Program-made: the position numbers and the translations under genes | Assembly (NCBI GenBank): GCA_011032825.1 | Contig: JAADJZ010000009.1 | Location: 1,550,001-1,614,000, forward strand | DNA from: Massariosphaeria phaeospora | Taxonomy: Eukaryota > Ascomycota > Dothideomycetes > Pleosporales | Direction of reading: 5' to 3' | DNA: 64,000 bases | The notes under the pieces: generated by a model | Databases searched by the model: none | Told to the model about the DNA's origin: nothing | The model's input: the letters and a program-made list of their open reading frames with translations, nothing else | In this document: piece by piece, positions 1-64,000 of the stretch | Layout: every line of letters starts with the position of its first letter | Numbering within the stretch: the stretch's first letter is position 1

Positions 1-681
1 GTTGAAGGGTGTAGAGAGTTGGGCAAGTACTTCACTGTCACCGATTCCTCGTCTCCGGACCCTAGCCCCGACAGTGTGCGATATAAATACACCGCCTCCC
101 TCGACGCCCGCCGCTCTACTTTCCTCGAACATCTACAGTCCGGCACTGTTACGCTCAAAGCAAGCGTGTACCTAAACTGGTATGATGGCCGGCTAGTGCC
201 ATGGGTGCACTTCGTACCGCTGGACAATACGTTTGTAGATCTGTATGGGGTGATGGAGTATTTTCTGGGTTCCGCAGCCAGTGAGGGAGGGACGGCATAC
301 CAGCATGTTCAAGGGGAGATGCAGCACCATGAGCATCATTTCAAGACGCCTGGAGATATGGGGAATGATGATGGTGAGGATCATCAGCACCAGGCATTGC
401 CTTCTGGTGACGGGGATCTCAGTTCGCAGAGCGATGGTGCAGTGCACGGCTCCAGTAACCATCCAAAGTCGACGAGACGGACAAAGAGACAAGACGAAGA
501 TTACGCACATGACGCGCAGGCTGAGAAGATTGCACAAGCAGGTCATGATTGGGCCGCAAAGGCGCTGCGGAAAGACGACATGCTGGTCTACGTCTACCGG
601 CTGCTTCTCGAATACGCGAGGGTTGTTGATGATAAGAGGGAGAGGCTGGGATGGGTGCAAGATCTTCTCGAGGATGAGTGA
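1..681 (+). CDS. Glycosyltransferase family 90 (CAP10-like), C-terminal part
   Basis: The frame is open from the first base of the window and ends with TGA at 679-681, so this is the last about 226 residues of a gene that starts upstream. The segments SVYLNWYDGRLVPWVHF, DLYGVMEYFLG and the closing LRKDDMLVYVYRLLLEYARV are typical of the end of GT90/CAP10 proteins, which transfer xylose or related sugars in the secretory pathway. Family knowledge supports a Golgi or ER lumenal enzyme; this part shows no membrane segment. A His/Asp/Gly/Ser-rich low-complexity insert (roughly residues 100-165 of the visible part) separates the conserved blocks. The acceptor site and the catalytic part are not visible. 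Confidence 0.75.
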   Translation, partial: VEGCRELGKYFTVTDSSSPDPSPDSVRYKYTASLDARRSTFLEHLQSGTVTLKASVYLNWYDGRLVPWVHFVPLDNTFVDLYGVMEYFLGSAASEGGTAYQHVQGEMQHHEHHFKTPGDMGNDDGEDHQHQALPSGDGDLSSQSDGAVHGSSNHPKSTRRTKRQDEDYAHDAQAEKIAQAGHDWAAKALRKDDMLVYVYRLLLEYARVVDDKRERLGWVQDLLEDE

Positions 682-1038
682 GTGCTAGGCAGAGCGGAAG
701 ACAGACAATGGTGGAGGTGGGATTTAGTCACGAGACGGTTGTGCAGCGTGGTTGCCGGATGGGAAGGAGCGATGACAAGATTGCGTCACGGGTTCTGCAC
801 AGGAAAGAGCGAGAGAGGGGGTGCAAACTTCGAACCTCCATCACCGTGAGTGCGATGCCGTGGGACGAGCGCGCATCCTCATACCCTATTTCCATCACTT
901 ACGTCGTCATCTACGAACCGTGTTAGCTGCATCTTCCTGGCACCGCCTCCAATCTCCCACCTCCGCCCTCGAGGCATACCACGACCACGAACCACGACCT
1001 GTCTTCCTTTCTGCTTTATCGTACTCTATCCCTAGTAC

Positions 1039-1815
1039 ATGCTAGTCCTCGTCCTTGTCGCCTGCGCCATCTTGACCCTCGTCCCCATCATCGCCGTACA
1101 ACTAAACCGCGCTGCCGACCCCAAACCTCTCAACCTAAACCCATTCTACGGGGCGTCTCGCACCCCTTCCATTGCGAACCTAGACGGCGAGTCCAGCCCC
1201 CGCCAGTCGCACCTCGGCCTCCCACTCGCACTGCGCCCAGGTCGCACGGCAACTGTGCATGGACACGAGGGCGGCAACTATGCCAATGTAGAAGACGCTG
1301 CGGGTGAAGAAGCGTACGGGCGAACATGGCAGAAGAAGCCGTGGGATCCCCCGTTCCCGACTTCGGTAGGGCGCCTGGGGACCATGTATCGCGCGCTGCC
1401 GCCGACTGCAACGCCGCTGGATGAGTTACGGAGGGGAACAGAAAGAGTGGCAGCGTCTGGGGCAGCATCGACGGCACCTGCCTCAAAATCGCAGCTGCAT
1501 TCTTCATCACCTCCACAATCCCCACGTCCGCCTCGACTACAGCCGCAGACCCAGCCTGAAGCAGCACCTACACCTGCACCACAGCCTCCTCCTCCGCCTC
1601 CCGGCCATACCCAACCGTCGCACTCTTCGCGTCCCACCTACCTCCAGATCACACTGCTACTTCTCGCCTTCCTGCTCCTCATCGTGCTCTTCGCCGTACT
1701 CACCGCACACTTCCTCGCCGGCTTCCTAGTCTACAGAACCGAAGCGCGGCTCGGCGAAGCAAGAAAGGGTATCATGAGGGGCGGCGAGATGAGGATGTGT
1801 TTGTGTCCGCGGTGA
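1039..1815 (+). CDS. Hypothetical proline-rich protein with two membrane segments
   Basis: Single-exon frame of 258 codons. I do not recognise the family. Residues 1-22 are strongly hydrophobic and could be a signal anchor. Residues about 135-200 are rich in Pro, Ser, Ala and Gln, including a run of seven prolines. A second hydrophobic stretch of about 25 residues follows near residue 205, then a short basic tail. The layout would suit a small membrane protein with a flexible loop. It lies downstream of the GT90 gene in the same direction and converges with the aquaporin gene. Codon use is ordinary for this window. No intron is needed, but the odd Met/Arg/Cys-rich end could mean the true last exon differs. 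Confidence 0.45.
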   Translation: MLVLVLVACAILTLVPIIAVQLNRAADPKPLNLNPFYGASRTPSIANLDGESSPRQSHLGLPLALRPGRTATVHGHEGGNYANVEDAAGEEAYGRTWQKKPWDPPFPTSVGRLGTMYRALPPTATPLDELRRGTERVAASGAASTAPASKSQLHSSSPPQSPRPPRLQPQTQPEAAPTPAPQPPPPPPGHTQPSHSSRPTYLQITLLLLAFLLLIVLFAVLTAHFLAGFLVYRTEARLGEARKGIMRGGEMRMCLCPR

Positions 1816-2121
1816 AGACAGGGGGTAGCAAGGCGGATGCCAGAGACGCAAAAGTGAATACATCAAATTGTGCGAACCAAAAGCCCAATGAAGACCGTTT
1901 TCCGAACTGAAGCAAAACTCTGTCTAATGCGGATAAACAGTACGCTTTCAAAATGCCCTCGTTGCTCATGACGCGCACCCGCGCTGCGAAATTAACGGGT
2001 ATCACACGCCATTTTACGCTCGCCCAAAATGCAGGAACAACCGGACCCAGCCCGAGAAATCAAAACTCCGACCCCGTCTATAAAGCGCCGGACCTGACCT
2101 CCAAGCCATGGTGTCATCCCT

Positions 2122-3454
2122 CTACAGTCTTCCGCCATAAGGATTCACTAGTGCCACACTGTTGCCTGCTCCAGCCCTAGTGTGGTCGTCGTGCAGAGTT
2201 GTTGGGCTGGCCGGCGCCCACGTCTGTCCAGGCTGGGATTCCATCCTGCTCATGATACCGGCACCACTCGACTCCCCGCCTTTGGATTCCTTCGAGCTGC
2301 GCGACGCAACTCGGATCGCTTCTTCGGCTGCGATGGCAGCGACGTTGGGGCGCTCGACTTGCTGGGCGAACTCGGGGTGCTCGGGAGGTTGGAAGAGAGC
2401 GGCCTGTGCAACGAATCGTCAGTATGCATTCTAAAGTGAGATGGGATTGGGATACGCACCTCGTGATCGTCGAAATCCTGCCCCGGATTCACGGTCTGGT
2501 ACTCGACGCTCTTCACAATCTTATACATGCCGAACGCCAACAGCGTCCCCATGGTCGGCCCGAACCAATAGATGTAATGATACCCCGGGAAATTCCGCGT
2601 AACGACACAGGGTCCGAAGGTGCGTGCTGGGTTCAGACTGCCACCGGTGAAGAACACGCCCATGAGTTCGGCTACGAATAGCGCCATGCCAATGCCGATG
2701 GGGGCTAGGAAGGTGGCTTTGTGTTTTTCGGCTGCGAGCATGAAGATGGTGAAGACGAGGAGGGAGGTCAGGAACATCTCGAGAAAGACGCCTTGCGTGG
2801 CGGACGTGTTGGCGCCGAGGGTCGTCGACACGGCAAGGGGGCCGGGGAGGATGGCGGCGACGATACCGGCAGATGCCATGCCGGCGAACATTTGCGAGAA
2901 GAAGCACAGGACTGCGCGGGTGGGGCTTATCGCGCCGATGAGGTAGAGGCCGAGCGTCACCTATACAGTTTGTCAGCCCAATCCTCTCTCCATACCTCGT
3001 TTCGAGGACCCAAACTCCCAATGTGCGTGATCGGGTCCAAGATAGGTAAATTGTAGGAGTGAGTACTCACAGCTGGATTGAACAACCCCCCGCTAACCCG
3101 ATAGAACACCCACACATTCACCATCAACGACATGCCAAAGCTCAACGCAATGTACAGCAGAATGCTCGTATTGGGTGCCTGTGTGATACTTCCGTCCTCT
3201 TGGCCTGCCGTTGCCGCATCACTGAATTGGGCGGCCGTGTTGGCGACTTGTGTTCCGCCGAAGGCGAAGAACAGGAACATAAAGGTGCCGGCAAACTCGG
3301 CGGCTGCGGCGACCAGTTCGTTGCGCCATCGGTTCGAGAGGACTCTGCCGCCGCCGGCTGTGGGGTCCGTGTGAGGGGTTGACGGGGGTGTTTGTGTTTG
3401 GACCTCGTTTTTGTGGAGGGGAAGGAGGCTTCGCGGCGAGAGTGAGGGCGTCAT
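2122..3454 (-). CDS. Aquaporin / major intrinsic protein channel
   Basis: Three exons on the minus strand: 3454-3071, 2960-2460, 2403-2122 (introns of 110 and 56 nt, GT-AG), 388 residues. Splicing the first intron restores the signature NPAVTLG; the second signature NPARTFGP is in exon 2. These two NPA loops form the selectivity pore of MIP channels moving water or small solutes such as glycerol across membranes. Six hydrophobic segments can be seen. The first about 45 residues are a Pro/Thr/Ser-rich cytosolic tail. After the second splice the frame changes and gives a charged tail of about 90 residues, longer than usual, ending at TAG 2124-2122. Water and glycerol specificity cannot be separated from this reading. 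Confidence 0.9.
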
Positions 3455-5143
3455 GGTTCGGTCAGTTCCACCAGCTTTTCAGCCTTGCACTGGAACTTCT
3501 TGGAAAGAAAGCAAGGGGATCTGGGCGTTAGGAGGCGAAAGGAGAAGAAGAGAAGTGATCGGTACCGGATGCCGTTGCTGAAAGTTTGGCTCAGGGTCCT
3601 TCTACCAGCTTTTAGCTCTGGGTCTGACAGAAGACGCACGCCGTTATGACGGAAGAGGAGAGGAACTGTGGAGTATAACGTTCCGAACCGACGCCCCGTC
3701 GCGTGGTTCTTGTACTCGGCAGTCCGCCTATGTGGATACTAGATCAGATCAGATGAAATGAGACGCGGTGAGATGAGATGAGGTGCGTTGAGGGCGACGA
3801 GGTGGAAACGCGCTGAGCGGTTTCGCTGGCTGTCAGATTGGAGGTCAAAGGGAGAAAAGGACCGCGCCGGACGCATCACGACGACAGTGGCGTCTCTTGC
3901 TGCTCCGCTAGTCGAGTCAAGAGTCAAGCGCATCACGGCTGCACCGTCGACGGCCATCGATCGCCGGCCGAGGCGCCGCCGCCGCCGCCGTCCGTTGCCA
4001 AACACGCTAAACGACCATGGTAAGAGCTGTAGCCTCGTGTAGCTCCGACGGCGACTATTCTTAGGTGCGAGGTTCGAGGGCGATCCCAGTTGTGCTGGTT
4101 ATTAATAAGGCATGCAGCTTTGCTGGCCAGCCAGCCAGTCGGGTTTCCCAAGGCTAGGTCGGCTGCGATACCTAGCCTTGCGGTCTGCACGATGCAAGTT
4201 TGTAACGACGTCGTCGTTGTTGTTGTCTGCGTCTCAGCCTACCGGCCCAGCCAGCACATCTCTCGCGTCGCGGGGAACACCTAGTTAGCCTGGCTGGCCT
4301 TGAAGGGGGGATACCGCACCACTTGATGCGTGCAGCCAAATAGGCGCTGTGAGTGGCGGGACTGTGAGTTGGGACGGTGTGGTGTGGGTGGTGTCTGCGA
4401 TCATTGATGCGATGGGATGGGATGCGAGGCGAGAGGTGGCAGGGATTAGAGATGCGGGGGCGGGGTTTCAGATCTGTGTGTCGCGGGATTAAGGATTTAG
4501 CCTTGTTCGATAAGCGAGTGGGTGTAGTGATGATGTCATGGGCGAGGATCACGATGTGGTTACAGCAGGAATATCTAACGGTCCCTACAACTACCCCAAC
4601 ATTTCTTTCACTTTCGGCGAGTCGCCCTTCAGAACAGTAGCAAGCTGTCTCAGCTCCTTCTAGTGCGTATCTCGTTCCACTGTGCTGTCGCGTCACGTGC
4701 TTAAATCTCTGAACGCAGGCATAACGAGGATTATTTTGCTCCGCAATCACGGCCTACCCTTTGACGTACGGGTGATAAGCAAGTAGAGTACAAGGCCGAC
4801 TATGCTTGGCAGTGGGAAATTTCTAAGAGTCGCGTTGGTTGGGGCGGTGATGCTTGCAAGCACCGATACATCCTACCTAGTATCTTTATTTGTTTCACAA
4901 AGTTGGTTAACGTGATGGCATTGGATAACGCGTGATCCCAGATGCTGAGGTGTTGCGTAGTGTTCCTGCTCCTAGCGTCGCTAGGGATGTTGGTCGACCG
5001 GCTGCTCTAGCCAGGCCATAGTGTACAAAGTCTTGAAGTTCTTTCGGCATTACAAATTAACATTATATACAGGCCCATCTAAATTTGAATTCTCGCCAAC
5101 TTTTCCACGTATTCCTTCCTCCGCCCCCTGTACAACCTACCTA
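3455..5143. other. Intergenic, 1.7 kb, between divergent aquaporin and tail of SGNH gene
   Basis: No convincing gene. The few long frames have skewed composition (Arg/His runs) and no family look. A GATGA-like short-period repeat lies at about 3744-3785, and a G/T-rich stretch at about 4360-4450. I see no tRNA or other RNA gene. Confidence 0.5.
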
Positions 5144-8100
5144 TCATTGCCGCTTCCTTGCAACCGCTCTCCTCTTCTCCCTCGTCTGCGGCTGGCACGG
5201 AAACCCCAGAGCACCAGTATCCATATCATTCCAATTAGCAACTGCGAGCTCCGGACTGCAAATCGGTATCATGACGACGCCCGGGCTGCGAATCGCCGCG
5301 CCCTGGATCGTCGCGTCGTAGATGTCGGAATTGGTCGACGCCTGCCCGGGGTCAGCGGCGGGCCAGCCGTTGCGGTTGCCGTTTGCTTTGTAGCCTGCGA
5401 GCGCGCTGCGGATCTTGTCAGCACAACCCAAGACATCGATAGTCATCGAGAGGAGAGGAACAGCACTTACCCGATCACGAGATCCGTCTTCGTTAGCTCG
5501 CCAAAGGTGCCCGCATCCAGCGCCTCCATGCCCGACAGCGGCTTGAACTTTGAGAAGGCGCACGAGATGGAACCGCCGGGCGTGGCGCCGCACCTGCGGT
5601 AATCCCCCGTCGCCGATACGAAATAGTACAATTGCTCTTCGTGGCAGACGAAGGTCTTGGCGGCCGTCTCGTCCGTGACGTATTCCTTGACGCCATTGCC
5701 GCTGTCGCATGGCTTCCCAGAGTTGAGGATGACGGGGCGGAAGCCTTCGTTGCTCAGACCCCAGGCGCGCGGGATTAGCGAGGCGAAGATGGCTTGCTGG
5801 ACGAGTTTCTGGATGCCGAGGTCTTCGATGGGTTTTTCGGCAGAGCCTTTGCTGTCGCCGAGGACGTGGCCGTCGGTTATCATGCTCGTGAGTTGCTGGA
5901 TGGACTCTGGGGAGCCGTCGAACATTTGCTTGTTGGCTGCCGCGACGCTTTCCGCCCACTGCGTAGCTGTTAGCAAGGTGGCTTCGAGTCGCGACTACCG
6001 TAGAGGAAGGGAGTTCAGGAAACATGTGCTCTAGGCTCGTTTCCAGCGACTGGAGTCCGGGAGCAAGAAGCAAAGAAAGTACTGACATGTTTGACCAGGT
6101 TGGCCATGGCGACTTCAAGACTCTCGTTGTTGTCCAGTTTGACGCCACTTTGATAATATTACATTAGCTTTAGCTTTGAGCACACAGAGGGCGGAATGGG
6201 CACTTACCCCGGGATCGAGTCCTTTGCAATTGCCAAGCAATTCATAACAAGGCCGTTGGTCATGTCTTTTAGTGTTGCCGCATTATTCGCATTCTTGGCA
6301 AAATATGTGAAACTTTTCAATCCTGTACGCCCGTCAGAAACTTGCAACTTCGAAGCGTTTCGAGAAGAGATAGGATGAGGGTAAAGTGTCATACCAATGT
6401 TCCACGCAGGCCCTGCGACCAGTGAGAAACCTAGGCCCACAAAATCCAGGACCAGCTTGTCTATGGCAGACGTTTCCTTGATGGGAGCAAAGGACTTGGA
6501 GAAGCTGGCCATCAGGCTCGAGATTCCGGTGTGCGCGCGATGCAGGGCAGAGTAGAAATTCATGTTCATCTGCTTTTTATCAGCCACGAGCCTCGTGCAG
6601 GGACTGCAGAACGATAACACGTACCCGATTGATCTGTACAAACGAATTGAGGATGAACATTGCCGCGGGGTGATTCACATCGTGGCACTGCACGGTGTTC
6701 GAACAGCCATTTTGGTCGGCGGTCAAGCCGCAGTCCATGTTCTCCGGGCCGTTGAAAAAGTTGTTGATGCGCCTGGGAAACGAAAGGTCGTCTGGAGATT
6801 GATTGGCTCTCCAGTATGCAATTGCGGCCAGCCAGCCATTGCTAGTGTCGACCTAATCCTAGTCAGTTCTGATTTTCGAAGAATAGAAGCAACAAGCCTG
6901 CTCCCGACGCGGGTGGGTTTTCTCGACTTACGGCATTCCAGCGCTCAGGCGGGCTTATAGAAGCATCGTTTACGCCGGGATCATTGCATGTCGCAGCGAG
7001 CCATCCTGTCCCGGCAGAGCCCCCTCCAAAGCATGCATTAGCCCACATCGTAACGGCTCCCGTGGCAGGATCAACCTTGAGATAGTCTGCTCGCCCACTA
7101 CCACTGAGCGATGCAAACTGGACAGTCAAACCATTTGCGCCGACGCCTGCAGCAATCTGGCCCTGCGGGATCCACTGCCATTCATCCCGCATTCCGCCGT
7201 TTCGTTGCCACTCTGAGACTGATCCATCGAGTCGGTTCACCCACAGATAGTCCGCCAGGCCGTCGCCGTTGATATCGGCGAACTTGATGTCCTGCCGAGG
7301 AGCACCTACGCCTTTCGCGATGACACCTCGGGATTCCCAGACCCAGCCGTTGCTGCCGCTACCGCCGTTCAGGTAAGCTTTCACAGATCCGTCTTTGGCA
7401 ACCCATAGGTAGTCGGCTTTGCCATCGCCGTTGATGTCGGCGAATCGGACTCCTGGTCCGTCGCCGACGCCTGTGGCTACTTGGCCCATGTTCGTCCACT
7501 GCAAAGATGTCAGCAGCGCCCCCTAAATAAATGCGTGGCGGTAAAAATAAGAAAACTGTGTATGGAAAGGCTCTTGGAAGAAGACCAGATAAATGGCTCG
7601 CCACTTACACTCCAGCTACCGTCGTTCTGTCTGCCTCCGTTGCGCCAGAAGACCACGGCGCCCGAATTCTCATCGACAACCAAGTAGTCTGCCAGCCCAT
7701 CGCCATCGAGATCTGCAACTCTGGATTATGGTCAGCTCATCCTTAATAAAGGGGACAATGAAGAAGGGAGACTATAAAGCAACAACTTCGGCACTCACCG
7801 GATATCCTTGCGTGCGGCCACTCCAGTGGCAATCTGCCCTTGACCATCCCAAATCCACTTCAGCGAAGTCGGGTCGTGGCCGTGGTTGAGCCAAAGCTCG
7901 ATTGCGCCATTCGGACTAATGGCCAGGTAGTCTTCGAAGCCATCACCATCCATACTGCGCAGCGAGTCAGAACTTTGTATCATCCAGTGAAACACCAAGG
8001 GGGGTTAACATACTCAGCAAATACGGTTCCATCCCCGACGACATACGAGCCACCCGTAGCCGTATTGAACCAGACATCCAGCGCGCCGGACACACGATCA

Positions 8101-9874
8101 ACCCAGACATAATCTTTTTTCCCATCTCCATTGAGATCCGCAAATCTGAGTTCTTCTCGCTTGGCACCCACTCCAGTGGCAATAGAGCCGGCGTTGATCC
8201 AGTCTGGTGCGAGTCCCCCGGAACCCCGATTATTGATGTAAGCTTTCGCTGCGCCATCTTTGTCCAGCCAGATATAGTCTGCTCGGCCATCGTTGTTCAG
8301 ATCGAACAGCTGCACACCAGCAGCATCCCCAATGCCCGTAGCAATGATTCCCAACGGAGTCCAATCTGGCTTGTCGCCGTAGCCAACATTGAGCCACGCA
8401 TTCAGGGATCCCTCTGCGCCGACAACCATGTAATCAGCTCTTCCATCTCCATCGATATCAGCGAACCGCGTGGTCTCTCGCGTCGCTCCCGTCCCTTCTC
8501 CTGCGATTTGACCGACCGAAGTCCACAGCCATCCTCCGCCCTCCTTTTCTCCACCATTGATGTACGCGGTGACGAGTCCTCCAGGGGAAATCCAAAGAAA
8601 ATCATCCCGACCATCGCCATTGATATCCGCAAACATGACGCCCGCGGCCTCCCCTATGCCCGTGGCGATTTCTCCCTTGCTGATCCAGTTCACGCCGCCC
8701 TCGACGCTGTACCCGCCATTGAGATACAGAATCGCAGCGCCAGTATTCGGATGCACCCACAAATAATCATCTCGCCCGTCGCCATCCATGTCGGCCAGCC
8801 GAACCCATTTTCCCTGGGGAAGTTCTTCGCCCCACCAAGTTTTAGGCGGTCCAACATGGCCAATCGCAAGGCGTCCGGCGGGCTGCCAGCTTGAGACGAA
8901 GGCGGAATCTGCGCTGCCGACGCCGATAGCGATGGTGCCGAATTTAGGGTCCCAGGTCAGGAAGGTGTCGCATACTGTGCGGTTTGAAGTAGGCAGTGGG
9001 ACAGGTTCGCTGATCCAGCCTGCTTCCGCGGCGCGCTGGATGCCGGCGGAAAACATATCGGCCAACAAGCCATGACCCATGTCGTCAGGATGCAGACCGT
9101 CTGCGAGATAGCGGGTACTGAAACGAGGGTCTCTTTCCACGGCGAGAACTTTTGCCCCTGAGCCTGCTCGCGAAGCTACAATGCCGGGGATGGCAGCGTT
9201 GAAGGTCTGGGCAACCGCGTTTCTGGAAGTATCGTTCATGGGAGGAATTTGTGCTACGAGGATTGCGGCATGGGGGCTCATAGTGATGAGATTGTCAATG
9301 AGGGATCCGAGTCGGGCTGGGGCGGTGGCGGGATCGACGTCCTTGTAGATGTCATTTGTGCCAGCTAGGACTAGGATAACGTTTGGTTGTAGATGCAAGC
9401 TTTTCAAAGCGTGGAGCGACATTTCTGATATTAGGGCTCCTGGGTGGCCTTCGTTGTTACTGTTTGCCATACTTCCTGACCTAGTTGACAGATTAGGTTT
9501 CATGGTAGTTCAGGAGGAGTGTATAAATGCCTACCTCTCGGACCCGATATATGTGATATCGTTCCCGGCAAGCAGTCTTAGCAGCTTGTAGCGATAGCCG
9601 TTACCGTCCGAACTGCCTTGGCCCCAGGTAATGGAGTCTCCGAGTGGTTGTATTCTCAGGGCGGAACCGACGGAGAAGGAGCGATCTTCTGAGAGAATCT
9701 GCGTCTCGGTGATGTTTGTGCCATTGCTTGAATAGACTTTTAGACATGTCAGCCATGTCCAGTAACTATACAGTATACAGTGCAGTGAGAAAGGGACAGA
9801 GAGAAAGGTAACAAAAACCTACCGCAAGTGACCATTGAAAGACCCACAACTACCAATTTCGGTAAAGAGATCAT
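5144..9874 (-). CDS. Secreted SGNH/GDSL hydrolase with ten FG-GAP repeats and a long C-terminal domain
   Basis: Thirteen exons, minus strand: 9874-9823, 9736-9535, 9480-8014, 7954-7799, 7720-7609, 7498-6932, 6852-6625, 6572-6395, 6322-6208, 6147-6087, 6049-5999, 5958-5471, 5405-5144; 1312 residues. Residues 1-17 form a signal peptide. The SGNH esterase/lipase blocks follow: QPLGDSITWG (nucleophile Ser), LAGTNDIY and DGLHPDDMGH (Asp/His). Then come ten FG-GAP/VCBS repeats with the DxDGDGxxDYLW calcium-loop pattern, the last degenerate (SGSG). The last about 460 residues hold many Cys and resemble the tail of some fungal class V chitinases. The likely role is an extracellular esterase acting on a cell-wall polymer, with a beta-propeller for binding. 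The exon ending at 6087 and the small exon 6049-5999 are the least certain: they need introns of 37 and 40 nt, or a 58-nt alternative. Confidence 0.8.
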
Positions 9875-11217
9875 CTTGACTTGCGATCTCTGTTGTCGAA
9901 AAAGCTAAGACTTGGGCGAGGCTCCATCGTACTTAAGCCTCTTCGCCAGGTCAGAGCATTTCTCCAGGACCACGTGATACCGCACGCCAGTACTGCAACA
10001 GTAGACGGGCCAACGCCCAGCTGATTCCATTTCCACACCGTATCTGCAGTCTCTTGAGCCTTGGCAAGTTCACGGACCAGCCGAGTGGAGTCAAACATTA
10101 CGCATGAGAGATGCCGTGCTTTTGGAGGAACGTAAGGGCCAACATGCTCAGCTATAGTATGCTTCAGCTATTCTCATGCGTCAACCCTAAGCACGAAGGC
10201 TCTGCGGAGACAAAGCGCGCATGAAACTAGCCTGGATGGAGCGCGAGGGTCCGACCCTTCAGCTGCTGCAAGGTTCTGCAGGTTCTGCCTCAAACGCTGT
10301 GCAGTCGTGAGGTGGCATTGGCGAGCGTACCTTGGGACTAAGGTACAATATCGCAACTTCTAATCTGGAGTCTGGACCCGAGTAGTAGCAGGAGGTACAC
10401 CGCTAATCTGCAGCTTGTTAGTTAACGCCTCCAACGGCCTTTCAGCTCGCCTGAGTGCTTGTTCTCGTATCCCGGCGCGGCATCTTGAGGAAGGATCTGA
10501 TTATCGTCCGCCTAATCATGAAGCAAGGAAGTTTGTTACTTAGGGTGTGATCGCAATCCATTCCTACCATTCCAGGTGGCACCGCATTGCTGGCGAAGTT
10601 GCTCGGTCGCACCTCCGATACCAGCATAATATGATGTTTTCTAGCGACCGGCACCGCGAGAACAGTCCGGAGAAGTTCTGGCAAAGCTCAAACTGGCGGC
10701 GGAAAGCTTCATTTGATTCGAGCGCGAGCTGAGCAGGTGCTTGTTATCCGTGTCGCCATTGCTGCACGCCGCAAGATGGAGCAGGAAGGTTTGAAAGGAT
10801 CGTGCCATTTTCATCGGTGGCACCCCAGACCTCGATATACGCAGGCGTACCTCAGCATACGCATGCAGCGCGCTGCCGAGGGAGCCGACGAACACCAAAG
10901 CTTGGATCTTATTTTATGCACGGGCAGCGCCAGCGTCTGCACCTGCCGCAATCTCTCTACGGCGACTCAAAGCACCTGCGCTTTGAAGATAGCTGTGATA
11001 TTTGTATGCGACAGCTATACAAACTCACGCAGCTCCTTTCCATCGCGTGGTTGTTGCTCTGCAGTGGGTGGGGTCGCAGCGAGTGCGCGGCTGGCCTAAC
11101 TAGACTAGGCTAGACTAGGCTGGATGATTAGATAGGCGTTACTAGTGCCCGGCGGATTTTCGGGGCTTCATTTTGTAGGCACCAGACGCCCTCAAGGCTC
11201 CAACTTGTTCCACCACT
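9875..11217. other. Intergenic, divergent promoter region of SGNH and CocE genes
   Basis: 1.3 kb between two divergent starts. No convincing coding frame; several 60-130 codon frames overlap on both strands without family features. A short direct repeat built on CTAGACTAGG lies at about 11098-11122, 100 bases before the CocE start. Confidence 0.45.
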
Positions 11218-12924
11218 ATGCCAACGCAGCACCGTGGGCTGCTTCTGCGCCTGCTCGACCGCACAGCATCATGGCTCATCGGCTTTCCGCCCGAGCGATG
11301 CAATTTTACAACCTGCGGGGTGCGCATCCCCATTTCCTCGGGCCTGTCACGCATCGAGCTCGCCGCCGACCTCCTCCAGCCAACGCTCGCTGATGGCACG
11401 AAACCACTGGGTACGGTCCTCATACGCTCGCCCTACGGCCGCGGGCTTGCCATCGGAATAACACCTCGCGCATACGCTGCCCGCGGCTACCAGGTGCTGT
11501 TCGTCAGTTGTCGCGGGACCTTTGGCTCCGGCGGTGAGTTCGACGCGTTCCGCACCGAAGGCGAAGATGGCAAGGCCGTGATGGAGTGGATGCGGGCGCA
11601 GCCGTGGTACACGGGCACCTTCGCGACGTGTGGAGGGTCGTATCTGGGGTTTGTGCAGTGGGCGCTGCTGTGCGATGATGAGCCGCCGGCCGACCTCGTC
11701 GCGGCAGTGCCGGGCGTCGCTCCGCATGACTTTGCACGAGCGACCTGGGGAACGGGTGCGCTGGATCTCGACATCGTGAGGTTCGCCGACATGGTGGGGC
11801 ATCAGGAGGAGCCGTTTGCGCCGTGGCAGGCTGTGACGGGGTCGCGGAAGCGCAGGTTCGAAGCCGTCCTCCACAGCCACAGTGTCTCTCTGGCCCCGAA
11901 TCTTCGAACTTACCTGGGCGAGAAGAGTCCATGGGTGGATAATATGCTCGCCAAACCTGACATTCGCGACCCCCATTACGCGCCCATGCGGCTGCAGCGC
12001 GCGCTGGAGCGCACGGAAACTCCGATTCTTATCATCACGGGCTGGTATGATCTTTTCCTGCAGCAGTCAATGGAGCAATACATGCGGCTCCGGGAAAGAG
12101 GCTGCAACGTTGCTCTGACCGTTGGGCCTTGGACGCACATGAAAAGCGCTGTCGCAGCGCCGATGAACCGGCAGGCGTTTGACTGGATCGAGCAGCATCT
12201 CGGTGGCAGCACCCAGGCGCAGCGCACCGCCGCTGTGCAGTACTTCGTGACCGGCGCGCAAGAGTGGAGGAACATCGCCGAGTACCCGCCACCCACCACG
12301 CCCTCTACATTCCACCTGCACCCAGGCGGCGAACTCAGCAACGAACCTATCTCAACCGAAGCCGAGCCCGCATCGTCAACCTTCACTTTCGACCCGCAGG
12401 ACCCTACTCCAACGATTGGCGGCAACGGGCTACACCTTGGCGGCAGTGTCAACGACACGGCGCTTGCCCGCCGCAGCGACGTGCTCGTCTTCGACACGGC
12501 GCCGCTGGAAGCCGATCTGGAGTTCTGCGGCCAGCCGCTCGTCGCCCTGGCCCATTCTACGAACAGCCGCTTCGCCAACATCTTCGTGCGCGTCAGCGAA
12601 GTCAACGCGAAAGGTCAATCGCGTAACGTCACCGAGGCCTTTGCGCGCCTGGACGCGCAGCGCGGTGAGGCATCGGACGACCGTCTCTCGCTGGCGCTCA
12701 ACCATTGCTCGCATCGGTTCGAGCGCGGCACGCGCATCAGAGTGGTGGTTGCGGGAGGGAATTTCCCGCAGTACGCGCGCAACTGTGGCGTGGAGAACGG
12801 GGGGGACGAGGACAGTGACATGTGTGCTGTAGAGCACACGGTACGATACTGTGGGCCGGGGGGTTCGAATATTGTGTTCCCAGTCGTGGAGGCGCATGAA
12901 GAGGGAAGTGAGATAGCAGTTTAG
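11218..12924 (+). CDS. CocE/NonD-type alpha/beta hydrolase (peptidase S15 family)
   Basis: Intronless frame of 568 residues, the usual length. The N-terminal alpha/beta-hydrolase domain has the nucleophile motif CGGSYLGF, with acid ITGWYDLF and base GPWTHM. This is the Ser-Asp-His layout of the X-Pro dipeptidyl-peptidase S15/CocE family, to which bacterial cocaine esterase belongs. The block RGTFGSGGEF is typical of the oxyanion/cap region. The C-terminal about 200 residues match the jelly-roll domain (GQPLVALAHS, RFERGTRIRVVVAGGNFPQY). These enzymes hydrolyse acyl esters, amides or acyl-amino acid bonds; the substrate cannot be told here. There is no signal peptide, so it is probably cytosolic. 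The start is the first ATG in frame and places the conserved hydrolase block normally. Confidence 0.88.
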   Translation: MPTQHRGLLLRLLDRTASWLIGFPPERCNFTTCGVRIPISSGLSRIELAADLLQPTLADGTKPLGTVLIRSPYGRGLAIGITPRAYAARGYQVLFVSCRGTFGSGGEFDAFRTEGEDGKAVMEWMRAQPWYTGTFATCGGSYLGFVQWALLCDDEPPADLVAAVPGVAPHDFARATWGTGALDLDIVRFADMVGHQEEPFAPWQAVTGSRKRRFEAVLHSHSVSLAPNLRTYLGEKSPWVDNMLAKPDIRDPHYAPMRLQRALERTETPILIITGWYDLFLQQSMEQYMRLRERGCNVALTVGPWTHMKSAVAAPMNRQAFDWIEQHLGGSTQAQRTAAVQYFVTGAQEWRNIAEYPPPTTPSTFHLHPGGELSNEPISTEAEPASSTFTFDPQDPTPTIGGNGLHLGGSVNDTALARRSDVLVFDTAPLEADLEFCGQPLVALAHSTNSRFANIFVRVSEVNAKGQSRNVTEAFARLDAQRGEASDDRLSLALNHCSHRFERGTRIRVVVAGGNFPQYARNCGVENGGDEDSDMCAVEHTVRYCGPGGSNIVFPVVEAHEEGSEIAV

Positions 12925-13019
12925 AAGTCTTCGTACCATGGCTGTAAGATCGAAGGCTGTCTACATTACAACCTAGGCCATTGCTGTTATCAACTGTCCA
13001 GTCCCGATCACCGACAAGG

Positions 13020-13860
13020 TCGTGGTATGGCGTGCAGGAGTATGGAGTCTTCCGTGAAGCCTTTGCGTCTTCGTGACTATGATCTCGTTGCGCTTCTGTC
13101 TCAGAGTCTCGAGTTCTTCTTCTAGCGCGGATCAGATTCCATGTCGGTAGGCTTTTAGGCTGGCGCTGCTGAAATGCCCTGTATCGGCCTCCTTTATTAC
13201 GCGCTGGACGGCTCGGTGTCTGCGAGGCCGCTGTGTGTCCAATCCAGTATGTTCTTTCTGGTCTTCCGGGAGTCTGAACATGCGTTCTGGAGCTCCTTGT
13301 GGGTACGCTTGAGAGAGAGGCTGGGGAAAGACTTTCTTTCCTAGCATCGGTATCGCCTGTGGACAGACGTACCTGCAGCCACCAATTGCCGTTGGACCGC
13401 GAGCGTCTTTCTTCGGCCTTTGGTGATGATGTGCTTCACTATTCTTAATGCGTCGATCCTATCCTACCTGCTGTTAAAGCGATGCTATTGCCCCGGGCAT
13501 CCATGATTTCTCGCCAAACCCCTTCGCAAAGGTTGCGTTGCCGCTTCAGAGCAAGTTTCATCTGATCTGGGCCCAGCTCATACCATCGTGTTGTTGCAAG
13601 TACGACTCCACAGTAATTTTCATCTCCGCACATCCTCTTGAATGCCGTCAGTGTTCTGAGTGCTGAGCCCTGGAATCTGGTCTGTGATTTGGTGCAGATA
13701 GACAATACCGCTGAGCTGGATATATCGTTCGGAAGAGGCAGCTAGCGAGTATGCTAACTCCTGAAGAGTGCCGCCGTCTGACCTTCTGCTATCGTTGTAT
13801 TGTAGCTTCTGCTTCGCGATACCAGGCTTGTTGATAGATATGTCTCAGTGTAGAATGCGG
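13020..13860 (-). pseudogene. Relic of an NTPase (GTPase-like) gene
   Basis: Reading the minus strand with frame changes gives pieces related to the GTPase modules of the gene at 18541-22693. A piece at about 13780-13680 (ELAYSLAASSERYIQLSGIV, then YLHQITD) is followed, one frame over, by RFQGSALRTL and MCGDENYCGVVLATTRW at 13680-13560. The latter aligns with MCGNNAYKGVVIATTGW of the intact gene. Further down, a frame at 13347-13132 runs through one TGA into a coiled-coil-like tail (ALEEELETLRQKRNEI). The P-loop part is missing and the expected DTPG segment is unreadable. At least one frameshift near 13682 and one internal stop make it non-functional as read. An unusual intron structure is a less likely explanation. 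Confidence 0.55.
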
Positions 13861-14233
13861 TCATAAGAAGCAAGCGATGCCGAAAATATGCACAAGATTG
13901 AATGGAAAACTTCCAAATAAACATAATTGAAGACACATGACATCTATGCTTATAGTCTGATCTTCAGAAATTGTTATCATGAGGTTCAAAGCCATGGTTT
14001 TAGTAGTAAGAAATCTTCGCATATCTTTGGTAAGGAATTTAACAAGGCCTAGCGTTTATCAATGCATAGAGTCAACACGACACTTGGGTAGTGTGGGGGC
14101 CAGAATCGCAGCTGAGAACCCCGCCTTCAGGCTGAAAACTGCTCCGTTGCCAACCCAGACCTGGCGTCTATCCCAGAGTTTTATCGCGTAGCTTTGCCGT
14201 GCTGTCGGACTTTGATAGATAAAGCTTTGAACA

Positions 14234-15112
14234 ATGGCGAACCCGAAGAAAACGTACTTCCTAACCTCCTCCTTCGACTACCCGCCCCCGCCCTCCGGCC
14301 CGCTCAAACTCGGCAGCATACTCGCCGATCCAGCCTCGCCCGATCGGCCCCTCAACTCCAAGAATGCCTACACGCCGCCTCCGCAAACCGCGCTCACGAC
14401 GACCGTGAAGTCCGACTGGAAGTCGTCCCTCACAAAGTCGAACTCGGCCTCCATCGGCCTGTACGCCAAGTTCCTCGCCCTCGTCCTCGGCGCCGGCGTC
14501 GACGCCAGCGTGAACTGGGCCCACGAGACGGGAAACAAATACGAGTTTGACAAACTCGAGACTACCTTCTTCGACCCAATGGAGGCAGAGGCGTATCTTG
14601 AGGAGGCGCTGAGGGCGCCGAATGTCGCGCGCTTCATCGAGAAGAGCAAGTTGCGGAAGCCGGTGTATGTGATCACAGGGCTGAAGATCGTGCGCGGCGG
14701 GAAGATCAAGTCGAGCAAGGACAGGGCGCGAGGGGGGACACTCAGTGTGGGGCTTGACGGGACGGCACTTGCTGCACCTGTGGAGGTCGGCCCGGAGTTT
14801 GAATTGCAGAAGGGCAAGGGGGAGAGCGTGGAGTGGGGGTCGAGTGATGACTTTGTGTTTGCTTATCGGCTGAGCAGGATCAAAGTTAAGAGGAGGACCG
14901 GCGAAATGAAGGAAGAGGAGTATGTGAAGGGTGCGCTGTATGGTTTGGAGGGTAAGAAAAGTGCTGGGGACGCGGATGCCCCGTCGTTTGAAATCTCGGG
15001 AGTCGAGGGAGATTCCGTGTTTCCGGCGGAATTTGGCGATGTGGCATTTGAAGCCGAGGACGACGAAGATGAAGGGGCATGTGTCGGTATTGCTCTGCAG
15101 AAGGCCGGTTGA
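14234..15112 (+). CDS. Gasdermin-like pore-forming protein (RCD-1/HET-Q1 type), candidate
   Basis: Single exon, 292 residues, no signal peptide. Seen: the opening FLTSSFDYPPPPSGPLKLGS; a beta-rich middle with RKPVYVITGLKIVRGG (about 141-156), LSVGLDGT and VEVGPEF; then SSDDFVFAYRLSRIKVK (203-219); and an acidic tail after about 240. The YVITG...R block and the FVFAYRL block correspond in position and character to conserved beta strands of gasdermin N-terminal domains. The length suits fungal gasdermin-like proteins, which are short and lose only a small C-terminal piece when activated. The next gene encodes a subtilisin-like protease, with the two stop codons 44 bp apart; this is the known genomic partner class. 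Inferred role: after cleavage it makes plasma-membrane pores and kills the cell, as in heterokaryon incompatibility. Alternative: an unrelated fungal beta-rich family. Confidence 0.65.
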   Translation: MANPKKTYFLTSSFDYPPPPSGPLKLGSILADPASPDRPLNSKNAYTPPPQTALTTTVKSDWKSSLTKSNSASIGLYAKFLALVLGAGVDASVNWAHETGNKYEFDKLETTFFDPMEAEAYLEEALRAPNVARFIEKSKLRKPVYVITGLKIVRGGKIKSSKDRARGGTLSVGLDGTALAAPVEVGPEFELQKGKGESVEWGSSDDFVFAYRLSRIKVKRRTGEMKEEEYVKGALYGLEGKKSAGDADAPSFEISGVEGDSVFPAEFGDVAFEAEDDEDEGACVGIALQKAG

Positions 15113-15156
15113 GATGCTCGGAGGTCAACACAACACTGAGGAACAGCGCAATTCAT

Positions 15157-17970
15157 TCATTTCAAGGCTTCTAAGATGATCGTACGAGTCCAGTCCTTTT
15201 TCTTTCGGTTGAATAACTCCCAGGGCCGCAGATACTGATATCCGCCCACTTCAACCGCCATGAGTCGCAACACATCCTTCATTCCCTCGCAAGTCATCAG
15301 CCTTTGCAGCTTCTCGGGCTCGTCTTGCAGGTTTTGCATGCCGTACTCCAGTACAAAAGCGGCGAGCCCCGCGGCCACTGGCGTTGCAAAAGACGTGCCC
15401 GACTTTCGTTTGAACTCGTCATCTCCTGGCCACGCCGAGTATATTGCCTCGCCGACGATGCTGAAGTTGTCGCTCGGTCGAAGCGGAGGTGGATTGAAGC
15501 CTGACGCTTTCCCTCGGCCGTCTGTCGAGTGGATGCAGATGACCCCGTCGTGCTTCGCAGGGTATGCGCGGTCGTAGTTCCCGCCGTGGTTGGCGGCTGC
15601 TGCGAACATGAGGCAGTTGGCCTCACGGATGGCGGATTCTATTATGCCCGCGCGGTCGGGGAAGCCAAACGACATGGTGATGATGTCGACTTTCCATTGG
15701 GTAGCAGCAAAGGTGATGGCCTGCAACGATTATCGTCAGCTGCCGTCCTCTGGAAGCTTGACTGGGATATGGAAGAAGACTCACCTGCGCAACGGCTTCC
15801 ATGTCATCAAGGTTACCGTTATCAGTAATCTTTGCGATGTACACATCCGCTAGTTCCGCGACATCAAGTACAATACCTGCGACATGCGTTCCATGACCGT
15901 GAGAATCACCTCCTTTAGGTATTGCGGTGCCATTTGCTCCGTTGGCCCAGTTTCGAATGTCTTTGATTCTGTCCGCCACTGCAAACATATCTTGGTGTTC
16001 AAGGTCAATGCCTGTATCTAAAATAGCAATTTTCACACTTGATGGACTCTCCTGATGCAAGATCTGCTTGACCGGTTGGAGATTTTTGAACCACGCGTCT
16101 GTTACATCGCCGTTCTCTTGAGAGGAAGAATCGAAGTGATCATCGAAAAGCTTGAAGCTCGTCAACGCTGGTGGAGATCTCGGAACAGAAGAGTCCGACC
16201 GAATTCTGGCTAGAGGTGACCCCGATCGCCAGCGTGTCGGACTGCCGGGCCTTAGTAGTCCCGCTGGCTGCGCCCTGGCTTCATGGAAGCCCTCCTGTCT
16301 ACGAAAATTCGATATGTCTGATACAGCTAGTGGAACGGGAGACTGCGTTTTCGAGCGGTGGCCAACAGTGTTTGGCGCTGTCTCATTTGGGTAAGACATC
16401 CCTCGAAACTCAGACAGATCAATCGTTGGTGCCATGGCGTCGATATTGTCTACCTTGTCCGAAAACGCGATCTCAAGTTGGTCCTCTAAGGGTCTGACAA
16501 TCCTCTCGTAGATTAGGCGACGGAAGTCTTCACTACCTTCCTCGTAGTCTTCGTCATAGCCGAAGTTGGCATCAAGGCAAGCTTCAATAGCCTTACTGTA
16601 GTCTTTGAGCATATTCCTTCGCTCCTTCTGAAAGACCTCGTATGCGACAGTCATCGGATCTCGGCCGTGAGTATTTGTATATCCATCCAGCGGTTGGTGC
16701 AGTTCGAGTTCTAACAGGATGGTTCCTAAAGCTAGGATGCTCGGATATGGATGGCAGCTATCTGTCTCGTCCGCTGGTGCTCCTCGAAGGGGTCCAGTAA
16801 GAAGAAAAGGCTTCATAGGCAACGTATTTCCCTTACGGATGAAAACGATATGCTCTCGACTCCAGTACTGAAGCCACGGAGTATTGTAGAGCTGAAGTAA
16901 ACTGTGGCCAAGAATAACCGCAAGAATGGTCTTGATACGATGGTTTACGGTGAGATATCTCGATAGAAGATTCGTTAGCGGAACAACATCATCAAGATCT
17001 TCCGCCGAATATGTATTTGGACAGCGTCGCTTTTTCTGCCAGATATCGTGACCCTTAACATGCCACTCTAAGCGTCGAAGCCTCGAAGCCGGCTCTTGAA
17101 TTTGCTTACAAAGCGTTTTGACTGCAACAAAGTCCTTCGTAGACATTTTGTTGACGACTTTTGAACTACTGTCATCGCCAAAGTGAACTTTGGATTGCCT
17201 TGGGGCTTTCCTTGTACAAGCTTTAGTTTAGAGAAGAGGGCCAGACGAACGGTGACGTACTGTTGATCTTCCATAGAAAGTACGATTTCTCGCCAGGGAT
17301 GCGCATCTTGATCTAGTGCGAGCAGTAATTCAAGGGTAAGCTCTCCCGCAAGTTTTCGATTTGTTGCTAAAGCCAAACGGACAATGGGGCAGTCGCAAGT
17401 ATCACAGCAACAGCTTTGAGTGAGGGCCTGGATGGCTTTGGTGTTGACGTGCCAATTCCCAAAATTGGGTTCTTCTCGGAAAATGGTTGTAGCCCCGAAG
17501 TCACACGCCTGATCAGTCCCTGTCGTCTCTTCTAGGCTCACAATAGACAATTCAAGTCTTTCCAGAATAGACTCAGTGAGATGGTGATCCTCCACTTGTA
17601 GCTGGGCGGTCGCCAATAGTAGAGGCTCATTGTTCTCTGAGTATGTAGTTCGAAGACGCTTGAGTCGCCCGTACTCTTCATCTCTGTCTTCTTCGTCTCC
17701 TGCTGACACAAACTGGTTCAGGCAGTCGAGTAATTCAAGCACGGAATCGGGAAGTATCGCACTGTGTGTTGCAGTCTTGTAGGCGTGGAGATCAAGGTAT
17801 AAGGTGTGCAGATCCGAATCGAATGCGGGCAAGAAGTATTTTAGCGTCTGTTTATTTCCATCTCGAGTGAATCGAAATTTCTTCTTGTAGGATCTGATAA
17901 GAAGCGGGAACGCTCCGTTCGGCTGAATCAGTGTAAGTAGTAGATCGATGAGCCCCCGGTGGCTCTGCAT
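15157..17970 (-). CDS. Subtilisin-like serine protease with N-terminal DUF7580-like region (HET-Q2-like)
   Basis: Three exons, minus strand: 17970-17218, 17134-15785, 15720-15157 (introns 83 and 64 nt), 888 residues. The C-terminal S8 peptidase domain has the full triad: Asp624 in LDTGID, His665 in HGHGTHVAG and Ser811 in SGTSFATP, with the oxyanion Asn in AAANHGG. Residues about 315-400 read like the fungal DUF7580 region (HRIKTILAVILGHSLLQLY, then TPW and LGTILLELEL). A Ser/Pro-rich linker joins the parts. There is no signal peptide or obvious inhibitor prodomain, so it is probably a cytosolic, regulated protease. It converges with the gasdermin-like gene; by analogy with het-Q2 it could cleave that protein. 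The first intron is tentative: the acceptor was chosen because it restores the frame. An upstream coding exon before 17970 cannot be excluded. Confidence 0.78.
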
Positions 17971-18540
17971 CTTCGGTGCAGGAATAACACTCCTCCGCGG
18001 CTACCAAGAAGGCACCTGTCGTGAACGTTTTACGGTTTCCGGCACACCGAGAAGATTGTCTCTTTGGAGAAGTGAGGACGAAATCGATGAAATACAGCCT
18101 GATGTGCGATACAGCAGCCTTGGAGGTGGCAAGGTCACCTGATGTACCCCGCGCTGACAGATATCCAGATTTTGACGCTAACCTGACTCAGTGATATTAC
18201 GAGGAAGGACTAGTGTGAGCCCCGCGCTTCCTTTTTCCTCCCCAAACTGACAGCATAGCGGTTGGCCATCTACACACTCTTGTTCCCACCCCTAAACGTT
18301 GTCGAGTTCTACTATGCTAATCGTCTTCTGCTCCCGGCCGAATACCTTGCACTCTCCCCGCCCAGCGGTCGCCTCTTACGTCTAAGCCCGCCAGCCTTAT
18401 TCTCACCCACAATCGTGTGCTTATCATTTATCTCCTCCTACAGACATCCACTATCTATTCCAGTCTCGTCCATCTGGTATATCGACAGACACGCTCCCCA
18501 TCCGTTCCAACCGGGAACATCCCCGAATGTAAACCCTGAG
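17971..18540. other. Divergent promoter region of protease and zinc-finger/GTPase genes
   Basis: 570 bp between two divergent starts. The frame of the plus-strand gene stays open upstream to 18262, but that extension is Pro/Leu/Tyr-rich and does not look coding. I see no clear regulatory motif. Confidence 0.45.
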
Positions 18541-21500
18541 ATGACCGCAGTACCATTCTCCGTGGCTACGGTCATTCGCAGCGAAGCACAAGACTGCCGC
18601 GATGGTTTCAAGAAAGTTTTCTCCCGACTAGAGACTCTTGAAGTAAACAAGAAATATATTGATATCTATACCGACCCAAAGATTGCCGGAGCGTCAGGCA
18701 TCCCGCTATCCACTCTTCTCCAAAATGAATATGGCCGCTTCAATGTTTGGGCTGCGAATACAGGTGTCTTTGCGAAATCCCGAATCTCTCTGGATTATCG
18801 ACTTCGCGACGTATTTGACGTGCGTGAAATACTGGTCGACTTGCTTCGTTCCCTGACGGAGGGCTTCGAACAGCTCAGGCTCGATTCAAAAGAACTCGGT
18901 CAGCTGCTTGAAGAAAATATGGAACACAAGAAAGATTCCGCCGAACTCTTTGAAAGTATTCGGAAGAGTCTCCATTTGACCACTGCCACAATAAGTCGGC
19001 TGAACAGACTCTCCAACGCTATTTTCAAGGCAGGGAGCTCTAATAGAGATGCACGAGCATCTAACTACGTGTGGAAGGATAACGAAGGTAATGATCTAGG
19101 CTCGAACTGGAGGGATAATTTCGCTTTCCAACTCTGTGAGCGTAGATTTCCAAAGTCCTCAGTTTCCATCAAGGATAGAGTGGCCAATGCAATGCTTCAA
19201 CGCCGGAAGCGGTTATTGTACCGGCAGGAACGTAGAGAGAAACTCGCTTTGAGAACGGATCCCGGGCCAACACAAAAGCTAAACGAAAAATTCAATACTC
19301 AAACAGAAGTTCATACTCAAGAAGACATTGGGGGAAACCATGAACGCGTGGAGCTAGACCGGCTCTCTGCAGGACAAGATGCTGCCATATTCCCTTCCAC
19401 ATCGAGAACTACAATCACATCCAACACGGCAGCAACTCCACTTGATCATGGGAAGATGCAGTCATTGTTAGCTCATTCTCGAGTGTCCTCCATGAGAAGC
19501 ATGCCATTGGACCAACAGACGAAATCAAGGTTTCCAGCTCCACCACGACTTGCCACTCAAAATGGTGGGCCCGCAGAAGCCGTTTGCCCGTACTGTGGTC
19601 TGGTACTATTTGCTCGAGACGTTAACAGCATTTCAAGATGGCAGTAAGTACGAACTAGACATAAATTCGGAAGATTTGTAGCTTATAGCTCAAGGCGCCA
19701 TGTCCTCCATGATCTGGATCCTTATGTATGCTTGGTGGAGTCCTGCACAGACGGGGATCATCTGTACGGAAGCCTTGCTGAATGGTTCAACCACACGCGG
19801 GAGGAGCATCGGCTCCGATGGACTTGTAATAGTCGCTCCCACCCGAGGTCCAGTCGTCCGAACTTCGAGAATAGAGAGCATTTCGTAAACCATATGCGAG
19901 AAGAACATCAGAGAACGTTCGTTGAGTCCGATCTCGACTTACTCGCGAAAAGTATTGCACGACCAGCCGGCCCGGCGTTCGATATCTGCCCATTATGCAA
20001 ATCGGATGGTACAGACGACGTTGACATCGGTACTGGTCGCTCCCCCAGTGCTTTAGATCAACATATCGGTAGGCATATGATACTATTGGCACTCCAGTCG
20101 ATCCCCTGGGCGGAGGATGATAGCGGTGGTGAGTCCTCGGAGCGTTCAACATCCAAACCGGAGACTAGGTCTACTATTCATGAAGAATTTCAAGGACAAT
20201 TCGACGGCTTCGAGCCCTTCCCTGATTCATCTCAACAGCCACCCTTGGATGAGTCTTCCGACTATGTGGCAACAGGTCCAAGTCTAGCGACTAAACGGGA
20301 TGAAGAATGGGGGAGGGTGTTAATTGAATCTTGTTTACCGCAAGACAGAGAGGATCCAATCCTCGCAAGTCTGCTGAAGCAGCAGCACGATCCAGCTCAT
20401 GTCATGCGAAGACTCCCCACTGAGCTGAAGTAAGATGCCTAGTAACCCCAGACGAATTGTTTACTCGCTAAAGCTAATCGCATATATCAGAGCCGAAGAC
20501 ATTGTTATTTTAGTAACAGGACTGACTGGTAGCGGCAAAACGTCCTTTATCAATCTACTTGCGGATCGCCAATCAGGAGTAGGGACTGGGCTTCACTCCA
20601 GTAAGCATACCTAAGCTGGCTACCGCAACTTAGTAGCACTATCGAACAGATTGCTCATAAATAATTAGATTCCAGTATTATCCAGGTAGTGTCTTGCACA
20701 CTCGATGATAATGATAAGAATAAAGTATATCTAGTGGATATGCAAGCTCTCGACGACGAGGGACCATCCGACGTAGAAGTCCTTCGTGAAGTAGCCTCAT
20801 GGTTAAAGAACTCGAACTTGAAGTTGACAGGGATGTTGTATCTACATCCTATCTCGGCGCCACGACTCCACGGAAAGACAACAAATAATTTGAGGATTTT
20901 CAGGAAGATATATGGCGACAATGCACTCTCTAATGTGATTATTGTAACCACAATGTGGGACATAATCCAGGACGTCGAAGTTGGAGATGCACGCGAGACT
21001 GAACTCATTAGTCGCGACGAGTTCTTTAGGCCTTGGATTGCGAGTGGTAGCCAAGTATCTCGACACAATAACACGAAAGTGTCGGCGTCAGACATTGTAC
21101 ACAATCTACTCGGAAAGCAGCAAACGACCCTAGAAATACAATATGAGATGCTGCACTTGGGTAAGCAACTAAAGGAAACAAAAGCCGGGCTAGAGCTTGC
21201 GGACGTGTGGGAGAGGAATAGACAGAACTACCTAAGGGAATTACTCCGATATGAATCGGAGCTTGAGGTTGCAAGGGCGAAACAGGAGCATGAACTTATA
21301 ACAGATTTAGAAGTTGCATTCATAACGATTGAGAAAAAGATTCAGAGGCTTGACAGTAAGGTGGAGTTACTAGAGGTCGATGCTTATCAACTTCACAAAG
21401 AGAGGGACGATAAAGAGAGTACAGAACAGCGTCGCATAGGACAATCGGATACGGCCGTCGATACGCCGACAGAGAAAGTTGACGAAATAGCAGCAGGCAT

Positions 21501-22693
21501 GCACCACTCGAACGAAGATGGAGTGAAAGAGAAGTTAAAAGCGGAACCATCTGCGAATGTTGCCGAATCACACCGAGAGAGACCAACTGAAAACCCAGTA
21601 ACCAAACAAGATCCCATCCGCGAGATCGGAAGGGACGACCAAATGATTCTTGTCGCAGGAGACACGGCAAACTCAAGGTGGGAGTTTATCAAACTCGCGA
21701 AAAGAGATGGTGAAGAATTGCATACATACAGTTTACCTCCGTATAGTATATCTCCCGCTGTCCCCTATCGTTCTGAACTAATAAGGAAATGTAGAGGAAG
21801 GTAGAGTCACCGTACATTCTATGAGATATGAGAACAGGGTTGTTCATCTAGTGGAGATGCCTTCTGATGACAAATTCGGTATAATGAGTCTCGAACATGT
21901 TCAAGAAAGTGCACTCTGGCTCACATTCCTATACGAACGTGGCATGTATCCCACCGGTGTCATACTGTTACAAAACATAGAGGTCACGCCACTAGACTCA
22001 CCATCGCATAATCTGGAAGCCTACAAGAAGATGTGCGGCAACAATGCCTACAAGGGTGTCGTAATTGCCACGACGGGATGGGAATCGCTCACCCCAGTTC
22101 AGATCGAAATGGCGGGACAGAAGCAACGGAAAATTCAAAACGATGGGTCTGACTTGATTGGAGAAGGTGGTTTGGTGATGGCTATCGGTGGCTTGGTGAT
22201 GGGCAATTCGGCTCCTGCTACGGACGCATTGGCTATCCTCAGACGTCTCGTGACTAAAAACTATCGCTTGACGCTTGCGTTCCAGCGACAACTCGTGGAT
22301 GAAAATAAGTGCATATACGAAACCGATTTCGGAGCATTTTGCTTCGAACCTTCTATGAGCTGGGCACAGCGGTCTTCCGACGGCTGGAATTCGGATTTGA
22401 TCCAAACAGAATTGCAAGGACATCAGTTGATAGTAACCGATCTCCGGCGCGAGTATCGGGCGGTTCTGGCGGAAAGATTACGAGTGATCAACAAGCAGAT
22501 ACGCAGTGTCAACGATGAGGTCGCCTCCCTTTCTAGTACATCTAAAGATCGGGCGCGACCAGGGCCAGAGGGATATACGAACACGCGGAAAGATCTAGAA
22601 CGTGAAAAAGATAGAATTAGAGCTACGATGACACAGTTCCAAGAGCCAGCTTGGCGGGAGCTAGCTACGAAAGATTGCTTGGGGCTGGTCTAG
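18541..22693 (+). CDS. C2H2 zinc-finger protein with two GTPase-like P-loop modules
   Basis: Five exons: 18541-19643, 19695-20429, 20491-20600, 20669-21745, 21795-22693; 1307 residues. Each junction restores the frame: WQ-RHVLHDL, LK-AEDIVIL, HS-NSSIIQV, PPY-KEGRVTV. Residues 1-230 match the helical N-terminal region common in fungal C2H2 signalling proteins. Residues about 355-520 hold C2H2-like pairs (CPYCGLVLF, CLVESC, CPLCKSDG with HIGRHM). Residues 614-970 form a GTPase-like module with an intact P-loop GLTGSGKT (623-630), but its G3 motif is LVDMQALDD instead of DTPG. Residues about 972-1307 form a second copy whose P-loop has decayed (GDTANSRW) and whose G3 reads LVEMPSDD. Coiled coils follow each module. 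This suggests a STAND/GIMAP-like signalling protein, one module being a pseudo-GTPase. It is divergent from the protease gene. Confidence 0.8.
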
Positions 22694-23110
22694 CGACTGG
22701 GCAGTTGATTGCCTCTCTTTCGTGCCTTGCAATGTAAGATTGCAGTTATGTTGCTAAGAGAAGTACGTACTGTTCGTTGGAGGAGTGATGGTGGAGGGGT
22801 GCGGGCTTTTGTTTTGTGCGAGAGGGTTGTGTGCCCGACCGAGTTAAAGCACAAGTTTGCGTTGCTAGAAGCGAAGCTCGTGATGTTGAAACCATGAGAG
22901 AATGAGACGTTGAAGAATATAAAGGCGAAAGAAAAGTAATGGGGCACGACCTCGGAAGAAATGCAATGAAGCACCACGTGACTACCCCGCAACAGTAGTT
23001 AATGTCGGATACGGATTAGCGCCACCATCCCCTCTGAAAGGTGGTGCCTAAATTGAACGCTCGCTCCCCATCTCACTGCACAAACATCCCATCGCGAGGC
23101 AACTCAATAG
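22694..23110. other. Intergenic, 0.4 kb
   Basis: Short spacer between two plus-strand genes. Small overlapping frames of 60-100 codons carry no family features. Nothing else seen. Confidence 0.5.
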
Positions 23111-24079
23111 ATGGATCTATCAAAGGATCGACGAGATCATGGTCCTTGCCATCGCCTTGCCTCACGTGGCTCCTTCACCCGCATGTCCTTGGAGTGTTCC
23201 CATGGTGACCCACAGTCACCGTTCCTACAGCTTCCTGGGGACATCCGGAACAGTATCTACGAATTCGCTTTCTACTGTCCTGATGGGCTTTTCTGTACGG
23301 AAAAGAAGGAGCCAGATGGGTCCAGGAAACTTGTCATCACCGGAAGCGACCATGAGGAGTTCAATACGCTTAAGTTTGTGTGTCGGCAACTCTACTGGGA
23401 AACTGCCGGGCTGGAGCTTAAATCAAACCAAATCTGCTTCCGCCCCAGTCAGAGCTCCGAACACAATGCCAACCGTACATCGCCAACACTCTGTATTCCG
23501 CTCTTTTTTCACTTTGTCGAAACATGCACGCCGTCGCGCCTCGCGTGGCTGACCAACGTCACAATAAAAGAGTGGGATACATACTCGGAGCCCGAGAGAT
23601 GCGTCACCAAGAGATGCTACGAATACATCAACAGCCAATGCGACCGCATAGTGGACCTCCAGCGTTTTTGTGTCCTACACCCAAAGATTTCAGTTACATT
23701 CGTCATACCCGGCTTCGGACCAATAGAGCATCTTCGTACCGCAAAGTTCGTGTGGCTGGGCCTAGCACTCACGAGGCTTCTTCGAGGTGTCGATCTGATC
23801 CCGACATTTCCCCAAGGCCGTTTAATGCGCAGGCCGAACGCCAAATATGATGCCATGTCTGAGTCAGCACAGAGGCTCGTGGGTGGACACCACGTTGAGA
23901 ACCTGCGATATATGCCTCCACGCTCCGGTTGGCGGCTGGAAGACGAGGAGGAGATGTTGCAAAGATCTTTTGTCAAGGATTTTGGACGGCTTGTTGGGTT
24001 TCTTGATACACCTGCTCGTCGTCTAAGATCGCAGGCTTACCTAGCATTTGCGATGAAGCTCCTGCAAGACGGCATTTGA
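23111..24079 (+). CDS. DUF7730/2EXR-like fungal protein
   Basis: Single-exon frame, 322 residues. The segment SPFLQLPGDIRNSIYEFAF (about residues 36-54) is the F-box-like opening of a large fungal family often annotated as DUF7730 or 2EXR proteins. LKFVCRQLYWETAGLEL about 45 residues later is its usual second block. The rest (FHFVETCTPSRLAWLTNVTI, CVLHPKISVTFVIPGF) follows the family pattern of a structural F-box-like protein with no catalytic motif. The biochemical role is unknown; members are numerous in dothideomycetes and other ascomycetes. There is no signal peptide. An in-frame Met at residue 25, close to the conserved block, is an alternative start. Confidence 0.65.
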   Translation: MDLSKDRRDHGPCHRLASRGSFTRMSLECSHGDPQSPFLQLPGDIRNSIYEFAFYCPDGLFCTEKKEPDGSRKLVITGSDHEEFNTLKFVCRQLYWETAGLELKSNQICFRPSQSSEHNANRTSPTLCIPLFFHFVETCTPSRLAWLTNVTIKEWDTYSEPERCVTKRCYEYINSQCDRIVDLQRFCVLHPKISVTFVIPGFGPIEHLRTAKFVWLGLALTRLLRGVDLIPTFPQGRLMRRPNAKYDAMSESAQRLVGGHHVENLRYMPPRSGWRLEDEEEMLQRSFVKDFGRLVGFLDTPARRLRSQAYLAFAMKLLQDGI

Positions 24080-24847
24080 TTGCTTGATTTTGGATAAAGA
24101 CGTACTCGATATCAAACTGCGAATGATTCCTCATACTTGAATGGTAAATGGTGTTGTTCAAGCACGCATAGTTACATACTCGAGTCAAACTAAGGAAGAT
24201 GGTTGATATTTCTGCACATCACATCATCGTTTTCTGCTATTTCTGCTCATCACAAGGCTGTTTTTGTCACATCTGTGCCTAGCGTTAGATCCTATGGCAT
24301 ACTACAATCTAGCACTCGTGGGCCAGCAACGGAAAGATATCAAACTAGTATATCTTCAATTCTCCGAAGAACCGCGCCTGACTTTGCGGGTTCCATCAAT
24401 GCTCGGGGAAGGTTGCGCCGATAATTATCAAAGGAGTGGTACATGTTGAATCAGAGCCAGTGAATCTCTCGATTTGACCTTATTTTGATAGGAACGGCGC
24501 TGGTGATTTTGATGGTATGATTTTGAATAGGTCACAAGTAGTGGCGACAGAGCATGCCTAGGCGGGGCTAGCCCAGTTGCGGACCCACTGCAGTTTCATT
24601 CATAATTCAAGAACTTGTCCTAAAACTAATCAACTTCTGTAAAGAGCAACGTAGGTGCTGCGAAATGCGACACCCTCGTACTCATAGGGCGCGCTGCGGT
24701 AACGTTGTAGGGCGTGCCGCGGTAAACTGCCCGTTCGGCGCAAGTGCTCACGCCGGCCGGTTGTATAAGTACCCACAACGTATTCTTGCAACAATACCTC
24801 GCCCACCCACAAGCAAGCCCGGAAAATTCGGGACACGGCGCAGGAAG
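24080..24847. other. Intergenic, 0.8 kb
   Basis: No convincing gene. The frame of the next gene is open upstream to 24665, but no ATG lies there and the sequence looks non-coding. Confidence 0.45.
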
Positions 24848-25614
24848 ATGGAACCTGTTTTGTGCACGCCGCGGTTGAAATTGACGCTCATCACGAAAGC
24901 CGAGCGGGGCAGTCAAGAGTTCGAATGGTTGCATGAGCTGCGCAGCGATGAGAAGGCTATGAGGTGGAGGTAAGTATCTTGTTGTCAACATTGAACATAC
25001 ACTATGGGATTTGTGGTACCAAATCTGCCTTGTGACTAATAGCTTGCAGCGTCGCCGGCCGCTCGAAGACGCTAGAAGACACAGAGAAAGTCCTCACGGT
25101 CATGTTGCCGCCGGCCGAGGGAGGAGACCAACAAATACGGAGAGTCGCCTACGCTGTGCACGAACTCCTCGATGCTCCGCAAGGCACAGGCGAAGCTGAA
25201 AGACCAACGCGCCTGGTTGGCCTTGTTAATCTCATGTCCGCCCACGGCCCCAACCACCTTGTTCTACCGGAACATCTCACCATCCCCGCATCCGAAGAGT
25301 CCACCACGCTCGTTATGGAGCTCGCATACATGCTGCTACCCGCCGCATGGGGCAAAGGCTTCGCGGCGGAAGCGGTGATCGCAGTCTTCGGGGAGTGCAA
25401 GAACGCGCGGGCGTTTTGGGCGCCGTACGAGAAGGTGTGGGTCCGCGCGATAGTGAATGCGGGGAATCCGGCGAGTCTGAAGGTTATGGCAAAGACGCCG
25501 ATGCGCGAGAAGGGGATTTATGAATGGAATGGGGGCGAGAGAAAGGTCTTTTTGGCGGGGCAATGGACGAATACGAGCACGTTGCATATTTGGGGGATGC
25601 ATTTGCTGGGGTAG
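24848..25614 (+). CDS. GNAT-family N-acetyltransferase
   Basis: Two exons, 24848-24969 and 25050-25614, with a GTAAGT...TTGCAG intron of 80 nt; 228 residues. The start EPVLCTPRLKLTLIT is the standard opening of Acetyltransf_3/RimJ-like GNAT proteins. The block LVMELAYMLLPAAWGKGFAAEAV is motif A, where WGKGFAAEA binds the acetyl-CoA pyrophosphate. VRAIVNAGNPASLKVMAK is motif B, with the NxxS(L) acetyl-CoA contacts. These enzymes transfer an acetyl group to an amine of a small molecule or protein N-terminus; the substrate is unknown. The C-terminus ends with a hydrophobic beta strand as usual. No transit or signal peptide is visible, so it is probably cytosolic. Confidence 0.82.
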
Positions 25615-26174
25615 ATAGCCACTGATACGAGTCGATGGAGAGATTGTTTACTTGGTGCTGGTAGAAATAATCGGAACGGCTGAGGCGTTCCGAGCGAACT
25701 ATTGTCTCAGTACTCCTTAAGTTGGTGGCACCAGTGGTGGTGTTAACTCGTGACGTCATTCGTGAGCTGGAACAACGGCCGCTGTCGCCTCTACTTCCCC
25801 ACCATACCCACCCAACGCGCCTACGGATGCAATTGGGAAAGAATTCATCTTCAATGGCTATCAATTGATCATCGCAAAAGCAGCTCCATCGTGACCATTT
25901 GACGGCCCCCATACTCTTCAGCTGAATCTACATAGTACATACACGAGAAGCCAAGACTAAGAAGAGGCCCAGCCTGATGATACGAACCCTCGACCAATGC
26001 TCACCCTGGCAGGTTCTATTTTTGAACTAGGTTCTCAACATGCGAAAACAGTTGTACCCGGTAGCACGTCGCACATGGCTATGCGGACGACCCTTGGTTT
26101 TCTTCTCAAAACAACGAGCTTCGCCATCGTATCCACTTTGCTATTAAGTATACTCTACTGTCGACTATGACAAA
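25615..26174. other. Intergenic, 0.56 kb
   Basis: Spacer between GNAT and DUF6536 genes. A minus-strand frame overlaps it but only shadows the GNAT exon. Nothing else seen. Confidence 0.45.
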
Positions 26175-28557
26175 ATGGCATCTCGAGCGCACTGCTTTTT
26201 AGGGCACGTTACATATAGGGAAACAGACCCAATCGAACCCGGACAAGAGGGTGCTCCTGTTCGGCGCTCTCAGTCAAAGCGCATTGAAACAGTGGCAGTT
26301 TCGGCCGTTATTGAGGACCACACATACGAGTCTAAACTCGAGTCCGGCATTTATATCACCGCACTACCTCGATACCAAGGAGAAACGCCAGAGCCAAATG
26401 CAAAATCTCCGAAGGCGGGGAGTCGCCTATCCGCACGACTCACATGGAGCCTGGGACTCCAGTGCGGCTTCCTCCTATCAGTCTTGGTACTTCTCGGAAA
26501 TATTGTCGTCCTCATCGTCAGCTGCCTCTCCGGACCAGTTCGACCCGGACCTTCTGGCGTGCTTGCGCAAGGGAGCCTGGGGGTTACTCGGAAGCAGAGT
26601 GCTCTCTACCATGTTCTCATCAACACGTTTTCGACCCTACTACTAGCATCAAGCAACTACGCCATGCAAGTCCTAACGGCCCCGACCAGGGACGAGATTG
26701 ACCGCGCTCACCGCACCGGCGAGTGGCTGAACATCGGTGCAATGAGTGTCCGGAATCTGCGATTCGTAGCCAAAAGCCGAGCGATAATCTGGGTTCTTCT
26801 GGCATTGAGTTCGGCTCCTCTTCATCTCTTGTGAGTAGGGTGGTCAACTTTTCTTCGCGTCAAAACCTGATTTTGCTACAGTTACAATTCGACTGTTTTT
26901 GAGGTGGTCGAAGTCAAAGGTTATGTCTTCGGCCTCCTCAATGCCACAAGCAGAGCATCAATTGCCGCCCCGAAAGTAGACACGTACAGATGGATTCAAA
27001 ACTATCCCACCACAGCCATCGTAGGCAGCGGTGATCTAGAGCTTGCCCCAAGCTCTGACACGTTCAACATCCAACTTTATGGTAACTGGACTTGGTCACC
27101 CATGTTGACCCCCCGCCAGATCCGCGATTTGGAATCAATGCACACTGGAAATGCCGGAAATAGGAACATGTCCTTGGCAACACGGCCAACTCGAATACCA
27201 GTTTCGGGAAGTGTAACTTTCACGAAGAGCTCCAATAGCGCGAGAACGGTGTTCAGTCTATCCTCGGCTAGCGGCGAAGATCTCTACAGTTACTTGTGGG
27301 AACGCTCTCCGTTAACGAAACGCCTGGTGGAAACTGGCGAGATGAGCGTCAACATGGAGAGTTTGATATACAGGCCATCTCATGTCGAGTTTCACGTGCC
27401 TACACCCATACCAGATTTTGGCCAGGTTCAGGTTGCGCTGCCTTTCATCGGCCTCGTCATAGCTGCCAACTTTGTGAAGGCGGTCGCTATACTTCTCACG
27501 ATTCGCAAGTGCAGATCCAGACCTATCATTACGGTTGGAGACGCCATAGCCTCTTACCTAGAGCATCCCGATGCAATATCGCCGGCACAACACAGCCCCG
27601 CAGAGGCATCGCACTTGAATTCGAGATCTCCGGTCACACTGCGACCGTGGAAATCCGAAAAGACGTCATTCAACGCAATCCTTGGCGGTTCTCCGCTTCG
27701 GGCGTTGATTACATTGTAAGTGTACAAGCGACTGCTTGATCCGTAGCTAATCCTACAGAATAATGATGTTCGCTCTCTGCATGATGTTTTTACTTTGGGG
27801 CTTCGCCACCGGAAACCCTCACGGCCGCCGCGGGGCATGGCAACGTTGGGGTACTGAGTCAGATTTGGTCGTTGCATTCACCGATCATCACAATGGCGAA
27901 AGCTGGATATTGACCAACGCATTCCTTGCCAATTGCCCCCATGTACTGCTTTCCATCGCATACTTCACCATCAATCACCTCGCCACCGCCATGTGTTCCG
28001 CGACCGAATGGAACGATTTCGCGCGCAAGAAGAAACCTCTTCGAACTTCAGCCCCACAGGGCCGTCAGCGCTCGACACACTTCCTTCAGCTTCCATATCG
28101 ATGGGCAACTCCGCTTGCAGTCACTTCCGGACTCCTGCATTGGCTGCTCTCGCAGTCGTTGTATCTGATAAGGTTCGATATCCACAATCTAGACGGCGAA
28201 CCGTCGTCGGTATCCCGGTCCGCTTGCGGCTTCTCCGTCATCAGTCTGTGCTGCTTTACTATACTGCTGTTTGCTGTTCTCGTGACCGTCTGGGGGCTTC
28301 TGCGGAGGAAAATTCCCATTTGTATTCCTCCGGCGGAACAGCGCAGTAATATCATTAGTGCGGCTTGTCATGCCCCTCCGGAGGACGTCGATGCGCAGCT
28401 GAATGAGCTTCAGTGGGGGATGGTACCGACGTCGGACGGTAAGGTTCCTTACTGCACGTTTACGGGCACGGATAGTAAACCACCTAAGGAGGGAGAGGTG
28501 TATGCATGGGTGCGGCAAAAGGAGACTATCTTTGTGGAATCCTATGCTCCTTTTTAA
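26175..28557 (+). CDS. DUF6536 polytopic membrane protein
   Basis: Three exons, 26175-26830, 26882-27715 and 27759-28557 (introns 51 and 43 nt, GTGAGT...CTACAG and GTAAGT...CTACAG), 762 residues. After a polar N-terminus of about 85 residues, the block from LTWSLGLQCGFLLSVLVLL through INTFSTLLLASSNYAMQVL and VRNLRF to LHLLF-YNSTVF is the fungal DUF6536 domain. An extracytosolic loop of about 210 residues (FEVVEVKGY onward, several N-glycosylation sequons) follows. Then come further membrane segments (VALPFIGLVIAANF, IMMFALCMMFLLWG, CCFTILLFAVLVTVWG) and a cytosolic tail. The function of this family is unknown; it is widespread in filamentous ascomycetes, often in accessory regions. The two short introns restore the frame exactly at conserved positions. 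Confidence 0.85.
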
Positions 28558-29564
28558 GACGCTTCTGGGCGTCTTGGCTTGAACTCTGTCTTCAAGCCCT
28601 GTGTATCTGAAGCTGGATTGGAACTAGCATACACTTCCTCACGAGATGGGACGATAGGAGTCTGCGCGCCACAATCGCTTTGGCATTGCTAAAAAATGTG
28701 TTCAACTCCGCACCATCTCAACCACCACGATAACTGGATATAGCACTGTTACCCTACACCCTTCTTCCTCCGCGGCGCCGACGAGAACCGGTCCACCACC
28801 GACACGCAGCGCATTTGCAAGTCCGTCTCCATGGGAGTCGAAGATTATCTCAGAACACCGAGTGGGCTCGGGTCTCAGTTTGGGAAGTCGCACATTCTCT
28901 TTGGGTACGCCGGAACAGCATCGGAGTCGAGCGAAGCTTTGTTTCTCCAGAAACAACGCAATGCAGAGCTATGGCATCGCGCCGAGGGCGCCGGTAGGGG
29001 AACCAGAGCACAAATTTGAGATGCAGGGAGGTGAAGTGCCGTACGAGCTGTCGAGTTAATGTCGGTTTTCAAGCTGCAGGGCGTCATCTAAGCTTAGAGT
29101 TAAGTGACTGTTCCAGTTGAGGGCGTTTGTTCGCTGCTTTCTTCGACAATCGGCTTCTTATGATGAATGAACGATCAGCTGCAAAAAGAAACTCACATGG
29201 TTGTAATCAGCAGCAAACGCGCAGGCATAACTCTTATTACGTCGAGTAAACACTTAGATATACCATATATCGAATCCGGACCCTTTCCACAAGAGTGAAA
29301 ACAGCTTGAGAGCTTATTTTCACAGGGCGTTCACGCAGCAACGGCTGTATCGTTTGTTCATATAATAACTGGACACCTGCAGCCATGGGGCGGTACAAAA
29401 CCCCACCAGGCCTGCAAGGAGATCTCCCAGCGTCAGTCCAACCTTCTTCTACTAAACTAACCAACCTCAACCTCAACCACTGAAGGAGATACTACGATCC
29501 ACTCTATGCATCCAATCCGGATTGATCAAACCGCAACACCATAGCTCCCTCAACCTTCGACGGC
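28558..29564. other. Intergenic, 1 kb, with a possible gene fragment
   Basis: A plus-strand frame runs open from about 28693 to TAA at 29059. It reads first as a Ser/Thr-rich stretch (ISTTTITGYSTVTLHPSSS), like the outer part of a fungal wall-sensor protein, and ends with a polar tail (HKFEMQGGEVPYELSS). No ATG, signal peptide or membrane segment is present, so this is at best a fragment. The rest shows no feature. Confidence 0.25.
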
Positions 29565-30521
29565 ATGCCGTCCTACTCCCACCACAGCCTCGCATCCGAC
29601 CTCACCAAATGGAAATCCCAATTCACACCACTACCAGCCCCCCTCCCCCTATTCCCCTTCAGCATCACCCGATCCCGCGCCCCACACCTCCACCCCAACC
29701 CCACCTACCACACGCACTCGCAGCCCATCCCTCCCTCCGCCGCCATGGCCATCCAATTCGCCAGCATGGCCATGCGCCTGCAAACCTCCTCGGAATCGCA
29801 AATCCACCTCGCCGCGCTACAGATCCTGCTCGTGCACCTGTCGCAGACGGAAGAAGGCATGAACATCGGCATCGGCCGCGGCGCGACGGCGCATGCTAGC
29901 GACGCGATCCCGCTGTGGTTCGCGCCAAAGCGCGGCATGGCTTGCGAAGCGGTGTTTTGGCTCACGCGCGAGGTGCTGCTGGTGTCGACGCGGTTCTCGC
30001 GGCTGGCGGAGGCGCAGCTGAAGGCGGCGTTGGGGGTGCCGGTTAGGATGGCGCTGTATCAGGTTAGGTATAATTATGTGGAATGCACTGCTGGAGACGT
30101 CGCTGCGTTCGAGGAGCAGCTTTTTGGGAAATGGAACTTGAGGAAAGCGGGTTCTAGCAAGCGGGACGCGCATGGCAGTGTCGCAGAGCGGCTCCCTACT
30201 CGCGTGCCTGCGAACAGCTACAATCGGACGATCGTCGACCCCACGTCGTCCAGGAACAACTCTTCACCCAGCACCTCCCGGAGCCCCAGCCCGCCGAGCG
30301 ATCCCAATGTCGACTTGGATGTCGTCGTTCGGGCCCAAGCCTACGGACCTCCGATCCTCCACGTCGCCGTGCGCCAAGATCTGTACAATGCAGAACACGC
30401 TGAGAAGATTGCGAAGATGTACATACAGACCCGCATATGTTTCTTAAGACGCCAGAGAATCTCGTTCAGGATGTCGAAGTTTAGGAAACGCGCTGTAATT
30501 GATTTGGTAGTTCACTGCTAG
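29565..30521 (+). CDS. Hypothetical protein
   Basis: Single-exon frame of 318 codons. I do not recognise it. The first about 60 residues are Pro/His-rich. Residues 60-215 are an orderly, probably helical region (AAMAIQFASMAMRLQTSSES, FWLTREVLLVSTRFSRL, VRMALYQVRYNYVEC). A Ser/Pro-rich linker follows at about 220-255, then a short conserved-looking block (VDLDVVVRAQAYGPPILHVAV). The last about 35 residues are basic and may come from reading past a splice site. Third-position GC is high in the first two thirds, as in the neighbouring real genes, which supports coding. Confidence 0.5.
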   Translation: MPSYSHHSLASDLTKWKSQFTPLPAPLPLFPFSITRSRAPHLHPNPTYHTHSQPIPPSAAMAIQFASMAMRLQTSSESQIHLAALQILLVHLSQTEEGMNIGIGRGATAHASDAIPLWFAPKRGMACEAVFWLTREVLLVSTRFSRLAEAQLKAALGVPVRMALYQVRYNYVECTAGDVAAFEEQLFGKWNLRKAGSSKRDAHGSVAERLPTRVPANSYNRTIVDPTSSRNNSSPSTSRSPSPPSDPNVDLDVVVRAQAYGPPILHVAVRQDLYNAEHAEKIAKMYIQTRICFLRRQRISFRMSKFRKRAVIDLVVHC

Positions 30522-30823
30522 AGTTTGGAATAGTGATGGATTTTCTCTTTTTGCAGGCTGTAGCGGGTATTTGGGAATAGCGGGTTGGGAAGTGAATGGC
30601 CTAAAGCAGCGAGATGTTGCGGCTAGTAAAATGTTTGGAGCAAACGTACTCACCATGTTAACTGCTCCTCGATGAATCTGAGAGCGGGGGTAGTATCACA
30701 TAAGGTTTCTTGAGTGTCGCTAGTAGTATCCCCGCTAGTGTTTCTAGGAAAGAATCAATTCGTTATCTCATTCTAAAGGAACATACTAAATCCCCTCATG
30801 CATTTCCCAATCACATCTTACTC

Positions 30824-33092
30824 CTAACTGCGCAACACCTTCATTGCCGCTTCCAGATTCTTGATCTCAGCTTCCAGCATGGCTCGTCGATCCTTCGACT
30901 GCGTATCCTCCCCTGCAATCTTCTCGAGCTGATCGCTATCGAGTCCCATGATCAGCTCCGGGGTGAAGATTCTGAGCGGGCTCTCTTCTCCCTCGAGAAG
31001 GAAATGTCCGATGACTTGCCTGCATACAGTATCGACAAATCGTTTGCGAGAGACTTTGTAGTAGCTGGTGAGGACATCGAGGATGTCGTCACGTACTTGC
31101 TCCGTGTTGTCTTGGTTGACGGCGAGGTTCTCCAGGTTCGCGGTGGAGATGCCTTCAATGACTTTCAAGCTACCGATAGTACCAGTGTAATAGTTGGTCT
31201 TTTTTGCTGTGCAAGCAGCGATGAAACGATCTTGTCGTTTCTTCTGTATTTCGGAGTTGAAGTAATGGTTGTACGAGGACGGTCTTTCGTATCGCTCAAT
31301 CCTCAATAGAAACCGGGCTTGGTCCATTGCACGGGCATAAGTCTTGCGAAGCTCCTCGATTACGAGAGTCTCCCATAACTGGTCACGGACTTGTTTGTCA
31401 GGGCAGATATGAGCGAGGATGTTCAATGCGTAGCCATGGACAAGGATTATGGACTTGCGGACATGCTCAAGCACTAGCGCATCCCATTTTTCGGATTGTT
31501 CTTTGAACGCAATAGCAAGAATTGTACCGGAGAACTGATTATCCTGTTAGTGTACTGGCTTCGGTAAATGTGTCAACTTTACCGTTCCGAGTTCTGGCCC
31601 GCGATTCATTTCATACACATTCCAGATATGATCTTCGATTGAATCCTGGTCTGATGCTATTGGCTCAGGGCATTCGTATCTCGCCATCTCAATGATATCG
31701 CGAAGCTCCGGGTATACTGTAATGGCATCGGAGTCACTATCGCTATCATCGACTTCGTCATCAGCCACATTGTATCCCTGCTCATCCGTATCTTTTGAAT
31801 CCGACAAGAATTGGCGCTTGTGACCATGTTTCCAAAAGTCGTCCGCAAATCGCTCATTCATCTTCGTGACAGTAGTGGCTAGCTTCAGAGCCGGATTATC
31901 CTCGAGTACGGCGTCGATATCGTAAGACCCATTCAGCGCACAGGTGGTTAAGGTTTGGAACCGCGCCGCTAATCTGCCGAGATAAATCCGCTGAGCACTC
32001 TCCTCCTTCCGTGACGGCCCCATACTTTCCAGTTGACGTCGACTTTCATCTAGACACCTTGCGACCTCCGTCTTGACGTTTGGAAACTCCTTTGTAGTGA
32101 TTTTCATGAGCAATCCACTGAGACGCGACTTGAGGGACCCAATTCCACATCGGTTGGTGAATGCCAGTGACACCCAGTCGGGGTTCTCAAAGAATTCTCT
32201 TTCCTTGACGAGTCTATGACTCAAAGTGGAGCCGTGGTCATCTGCGCCGCGGTTCTTCACAACGCAGTAACCAAGAAGAAGTTTGTTCCGCTGTCCCATG
32301 ACGAGCTCTTTGACAGCATCCAGGGTGGCGGTCTCATATACGAGGTCCGGCTTGGTTAGTACTCCCATTGTGCGTTCTCCTTTCGGGTCAACACTCTCCG
32401 CCATCTTCAGGATCTCCTGGGTAGAGATATCCACATTGGATGGCAGTACGGCAAGGATGATAGTCCGAGGATTCGCCATGTATCTTTTGACCATGTTCTT
32501 GACCAGAACGACGTCGCTATCTTCCGTGAACCCTCGCTGAGGAACGCGGAAGATGCCAGGTACATCAATGACTGTGAAGTGCTCTTGATCGGGCCCACAG
32601 ATCTCGATGACTAGCATGTCATCACTAAATGCGGAGCCCGAATCTTCGGGAGTGTTTTTGATCCCCATAGCTGTATTGGCTTTGCTGATGATTTCGAGGA
32701 GGGCTTTGGGTGTAACCTCTGGGGGGCTGGCACTGAATGCGCGGAGACGTTCTGCGACTATAGAAGCCCTATGCTTTCCCGGGGCGATTGACACTGTAAC
32801 CTTTTTTGCCGGTTCACGACGGCAAGAGATTTGAGTGGCATACCGGGTGCAGAGTCCGGTACCTTGCGGAAAAGAGAAGCCCGTCAAACTCTCCAAGACT
32901 GAACTCTTACCAGAGGATTGATCTCCAACAGATATTATCTAAGCACGGCTGTCAAAAAAATTAACTTGTCACACTGATCGAACAGTAACATACCTGAGGC
33001 AGATTGACATTTCGCACATTGAGTTCGCGCAACTTATCAATCTTGGTGAGGATAGCCTGATTGACCAAGCGAGGCTGGTTGTTCTCAGACAT
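30824..33092 (-). CDS. Dynamin-like / Mx-like large GTPase
   Basis: Three exons, minus strand: 33092-32994, 32938-31583, 31534-30824 (introns 55 and 48 nt), 721 residues. The G domain has the P-loop GDQSSGKSS (38-46), the switch segment TRYATQI, FTVIDVPGIF (G3) and GVLTKPDLV (G4). The stalk/middle region and a C-terminal GED-like helical segment (QVRDDILDVLTSYYKVSRKR) follow. There is no PH domain or proline-rich tail, so it fits the fungal Mx-like dynamins rather than Vps1 or Dnm1. Family knowledge points to self-assembling, GTP-driven membrane or antiviral-type functions; the target is unknown. A second ACAG lies 9 nt before the acceptor used for exon 3. I chose the downstream AG because the CACTAAC branch site sits too close to the first. 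Confidence 0.87.
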
Positions 33093-33566
33093 GATGGTTG
33101 GATTCGATGATTTCTCAGTAGCGTGCACGAGAAGTAGTCAGGTCAGATTTGCTTGGAAGCGGTGGTTGGAGAGAGGAACAGGATAAGCGATCCTTAAGTA
33201 CGAAGATAGACCCTGTGTCTGGAATATTCCGACCGGCAAACCTTCACATGAACGGCAAGGCAAGACACTACAATCCAAATGTAGCAGGAAACATCCAACG
33301 TGGACAAGACAAAGGAAAGTAAGCGATGGACCGGAAGGGCAACAGTTTGCTGTCGGACTTTTCAAAGAAATTATGCAAACCGCTGCAGTGCGAACAATGC
33401 CGATCCGCGTTGGAAGAAAAAGGTAGTAGACGTCAACGTGAAGCTTCACTGTTTGCCTTATTTGCCATCGTCTTTAATTAGTAAAGCCGCAACTCTTCTA
33501 AGCTCACAGCAAACAATCGAGAGCTTTGTGTTCGCGCGCGTGATATGGCCTAGGGACTGAGTGGAA
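33093..33566. other. Intergenic, 0.47 kb, between dynamin start and regulator stop
   Basis: Upstream region of the dynamin-like gene. No gene, repeat or clear motif seen. Confidence 0.45.
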
Positions 33567-35211
33567 TTAGGTATTGTCGCTCACCCTGAACCCTCTCTTC
33601 CTCCAAACTGTCTCCAAATCTGAGATGAAACGGCCGAGCTGCGAAAAATTTGTCAATCGCCACCTTCCATCAATCTCCCCCTTCACAAGATCAACCTGCT
33701 CCTGTGAGCTTGCAAAAAAGCCCAAGGTGTATATTGGCCAGTTGCCTATAAAGCAAAGTTTCCATTCGTCGTCGTACCGGTGACTTCGGAGGATCGCAAA
33801 CGCTTTCGCAAGCTGCCAACTTCCGTTCGGGGTCATCTCAGGATAGTCCATGGGGGCCTGTTTCCAGAGAATCTGCTCTTGAAGCAGCGAGATAATAATA
33901 ATGTATAGATAACTCCCATCCCTGTAAAGGCCGTGTCTGGAGTTGGGTTCTTCATCTGCACCCAGGCAGTCCAGCTCCAAATCGCAGAAAACAACAACTT
34001 CCCACTCTTCGACCTCTTTACTCAAATGGCATGGTATCGCAGAATCGAGTCCTGACGGCTTTTGGAGTTGCTGCTTCATCGACAATGCTAGGCGAAACAG
34101 ACTGACCGGAGCCCCAAGCACGGGGCTATTCAAACTGTTTGACCGTCCGGGAAACATTATCGATCGATGCAGGAGTTTCTCAGCCGCAAGCCAGAAATGG
34201 GCGTCGAAGGCGTAGTCAAGCGGTGTGTTCTCGGACCACAGTCCTGTGGTGACCAGAAAGATCTGGTAGAGGACGCTCTCGACGGCCAGGCGATCGAATG
34301 GCTGAGTAATGGTAAGAGGACCTTGGAGGAGGCGCATTGTCAATATTCGTGTGGCAGCACCCACATGGCGTGGGATATCCGCGTAGGTACCGCTCCCCAT
34401 GCACTACTCGTGAGACCAGGAGTCAGCGTCGAATGCACCAATTCCCTCTGAGAGGACGAACTCACCCCATGGAGGTATAGTAGCATGACCGACATGAGCA
34501 GGCCATTGTGATTCTCCAGGTGCGACGACTTCGCCAGCAGATTTGAGAGGTCGCGGAGGGCGCTGGAATAGTACATCAATGCCAGCTCTTGCATCGAACT
34601 CGACGCGTTGATTGAATGCAGATGCGAGGCCCCATTTGCCAGCACGGAATAGTGTAGGCTCTTGTGCTTTATCATGAGATGTTGAATCTCGGCAATCCAT
34701 CCATTGTAAAACTCGCGGTGACAGTTCGGCAGAAGAAGCAGGCCGTAGTATTCCTCGATGAAATGGCGGGATATTGCTGCCTCAAGGTCTTGGGACAAGC
34801 CTCGATGCGCGGTCGCTTCGGAGCGAAGACAGATCTGCGAGCTGTTCAGCTGCGGCCTATCCCACTGCCCAGCCCGGGTCTCGACTTCTGGATGAGAACG
34901 ACCTGGCGATTCCCTGTCCGCGGGCGAAGGAGGATCGACCGAAGGGCGAGATTGATGATGAGACGAATATCGGCGGTCGAGCTGCTCGGCAGAGGTCGGG
35001 TAACGACAGTGCCGCCCAGAAAAGCTACACAATCCGCAGACGGGAAGCTTCTCGTCACACTTCTTTCGCCGTCCTCGGCCTGCGAGAAGCCGTCAGTAGA
35101 CTATGAGTGCATAGGCTGTTGCGGAGACGCGCAGACGGGGAGAGGTGCAAACTTACACGTTAGACACCCGGTTTTGGTCCGCAGTCCCCGATCCTGTTTG
35201 GCGCAGAGCAT
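33567..35211 (-). CDS. Zn2Cys6 fungal transcription factor (Fungal_trans_2 type)
   Basis: Three exons, minus strand: 35211-35157, 35079-34466, 34403-33567 (introns 77 and 62 nt), 501 residues. The first intron splits the zinc cluster; splicing restores Cys-x2-Cys-x6-Cys-x6-Cys-x2-Cys-x6-Cys (TGCLTCRGRRKKC, then CGLCSFSGRHC), the DNA-binding Zn2Cys6 motif. A Ser/Pro-rich linker follows. The region HFIEEYYGLLLLPNCHREF through the spliced LLYLHG-CMGSG is typical of the regulatory Fungal_trans_2 domain. Such proteins bind CGG half-sites and activate nearby catabolic or biosynthetic genes. It lies 587 bp downstream of the MFS transporter gene in the same direction and near an amidase gene, so it may control both. 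The start is the first in-frame ATG before the zinc cluster. Confidence 0.85.
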
Positions 35212-35798
35212 CCTTCGGTCGGGCCATGACACGGGACAGTGGTGAGGTCTGGCGCCATGGATGGCGGCATGGGAGCTGTATTTAGTCACTTGGTGTGAGG
35301 GGAAGAAAGGTGCGACTGCGGGCAAAACGAGACGGGCGATGCAGGTCGCAAGGTGCAGCTGTCTGCGCTAGTCCGTTCGGGGTAAGCGCGCCCGATAAGA
35401 TGCCCCGCAGCACGATAACGCTAACTCATCTTTGCCACAACCTAACCTCTCACTCACCCTGGCCTGTTCCTCGGCGACACCAACAAGCCACCACCTGGAT
35501 CAAGGGATACATTCGAGCCAAACGACCTCGTTCATCGGCGGCCTCGTGCTCTCTGCCAGTTGAGTTTGACGTGCACCAGCCTACCAATGCGTTAGTCGTA
35601 GGTGTTACGGCCGCTTTCAACCCAAGTCCACAGGTTTTGCTCCCTACGACCTCACGTGTACTCTTCTGGAAGCTTCGGAGCAGACCCAATTGTTCAAATC
35701 ATGATAAGGATAGGTTGAGTCAAGCCTGGCAGCCAAATCTACCAAAAGCCTACATCGACACGAACTACAAACAACACTTCTTCCAGCCTGTCATGAGC
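35212..35798. other. Intergenic, 0.59 kb, between regulator start and transporter stop
   Basis: Upstream region of the Zn2Cys6 gene. A long plus-strand frame (35295-35987) crosses it but overlaps the transporter exon antisense and has no family look. Confidence 0.45.
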
Positions 35799-37659
35799 CT
35801 AGAACATGGCTTTTTGCTCGCCCACCAACTCCCAATATCTGCTAGCACTACGGACTCGAAGGCTCTTGCCATATTTGACCATTACAAAGAACACAGACGA
35901 TGCCGTCATGCCGACAAACGCAGCGGAAATGAAGCAGTTTTTGTAGCCAAGGTTTGTCAGCCATGGAGTGATTCTGACGCATGTTAGCTTTGTCCACCGT
36001 AGACTCGAGTAGAACTTGCCCGTAACCAATCGCGAACGACATCGTATTACGAACGATGATAACAGTTACGATCGCATCGCCGCTGATATCATGGTAGCAG
36101 TCAATGAGATAGTTGACGCTCAGGGTCACGCCGACTGTGCTGGTGAATGCCAGACCACCCATCGCGAACACTAATCCGAACCAGTGGATCCCTTCGGCGG
36201 CACCTACACCCCACAGGATCAGAAAGGATGGCACGGCGATGACGCACAGAACAAAAGGCCACAGGCGCTGTTCAGCCTCCATGATGCCGTTGTTCCGACG
36301 CGCGAGCTTGACGGTCAGCCAGTCACTCATCTTGCCGGACACGAGGGCTCCGATTATCACGCCGATGCAGCAAGACAAGTAGCTGAGGCCCACCATGGAA
36401 GCGCGGAAGTTGTACGGCGGTCCGCCTAGGATAATCGATGCGGTGCCGTTGAGGACATTGAACCATATCAAGTAAGAGCCATACGAGAATCCGGCGTAGA
36501 AGATACAAGGCCAGCCGAGATACTTCAAGCTTCGAATGGCGCGCTGGGGGATGTTCTGACCGGGGGTTGGCTGCCACACAGAAAGCTTCTGAGCGAAAGT
36601 CTTCGTCTTCGCTGTCGAATCGCCATCAACCACTGACCCGGGACTCACAGAGCGAGTCTTCTCCTCGTCTCCGACCTTACCAGTAGCCTCTGACGTCGTC
36701 GAGCTTGAGATGGTGACAATACCACTGGTCTTCCGATTGTAGTTTGTCTCTTCCATGAATAAGAACAAGAAGACGAATACTACGGCAAGGAATATGGCAG
36801 GCCAGTAGAAGACCCACCGCCATCCTTGGTATTCTGAGATGAAGCCGCAAATAACGGGGGTGAAGTAATTGCTGCCGGCCAAAGTGAAAGCGTATGTTGC
36901 CATATGAAGGCCTCTTTGGTGGGTGAAGTACTGTCAAGACGTCAACATCCGGACTCTCAGCGGGGGAGAAACACGACTTACAACGTCAGTAACTGATATC
37001 TCCGGGAGGGCTTCGATAGGAGCAATGAAGAAACCCATCAGGATGCGGTTCGCTAGCCATTCGCCGTTACTTTTGACGTAGGCGCTGGATACAGTCAATA
37101 CGCCGGAGGAGCATTTGGTATAATTTCGCGGATGAGCTTACCTCCATATACTAATTCCCTAAATTCATGTCAGTCCATATGGCTTGTCGCCTGCCGAAGA
37201 AGAACTTACAATTCCACCAAGAACAGAGAGGAGATACGCCGGTCGCTTCCCATATTTCAACGCAAATGGTTGCCAGAAGAGCAATCCCCATCCAAGTAAC
37301 AAGAACATGTAGCCGGTTCCCTCATTTAGAGTGCTGATCGAAACGCCGGACGCCACAGAGAGCGGAACCAGGACCGAGTAGACGGTGGACACAGCGACTC
37401 CGGTGAACCACACGTATCTACATTGAATGTCAACCGCGCACTCATCCAATCCTCGGATGACTCACAAACTCCAGCAGATCATCGCCATTGTCTTCCTACG
37501 CGGCGACCAGTTGAGCGGATCGTTTGGATCGTCGGAAGGCGTAGGATCCAGAACAATATCGCCTCCACCAGCATGGCGCGTCTGCATTGAGTGGTCCAAA
37601 TCCACGAGGTGCTTTGTGCCTGGAATGGCATCGTGCCCGGAGTGTAGAGTGCTGGTCAT
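35799..37659 (-). CDS. MFS transporter (DHA1-like)
   Basis: Six exons, minus strand: 37659-37466, 37417-37210, 37158-37142, 37084-36982, 36930-36020, 35973-35799; 535 residues. The opening [14 protein letters not shown] is the family's N-terminal signature. [20 protein letters not shown] is the motif A loop, and about twelve hydrophobic segments can be traced. Two oddities are well supported by protein continuity. One is a 17-nt micro-exon joining GGI to GISIW-S. The other is an intron with a GC donor (GCAAGT...GTCAG, 46 nt) that joins IGYG to ITPW. The central cytosolic loop (about residues 230-290) is acidic and Ser/Thr-rich. Role: proton-coupled uptake or export of a small molecule. The divergent amidase suggests an amide or related nitrogen source, but the substrate is inferred only. 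Confidence 0.85.
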
Positions 37660-38515
37660 GCTTATTGCTAGAAGTATTTCAATGAAGATGCGAAGAGTCG
37701 AGACGAATTGACTCGCTATACAAACCGCATGAGATGTGGTTGAGGTTCTTATATATGACAGTCGAGCTCGTTCCCGGACGCCGCCTCTAATCTTGATAAC
37801 AACACCTGGCTGAGAGCCTGCTATCAGATATACAGACGAAAGCCAAAGACTTCACTCCAACATTGCGCAGCCTGAGTAGTCGTTATCAGAGCAGTTTGAA
37901 GATGCGGGGGGCATGGCGAGGCGTTAGGCGTTACAGCGGGGCGCCTGCCGAGACGAGCGCGCAAATAACCGTCATAGGCCACCTCTTTCGCCCCGAGTCC
38001 CAAAGCTCCTTAGCCCGGTGTCACGGTTCGTGCGACGCAAGGCCTAGCCCACCGCCGTGGACTTTCCCAGAATTATAGTCGCACATCACCACACCGAAGA
38101 TACTGAAGTCGTTATCATGGCCACTAAGAGCTAATAACGCACCGGAGGTATTCTAGGGTAAGGTTTCGAACAGCCGAGCGTTATCGGCAGCTATCTACCT
38201 GGTCTACTACCGAAATCCATTTCCGCGATGGCCAACCTTAGTGATACCGCCTATCTGGTCTACGGATTTAATAGGCCGTTGTCCTCAGCTTCAGTATGAG
38301 GCTTGAAACCGAGCTTGGATCCTTTTCTCTAAGACGTTATCTCCCTTGAACAATCGAACATTCTCAGTGGTATACCGACTCACGGCAGACTGCCTCAGCA
38401 GACTAAAAGAGCTATCGATACCTGACCCAACACAGACCATAGCACGTGCTATCGCCAACGTGTCACCCTCGATCGGTGACTAGAGAAGCTCTACTGAAGG
38501 CACCTTCTTGACACT
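37660..38515. promoter_or_regulatory. Shared divergent promoter of MFS transporter and amidase
   Basis: 856 bp separate the two start codons. On the minus strand a TATA-like box TATATAAGA lies at about 37757-37749, some 90 bp before the transporter ATG. CGGACGCCG at 37775-37783 is a CGG-N3-CCG palindrome of the kind bound by Zn2Cys6 dimers, and such a regulator gene lies 3 kb away. One short site could occur by chance. Confidence 0.4.
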
Positions 38516-40198
38516 ATGATTACCAAGAACACTCGTCATCCTGTTGTTCAACCTCTGGATGTGCCTCATGGTACATCGGAATTCGAAGAAAAGCGTGCCG
38601 CTCTTTTACAAGCGTTCTGGGACAAGGTTCCAATCGAATATTATCTTCCCGCAGATATCATCGACGACCCTCCCATCAATGTTTCCCAGATCCCTTCCTC
38701 GTGCGGAATTTTGACAGCTGAAGAAGTGAAGATCACTGAGAATTACGATGCCACAGGCATAGCGGAAGCGGTCGCTACCAGGAAGTACACCGCTGTGACG
38801 GTCGCCAAAGCCTTCGGGAAGCGATCCATCATATGTCACCAACTTACCTGCTGTCTGACACAGTGGTTCATGGACTCGGCCATCGAGCAAGCTAAGCAAC
38901 TTGACGCGTACCTTGAGAAACATGGCAAGACAATCGGCCCGCTACACGGAGTTCCAGTTTCTATCAAAGAGCACATGCCGATAGCCGGTACCTTCTCATC
39001 CCAAGGAATGTTCAGCAGTATCGTGAAAGACGAGGAAGACTGCCAAATGATTGCCATTCTGCGCAGCCTGGGTGCCGTCTTTTACTGCAAGACCAATCAA
39101 CCGCAAACGATCATGCATCTGGAGAGCGACTCACACTGGGGACGTGTGCTGAACCCATTCAACATCCACCTATCTGCGGGAGGTTCCACTGGTGGGGAGG
39201 CAGCTCTGATCGCTATGTACGGCTCGCCGCTGGGCGTAGGTACCGACATCGGCGGAAGTGTGCGTGGGCCGTCAGCTTTCTGTGGTATCTACGGCTTCAA
39301 ACCAACATCGTATACCCTACCCATGCGCAAATTTCTCGCTTCGGCATTTCCAGCTGAACTCAACATTCTGTGTTCCACGGGACCCATGTGCCGAACATTG
39401 AGAGACATGGACTTATTCATGACCCTTGTCCTGTCCACGAAGCCGTATCTCACCGATCCGCGAATCATCCCCATCCCCTGGTCCGGCCTGAGGACTCCAA
39501 CGATCCAAAAACTCAAGATCGGCATCATCACCAATGACGGCTTTATCGAGCCCCAACCCCCGGTTCAGCGCGCCATCTCCTGGGCCCAAGCGATCCTCTC
39601 CAACCCCAAATACTCCGACATCCTCGACGTAAAGCCCTTCAAGCCCTATAACGCCAAAGAAGCCTGGTCCAAGATCCGCAGAATGTACTGGCCCGACGCC
39701 GGCAAAGGCGAAAAGGACGCCATCGCCGCCGCCGGCGAACCACTGCACCCACTCAGCCAATGGATCTGGAAAGACGCCGAAGAAACAGGCATGCTCGACG
39801 CCGTCGGCGTCAGCCAGCAACGTGACGAGCGCGACGAGTTCCGCTGCAAGTTCGCGGAGCACTGGTGCGCCCAGGACGTCGACGTGGTCATCGGTCCGGC
39901 CTTTGTGGGCCCGGCTTGCGCACATGACTCGGCGTTTTACTGGACGTACACGAGTCTGTACAATCTTGTCGATTACCCTGGTGTGGTGTTCCCGACGCCG
40001 ATTACGGCGTGCGCGGATGAGAGGTATGCGGAAGACTATGTGCCGCTGAGTGAGGAGTGCAGGCATGTGAAGATGTTGTGGGATAAGGGCGGGTTTGAGG
40101 GCGCGCCGGTGGATTTGCAGATTGTGGCGAGGAAATATCATGACAATGAGTTGTTTGGCGCGTTGCAAGTACTGAGGGAAGTGCTTGGGTTGAAGTAG
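38516..40198 (+). CDS. Amidase (acetamidase-like, amidase signature family)
   Basis: Intronless frame of 560 residues, the usual size for fungal acetamidase-type enzymes. The Ser-cisSer-Lys catalytic set is present: Lys in GVPVSIKEH, cis-Ser in AGGSTGGEAAL and nucleophile Ser in GTDIGGSVRGPSAF. The opening AFWDKVPIEYYLPADIIDDP is typical of AmdS-like proteins. The reaction is hydrolysis of a carboxylic amide to acid and ammonia in the cytosol, allowing growth on amides as carbon or nitrogen source. It is transcribed away from the MFS transporter gene across a shared promoter, with a Zn2Cys6 regulator beyond, so a small catabolic cluster is likely. All catalytic residues are in place and no frame break is seen. 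Confidence 0.88.
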   Translation: MITKNTRHPVVQPLDVPHGTSEFEEKRAALLQAFWDKVPIEYYLPADIIDDPPINVSQIPSSCGILTAEEVKITENYDATGIAEAVATRKYTAVTVAKAFGKRSIICHQLTCCLTQWFMDSAIEQAKQLDAYLEKHGKTIGPLHGVPVSIKEHMPIAGTFSSQGMFSSIVKDEEDCQMIAILRSLGAVFYCKTNQPQTIMHLESDSHWGRVLNPFNIHLSAGGSTGGEAALIAMYGSPLGVGTDIGGSVRGPSAFCGIYGFKPTSYTLPMRKFLASAFPAELNILCSTGPMCRTLRDMDLFMTLVLSTKPYLTDPRIIPIPWSGLRTPTIQKLKIGIITNDGFIEPQPPVQRAISWAQAILSNPKYSDILDVKPFKPYNAKEAWSKIRRMYWPDAGKGEKDAIAAAGEPLHPLSQWIWKDAEETGMLDAVGVSQQRDERDEFRCKFAEHWCAQDVDVVIGPAFVGPACAHDSAFYWTYTSLYNLVDYPGVVFPTPITACADERYAEDYVPLSEECRHVKMLWDKGGFEGAPVDLQIVARKYHDNELFGALQVLREVLGLK

Positions 40199-40414
40199 GG
40201 TCCTTCACGCTCTTCGCCCTCGTTTCGCCTGGTGTAGATCGAATGCTTTTTAGTCGGTGTCAAATATAAGTAAGTTTGGGACGTTGTTTGAACTTAGAAG
40301 AATGTTGCATCGCAAAGAACACTTCATATGTCTATCGTTATGCATTTTGTTAATTTCATTGAACTCTATAATCTAGATGAAAACACCATCACTCCTTCAC
40401 AAAACCAACACTAA

Positions 40415-41030
40415 TCAGCCTCTCCTCCGTGTCCGTCTGCCCGCAGTATTCCTTCCCTGCGTCAGTTTCTCCATCTCCATCGCCGCCTTCTCCTCTTCGT
40501 GGACCTGCAACCGCGCCGCAGCAGCACGCTGCCTCTTCGCCTCCTTCACAGCCTTACGCTTCCCACCCGACGACCGCGCCGCCGAACCTCCTACCTTCGC
40601 CTGAGCAGCGCCCACCCGTCCATACCGATCCTCATCCGGCGGCGCAAGCAGCATATACGGTGGAACAATCACATCGTTTTCCTCTACCGCAACATCATCA
40701 TCATCATCATCATTATCATCATCCCCCCCAACACCTAACGCCTGCGCGCCCCCCCTCCGTCGCGCACCCCAATTATCCCTCGCCGCCTTAAACGCGATAT
40801 TATACTCCCCACTATACGGATGCTTCATGCAGCCCTGCTGCGACTGCACCTGGAAGCAGTGGCCGCACTCAGGGCAGAACGCGAGATGCAGCAGCCAGAA
40901 GCAGTGCTTCGTGCGCGCGCGCGTAGGGTTTGTTTGTGTGGATGTTTTTGGTGAGGGGGTTGAAGGTTGGGTGGTGGAAGTTGGAGCCGTAGAGAGCGGA
41001 GAGGGGGAGGGAGTGCAGGGCGAGGCGCAT
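40415..41030 (-). CDS. Small zinc-ribbon-like protein, apparently frameshifted at a GC repeat
   Basis: From ATG at 41030 the minus strand reads as a sensible N-terminus (MRLALHSLPLSALYGSNFHH and on to TNKPYARA). It then stops early in that frame. In the neighbouring frame, right after a (GC)n run at about 40911-40922, it continues as TKHCFWLLHLAFCPECGHCF, then a further Cys, MKHPYSGEYNIAFKAARDNW, an Asp-rich run and a Lys/Arg-rich end to the stop at 40415. The two halves join only if the GC run is changed by one dinucleotide or one base. No splice sites allow an intron. The Cys-x2-Cys...Cys set suggests a metal-binding ribbon. I do not recognise the family. It may be a sequencing slip or a real frameshift. 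Confidence 0.45.
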
Positions 41031-41040
41031 TGTGCTCGCT

Positions 41041-41760
41041 CGTTATATATTATATATTTTTTCAAGGTTCTTAGCTTGTTCTACGGTATCATCTATCGTA
41101 ATTGTTTTGAATCTATTACTACTACTATTGTTTATTGGGCGTGGCTATATTTTCCATGTGCATGGACTTCATACGGTTCTACTAGATAAAGTTTTCGCAA
41201 CGCTCGAATTTGCCGTGGAGAGCCTTATTTGTCTATGAGAGCACAGTAAAGAATTACCAAATAGCGTGTCTGTATATAATATACGCTCGTCTTTAGCGAG
41301 AGCTTTGAGTCTACAGACTATAGGTAGTTAGATGAAGTATAAAAATTTACGCGAATGCTTGAGCAAAGTTTTATTTTTTTTAGGTAGTTAGAGGAAGGAA
41401 AGAGAAAGAGACGTAGATTATTGCGAGGAGCAAGCGCTTTATATGAATGTATGACTCACAAAAAGCACTAGGCTGAAAAGAGAGGACACTATCGCTTATA
41501 CAGCCTAGGAACAAAAGAATAGAGCTTTATTCAAAAGATAGTGCTTAGTTCAAAATGTTACAGAGATAAATTCAAGAATTCAGTAACTAGTTACTTTACA
41601 AAATTGTACTTTAACTTTTCAAAGCAGTCTAATTTTAGCAAGGCTTTCTTTTCGTGTAGTTTGTATTATTAAATCCTCAAAGAGCGCTTAAAGTAAATTG
41701 TTAGAAATTTGGAGTGCCGCTACAGCGTTACGTAAGCAAATCGGACTTGCCCAAACCTAT
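41041..41760. other. AT-rich relic, no gene
   Basis: AT content rises sharply compared with both sides. The phrase TAGGTAGTTAGA occurs twice (about 41321 and 41383), and an inverted pair CTAGGCTG / CAGCCTAG lies at about 41469-41508. No reading frame of note. It looks like a small decayed mobile element, but no ends can be defined. Confidence 0.35.
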
Positions 41761-41969
41761 ATCACGTGCCCTTAAGTTTGCAGGTGCCAGCTCCTTCACT
41801 ATCAGTACTATCATTACCGCCTTAGGACACTGCTCCGACAATTGATTGAGTGCCGCGAAATAGTACAGTCGAGCAGTAGAGATTGGCAGGAACGGCATTT
41901 GGCCGAGTGTCACGACTTGGTAAGGTGCTGCCATAATAGACTCGAGTAGAAGGGGAGAAGCAGGAAGGG

Positions 41970-42155
41970 TACCAACGGCTTGTCAGAGTACATATGTAGT
42001 AGCAGCAACTGTGCTGCCTTGCTGAAGGCGCAGATGAGTACCCGGAGCTGCAATGACTTGTTGGAGCTGAGGACAACTGGCGGACGTGCGATGTCTTGCT
42101 GAAGCCGACGAGCTGTAGTATCAGCCGCAATGCCTTGTCAGAGCTGAGGAGAAAG
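41970..42155. repeat. 39-bp minisatellite, about five copies
   Basis: The core CTTG with a G/A-rich follow-up (CTGAAG or GAGCTGA) recurs at about 41979, 42018, 42057, 42095 and 42134, a spacing of 38-39 bp. Copies are diverged. No coding frame runs through them. Confidence 0.6.
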
Positions 42156-42239
42156 AGAGTTAAGGAGAAAAGGTAGCTGTCTCACGATAGTCGAGGCGAA
42201 GCGGAGCAGCCGGGGTCGGGAAGTGTTTGCATGAATATA

Positions 42240-42450
42240 GGCATCATGCCGTTCACGTTTGATGTCATTACTGTCGTTGTTGTAGAATCAGGGCGGAAAC
42301 TACGCCTTTAGTTCGATAACATGCTGCGGGCGTTTATTGCCATTGCTGTCGTGGTTACAAAATGAAGCCGTCGAGTGAGACTGACAACTTTGGAGGTTGG
42401 CGCCATGCTGTGAGTATTTGTCGTCGTTGCTATCGTGTTTACCCATTCTC
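42240..42450. repeat. Diverged tandem repeat, about 75-84 bp period, three copies
   Basis: Related blocks around CTGTCGT / CTATCGT occur at about 42271, 42346 and 42430, each preceded by an ATGC-GTT-like start and followed by a GTTGTAGAA / GTTACAAAA / GTTTACCCA end. Confidence 0.45.
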
Positions 42451-42899
42451 GTTTCAGTGTGCGTCCGCACAGTGTTCCGTCTTTCGGATCAAAGGCTGAT
42501 CGGTAAGGCCCAAGACTCGACCATTCTGGGTATCGTAGCGTTTGGTGTCTCGCTCCTGCGATTGCCTGCCCTCATCTACCTGCGCCCATTGCAGCGTCTT
42601 TGTTGTTCTCGATACCGTGTTTGTTCGCCTGCGCTACTGCCTCCAACATTATCCTTACTGCTCGCGGATCCGTTAGACGAGGGTCAACAATTGGTCGATA
42701 CAGGGGCAGGAGTCGCACGATGGATGAGGATTATGAATCGATCGACGAGAAAGCCTTCAGCGGCACCGTTGTGATGAGGGCCATGTCTCCATCGATGAGA
42801 GAGCCGTCGGTGGCGCGCGGTGGGTGAGGCTCAGAACTGCCCAGTGCGTGATTCTGTACAACTGTTAGGGTGTATTGCTTTGGATGCTGTGGCTGCCTG

Positions 42900-43690
42900 T
42901 ATCCGATTGCACATCGGCATCTGCATTGCGCCCTCGTCATATGCGTTCGCACGGCGCTCCCATGTACAGTATCGGTGTCTTCGTCCGCGATGACGTTACA
43001 GAGTCCATCAAGATCATGGACACTTTGGTTGAGGATCAAGAGTCGATCGATTGGTGCGTCGGTCTGTAGATATATTAACGCTATTGGCATGCTGTTCTGG
43101 CTGCCTGCCTTTGCAGCAACAATGGCCCTCGTCTGCATTTATTCCACATGGAGTTGCTGAGGCTTCCTCGAGCTCGTGCATCGTTAGCCAAGGGTCAAGA
43201 CTGAGCTTGAGCTTGCATGGCCCTTGGTGTTTGCGGTCGTGAGATCCTGATCGCCGGCCTTGTGTCTGTATCGCCTCCTGCCTTTCACGTCTGCGTCTGC
43301 TACATCTATGCGCGCCGGGATTGCCGAGGCTCCTTCCAGTTCGTAGATGGTTGGCCAAGGGTGAAGGCTTACTCAGGGTGTGAGTTGTTGCCTTGATATC
43401 GCGGTTGCCTGCTTGTGTGTCTTCAGTGCCCCCTCGTCTTCTGCGTCTTTGTCTATCAGTAACGGACTTGTCGAGGCTCCTTCGAGATCGTGGAATCGTT
43501 GGGCGACGGTGACGACTTGAGTGACGGTGGCAGTGCGAGAGTCTGACTAGATGTCTTAAGTGTGAATTGATGTTGGCTGGCTGCCTTTATGGCTGCAATG
43601 CCTCTTCGTCTTCTGTGTCTGCCCCATCCGCGGCGGAGTTGCCTTCACGTTCGTGAATTCGGTGGCTGAGCATGAAGACATGCAAGCGCT
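42900..43690. repeat. Diverged tandem repeat, about 147-167 bp period, five copies
   Basis: Blocks of the type CGTGGA-ATCGTTGG-C-AAGGGTGAAGACT recur at about 43015, 43175, 43342, 43489 and 43652. Each follows a GCCTGCCTTT...CCTCGTCTTCTGCGT-like half and a GAGGCTCCTTC-like half. Identity is moderate; no frame is open throughout, so it is probably non-coding satellite-like DNA or an old duplicated fragment. Confidence 0.5.
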
Positions 43691-44541
43691 GACCAAACTT
43701 TTGCTGTGGGTTCCTATCGTGTGGATGCTGCGCTCCTTGCGGTCCTGACGGAGATGAGACTTTTCAGACTTCGGTGTTCCTCTGGCTCCGCTCCGCCGCG
43801 CGCCAAGGTCCGCCAAGGTCCGCCACGTAACAGCCAACCAGAGCCGCTGCAGCCAGACGCGCCACCCCCACTGCCCTCCTTGCAACGACTCAAATTGCCG
43901 TGGGCAGTCCAGACGTATCTTCTTCTACACCAGCGATGCCTTTGCCTGAAGTGCATGCAATACGCATTGGCGGGGTAGTGCAGGGCATGTTACCCTTGGC
44001 AGACTCTCCCTCCACCTCTAGCTCCCTTTCGCTTCCTCTTGCCCCGTCGGGACAACTCAGCTACGTAATCCAGCTAGACGATACGTGAAGGCGTCAACCA
44101 ACGATTGCAAGGTAAGTTCTCCCGTCGTCCCGAATGAACCCCAGCCACTAACACTTTGAAGGGTACGGTATTCTTCCAAGCGATGCGTCTTCCCCTACAG
44201 CGACCGCAACCGCCCGCCCCGCTGTCCTCATGTCTGATTAGGATACGGCAACATCTGCAGACGAGGAGGATATATCAACGACTGGGCCACGCTTCTTGTC
44301 CAATTGGATAGGGCAAAGAAAGGGAGGACGACGCAACGAATGGCCAACGGGCTTCAGCCGCCGAATCAAGATAGAAACCCTATCGCGCCAACTGAGGAAG
44401 CGGTTCAAGCTCTTCACTCGTCCTTCCACTGCGTAACTCGCGGCGCCGCTGCTATCCTCGGCACGCACCGCGGTGAAATTGCTAAGGAGAACTGGGAAGC
44501 GATACATACCGCCACGACTTGTCCAGGCCGTAGCGGTCTCC

Positions 44542-45936
44542 ATGCGACTCATGGCTTCCACATCGGCCGTCGAAGCTCACAGCGCGTCCGCATTCGAGTC
44601 ACTTCCCACCGAGCTTGGGGACTTGATACTTGACCGGCTACATCCCGCAGAAATATCTCGACTCATGCAATGCAGCAGTCGCTGGGACAAGACTCTAGAA
44701 CCTCGTCTCTACGGCTCTCTCAATACTATTAACAGAGCAATGTTCTGGGCCTGCACTCACAACCACGTCAGCCTCATCCGGAAACTAGTCACCCGTTACG
44801 ACGTGTCACCAAGCACTGTCGAAACACCAATTTCGAACTGGCATTTGATGGACACAAACTGGTACAATCGGTTATTCATTCCCAATGTTTTAACGTTGAA
44901 CTTGGTGGTTAGAAAGCGACATGTTGAGGCCTTCGATACATTGCTCAGGCTGGGTGCACGCATCGACGACTTCAACCATGACAGGGTATCGCCGTGCCAA
45001 CCGTCGTTTCTGCTCCGGCGCCTTTGCCGTCCTCCGCAACGAACTCTTCTCGTGCTGCTCTTCGATGTCATTGCGAGTTCGCAAATCAGCCTCTCGGAAG
45101 TTCAACTCAGCACAATGCTCATGCTGCTAATCACATCGGACGCTCCACTGGACATCGTAACACGGACTCTTGACCTTGGTGCAAACCCGAATTATAATCA
45201 TCCATATATCAACCACAGCGCGGTATGCGCTCTGTCCGCGGCTATACTACGTAACTCTTCCTCTTTGTTCATCATGCTGATCGAACGGGGAGCTGACATC
45301 CATGGAACCAAACACAGTGTGGTCCCATTGATACCGCTGCACATTCCCATATTCGCAGCTGCACATGTGCTTCCTAAGTTTGGCCCAGCGATGATGCAGC
45401 TGTGCTTGGACAAGGGGGCAGATATCAATCAACACGCGAGTGTCAGGGTCGATTTCGCTTGGCATCATCACCGGACGACGCCCATCGATGTCTTTTTCAA
45501 ATCAATCAGGCCATGGCAGTCTACCGAGGATGAGAACAACTTGGGCTATTTCGTGGAAGCACTTCGGTTCTTGTTGAACAACGGCGCATCCCTCGATCGG
45601 CAGCTCGAAGAAATCAAAGCCTACATTCAAACCGGTCGTACTTTTGTTTGGCGGCCATCGAGTCATCGCAAGATGTGGCTGCCGATGACAATAAATGCTG
45701 CGCATTTCACTGCCGTCGTCAAATTACTGGAAACAAATGCCGCGCTTCAAAAATCAGACCACAGCGTCGCGGTCCAGATACTGAAGTCGATAAGCCGCGC
45801 TACATCCGACAACGAGACGGAGGAGTCCATGCAAGACCAAAGAGTTAACCTGTTGGGCTACATGTGCATATTCCCTGCGCTCACATATCACAAACCCTAC
45901 TATCACGAGAAGCACTCTCGTCGGCTAGCAGGGTAA
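44542..45936 (+). CDS. F-box protein with ankyrin repeats
   Basis: Frame of 464 residues from the ATG at 44542 (a second ATG lies at 44551). An in-frame stop at 44434 limits any upstream extension to non-ATG codons. The start SAFESLPTELGDLILDRLHP is an F-box, which would recruit an SCF ubiquitin ligase through Skp1. After it come diverged ankyrin repeats, seen as ACTHNHVSLIRKLVTRYDV, AFDTLLRLGARIDD, TLDLGANPNYNHP, LIERGADIHGT, LCLDKGADINQH and RFLLNNGASLD. These would bind a target protein. This F-box/ankyrin design is common and fast-evolving in filamentous ascomycetes. The target is unknown. It is neither signal-bearing nor membrane-bound and is probably cytosolic or nuclear. No neighbour points to a pathway. 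Confidence 0.8.
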   Translation: MRLMASTSAVEAHSASAFESLPTELGDLILDRLHPAEISRLMQCSSRWDKTLEPRLYGSLNTINRAMFWACTHNHVSLIRKLVTRYDVSPSTVETPISNWHLMDTNWYNRLFIPNVLTLNLVVRKRHVEAFDTLLRLGARIDDFNHDRVSPCQPSFLLRRLCRPPQRTLLVLLFDVIASSQISLSEVQLSTMLMLLITSDAPLDIVTRTLDLGANPNYNHPYINHSAVCALSAAILRNSSSLFIMLIERGADIHGTKHSVVPLIPLHIPIFAAAHVLPKFGPAMMQLCLDKGADINQHASVRVDFAWHHHRTTPIDVFFKSIRPWQSTEDENNLGYFVEALRFLLNNGASLDRQLEEIKAYIQTGRTFVWRPSSHRKMWLPMTINAAHFTAVVKLLETNAALQKSDHSVAVQILKSISRATSDNETEESMQDQRVNLLGYMCIFPALTYHKPYYHEKHSRRLAG

Positions 45937-46377
45937 AACTTTAGGCATCAAGTCCCACGGAAAGTAGGCCCACGATTACTTGCTTTATTGCCGAAAGGGT
46001 TTTTGCAAGCTCAGAGCCAACGCGAGGGAGCCTCATTTTAGTGTGAACTTACGCCCCGTTACGCCCCGGCTAGGGTTCTTCAGGCAGTCACTATGCAGCG
46101 AAGCTTTGTTGCGTCATGCGGCGAAGCCTTATCCGCTGCTGCGGGACGCCTTGCCCGCCTTGAAATATAAAGCGAAGACCGCAGCGAAACCCGCCGCAGA
46201 GAAACGCGCGCGGGATCATTGACAGGTGCACGGACCCCAAGTCCGGAATCCTACCGGGGCTTGGGCTTGAATATGACCAACTTAGCCCCAAACCCAACTG
46301 TCTAAGCCTCGGGCGTTCACAAGTATATCTGTTCGTCATTTCTGTTCGACGGGGAATCGTATCCCACACATCCAAAT
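45937..46377. other. Intergenic, 0.44 kb
   Basis: Spacer between two plus-strand genes. No gene or repeat recognised. Confidence 0.45.
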
Positions 46378-47550
46378 ATGCATTACTCACTAGCAATCTT
46401 CACGTTATCTGTTCTGTCCAATGTCGCGTCTACAGTAGCAAAGGGTGGGGGCGGCGGCGGCGGCGGAGGAGGAGGAGGTGGAGGTGGAGGAAGCGGAGGT
46501 GGAGGAAGAGGAGGAGGAGGTGGTGGTTCAGGCTCAAGACCCAGTCGACCAGGTGGTAGTCCTGGCGGCGGTGATGGAGATGACGATGCTCCGGCCCCAG
46601 GAGACGACAGTTACAGCCCTCTTTACGATAACAGTTATCTCCCAGCGCAAGAGCAGGTACAGGAAGTTATGGGGAACCTACAACTGAGCCTCAGCAGCGC
46701 GAACGGCACAGCTGCCTCGAAAGACATCTCACGGGTGGTAGAGGCGATTCTATCGACGCCAACATGTACGACCAGTGGGTCTCAGGGCATGACTAGAGTA
46801 CCCATGGTGACACAGGGGTGCACGTCGAAGTCCCTTTCATGTTCGTCGCTTCTTATCCAAACATCAGTAACATCTCTAACTAACGTATAGTTACACCAAC
46901 ATCCACCGTCCCCGCGACCGCATACGCGGCATGCACAGATTATGCCCGAGTCCTCTCCTCTTGTGCTTCAGCTACCTCTTCCTTCTACGATCTCGCCCCG
47001 TCCTTACAAGCCAAATGCGCTTGCTACTCACCCAGCCAGGTGAGCGTTTCATGCTCCGCAACATCTACCGCCGCGTCCGTCGACTACGTGCAATCCGCGT
47101 CTGCAATGGCCCTCGCAACAGCGCGATTTGATTCCGCGGCGGGCGCCTGCTACGACTACTTCAGTGTGCAGGGCTACTCCGCTCTCGCCAACGTGCTTAC
47201 AGGAAGCAACGCGAAGAACGAATCGATCCTGGGATGGCAATTCTGTCAAAATATTAACGCGGAGCTGGTACAGAGTGCCACACCGACCGCGTCGCAAGTC
47301 AATTACTATTCAACGCCCGGTCTGCCTAGTATTCTGCAACCTACGCCATATGGAAAATGCAGTCCCGTTTACCGTGGTAGATCTGGCAGTAGTTTTGGCA
47401 ATACGGGAACAAAAACGTCCGGTCTGACTGGTTTCGATCGAATTGTCTTGGTAAGTCAATGATACTCTACAAATGCACGTTCGGTCTGACATTTTCTAGA
47501 TAGTACTCCCAGCCACGATGGCAGCTTTCACCTATGGGTTATTTTGGTGA
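46378..47550 (+). CDS. Secreted glycine-rich, cysteine-containing protein, probably GPI-anchored
   Basis: Three exons, 46378-46840, 46891-47450, 47500-47550 (introns 50 and 49 nt), 357 residues. Residues 1-22 are a signal peptide. Residues 23-60 are almost pure glycine, coded by a GGN repeat. An acidic linker follows, then a Cys-rich Ser/Thr/Ala region (AACTDYARVLSSCASA, QAKCACYSPSQ, AGACYDYF) like other fungal surface proteins. The last exon adds a hydrophobic end (IVLIVLPATMAAFTYGLFW), suiting a GPI-attachment signal. It is probably a wall or surface protein of unknown function. The first donor (GTTCGT) is weak; I chose it because only a phase-1 donor restores the downstream frame, and a GTACGA site at about 46766 is an alternative. 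Confidence 0.7.
46444..46532 (+). repeat. GGN triplet repeat coding polyglycine
   Basis: A run of GGC, GGA and GGT codons, broken only by a few Ser and Arg codons. Such runs change length easily by slippage and stay in frame. Confidence 0.8.
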
Positions 47551-47775
47551 TAAGCTTGATAGAATAGACTTTTCAGCCTGCAAATGCTACATATTCAATG
47601 ATATATACATGATTCACAGCCCATAAACTCCCGGATTCACGCGCAGTGTGAGCCCCGGAGGAACTCAAATGGCTTCCGATTGACAATGAAGTGTACTGAA
47701 TCATGAGATAGGACCGACACTGACAGCAACAACACACGCAATATCTCCAGTGCTCTAGAAACCATACCCTGGATA

Positions 47776-48553
47776 TCATTGTCCCTCCACGAGTACCCGA
47801 ATCAACGCCTTCGTTACTTCAACCCCCCCACGCACCTCCTCCGCTCCCTCCAACCTCGGCACATGCAGAAATACCACATCCCGCCTTCCCCATCTCTTCT
47901 GCATCTCCAACAAGCTCACATAATACGCGAATCCACAAACAAACGTCCCCACGTCATCGCTCAATCTCACATCCACCGCTCTCGCTAGTTCCTTCGCCGT
48001 CTTCTTCTTCTTCTTCCCTCCCTCTTTCCTCGTCGCCACAATACCCGAACATGCACCCTGCCACGCCCCCACAGCCGCCTCGAGATCCAGCGCCGTGCGC
48101 AGCTCCTCCGCAGCTTTGCCAAACACCTTTTTATTCTCCGCGCGCGTGAACACTTTGCGGTCTACGTCGGGGATGTCGTGATACCCGTCTTTCGCCGCGC
48201 TCTGCTCTACGGCGAAATAGTCTCGATCTACTGCGAGGCCGATGTGCACGATGAGATGGGGGTCGTGCTGGTCGATTAATGCGGTTGTTTGTGCGAGTAT
48301 CGGGTGGTAGGCGGCGGGCAGGGGGCTGGCTGGGACGATGAGGCGGATGCGGGAGCTTGGGTGGGAGCTTTGTAGGTCGGGTGGCAGGGCGCGAGCAATT
48401 TCCCAGGAGGGGTTGGTGGTGATGTCGAGGAACGGCTGGAGAGGATGGGGTTAGTTAGTATGAGTGGAGAGGTGTTGTTGGAGGACGCGGGTGGCTTACG
48501 CCGAAGCCGGTGACGAGGACTCGAACCTCGTCTGGCGGGGTTGATTTGGTCAT
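47776..48553 (-). CDS. Pyroglutamyl-peptidase I-like protein (peptidase C15)
   Basis: Two exons, minus strand: 48553-48500 and 48435-47776 (intron 64 nt, GTAAGC...CTCCAG with a CTAAC branch site), 237 residues. Splicing restores VTGFG-PFLDITTNPSWEIA, the family's opening. The catalytic Glu is in YFAVEQSA, Cys in DDVGTFVCGFAYY and His in VVFLHVP, so the C15 triad looks complete. Known members remove an N-terminal pyroglutamate from peptides in the cytosol. A Lys-rich insert (GGKKKKKTAKELA) precedes the cysteine strand and is not usual in bacterial forms. It is followed tail to tail by the secreted glycine-rich gene. The role is inferred from family only. Confidence 0.83.
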
Positions 48554-49055
48554 TGCGAATGTTTGGATATCAGTTTTAGTCTTGGTGGACGAAGCGGGCT
48601 GGTTTGGTATAATGTTCGGAGAATGGTCTGAGTCATTGCGGGAATAAGCTGCGCTAATGATGCACTGCCTGGCTGACGTCCGCCTGAACTTTGCATTTGC
48701 TTTCTTTCCGACGCAACGCGCACACTCATTATGGTTCCCTTTTCTCCCTACGAATTGATGTCAATAAGCTAATTAAAGTATAAGCTGTGACTCTCTTTAA
48801 CCTTCGCGGTAAGACAAGGACCACATTCGCCGTCTCTAGCTTTCGAATATACGGTTAATTCGTTCCGTAGTTTACTTCCACTTTTACTACTAGGTGCGCA
48901 GTTCTTTGCACAGCACTAAGTGTTCCACTATTTCAGGAGACTGTACTATCCGTGAAAGAATATAGTCTGTTGATCAAATTTCTACGGTAGCTCTAGAATA
49001 GGAGAGTCGAAGAAGTGGACCTAAAAATACATATACAAACTACAAAGCCGATCTC
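48554..49055. other. Intergenic, 0.5 kb
   Basis: Upstream region of the pyroglutamyl-peptidase-like gene and downstream of the Kelch gene. AT content rises at about 48760-49030. Nothing recognised. Confidence 0.4.
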
Positions 49056-50117
49056 TTAGAAAGTGAAAACATCGAAGGCATCCGTCGGTGATCCGCCAGC
49101 CCGCCTCAATCCACCGCCCGGAATATATACCTTTCCTTCAACCCCAACCGCGAACGTTCCATGTCTCGGCAGCGCCATCGTCCCCGCGCTCGCCCACTGA
49201 TCCTCAACCGTATCATACACCTCCACCTGACCAAACACACCACTCTCAGTCGCGTTGTTCCCCTCCCCCCCAAACGTGTACACCTTATTCCCCACCACCC
49301 CTGCCGCAAGCCCTCCCCTCGGCGTCGGCATCATCCCAGCCGCCGTCTTCCACCCAGCCGCCAAATCGCACAGATCAAGCACATACACGGTTCCGCGCAG
49401 ACCTCCTTGCCCGATATACCGGCCCCCGAGCACATACATCTTCGAGCCGATCACTGCGGCGCCGGCGTGGTCGCGCACTTCGGGTAGATGCTTGGCCTGC
49501 GGGGGCACTTCGAGCCATGCGCCGCTGACGGTGTCGTAGATGGATACGACGGAGGATGTGAGTGTTCTGCCGTTCGGGCGCAGGTCGAGATGCGTCATGC
49601 CGCCTGCGAGGTAGATTTTCGACGCGTAGACGCCGACTGCTGCGGTGCCGCGCGCTTCTCCTGAGGGCATGTCGGCGAGCTTGGACCAGGAGCCTGTTGA
49701 CGGGTCGTATTCCCAGGAATCGGTGACTGCGGTCCATGCTCGGAGTGCCGGCTGGTCGGGGCGATCCTCGGCGAGGCCTCCTAGGAGATAGAGTTTGCCA
49801 TTGACGACGGCGACGTTGGGGTGGTTCAGGGCTTGGGGCATGGCCGCTTTCGTGCTCCAGGTGTTGTCTGGGATGGAGTAGAACTGCATGAGTGGTGTCG
49901 TGATCATTGGCACGGCGTATGACGCGTTGGGTATGACACCGCCCAGGATCGCGATGGTGGACGGTGGGAGGAACACCGTGGTGTGCTCTTGTCGGGGAAA
50001 TAAGGGAATCGGCTCGAGCGATTTCCAGGATGGGTCTCGCTTGCGGAGGTATGCTGGGGATGCAAAAGCAAGCCCAGTCACCTGGAGTAGGAGGATGTTG
50101 AGCGTGCAGGTGAACAT
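49056..50117 (-). CDS. Secreted Kelch-repeat protein
   Basis: The frame is open from 50174, but the ATG at 50117 gives a clean signal peptide (MFTCTLNILLLQVTGLAFAS), so I start there: 353 residues. Kelch motifs repeat about six times, each with a Gly-Gly pair and a later Tyr/Trp: VVNGKLYLLGGLAED, VYASKIYLAGGM, VIGSKMYVLGGRY, VVGNKVYTFGGEG and VEGKVYIPGGG. These blades would fold into a beta-propeller outside the cell. Propellers of this type bind carbohydrate or protein; no galactose-oxidase copper ligands can be recognised, so no enzyme activity is claimed. No intron is needed. Confidence 0.8.
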   Translation of the reverse strand: MFTCTLNILLLQVTGLAFASPAYLRKRDPSWKSLEPIPLFPRQEHTTVFLPPSTIAILGGVIPNASYAVPMITTPLMQFYSIPDNTWSTKAAMPQALNHPNVAVVNGKLYLLGGLAEDRPDQPALRAWTAVTDSWEYDPSTGSWSKLADMPSGEARGTAAVGVYASKIYLAGGMTHLDLRPNGRTLTSSVVSIYDTVSGAWLEVPPQAKHLPEVRDHAGAAVIGSKMYVLGGRYIGQGGLRGTVYVLDLCDLAAGWKTAAGMMPTPRGGLAAGVVGNKVYTFGGEGNNATESGVFGQVEVYDTVEDQWASAGTMALPRHGTFAVGVEGKVYIPGGGLRRAGGSPTDAFDVFTF

Positions 50118-50935
50118 GATGTTTTTCGGGGTGATTGTGAATGGGAGTTTGAAGGTGTGATATATCTGGAACAATGCAAGTCAGTGACGGTACTTATAGA
50201 AGACGTAAACGTAGAAAGAAACGCTGGGCTTACGACGCGCAGGCGGAGTGCCCATTCTTCATCCAACAAGCCATAGCACTGCCTGTCGTGCTCACAGCTC
50301 TGCTCGAAGTGAGATATTTGCCGCATTCTGTTCTCCAAGACCTTGGCCGTGACATTTCTGGATAACTCGTTCTGCACCACCAGACCTGAGAGTAACAAAT
50401 TACACTGTAGGCTGGATCAAAGCCTATCGCTTGCTCTAGTCAGTCGTTGGAGCAGCCATCCATGCTTGCTTGACTTCAATAATACCCTAAGAAAGAGGTT
50501 CAGAGGGTTGGTGAGGTCTAAGGAGTCAATGTGGTTCGTCCCGTGCGATAGATATCGTTTGCCTAACTTAGCGGCCGTGACTACACGTAGACCGGGAATC
50601 TCCGACCGCTATCTCCGACTGTGGGTATGCGGAGGCCGTGATCTCCGACTGCAATGTACTAAACGCCACCGCTGGGTTTCCGTAACGCGGAATGCATTTT
50701 GGGAAAACAACCCTATCAAGACGCGCAACCTCCACCGACAACGCTTGTCAGAAAGACAAACTAAATCCGATGATATGCTTTGCGTTCGCCGTATCATCTG
50801 AATGACTGGAAAAGCGATTGGAATCAAGGACGAGCTGGCGCATCGAATGAGAATGGTGCAGGCGATGCCCCAGGTAACGGGAATCGTGTTCGGAGCTCCA
50901 AGCCGGTGAAGTCGTTCAAACGCGTCGCCATCGTC
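50118..50935. other. Intergenic, 0.8 kb
   Basis: A plus-strand frame of 152 codons (50343-50801) has no family look. CTCCGAC occurs three times at about 50598-50650. Nothing else recognised. Confidence 0.4.
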
Positions 50936-52062
50936 CTATCCCCGAAGTACGTCTCCCCTCTGGGGAGTCTCTGCGACAATATCCATGAATCCCTGCCCAT
51001 CGAGGATCGCACCCAACAATCCGTCCAAATCTGTATCCGGAATCAGGGCAATGTTATCCCAGATGATCTTCCCAAACTCGTTGAACCACCATATCTTCAC
51101 GATGTGCTTACCAACAGCTTCGCCATCGACCACATACACGAAGTTCTGAATGTTCAGCGCGATCTTCTCGATTTCCACCGATTCCTCGACATGCTCAGCT
51201 CGTTCAATGGCTTCTGGGTCATCTAGTCCACTTGCATAACGAAGAAGACTACCATCTCCATATTCGTCCATTATGCCGAAGGCATCGGTCAATCCGGGGA
51301 GACGAAGCAGGAGTTGGTCCAGGACATCCTGATCTGATCCTTCGAAGTCGTACAGGGAAGCGTCGTCGAGGACATGGTTCGGACTGGCGAGGCAACAGCC
51401 CTCAACCCGAACCCCCGCACCTTTTGCGATTTCGACATACCTATCGGCTAGTGAGGGCGCGTAGCACGTTCTCAGCCAGACCGTGTTCCAGCCTGAGCAG
51501 CATCTTGCACTCAGGTTGCGCTCCTGGATACTCTGATGCGGGACAAGTATGCCCCCGATTTGCTCTTCGGTGGGAGAAGGGAAAGGTGCGACACCCGGGA
51601 CATCACTCAAAGCGTCGTGAAAATGCTTGTACAATGGCTGATGATGGTCAGCTTGCGCGCCAGGCCGAGCAAAGTGCGACTGGAAGAAGGGTTCGCCGCA
51701 CCCATCGCGCCATGAGCGGAAAACTCAGATATCTCCGAGCGAGGTTATCCCACTGCTGCTGGTTGTCGACTGGCGATGTAAGAGCAGTACCCTCCCAGTG
51801 ATCCTACAACCAGGTTAATCAATTCCAGTACCGTATGGAACGCGTTCGCACGACTCACCAGAACGAATATATCGAAAGGGAGAACGCCGTAACCTGCATT
51901 CCACTCCAATTGCAACGCGATGGATGCCATTCCTAGGGTCGACGCATGGAATTGCCAAAGACGATGAGAGACGCAGGCACTAGTAGTTCCGACGTTGTTT
52001 ATGGTTCCACAACAGATGCGGAAGAAAGGGACAAGTGAGATGTGACGAGATGGTGAGTCCAT
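50936..52062 (-). CDS. Hypothetical protein, three exons
   Basis: Minus strand exons 52062-51859, 51803-51702 and 51637-50936 (introns 55 and 64 nt), 335 residues. I do not recognise a named family. The splice choices are supported by continuous protein: PFDIFVL-DHWEGTAL and FPLMARW-PLYKHFHDAL, with a GCTGAC branch site before the second acceptor. The middle exon (LTSPVDNQQQWDNLARRYL) and the acidic C-terminal half (GIMDEYGDGSLLRY, ALNIQNFVYVVDGEAV, KIIWDNIALIPDTDLDGLL) look well structured and globular. There is no signal peptide or membrane segment. A later start at MASIALQLEWNAGYGVL is possible, because the first about 45 residues are less regular. Confidence 0.6.
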
Positions 52063-52287
52063 GCGGGCACGGCGGGGTAAGCTGCAGCGAGAGCGCCACC
52101 GGCTAGGCTAACCGAAGTATCTGTTGAGTGGGGCGGCGGCCATCACACATTTCATCGGGCGTAGATGCGTAAGATAGGTAGTCTTCGAATTGCATGAGCA
52201 TGTATACTCCGGTAGAACGCCCTCGAGTGCCCGCCTCCCACCAGCTCAGAACGTCGACATACCCAAGGCCGCTTGGTTCATATTCAT

Positions 52288-52985
52288 CTAAAACATGGCC
52301 CCCTCCCTTGTCCCCCCTCCACTCCTAATATCTGTACAATCGTTACATTCGCAGTAGAACATCCTGAACACACTGCCCTGGAAGCACTTTTCAAACTTGC
52401 CCAGATATGCATCCAGCATCTCATCCGCCGTCTTCCCGCCCTTCGGCGTCTGTGCAAGCTTCGCGTACTCGTACACCTGGTATAGCTAATATCTGTTGTG
52501 TCTGTTGGTATCTGTCCTCCAAGGTTTCTCCGAATACGCAAGACCCGCAGCCCTGAGCGTCGGTTCATTAACGTGGAAAGAGCCGAAGATGTCGTAGACA
52601 TCAATGGGAATGTCCTTGCCCGTACGGTCTTTGAAGCGCGCAGGTGCACTGGTGATATCGGGTAGATTCTAAGCCGGTGGAGGGGCAAAGCGACCCTGGA
52701 ACTTCTGGTAACATAGCCGTCCAATGCTCGTCGGATGATGTGATCTTTGTCCAAGTCGTGGTAATGATCGTTCAGCATCAACTGAAGTGGCCTTGATTGC
52801 TTCCCTATCGCAAGCTGCTTGACCGTTTTGCCGTGGAACCTTGGGCCGGTCTGAAGGCGGTAGTGCGTGTACGGGTCGCTGTCCGCTTTTTTGCGGAACG
52901 CTGCATCCTGTGCATCCTGGATAGAGAAAAGCGTTTCGGCGGCAGAGTCGAAGGGAACTAGTTGGCTATACGAGGTGCTGTCAGA
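52288..52985 (-). pseudogene. Broken gene of unknown family at the edge of AT-rich DNA
   Basis: The minus strand holds a well-formed protein in pieces. From about 52960: LVPFDSAAETLFSIQDAQDA through LMLNDHYHDLDKDHIIRRAL. After a frame change near 52715 comes KFQGRFAPPPA, then a TAG stop, then NLPDITSAPARFKDRTGKDI and HVNEPTLRAAGLAYSEKPW. A second TAG follows, then VYEYAKLAQTPKGGKTADEM and a Cys-containing end with the stop at 52288. Both internal stops fit CAG-to-TAG changes. No start codon is seen: the 5' end runs into AT-rich mobile-element DNA. The family and former function are unknown. Introns could explain part of the pattern, but good donor sites are lacking. Confidence 0.55.
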
Positions 52986-55900
52986 AAGCCTATTCTAGAG
53001 CGCCAAATGGGACGTTGTAACATCTTATTTAAATATTAGTAGTTAATAGAAGCTACGCGTACAGCGTGGATTCTGTAGAATACCTCGTTTATCTTAATAT
53101 ATCTCTAAATTACATTTTAATAACGTAACGTAGCTTAATTAGGCTCAAATTTAAATATGTTATTTAGCGTATTTAGTTGCACAATTAAACTAATCTGCAT
53201 TAGTTATTAATTTTCTTTAGTAAAATTAAGTAGCTTGCGAACTTGTGTAGCTTGCGAACTCGTAAAGTACGTTAACGTAAAGCACTAGCGAACTCGCTAC
53301 ACTAGTAAACTTTCTAAAAAATTTTAGCACTACTACTTTCTCTATTAACGCGATATAGCTCAATTAACTAACGCGTTATTATACTAATACGAAAAAAAAC
53401 TTTAGCTTGCTTTCGAAGCTTATAATTCTAGCTAATTTTAAAGCTATTAAGTAGCAAGCTACTGCTATTGCTTTTAACGTTAAACGCTAGACTTTTAACG
53501 AACGCGCTAGAAAAATTCTATTTCGAGCTTAAATACAACTTACATTTTCAAAGCTTAACGTATTAAATTACCAAGCTAGCTAGATTACCAAGCCGGCTAC
53601 TTTTCCTTGGCACAACCAACTTATCTCAAAGAACATTAAACTAATTGCTATTAAACAAGAAACCTGCGTACGTCGTGCTAGCTTTAGATTTAAAAGCTTT
53701 TTTTGTATTCTTTTAGTAGGTTCGGGCATTGTGCCTTGTATTACTATAGTTTTTACAGCGCTGTAGAGCTAGTTGTGCTCTTTTTTAACTTTTTTTACTA
53801 CGCGCTTTCTTTAATAGCTAAAGTGCTGTAGACGCTTTAGCAGCTACTTGCGCTAATTTGTTACTATACTCTATTGTGCTACTTATCTAAATCTGCTTCT
53901 ATTTTTGTAATTTTTTTCTTGTTACTTCTTTAATAGTTTTTTTAAAGCTAGAAATTCGATCGCGCATTAGCTTAACCTAATAAGCTATCTAGTAAAACCT
54001 TTTAACAAGCTAGTTAACTCTATTCTTTAGAAATAATAGAAAGAAACTAAGCTTAGTAGTAATAAGCTTTAATTGCGATCTAAATTCAAGCGTATTGCTT
54101 AGAGTTTTTAACTACTACGGCGTTTCTAGTGCGAGAAGTAGTAGCAAAGTACGTAGCTATACTTTAAAGCAATTAAGTACTACTTACGCATTAATAGAAA
54201 CTAGCTTTAAAGCTTTAAAAGCTTTTTTACAGTTCTTTGTTGTAAACACTTTAAAAAACGCGTTTTTAAAAGCTAGCAGAAAGCTTTCTTTGTTAATATA
54301 GAAAACGCGCTAGCGCGCTAAGTTTCAAACGCGTTAAAAGTACTTTAGCTTTAGCAGCGAAAAGCAAACTACATCTAGCAGCTAGAGAATATAAAATAAA
54401 TAAGCTAGCATGCAAAGCGTAAGAATCTTGTTTTTAAAGCAATAGTTTTTGAAATTCTAAAATTAGTAGCTTTTATAGCCGTTTAGAATAAGCAGCTAAT
54501 ATTTCTCTACCTAACGCGCTTTTGTATGCGCGTTAAAATAGTTTAACTATTTAAAACTAAAAGCGTTGTTTGTTTAGCTATCTTTAAAAACTAAAAGCTT
54601 TTAATTGCTAGGTATAAAATTCTTCTCGTACTATGCTAAAATGTAAACGCGCTTTTTGTAGATAATAAACAGCGAGATTGCGTACTTTGCAACGCAAATG
54701 CTTTAGATAACTATTACCTACTCTCAATTGCCTAGCTAGATTAGATTAAGTTAAGTACGTTTTTAAAAGCTTGTAACAACTTTTATAAACTCAATTACGC
54801 CTATTTAGAAGCTAGTTTTATTAAAGTTGTACACGTTATTCTCGTAGATGTCGTACTTAGCTTTAGTATTCTTAACAAGCTTAAACTACGCGCTAATTAC
54901 TTTAGAATTTTTTTGTTGTATTCTTTGCTAGTTCTTTGCTCGATTGAAAGCTATTTTAAGCTTGCTTAAACGCGATACAAATCTTGTAGCCTATTTTTTG
55001 CCTACTAGCTTTTTACTTTGCGCAGTTATTAGTTTATTTTCTATATCTTCTACTTTAGACAGCCGAAAAGCAAATTCTTGCAAATTAAAGTTAAGAATAT
55101 GTTGAACAATTGTTTGCTCTTTAGTTGTAGTAAGCTTCTAGCAATTAAGTTGTATTTGAGGTTAAAATACAATTTCGTTAAGCTAATTAAATGTAAAACT
55201 GCGTTTAATCGTAGGTTTAATAACACTTGAAATAGATTAATAGTATAGTAATAAAAATTGTATATTCGTGTAAAAAAAACGAATTGCTATTTTAGCAGCG
55301 ATTCGGTGCGAGGTACTTTTAAAAGCTTTGCAAGAAACTAGTCTAGCCCGTTATAGCCTATAGTAGCTATTAATCGAAAGAAAACAAACACGTAAAGCTA
55401 CTTGGCTTTACATTAACTTTTTTCTAAAAGCTCGAACGTTTCGTAAGCTAACTTCGTTTGAAAATCTTTAATAGAAGCCTATATAGGCTATTGTAAAGCA
55501 GAATAGCTTTCTAGAGCTCTATACTAATGCCTCGAACTAGTACGAACACAAGTAAAGTTGAAGTAAAAAAGTAGTAAAGTTTTTTTTAGTAAAACTAGTA
55601 GTAAAGTGTACTGCGAGCAGAATCTAGCGGATTTTCGGCTTAGCAGCAAGTGCTGCTTATAGTTCTTTTATAGCTCGTACTAGCTCTTTTTAACTCTTAT
55701 TTTTACATTAACTTTGCTAAATTCTTGAATTTGAAAATTAGTTAACGTTAGGATAAGTAAGTTGATTTAGGTTATAATAGGCTATTGTAAAGTGTTTAGT
55801 AGCTAATAGTGTAACTATTAGTTTTTTTTTTGCATATTAGCTCGCGTTAGCTTTTTCTTAGCTGCTTTGATTTTTTACTAGCTAATATAAACATTACTAG

Positions 55901-56918
55901 AGTTGGCAATGACATTCTAGACAATAGCAACTTTATAGTGTACTTCTACGCGCGTTGCGTTGCGTTCTAAAGCAATAGAAAGTACTATTACCTAAGCTAA
56001 GTAAAATGCTGCATGCTTATTGTTAACAACTTTAACAAGCATTTGTACTAAAAGTAAATTGTTAAAAACAACAAAAGCAAAGAGCATAGGTATCTAAAAT
56101 GCTTTCGGTATTTTAATACAAACTAAAACTGCTATTTGGTGCGTATCTAAACTAGTTAAAAGCGTTATAAACTATTTTAATTCTATATAAAGTACTAAAA
56201 AAGCTTTAGAATAAGTTAAAAGAAGTTGTGCTCGCTTTAAAAAGAGTTCGCAACAAAAGTTATTTTGTAGTTGTTTTTAACTTTGCTTACAAGCCTCTAT
56301 TCCCTAGCGCGCTTAAAACTAAAAAAAAAGTTTTTAAAACTCTTCGCTAGTTCAAAGCGTATACTAATAATAAAGTAAAGCTTGCTATAATAAAAATAAG
56401 CAGAACCTGCAAGAACATTTTTAAAACGCTTAACAAGTATGTGTTATAACTTCTTAGAGTGTAGCAAAACGCTAATTTAGTTTTTAATTACTAATATGCT
56501 TTCTACAGCGCGCACCTCTACTTCTACAATAAATCTACTAACTTTAATAAAAATTCTAATGCTAAGGTTAAGCTAAATAGTTGCATTTGTACTATTAAAG
56601 CTGCTGCTTCTATTCTAAGGCGCTAATAGCACTTAGCTTTAAGTAGAGTTTTTCTAGGAACTAGATATACGCGTAGCCTTTAGTATATCTCGTTACGCTT
56701 TCTTTGCGTAGAGTACTCTTTAAAGTATTAGTAGCGTAAAGTTCTTAACGTTAAATTAAACTGTAATTTAAACTAGTTACTTAGTGCGCTACTTTGCACT
56801 GTTGCTAGAATTTGCATTAAAATTGTGCACGTAGTTGTAGTGCTTAGAGTTAGAGTTACGCAGCTTAGTAAAGCAACGCAGTAGAGAAAAACGTAGGTAT
56901 AATATTACGCAACTGTAA
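52986..56918. mobile_element. AT-rich, probably RIP-decayed repeat DNA of unknown type
   Basis: Composition changes abruptly from balanced to AT-rich, with many TAA, TAG and TTA triplets and recurring AGCT/CTAGC words. No frame is open beyond about 70 codons. A few short direct repeats occur (for example GTAGCTTGCGAACT twice near 53233). Coherent-looking residues appear on the minus strand between stops (about 53670-53960 and 55300-55600) but could not be assigned. I infer one or more old mobile elements. Confidence 0.5.
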
Positions 56919-57330
56919 TGTTACAAATAGAAACGATACTAGGTATCGTAGACTAAGCAACGACGTAGGAAAGTTGTTAGAACTTGCAGGTTTGCAAAAC
57001 GGAAGTACAGCGATGCGCGAGGCAGGATTAGGTTAGCAGTTACGTAGTAGTAATTAGTGCGATTAGAGCTTTAGCGAACTAAGCACACTAAGCGGCGAGC
57101 GCTTAGCTAGCCTAAAGCGCTTAGTAACTAAGCACACTAAGCGAACTAAGCAGGACGCTTTTAGCAAAGAATCGTAGAACTATATAGATTAGCAGAATCT
57201 CTTTTACAGTTTAGATTCTTTGTAGTTAACTTTTCTAAGTACATCTTATACATAGATTGAATCTATAGGCAACAAATTGTTACTTTGTTATTCTATCTAA
57301 GATAGGATTGAGATTGTTTTCTTGTTGTTA
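56919..57330 (+). repeat. 5' LTR of the Ty3/gypsy element
   Basis: Begins TGTTACAAATAG at 56919 and matches 63595-64000 along its whole visible length. Most differences are transitions (A/G, C/T). Internal direct copies of CTAAGCACACTAAGCG lie near 57080 and 57127, and a palindromic region GCGCTTAGCTAGCCTAAAGCGC near 57100. The exact 3' end is unclear, between 57325 and about 57351. Confidence 0.8.
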
Positions 57331-60300
57331 CTAAGCCCTTCGAACACAGAACAATTCTTTAAGCGAAATTTTTAAGTCTAATAACTTGTACCTTTAGTAA
57401 GAGAATACCTCTAATAACACGTTAACTACTTTAGGTTTAGAACTAAGACAACATGGCAACACTTACGAGCTTACGCACAACAAGCAGCAGCGTTACTGCA
57501 CCTACAACGAACTTAGCAACTGTAATAGCAAAGCAAGCTAATTAGATACAGCAGCAAGCGAAATAGATTTAAGAACTGTTAGTAGCAGTTACGAAGCTCT
57601 AAGGTAGGACGGAAGAAAAGTTAGCAAAAGCACTCTCTCTAGAGAAATATAGCAAGGAAAAGAAAAACCTAAAACTTTTTCTTACTAACGTAGACCTCTA
57701 CTGCTGTTATTATAGCAACAGCTTTTACACAGATTAAGACAAGATTCTAGCAGCTAGAATGCACATGAAAGACAACGCAGTAGAATAGTTTTAGCTATAC
57801 GCCGAAGATTACGTTACGCACGTAGAAAACGTAAAGAAAATAAAGCAAGACACGAAGCGCATTTTTAAGAACTAGAAGTTTTTTAAGCAAGAACTTTATA
57901 CGATCTACGGCAAAGTAAACGAAACCTAGCAAGCAATAAACCAACTTAGACTACTTAGACAGAAAAGCTCAGCTAGCGAGTACACAATCAAATTCAAGAG
58001 AATTTAGGCCAAGGTAGACAACGTAGGAGAACGCGGCTTATGCGAGTTTTACTACGCAAGGTTAAAAGAACACGTAAAGAATAAAATTAGTCGAGACGAG
58101 AAACTAGAGAAACTCAACGAGTTAATTAAAACTGCGGTACGAATCGACAACTAACTATAGCAACGATAGTAGAAACGCAAGTTCACTGTCAAACTATACA
58201 TACGCTTGGTAACAACGATTAAAAAAACCTATTACTACGACCCAATGAATATCGACAGTATTAGACGAATCTAGAACGACAAACTACTACGAAAGCAGTT
58301 TAATAAAAAGAACGCTACCTCAACAAGACAAGACCCTAAAAACGGGCTGTTAAAAGAAAAACGCTAAAAGCGTTACGATAATAAGGCATGTTTTTGATGC
58401 AGCAAAGACGAACACTTCCGCAGAAACTGCTTAGAAACACAACGGAAAGTAGCAGGCGCGCAAGCTGCTACTATCGCTATAGTCTAACTACAACGAGTAG
58501 CTACACTATATCTAAAAATTCATAAAAAACTAGACAGCGAATAGGTCGAGGTGGAAAACTCGATAGCAAAGAAACTGTTAGACTAGAAAACAAAGCCTGC
58601 CTATATACAAGCAAAAGAAATTACAAATTAACTCTAGAACTACGAGTGCTAGATGTGCGGTAGGACCACTTACATTGCCTAGTACTACGATTAACAGTTT
58701 AAGAAACTACAAATTGAGAAACTACAGAGATAAGAAGCTGCAAAAGCAGCAATAGCACAACAAAGACTAACAGAAAAGAAAATAAAGTTCGCCGATTAAG
58801 ACAATTACGAAAACCTGCTTTAGCACTAGTGCAACGAGAAAAACTGCATATACCACACAGACGATAGAATTCTTGCGCAACAACAGCTAGAATTACTATT
58901 ACACGTTTTACTCGAAGACAGCGAATGTACAGTAACAGAATGCTACGTACATAACTACGACAATTGGTTTAAGAACTACGGCAGCAGCTGCGCATAAGTA
59001 CAGTGTTACAATAAAAAGTGTTAAACACACTAGTCTAGCAAGCATATTACAGAATAGTAGCCTATAGGTCTAGAGAACGAGGACTACCTAGAATGCAACA
59101 ACAAATTATGCATAGAAAACTACGATACGTGCTAAGCAGCACGCTAGCTTTTCTGCACTTAAGAATGCGCAATCTATTAGCTATAGAAATACGCGACCGA
59201 ATGGAATCTTAAGAATCGAGACCATAGCAAATACCTACAGCTATGGAAATGTTTCATCGACTAGTGCGAATACTACGATTAATAGAACATTTCAAAAGAA
59301 CAGGCCTTAAGAGCTTTCTTAGCAAAAAACTAGTAGGCTACTAGACCTACGGTTAGGATAGTACGAGTGCTTCTAGCACGACCGTACGAAGCGTACAAAA
59401 AACGCAACTAGAACGAAATTACATAAAAGTAAAAGCGAAAGTCGCAGGCTAAGAGCTAACCGCACTACTTGATAGCAAAGCTGCTTGAACATTAGTCTCC
59501 CTAGGATAAGTAGAAAAGAACAAGATACTTTATTAAGTTAAGAATTAACTAATACAAACAGTGTTAGCTAACAGACAACTACTAGAATATAGAAACAGTT
59601 TGATTAACCTAGAAACTTAGAAAGTCGAGTTAAAAGTTGCGGGCATTAAATACCAACAGTGTATTAATATTATAAACCTTAAGAGTTTCGACATGTATAT
59701 TAGGTACGACTAGCTACGAAAGCACAACTTCAACATTAATTAAGAAAATGAAACAATACACAGCTGAAGGCTTGGAAAGAAAGTCGCTGTAGTACAACAA
59801 AACAAACCGACAATTTAGAGCTTACTCGAGATCGAGAGAATTAGTTTAATTTTACACTACAAGATTGCGAGAATCTGTAGAAAAAACTCTTAGCAGATAG
59901 GCGTTATATGGATACGACGAGTTGCGCCTTTAGAAACGAGCAAACCACGATCCAACCTCTCTAAGGAACAGGAAAAGGAGTTTAGAAACCTCTCTACTAA
60001 ATACTAAGCGGAGTTCGAAAGTTTCTTTAAGAAAAACGAAGAGCACAACCTAGCAAACTACCAAGAATAGAATTACGAGATCATCCTTAAGGAAGGAACG
60101 AAACTGCGACTAAAACCAATGTATCCTCTAACTTACGACTAGCAGAAGAAATTAAAAAAATACATTTAAAGGAATATTCAGCGAGGATACATACGACCAA
60201 GCGAGAGCTTAATAGCTTCGCCAATATTGTTCGTACCTAAGAAAAACAAGAAATTGAGACTGTGCGTAGATTTTTGACATCTTAACAACGTTACACGAAA

Positions 60301-63300
60301 AAACAAATACTTACTACTACTTATCTAGAAGCTTATAGATTAACTCTAAAAGGTAAAATAAATTACGAAACTCGACGTACGAGACGGATACTATCGCATT
60401 AGAATTGCCAAAGGGCACGAATAGATAACAGCTTTCAAGACTAGATATAAACTCTATGAGTACTAGGTCATGCCGTTTAAATTAACCAACGCCCTAGCTA
60501 CGTTTTAGGCCTTAATTAACAAAGCACTATACAAATACTTAGACATCTTTGTTACAGCGTACTTAAACGACGTATTAATATACTCCAAAGAAACGCTCGA
60601 AGAACATTAGGAGCATGTTAAAAAAGTGCTACAAAAAATAAAGCAGTACCGGCTACTTTTTTACTTGAAAAAATGTAAATTCCACGTTACAGAGACTAGC
60701 TATCTAGGATTTATTATTTTAAGAAAAAGTGTGTCTATGGACCCGAAGAAGATCTAGACTGTACAAAAATAGCTAACTCTTAAAACAGTAAGAAACGTGC
60801 AGTTCTTTTTAGAATTTGCTAACTTCTATTAAAAGTTTATCAAAGATTACTCTAAGACTACGACTCTACTCTTAGAAGTTACTAAGAAAAATAGAAAGTT
60901 CAAATAAACAGAAACACAAAAACAAGCGTTTTAAGAACTTAGAAAGAAGTTTACTACAGCACCGATGCTACAGATGCACGACCTAGAAAAGAAAACTCAA
61001 GTAGAAATCAATGCCTTAGACTACGCATTAGGAGCAATACTATTACAACAATGCAACGACAGGAAATAGAAACTAGTGTTCTACTATTCTAAAAAGTTCT
61101 TAGGAGCAGAACTCAACTACGACGTTTACGATAAAGAGCTATTAGCAATAATAAACGCCTTCGAACAATAGAAAGCACAGCTGAAAAAAGCAAAGCATTA
61201 AGTACAAGTGTACTTAGATTATTAGAACTTTACTAGCTTTACTACAACTAAGAAACTAAATTGACAACAAGTCAAATAGGCTGAATTCATAGCAGATTAC
61301 GATATCAAGATTTACTATTGCAAAGGAACCAACAACGAAGCCGCAGACGCGCTTAGTCGAAGATTAGATTTTACAGAAACTAACAAACTAGTTACGCACG
61401 ACCTAGTATTGCGACGGAATCTCGACAGAACTCTCGAATACAACAAACTGCGACTAGCTAAGATAGCTAAAGTTACAAGCATCAAAGAAAGAATGCACTA
61501 AGAATAGAGCAAAAACGACTAGCAAAAATAGATAGTTACGAACGACACTTAAGCTATACAGCTTACTTAGGAATTACATGCTTTACGAGCATATAGACAC
61601 CTAGAGATTAACAAAATAGTTCAACGAATTTTAAACGAGTACTTAATGCTCCACGTACAAAACACAGTTTAGAAAGCAATAGGCAACTGTTTAAATTGTT
61701 CAAAGAACAAACCTAAGAAACATAAGCTCTATGAATTACTTTAACCGCTAGAACTACTCGCACGCCTATGGATTAGCGTTACAATAGACTTTATAGTAAA
61801 GCTCTTGAAATTGTTAGAACCCGAATTAGCACGGCTATGCAACTCGATTTTGGTAATCGTAAATCGATTAACCAAAGAATTACATTTTGTACCAATAGAA
61901 GAGTTAATTACGGCAGAAGAAATAGCTTACGAAGTTACGAAGACACTCGTCGCTAATTACAAATTGCTAGAATAGTTTATTACTAATAGAAACAAGCTGT
62001 TTACATTAAAGTTTTGGAATACGTTCTTAGCCTAGTTAGAGGTTGCAAAGAAGCTATCAACTAGCTTCCACCCGCAAACAAACGGCTAGACAGAACGAAC
62101 GAACTAAACGCTAGAATAGTACTTACGAATGTACACTAACAAGCTGCAGGACAACTAGGTTGAACTTCTGCTAACAGCACAATTGGCATACAACAGCACA
62201 AGATTTACGACTATAAAACACTCGCTGTACTACGCAAACTATAGATATAAGCTAGTAGCTTATTAAAATTTAAAAGATATTGAAAGCATTTTGCTGACAG
62301 CGGACGACAAGGCTTTTAGAATGCGAGAATTACACGACGAATTAAGCTAAAGAATTGCTTAAAAGAACTTTACGACAGCTAAGTTAGCAAACAAGAAAAA
62401 GCTTAAGGAACTAACTTTTAAAGAGGAGAATAGAGTTTTCCTCTTACAAAAAAACCTAAAAACTAAACGACTATGCAACAAGTTAAACAACTTTCAAATA
62501 GAACCGTTCAAAATCCTAGAGGTTAAGAAACTTGTATTATTTAAACTACAGCTACTTGCAAGCATGCACATACATCTAGTTTTTTACAAATTACTTCTTA
62601 AACCAGCACTACTAAACGCCGAAGTAGCAACCGATATTAAGCTCGAAGACAAAGAGTACGAAGTCGAAAAAGTTAAGAACTTACAAAAGTTCGGACGTTA
62701 GTAGAAGTACTTAGTCAAATAGCAAGAATAGCTAGAGAGCTAGAACACATAGGAACTAATACGGAATCTTACGAACTGCAAGGAACTAGTACGAAAGTAT
62801 CACTAGCGAAATCTAGAAGCAAAGAATCCGAGTTCTTTAAAAAAGCAGAAAAGTTAAAAGAAAAAAAAGCAAATAAAGAAGAGTTAGTCTGTAACTAGCC
62901 TAGGTTAGTCGAAAGCGTTTCAAATAGCAGCGGTACAGGACTATTGGTGGAAACTGTACTCTTAGAATCGACAGCAGCGCCGAACTGCGCAGCCTTTAGT
63001 TTTTTTAGCTCTTCAATAGCTACTTACTTATTAGCAAGACGCTAATCTCTTTCTATTTTAGCAACAAAAAGCTCTACTCGAAGAGTAGCAGCACGGAACT
63101 TCGCCGCAGACACTATCTAAGCAGCCTAGATCCGTGCAGATAGCACCTATTGCTTAGCTAGCAAAAGCTAATGTTGCAAGTTGCGACGCTTTTGTTGAAA
63201 AGCTGCTTACTTTCTCTTCGTCAGAGCAAGACCGCAGAGCGCGCTAGACTAAAGACATTTAGCACACTTATCCGACAAAAGATCAACTAGGCACTTTAAG

Positions 63301-63594
63301 TTCTTTTTAGAACAACGGCCGCAAGGAGCAGGCATTTTCAGACTAGTTTCGCGAATACAGGCAACTTGATCGTGACGACGGCGGGTTAACTTAGAGCACG
63401 AATCTACGAAAAGCGAAGACTTGGGCATAGTTAGACTCAAAGACTCAAGGAAATACAAAAGAAAGCTACGACACGACGAGAATTAAAGTTAACCTACTTT
63501 TATACAAAAGAGCACTTTTGATGCAAGGCACGAAAAGAACTAGCACGGCACAGCAAGACAGCTATTAGAACGATATCTTTAAAAAGAGAGATAA
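57331..63594 (+). mobile_element. RIP-inactivated Ty3/gypsy chromovirus, internal part
   Basis: Read with stops ignored, the plus strand shows the whole gag-pol order. A CCHC zinc knuckle lies at 58389-58427 with TGA at a former Trp. A protease-like LLDSKAA is near 59466. Reverse transcriptase starts near 60233 (VPKKNKKLRLCVDF), includes VMPFKLTNALATF and has the catalytic box at 60560-60571 reading YLND instead of YLDD. RNase H (about 60990-61380) ends with NNEAADALSRRLDF. Integrase is at about 61600-62250 (TIDFIV, STSFHPQTNG). A chromodomain follows at about 62690-62790 (KYLVK, then Q, LES, NT and NLTNCKEL with Trp codons now TAG). The chromodomain marks a chromovirus, which uses it to target chromatin. 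Dozens of TAG/TAA stops make it dead. Confidence 0.85.
62880..63458 (-). pseudogene. Antisense frame with Zn2Cys6-like motif and coiled coil, inside the retroelement
   Basis: On the minus strand, opposite to pol and between the chromodomain and the 3' LTR, a frame starts with ATG at 63458 and is open for 69 codons. It carries MPAPCGRCSKKNLKCLVDLL, giving Cys-x2-Cys-x6-Cys-x8-Cys-x2-Cys. After a single TAG the sixth Cys follows at the expected x6 spacing. Past further stops the same frame keeps a Lys/Arg/Ala/Leu/Glu-rich coiled-coil pattern (FRAATLRVELFVAKIERD, VAIEELKKLKAAQ) to about 62880. This resembles a fungal family of Cys-cluster plus coiled-coil proteins. It is broken here by stops that fit CAG/CAA-to-TAG/TAA. 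Its role in the element is unknown. Confidence 0.5.
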
Positions 63595-64000
63595 TGTTAC
63601 AAACAGAGACAATACTAGGTATTGTAGACTAAGCAACGACGCAAGAAAGTTGTTAGAGCTTGCAAGTTTGCAAGACGAAAGTACAGCAATGCGCGAAGCA
63701 GAATTAGGTTAGCGATTACGTAGTAGTAATTAGTGCGATTAGAGCCTTAGCGGACTAAGCACACTAAGCGGCGAGCGCTTAGCTAGCCTAAAGCGCTTAG
63801 TAACTAAGCACACTAAGCGGACTAAGTAGGACGCTTTTGGCGAAAAATCGTAGAACTATATAGATTAGCAGGATTTTCTTTATAGTTTGGATTCTTTGTA
63901 GTTAACTCTTCTAAGTACATCTTATACATAGATTGGATCTATAGGCAACAGATTGTTACTTTGTTATTCTATCTAGAATAGGATTAAGATTGTTTTTTTG
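63595..64000 (+). repeat. 3' LTR of the Ty3/gypsy element (cut by window end)
   Basis: Starts TGTTACAAACAG directly after a purine-rich AAAAAGAGAGATAA tract, the likely plus-strand primer. It matches the 5' LTR from 56919 with scattered transitions. The end lies beyond the window, so target-site duplication cannot be checked. Confidence 0.8.

What the first reader, a model, noticed from the sequence alone, without database searches (positions are those of the whole stretch)
14234..17970. Candidate gasdermin/protease cell-death pair
A 292-residue protein with gasdermin-like strand motifs (RKPVYVITGLKIVRGG and SSDDFVFAYRLSRI) and an acidic tail ends 44 bp from the end of an S8 protease with an intact triad. 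Established: fungal gasdermin-like proteins (RCD-1, HET-Q1) control heterokaryon-incompatibility death; HET-Q1 is activated by the subtilisin-like HET-Q2 encoded next to it, and such pairs recur in fungal genomes. Inference: this is a further pair, possibly with new allele specificity.
Basis: partly seen in the sequence, partly recalled or inferred. Interest (0 to 1): 0.88.

Follow-up and report, generated by a model that had tools for sequence, protein, structure and literature searches.

The report
Fungal gasdermin with its trigger protease
A fungal genome carries a pore-forming cell-suicide protein beside the protease that probably switches it on; the pair is of a known kind, but it sits inside a larger recurring gene module that may be new.

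The parts
14234..15112 (+). fungal gasdermin, 292 aa, single exon; pore-forming domain about residues 5-232
   Evidence: phmmer/hmmsearch to RCD-1 and HET-Q1; AF2 fold with Foldseek and VIA; 83 related proteins
14921..14941 (+). linker motif Y-V-K-G-A-L-Y (residues 230-236), candidate region of cleavage
   Evidence: G233 in 63 of 64, A234 in 62 of 64, position 236 L/Y/F in 57 of 64 aligned sequences; cleavage itself is inferred
14942..15109 (+). acidic C-terminal tail, residues 237-292, low model confidence, candidate inhibitory tail
   Evidence: pLDDT under 50 for 234-292; tail net charge negative in 64 of 65 rows
15113..15156 (.). 44-bp gap between the two convergent stop codons
15157..17970 (-). 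S8 protease gene (Q2L type), 899 aa; exons 17970-17261, 17210-15785, 15720-15157; introns 50 and 64 bp
   Evidence: identical to BDV95DRAFT_606360
16472..17439 (-). DUF7580 (PF24476) domain, residues 178-483, weakly kinase-like; the stretch includes the first intron
   Evidence: Pfam E 1.2e-37; PDB profile hits
15391..16018 (-). catalytic triad of the subtilase: D635 (codon 16016-16018), H676 (15893-15895), S822 (15391-15393); the stretch includes the second intron
17971..18540 (.). 570-bp intergenic region between the divergent protease and zinc-finger genes; possible shared promoter (not tested)
18541..22693 (+). C2H2 zinc-finger protein with a P-loop NTPase/GTPase-like part, about 1,300 aa; exons 18541-19643, 19695-20429, 20491-20600, 20669 to about 21745, about 21795-22693 (last junction a guess)
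   Evidence: matches to it are head-to-head with DUF7580 in 11 of 12 cases

Best explanation
This is a cis-linked fungal gasdermin/protease death module. The gasdermin is kept inactive by its short acidic tail (inferred). The 899-aa protein is a regulated subtilase: an N-terminal helical region plus the kinase-like DUF7580 domain hold or sense (inferred), and the C-terminal S8 domain cuts. When triggered, possibly through the divergently encoded zinc-finger/NTPase protein (inferred from linkage only), the S8 domain cuts the gasdermin near the conserved KGA[LM][YFL] linker at residues 232-236 (inferred). The pore domain then oligomerises in the plasma membrane and kills the cell (inferred from RCD-1 and HET-Q1). 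Shown here: family membership, predicted fold, catalytic residues, linkage of the two genes, and recurrence of such pairs in this genome.
Against: Nothing shows cleavage, pore formation or death for these proteins. The cleavage region is inferred; HET-Q1's site F238 lies beyond the stretch of the solved chain that aligned. The model has mean pLDDT 63.6: besides the tail, blocks at 71-100 and 161-200 are at 41-53, so parts of the sheet and the tail's autoinhibition are not seen reliably. Of five named species that I found in both hit lists, two (Emericellopsis atlantica, Biscogniauxia mediterranea) have gasdermin and DUF7580-S8 hits on contigs of different length, and in Neopestalotiopsis the locus tags are 19 numbers apart (compared by eye).
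Confidence: 0.86

Rival explanations
1. The pair is a heterokaryon-incompatibility locus like het-Q: strains differ at this locus, and fusion brings a constitutively active protease together with an intact gasdermin.
For: Homology to HET-Q1 and an S8 partner; HI systems are thought to derive from such pathways.
Against: Both genes are intact in one genome assembly; the protease is full-length with its presumed regulatory part, unlike the 388-aa HET-Q2; het-Q1 and het-Q2 are idiomorphs. No second strain was examined.
Confidence: 0.1
2. The protease has another substrate and the neighbouring gasdermin is activated independently of cleavage, as RCD-1 is.
For: RCD-1, the closest structural match, is not controlled by cleavage (PMC12881547); the Podospora precedent of S8 control is a different pair.
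Against: Close linkage at the 3 loci found here; the homologue family keeps a conserved linker motif and an acidic tail after the pore domain.
Confidence: 0.12
3. The genes are decaying or chance neighbours.
For: No expression data were available to me.
Against: Open frames, catalytic residues kept, a relative with both genes at 61-65% identity on contigs of the same length, and the chance estimate.
Confidence: 0.02

Closest known systems
HET-Q1 / HET-Q2 of Podospora anserina
   Same: fungal gasdermin plus S8 subtilase; similar gasdermin length (278 and 292 aa); short C-terminal tail
   Different: here both genes are in cis in one genome; the protease is 899 aa with DUF7580 against 388 aa; no allelic behaviour shown
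Q2L gasdermin/protease clusters of fungi (Clave et al. 2022, not held; read through passages and sections of PMC10197012, PMC12881547 and PMC10989679)
   Same: adjacent gasdermin and multidomain S8 protease; fusion of proteases to kinase-like domains is mentioned in PMC12881547
   Different: a head-to-head zinc-finger/NTPase gene, and membership of a DUF7580/zinc-finger arrangement repeated in the genome; not found in the searches made
RCD-1 of Neurospora crassa
   Different: RCD-1 acts by two allelic variants without cleavage
MLKL (necroptosis pseudokinase)
   Same: a profile of ten DUF7580 paralogues has MLKL as its best PDB hit, E 2.4e-5
   Different: the hit depends on one paralogue: without L044 the best MLKL hit is E 0.18 and plant kinases lead at 0.05; no four-helix-bundle match found by sequence
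Bacterial gasdermin/protease systems
   Same: gasdermin next to its protease; the profile reaches bacterial gasdermin at E 5.5e-6
   Different: spliced eukaryotic protease gene; convergent genes

Membership tests
Fungal gasdermin (fGSDM) | sequence homology to RCD-1 / HET-Q1 | tested here: met
Fungal gasdermin (fGSDM) | gasdermin pore-domain fold | tested here: met
Fungal gasdermin (fGSDM) | short C-terminal inhibitory tail | tested here: inconclusive
   a 56-residue acidic tail follows the linker; inhibition not shown
Fungal gasdermin (fGSDM) | membrane pore formation and cell death | not testable with these tools
   needs expression
Q2L gasdermin/protease cluster | protease gene within 10 kb of the gasdermin | tested here: met
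   44 bp between stops; same for the 3 loci found in the genome
Q2L gasdermin/protease cluster | intact S8 catalytic triad and fold | tested here: met
Q2L gasdermin/protease cluster | protease cleaves the gasdermin tail | not testable with these tools
   candidate linker motif only
het-Q1/het-Q2 incompatibility system | the two genes are idiomorphs at one locus | tested here: not met
   both genes lie side by side in one assembly
het-Q1/het-Q2 incompatibility system | short protease of about 388 aa | tested here: not met
   899 aa with DUF7580
het-Q1/het-Q2 incompatibility system | polymorphism and barrage between strains | not tested
   one genome only
Kinase / MLKL-like pseudokinase (DUF7580) | kinase homology | tested here: inconclusive
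   ten paralogues: MLKL best, E 2.4e-5; nine paralogues: 10 hits, 7 named kinases, 1 named 'Hypothetical protein', 2 PHF20, best E 0.05; profile of five fusion segments plus four paralogues: 6 of 6 hits are receptor kinases, best E 0.13; fold search of the 899-aa model displayed only subtilases
MLKL | N-terminal four-helix bundle | tested here: inconclusive
   helices predicted at 2-149; the N-terminal profile of six paralogues has no MLKL or HET-S hit
NLR (zinc-finger partner) | NACHT or NB-ARC domain | tested here: inconclusive
   weak AIG1/AAA/nSTAND3 hits below cut-off in the window protein; homologues P0193 and P0195 carry PF24883

The most novel reading that the evidence does not exclude
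Fungi carry a recurring two-gene defence module: a variable zinc-finger sensor (with NTPase, macro or other parts) head-to-head with a kinase-like DUF7580 transducer. The executioner is swappable. Most copies carry a hydrophobic, presumably membrane-targeting N-terminus (MLKL-like, necroptosis-style); a few have lost or changed it, gained an S8 protease and acquired a gasdermin (pyroptosis-style). The window is one such swapped copy.
Probability: 0.3. Interest if true: 0.78.

Novelty: new variant of a known kind. Interest (0 to 1): 0.52.

Why it matters
What stimuli activate the sensors of these fungal death pathways is called a major open question (PMC12881547 section 20). If each DUF7580 protein works with its head-to-head zinc-finger gene, there is a named upstream candidate for this gasdermin and for 10 further pairs in the same genome. 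If the S8/gasdermin copies derive from membrane-targeting pseudokinase copies, necroptosis-like and pyroptosis-like death in fungi would be two outputs of one signalling scaffold, which gene deletions can test.

Tried and rejected
Pfam for the gasdermin gives nothing significant; NCBIfam gives prok_gasdermin at E 1.6e-4, far below its cut-off. Pfam for N-terminal ORFs of DUF7580 paralogues: no family above its cut-off. PDB profile of that N-terminus: best hit a designed claudin at E 0.002, no MLKL or HET-S, so I do not call it HeLo-like. The MLKL match of DUF7580 weakens when one divergent paralogue is removed. Foldseek and VIA on the 899-aa model show only subtilases in the 50 rows, so a kinase fold could not be read there.

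Against the swap idea: the window's own protease still has a fairly hydrophobic N-terminus (best 19-residue mean 1.57 at residue 7, against 1.76-2.35 in seven paralogues; 45 of 46 fusions fall below 1.76). Its GAFPLLI stretch resembles the paralogues' GAxPLLI, but a profile comparison of the two N-termini is not significant (hhalign probability 0.1-1.4%).

The zinc-finger protein search scored only the 7,988 candidates sharing most words and gave 9 hits, not including a copy of the window's own protein; by eye none has the contig length of a gasdermin or DUF7580-S8 hit, so linkage of that gene is shown only within this genome. The 12th zinc-finger match (C49:776674, E 0.007, 255 kb from a DUF7580 gene) reads as a different C2H2 protein; I set it aside after seeing it. 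A search with the N-terminal exon gave 9 matches at E <= 1, 8 of them in the same pairs; the ninth, C34:222050, E 0.17, is in none.

Literature: eight searches listed no paper that by title or abstract start describes the module; one search listed 20 of 72. One search listed 7 papers. I read passages of PMC12258605, passages and sections 20 and 21 of PMC12881547, passages and section 15 of PMC10197012 and passages of PMC10989679. Clave et al. 2022 and Daskalov et al. 2020 are not held.

Full report
What is there. The window lies in contig C51 of a 42-Mb genome. The protease is identical to Massariosphaeria phaeospora BDV95DRAFT_606360, and the contig length given for that protein (1,623,519) equals C51's; the species is a pleosporalean ascomycete. 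The gasdermin gene (14234-15112, +) and the protease gene (17970-15157, -) converge with 44 bp between their stops.

The tail. After the pore domain comes Y-x-K-G-A-[LM]-[YFL] (residues 230-236): G233 in 63 of 64, A234 in 62 of 64, and L, Y or F at 236 in 57 of 64 rows with a letter. Then follows an acidic stretch, net negative in 64 of 65 rows. HET-Q1 is cut after F238, removing 40 residues (passage of PMC10989679). The linker lies at about the corresponding place, so I infer cleavage there; it is not shown.

Linkage. This query found three gasdermin loci in the genome: C51 (this), C29 and C50; more distant ones may have been missed. All three have an S8 match 186, 627 and 459 bp away. C50 has the same convergent gasdermin / DUF7580-S8 layout; in C29 the gasdermin is in tandem with an S8 ORF that adjoins an ORF with TPR-like hits below Pfam's cut-offs. 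With 22 S8 genes (27 matches merged by me) in 42 Mb, a uniform estimate for three of three within 1 kb is about 1e-9. Outside this genome, gasdermin and protease hits share contig length in three cases (4,128; 663,550; 745,081) and differ in two species (compared by eye).

The third gene. Divergent from the protease, 570 bp away, lies a C2H2 zinc-finger protein of about 1,300 aa with a P-loop part (weak AIG1/AAA/STAND hits below cut-off). Searching its zinc-finger part in the genome gave 12 matches; 11 (E <= 2.9e-4) are divergent from a DUF7580 gene at 2.0-4.4 kb, and the 12th (E 0.007) reads as a different protein. Leaving out the query, the uniform estimate for at least 10 of the 11 other matches within 5 kb is about 4e-24. 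This treats copies as independent; if pairs were duplicated together, the events are fewer. Of the 9 homologues found elsewhere, 8 carry PF26082 (its name, a C2H2 zinc finger, is recalled), with NACHT-like, ankyrin, kinase or macro accessions besides (some names recalled). The C20 partner is followed by a macro domain in a downstream reading frame. This looks like a sensor-like, variable family.

A swapped output. Of 15 DUF7580 matches in the genome (14 over Pfam's cut-off), 2 lie with S8 (C51, C50), and both have a gasdermin. Of the other 13, ten have upstream on the same strand a start like MSGLEVAGVVLGAxPLxIxALExY: eight by pattern and C15 by eye, C12 by eye. That it belongs to the same spliced gene is inferred from position; in C5 it is one open frame. 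Three were not found in the DNA held. The pattern occurs in 0 of 46 S8 fusions. Against this, the window's protease keeps a fairly hydrophobic start, and whether its N-terminus is related to the paralogues' is undecided. The simplest story is one sensor/transducer module with two outputs: a membrane-targeting N-terminus, or protease plus gasdermin. PMC12881547 already notes HELL-kinase proteins reminiscent of MLKL and proteases fused to kinase-like domains, and two- or three-gene clusters; the zinc-finger pairing was not found in my searches.

Verdict. The pair is a new member of the known fungal gasdermin/protease class. Its setting makes it a variant worth following. The allorecognition reading rests on no data from this locus.

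Noticed in passing
14234-15112: The public gasdermin model (BDV95DRAFT_398418, 271 aa) leaves out 21 conserved N-terminal residues, apparently as a false intron.
   Followed up: yes
18541-22693: C2H2 zinc-finger/NTPase gene; 11 of 12 matches to it in this genome are head-to-head with DUF7580 genes.
   Followed up: partly
L046:3584-7178 (C29): Another gasdermin in tandem with an S8 ORF that adjoins an ORF with weak TPR hits, in the same genome.
   Followed up: partly
L047:3546-7449 (C50): A second gasdermin / DUF7580-S8 convergent pair, gasdermin 31% identical to the window's over 221 columns.
   Followed up: partly
L055:2819-3430 (C20): The zinc-finger partner of another DUF7580 gene is followed by a macro domain (Pfam E 4.4e-15).
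   Followed up: no
15056-15100: Many gasdermin homologues share a C-terminal acidic run followed by C-x-C or C-x-V and often P; its role is unknown.
   Followed up: no
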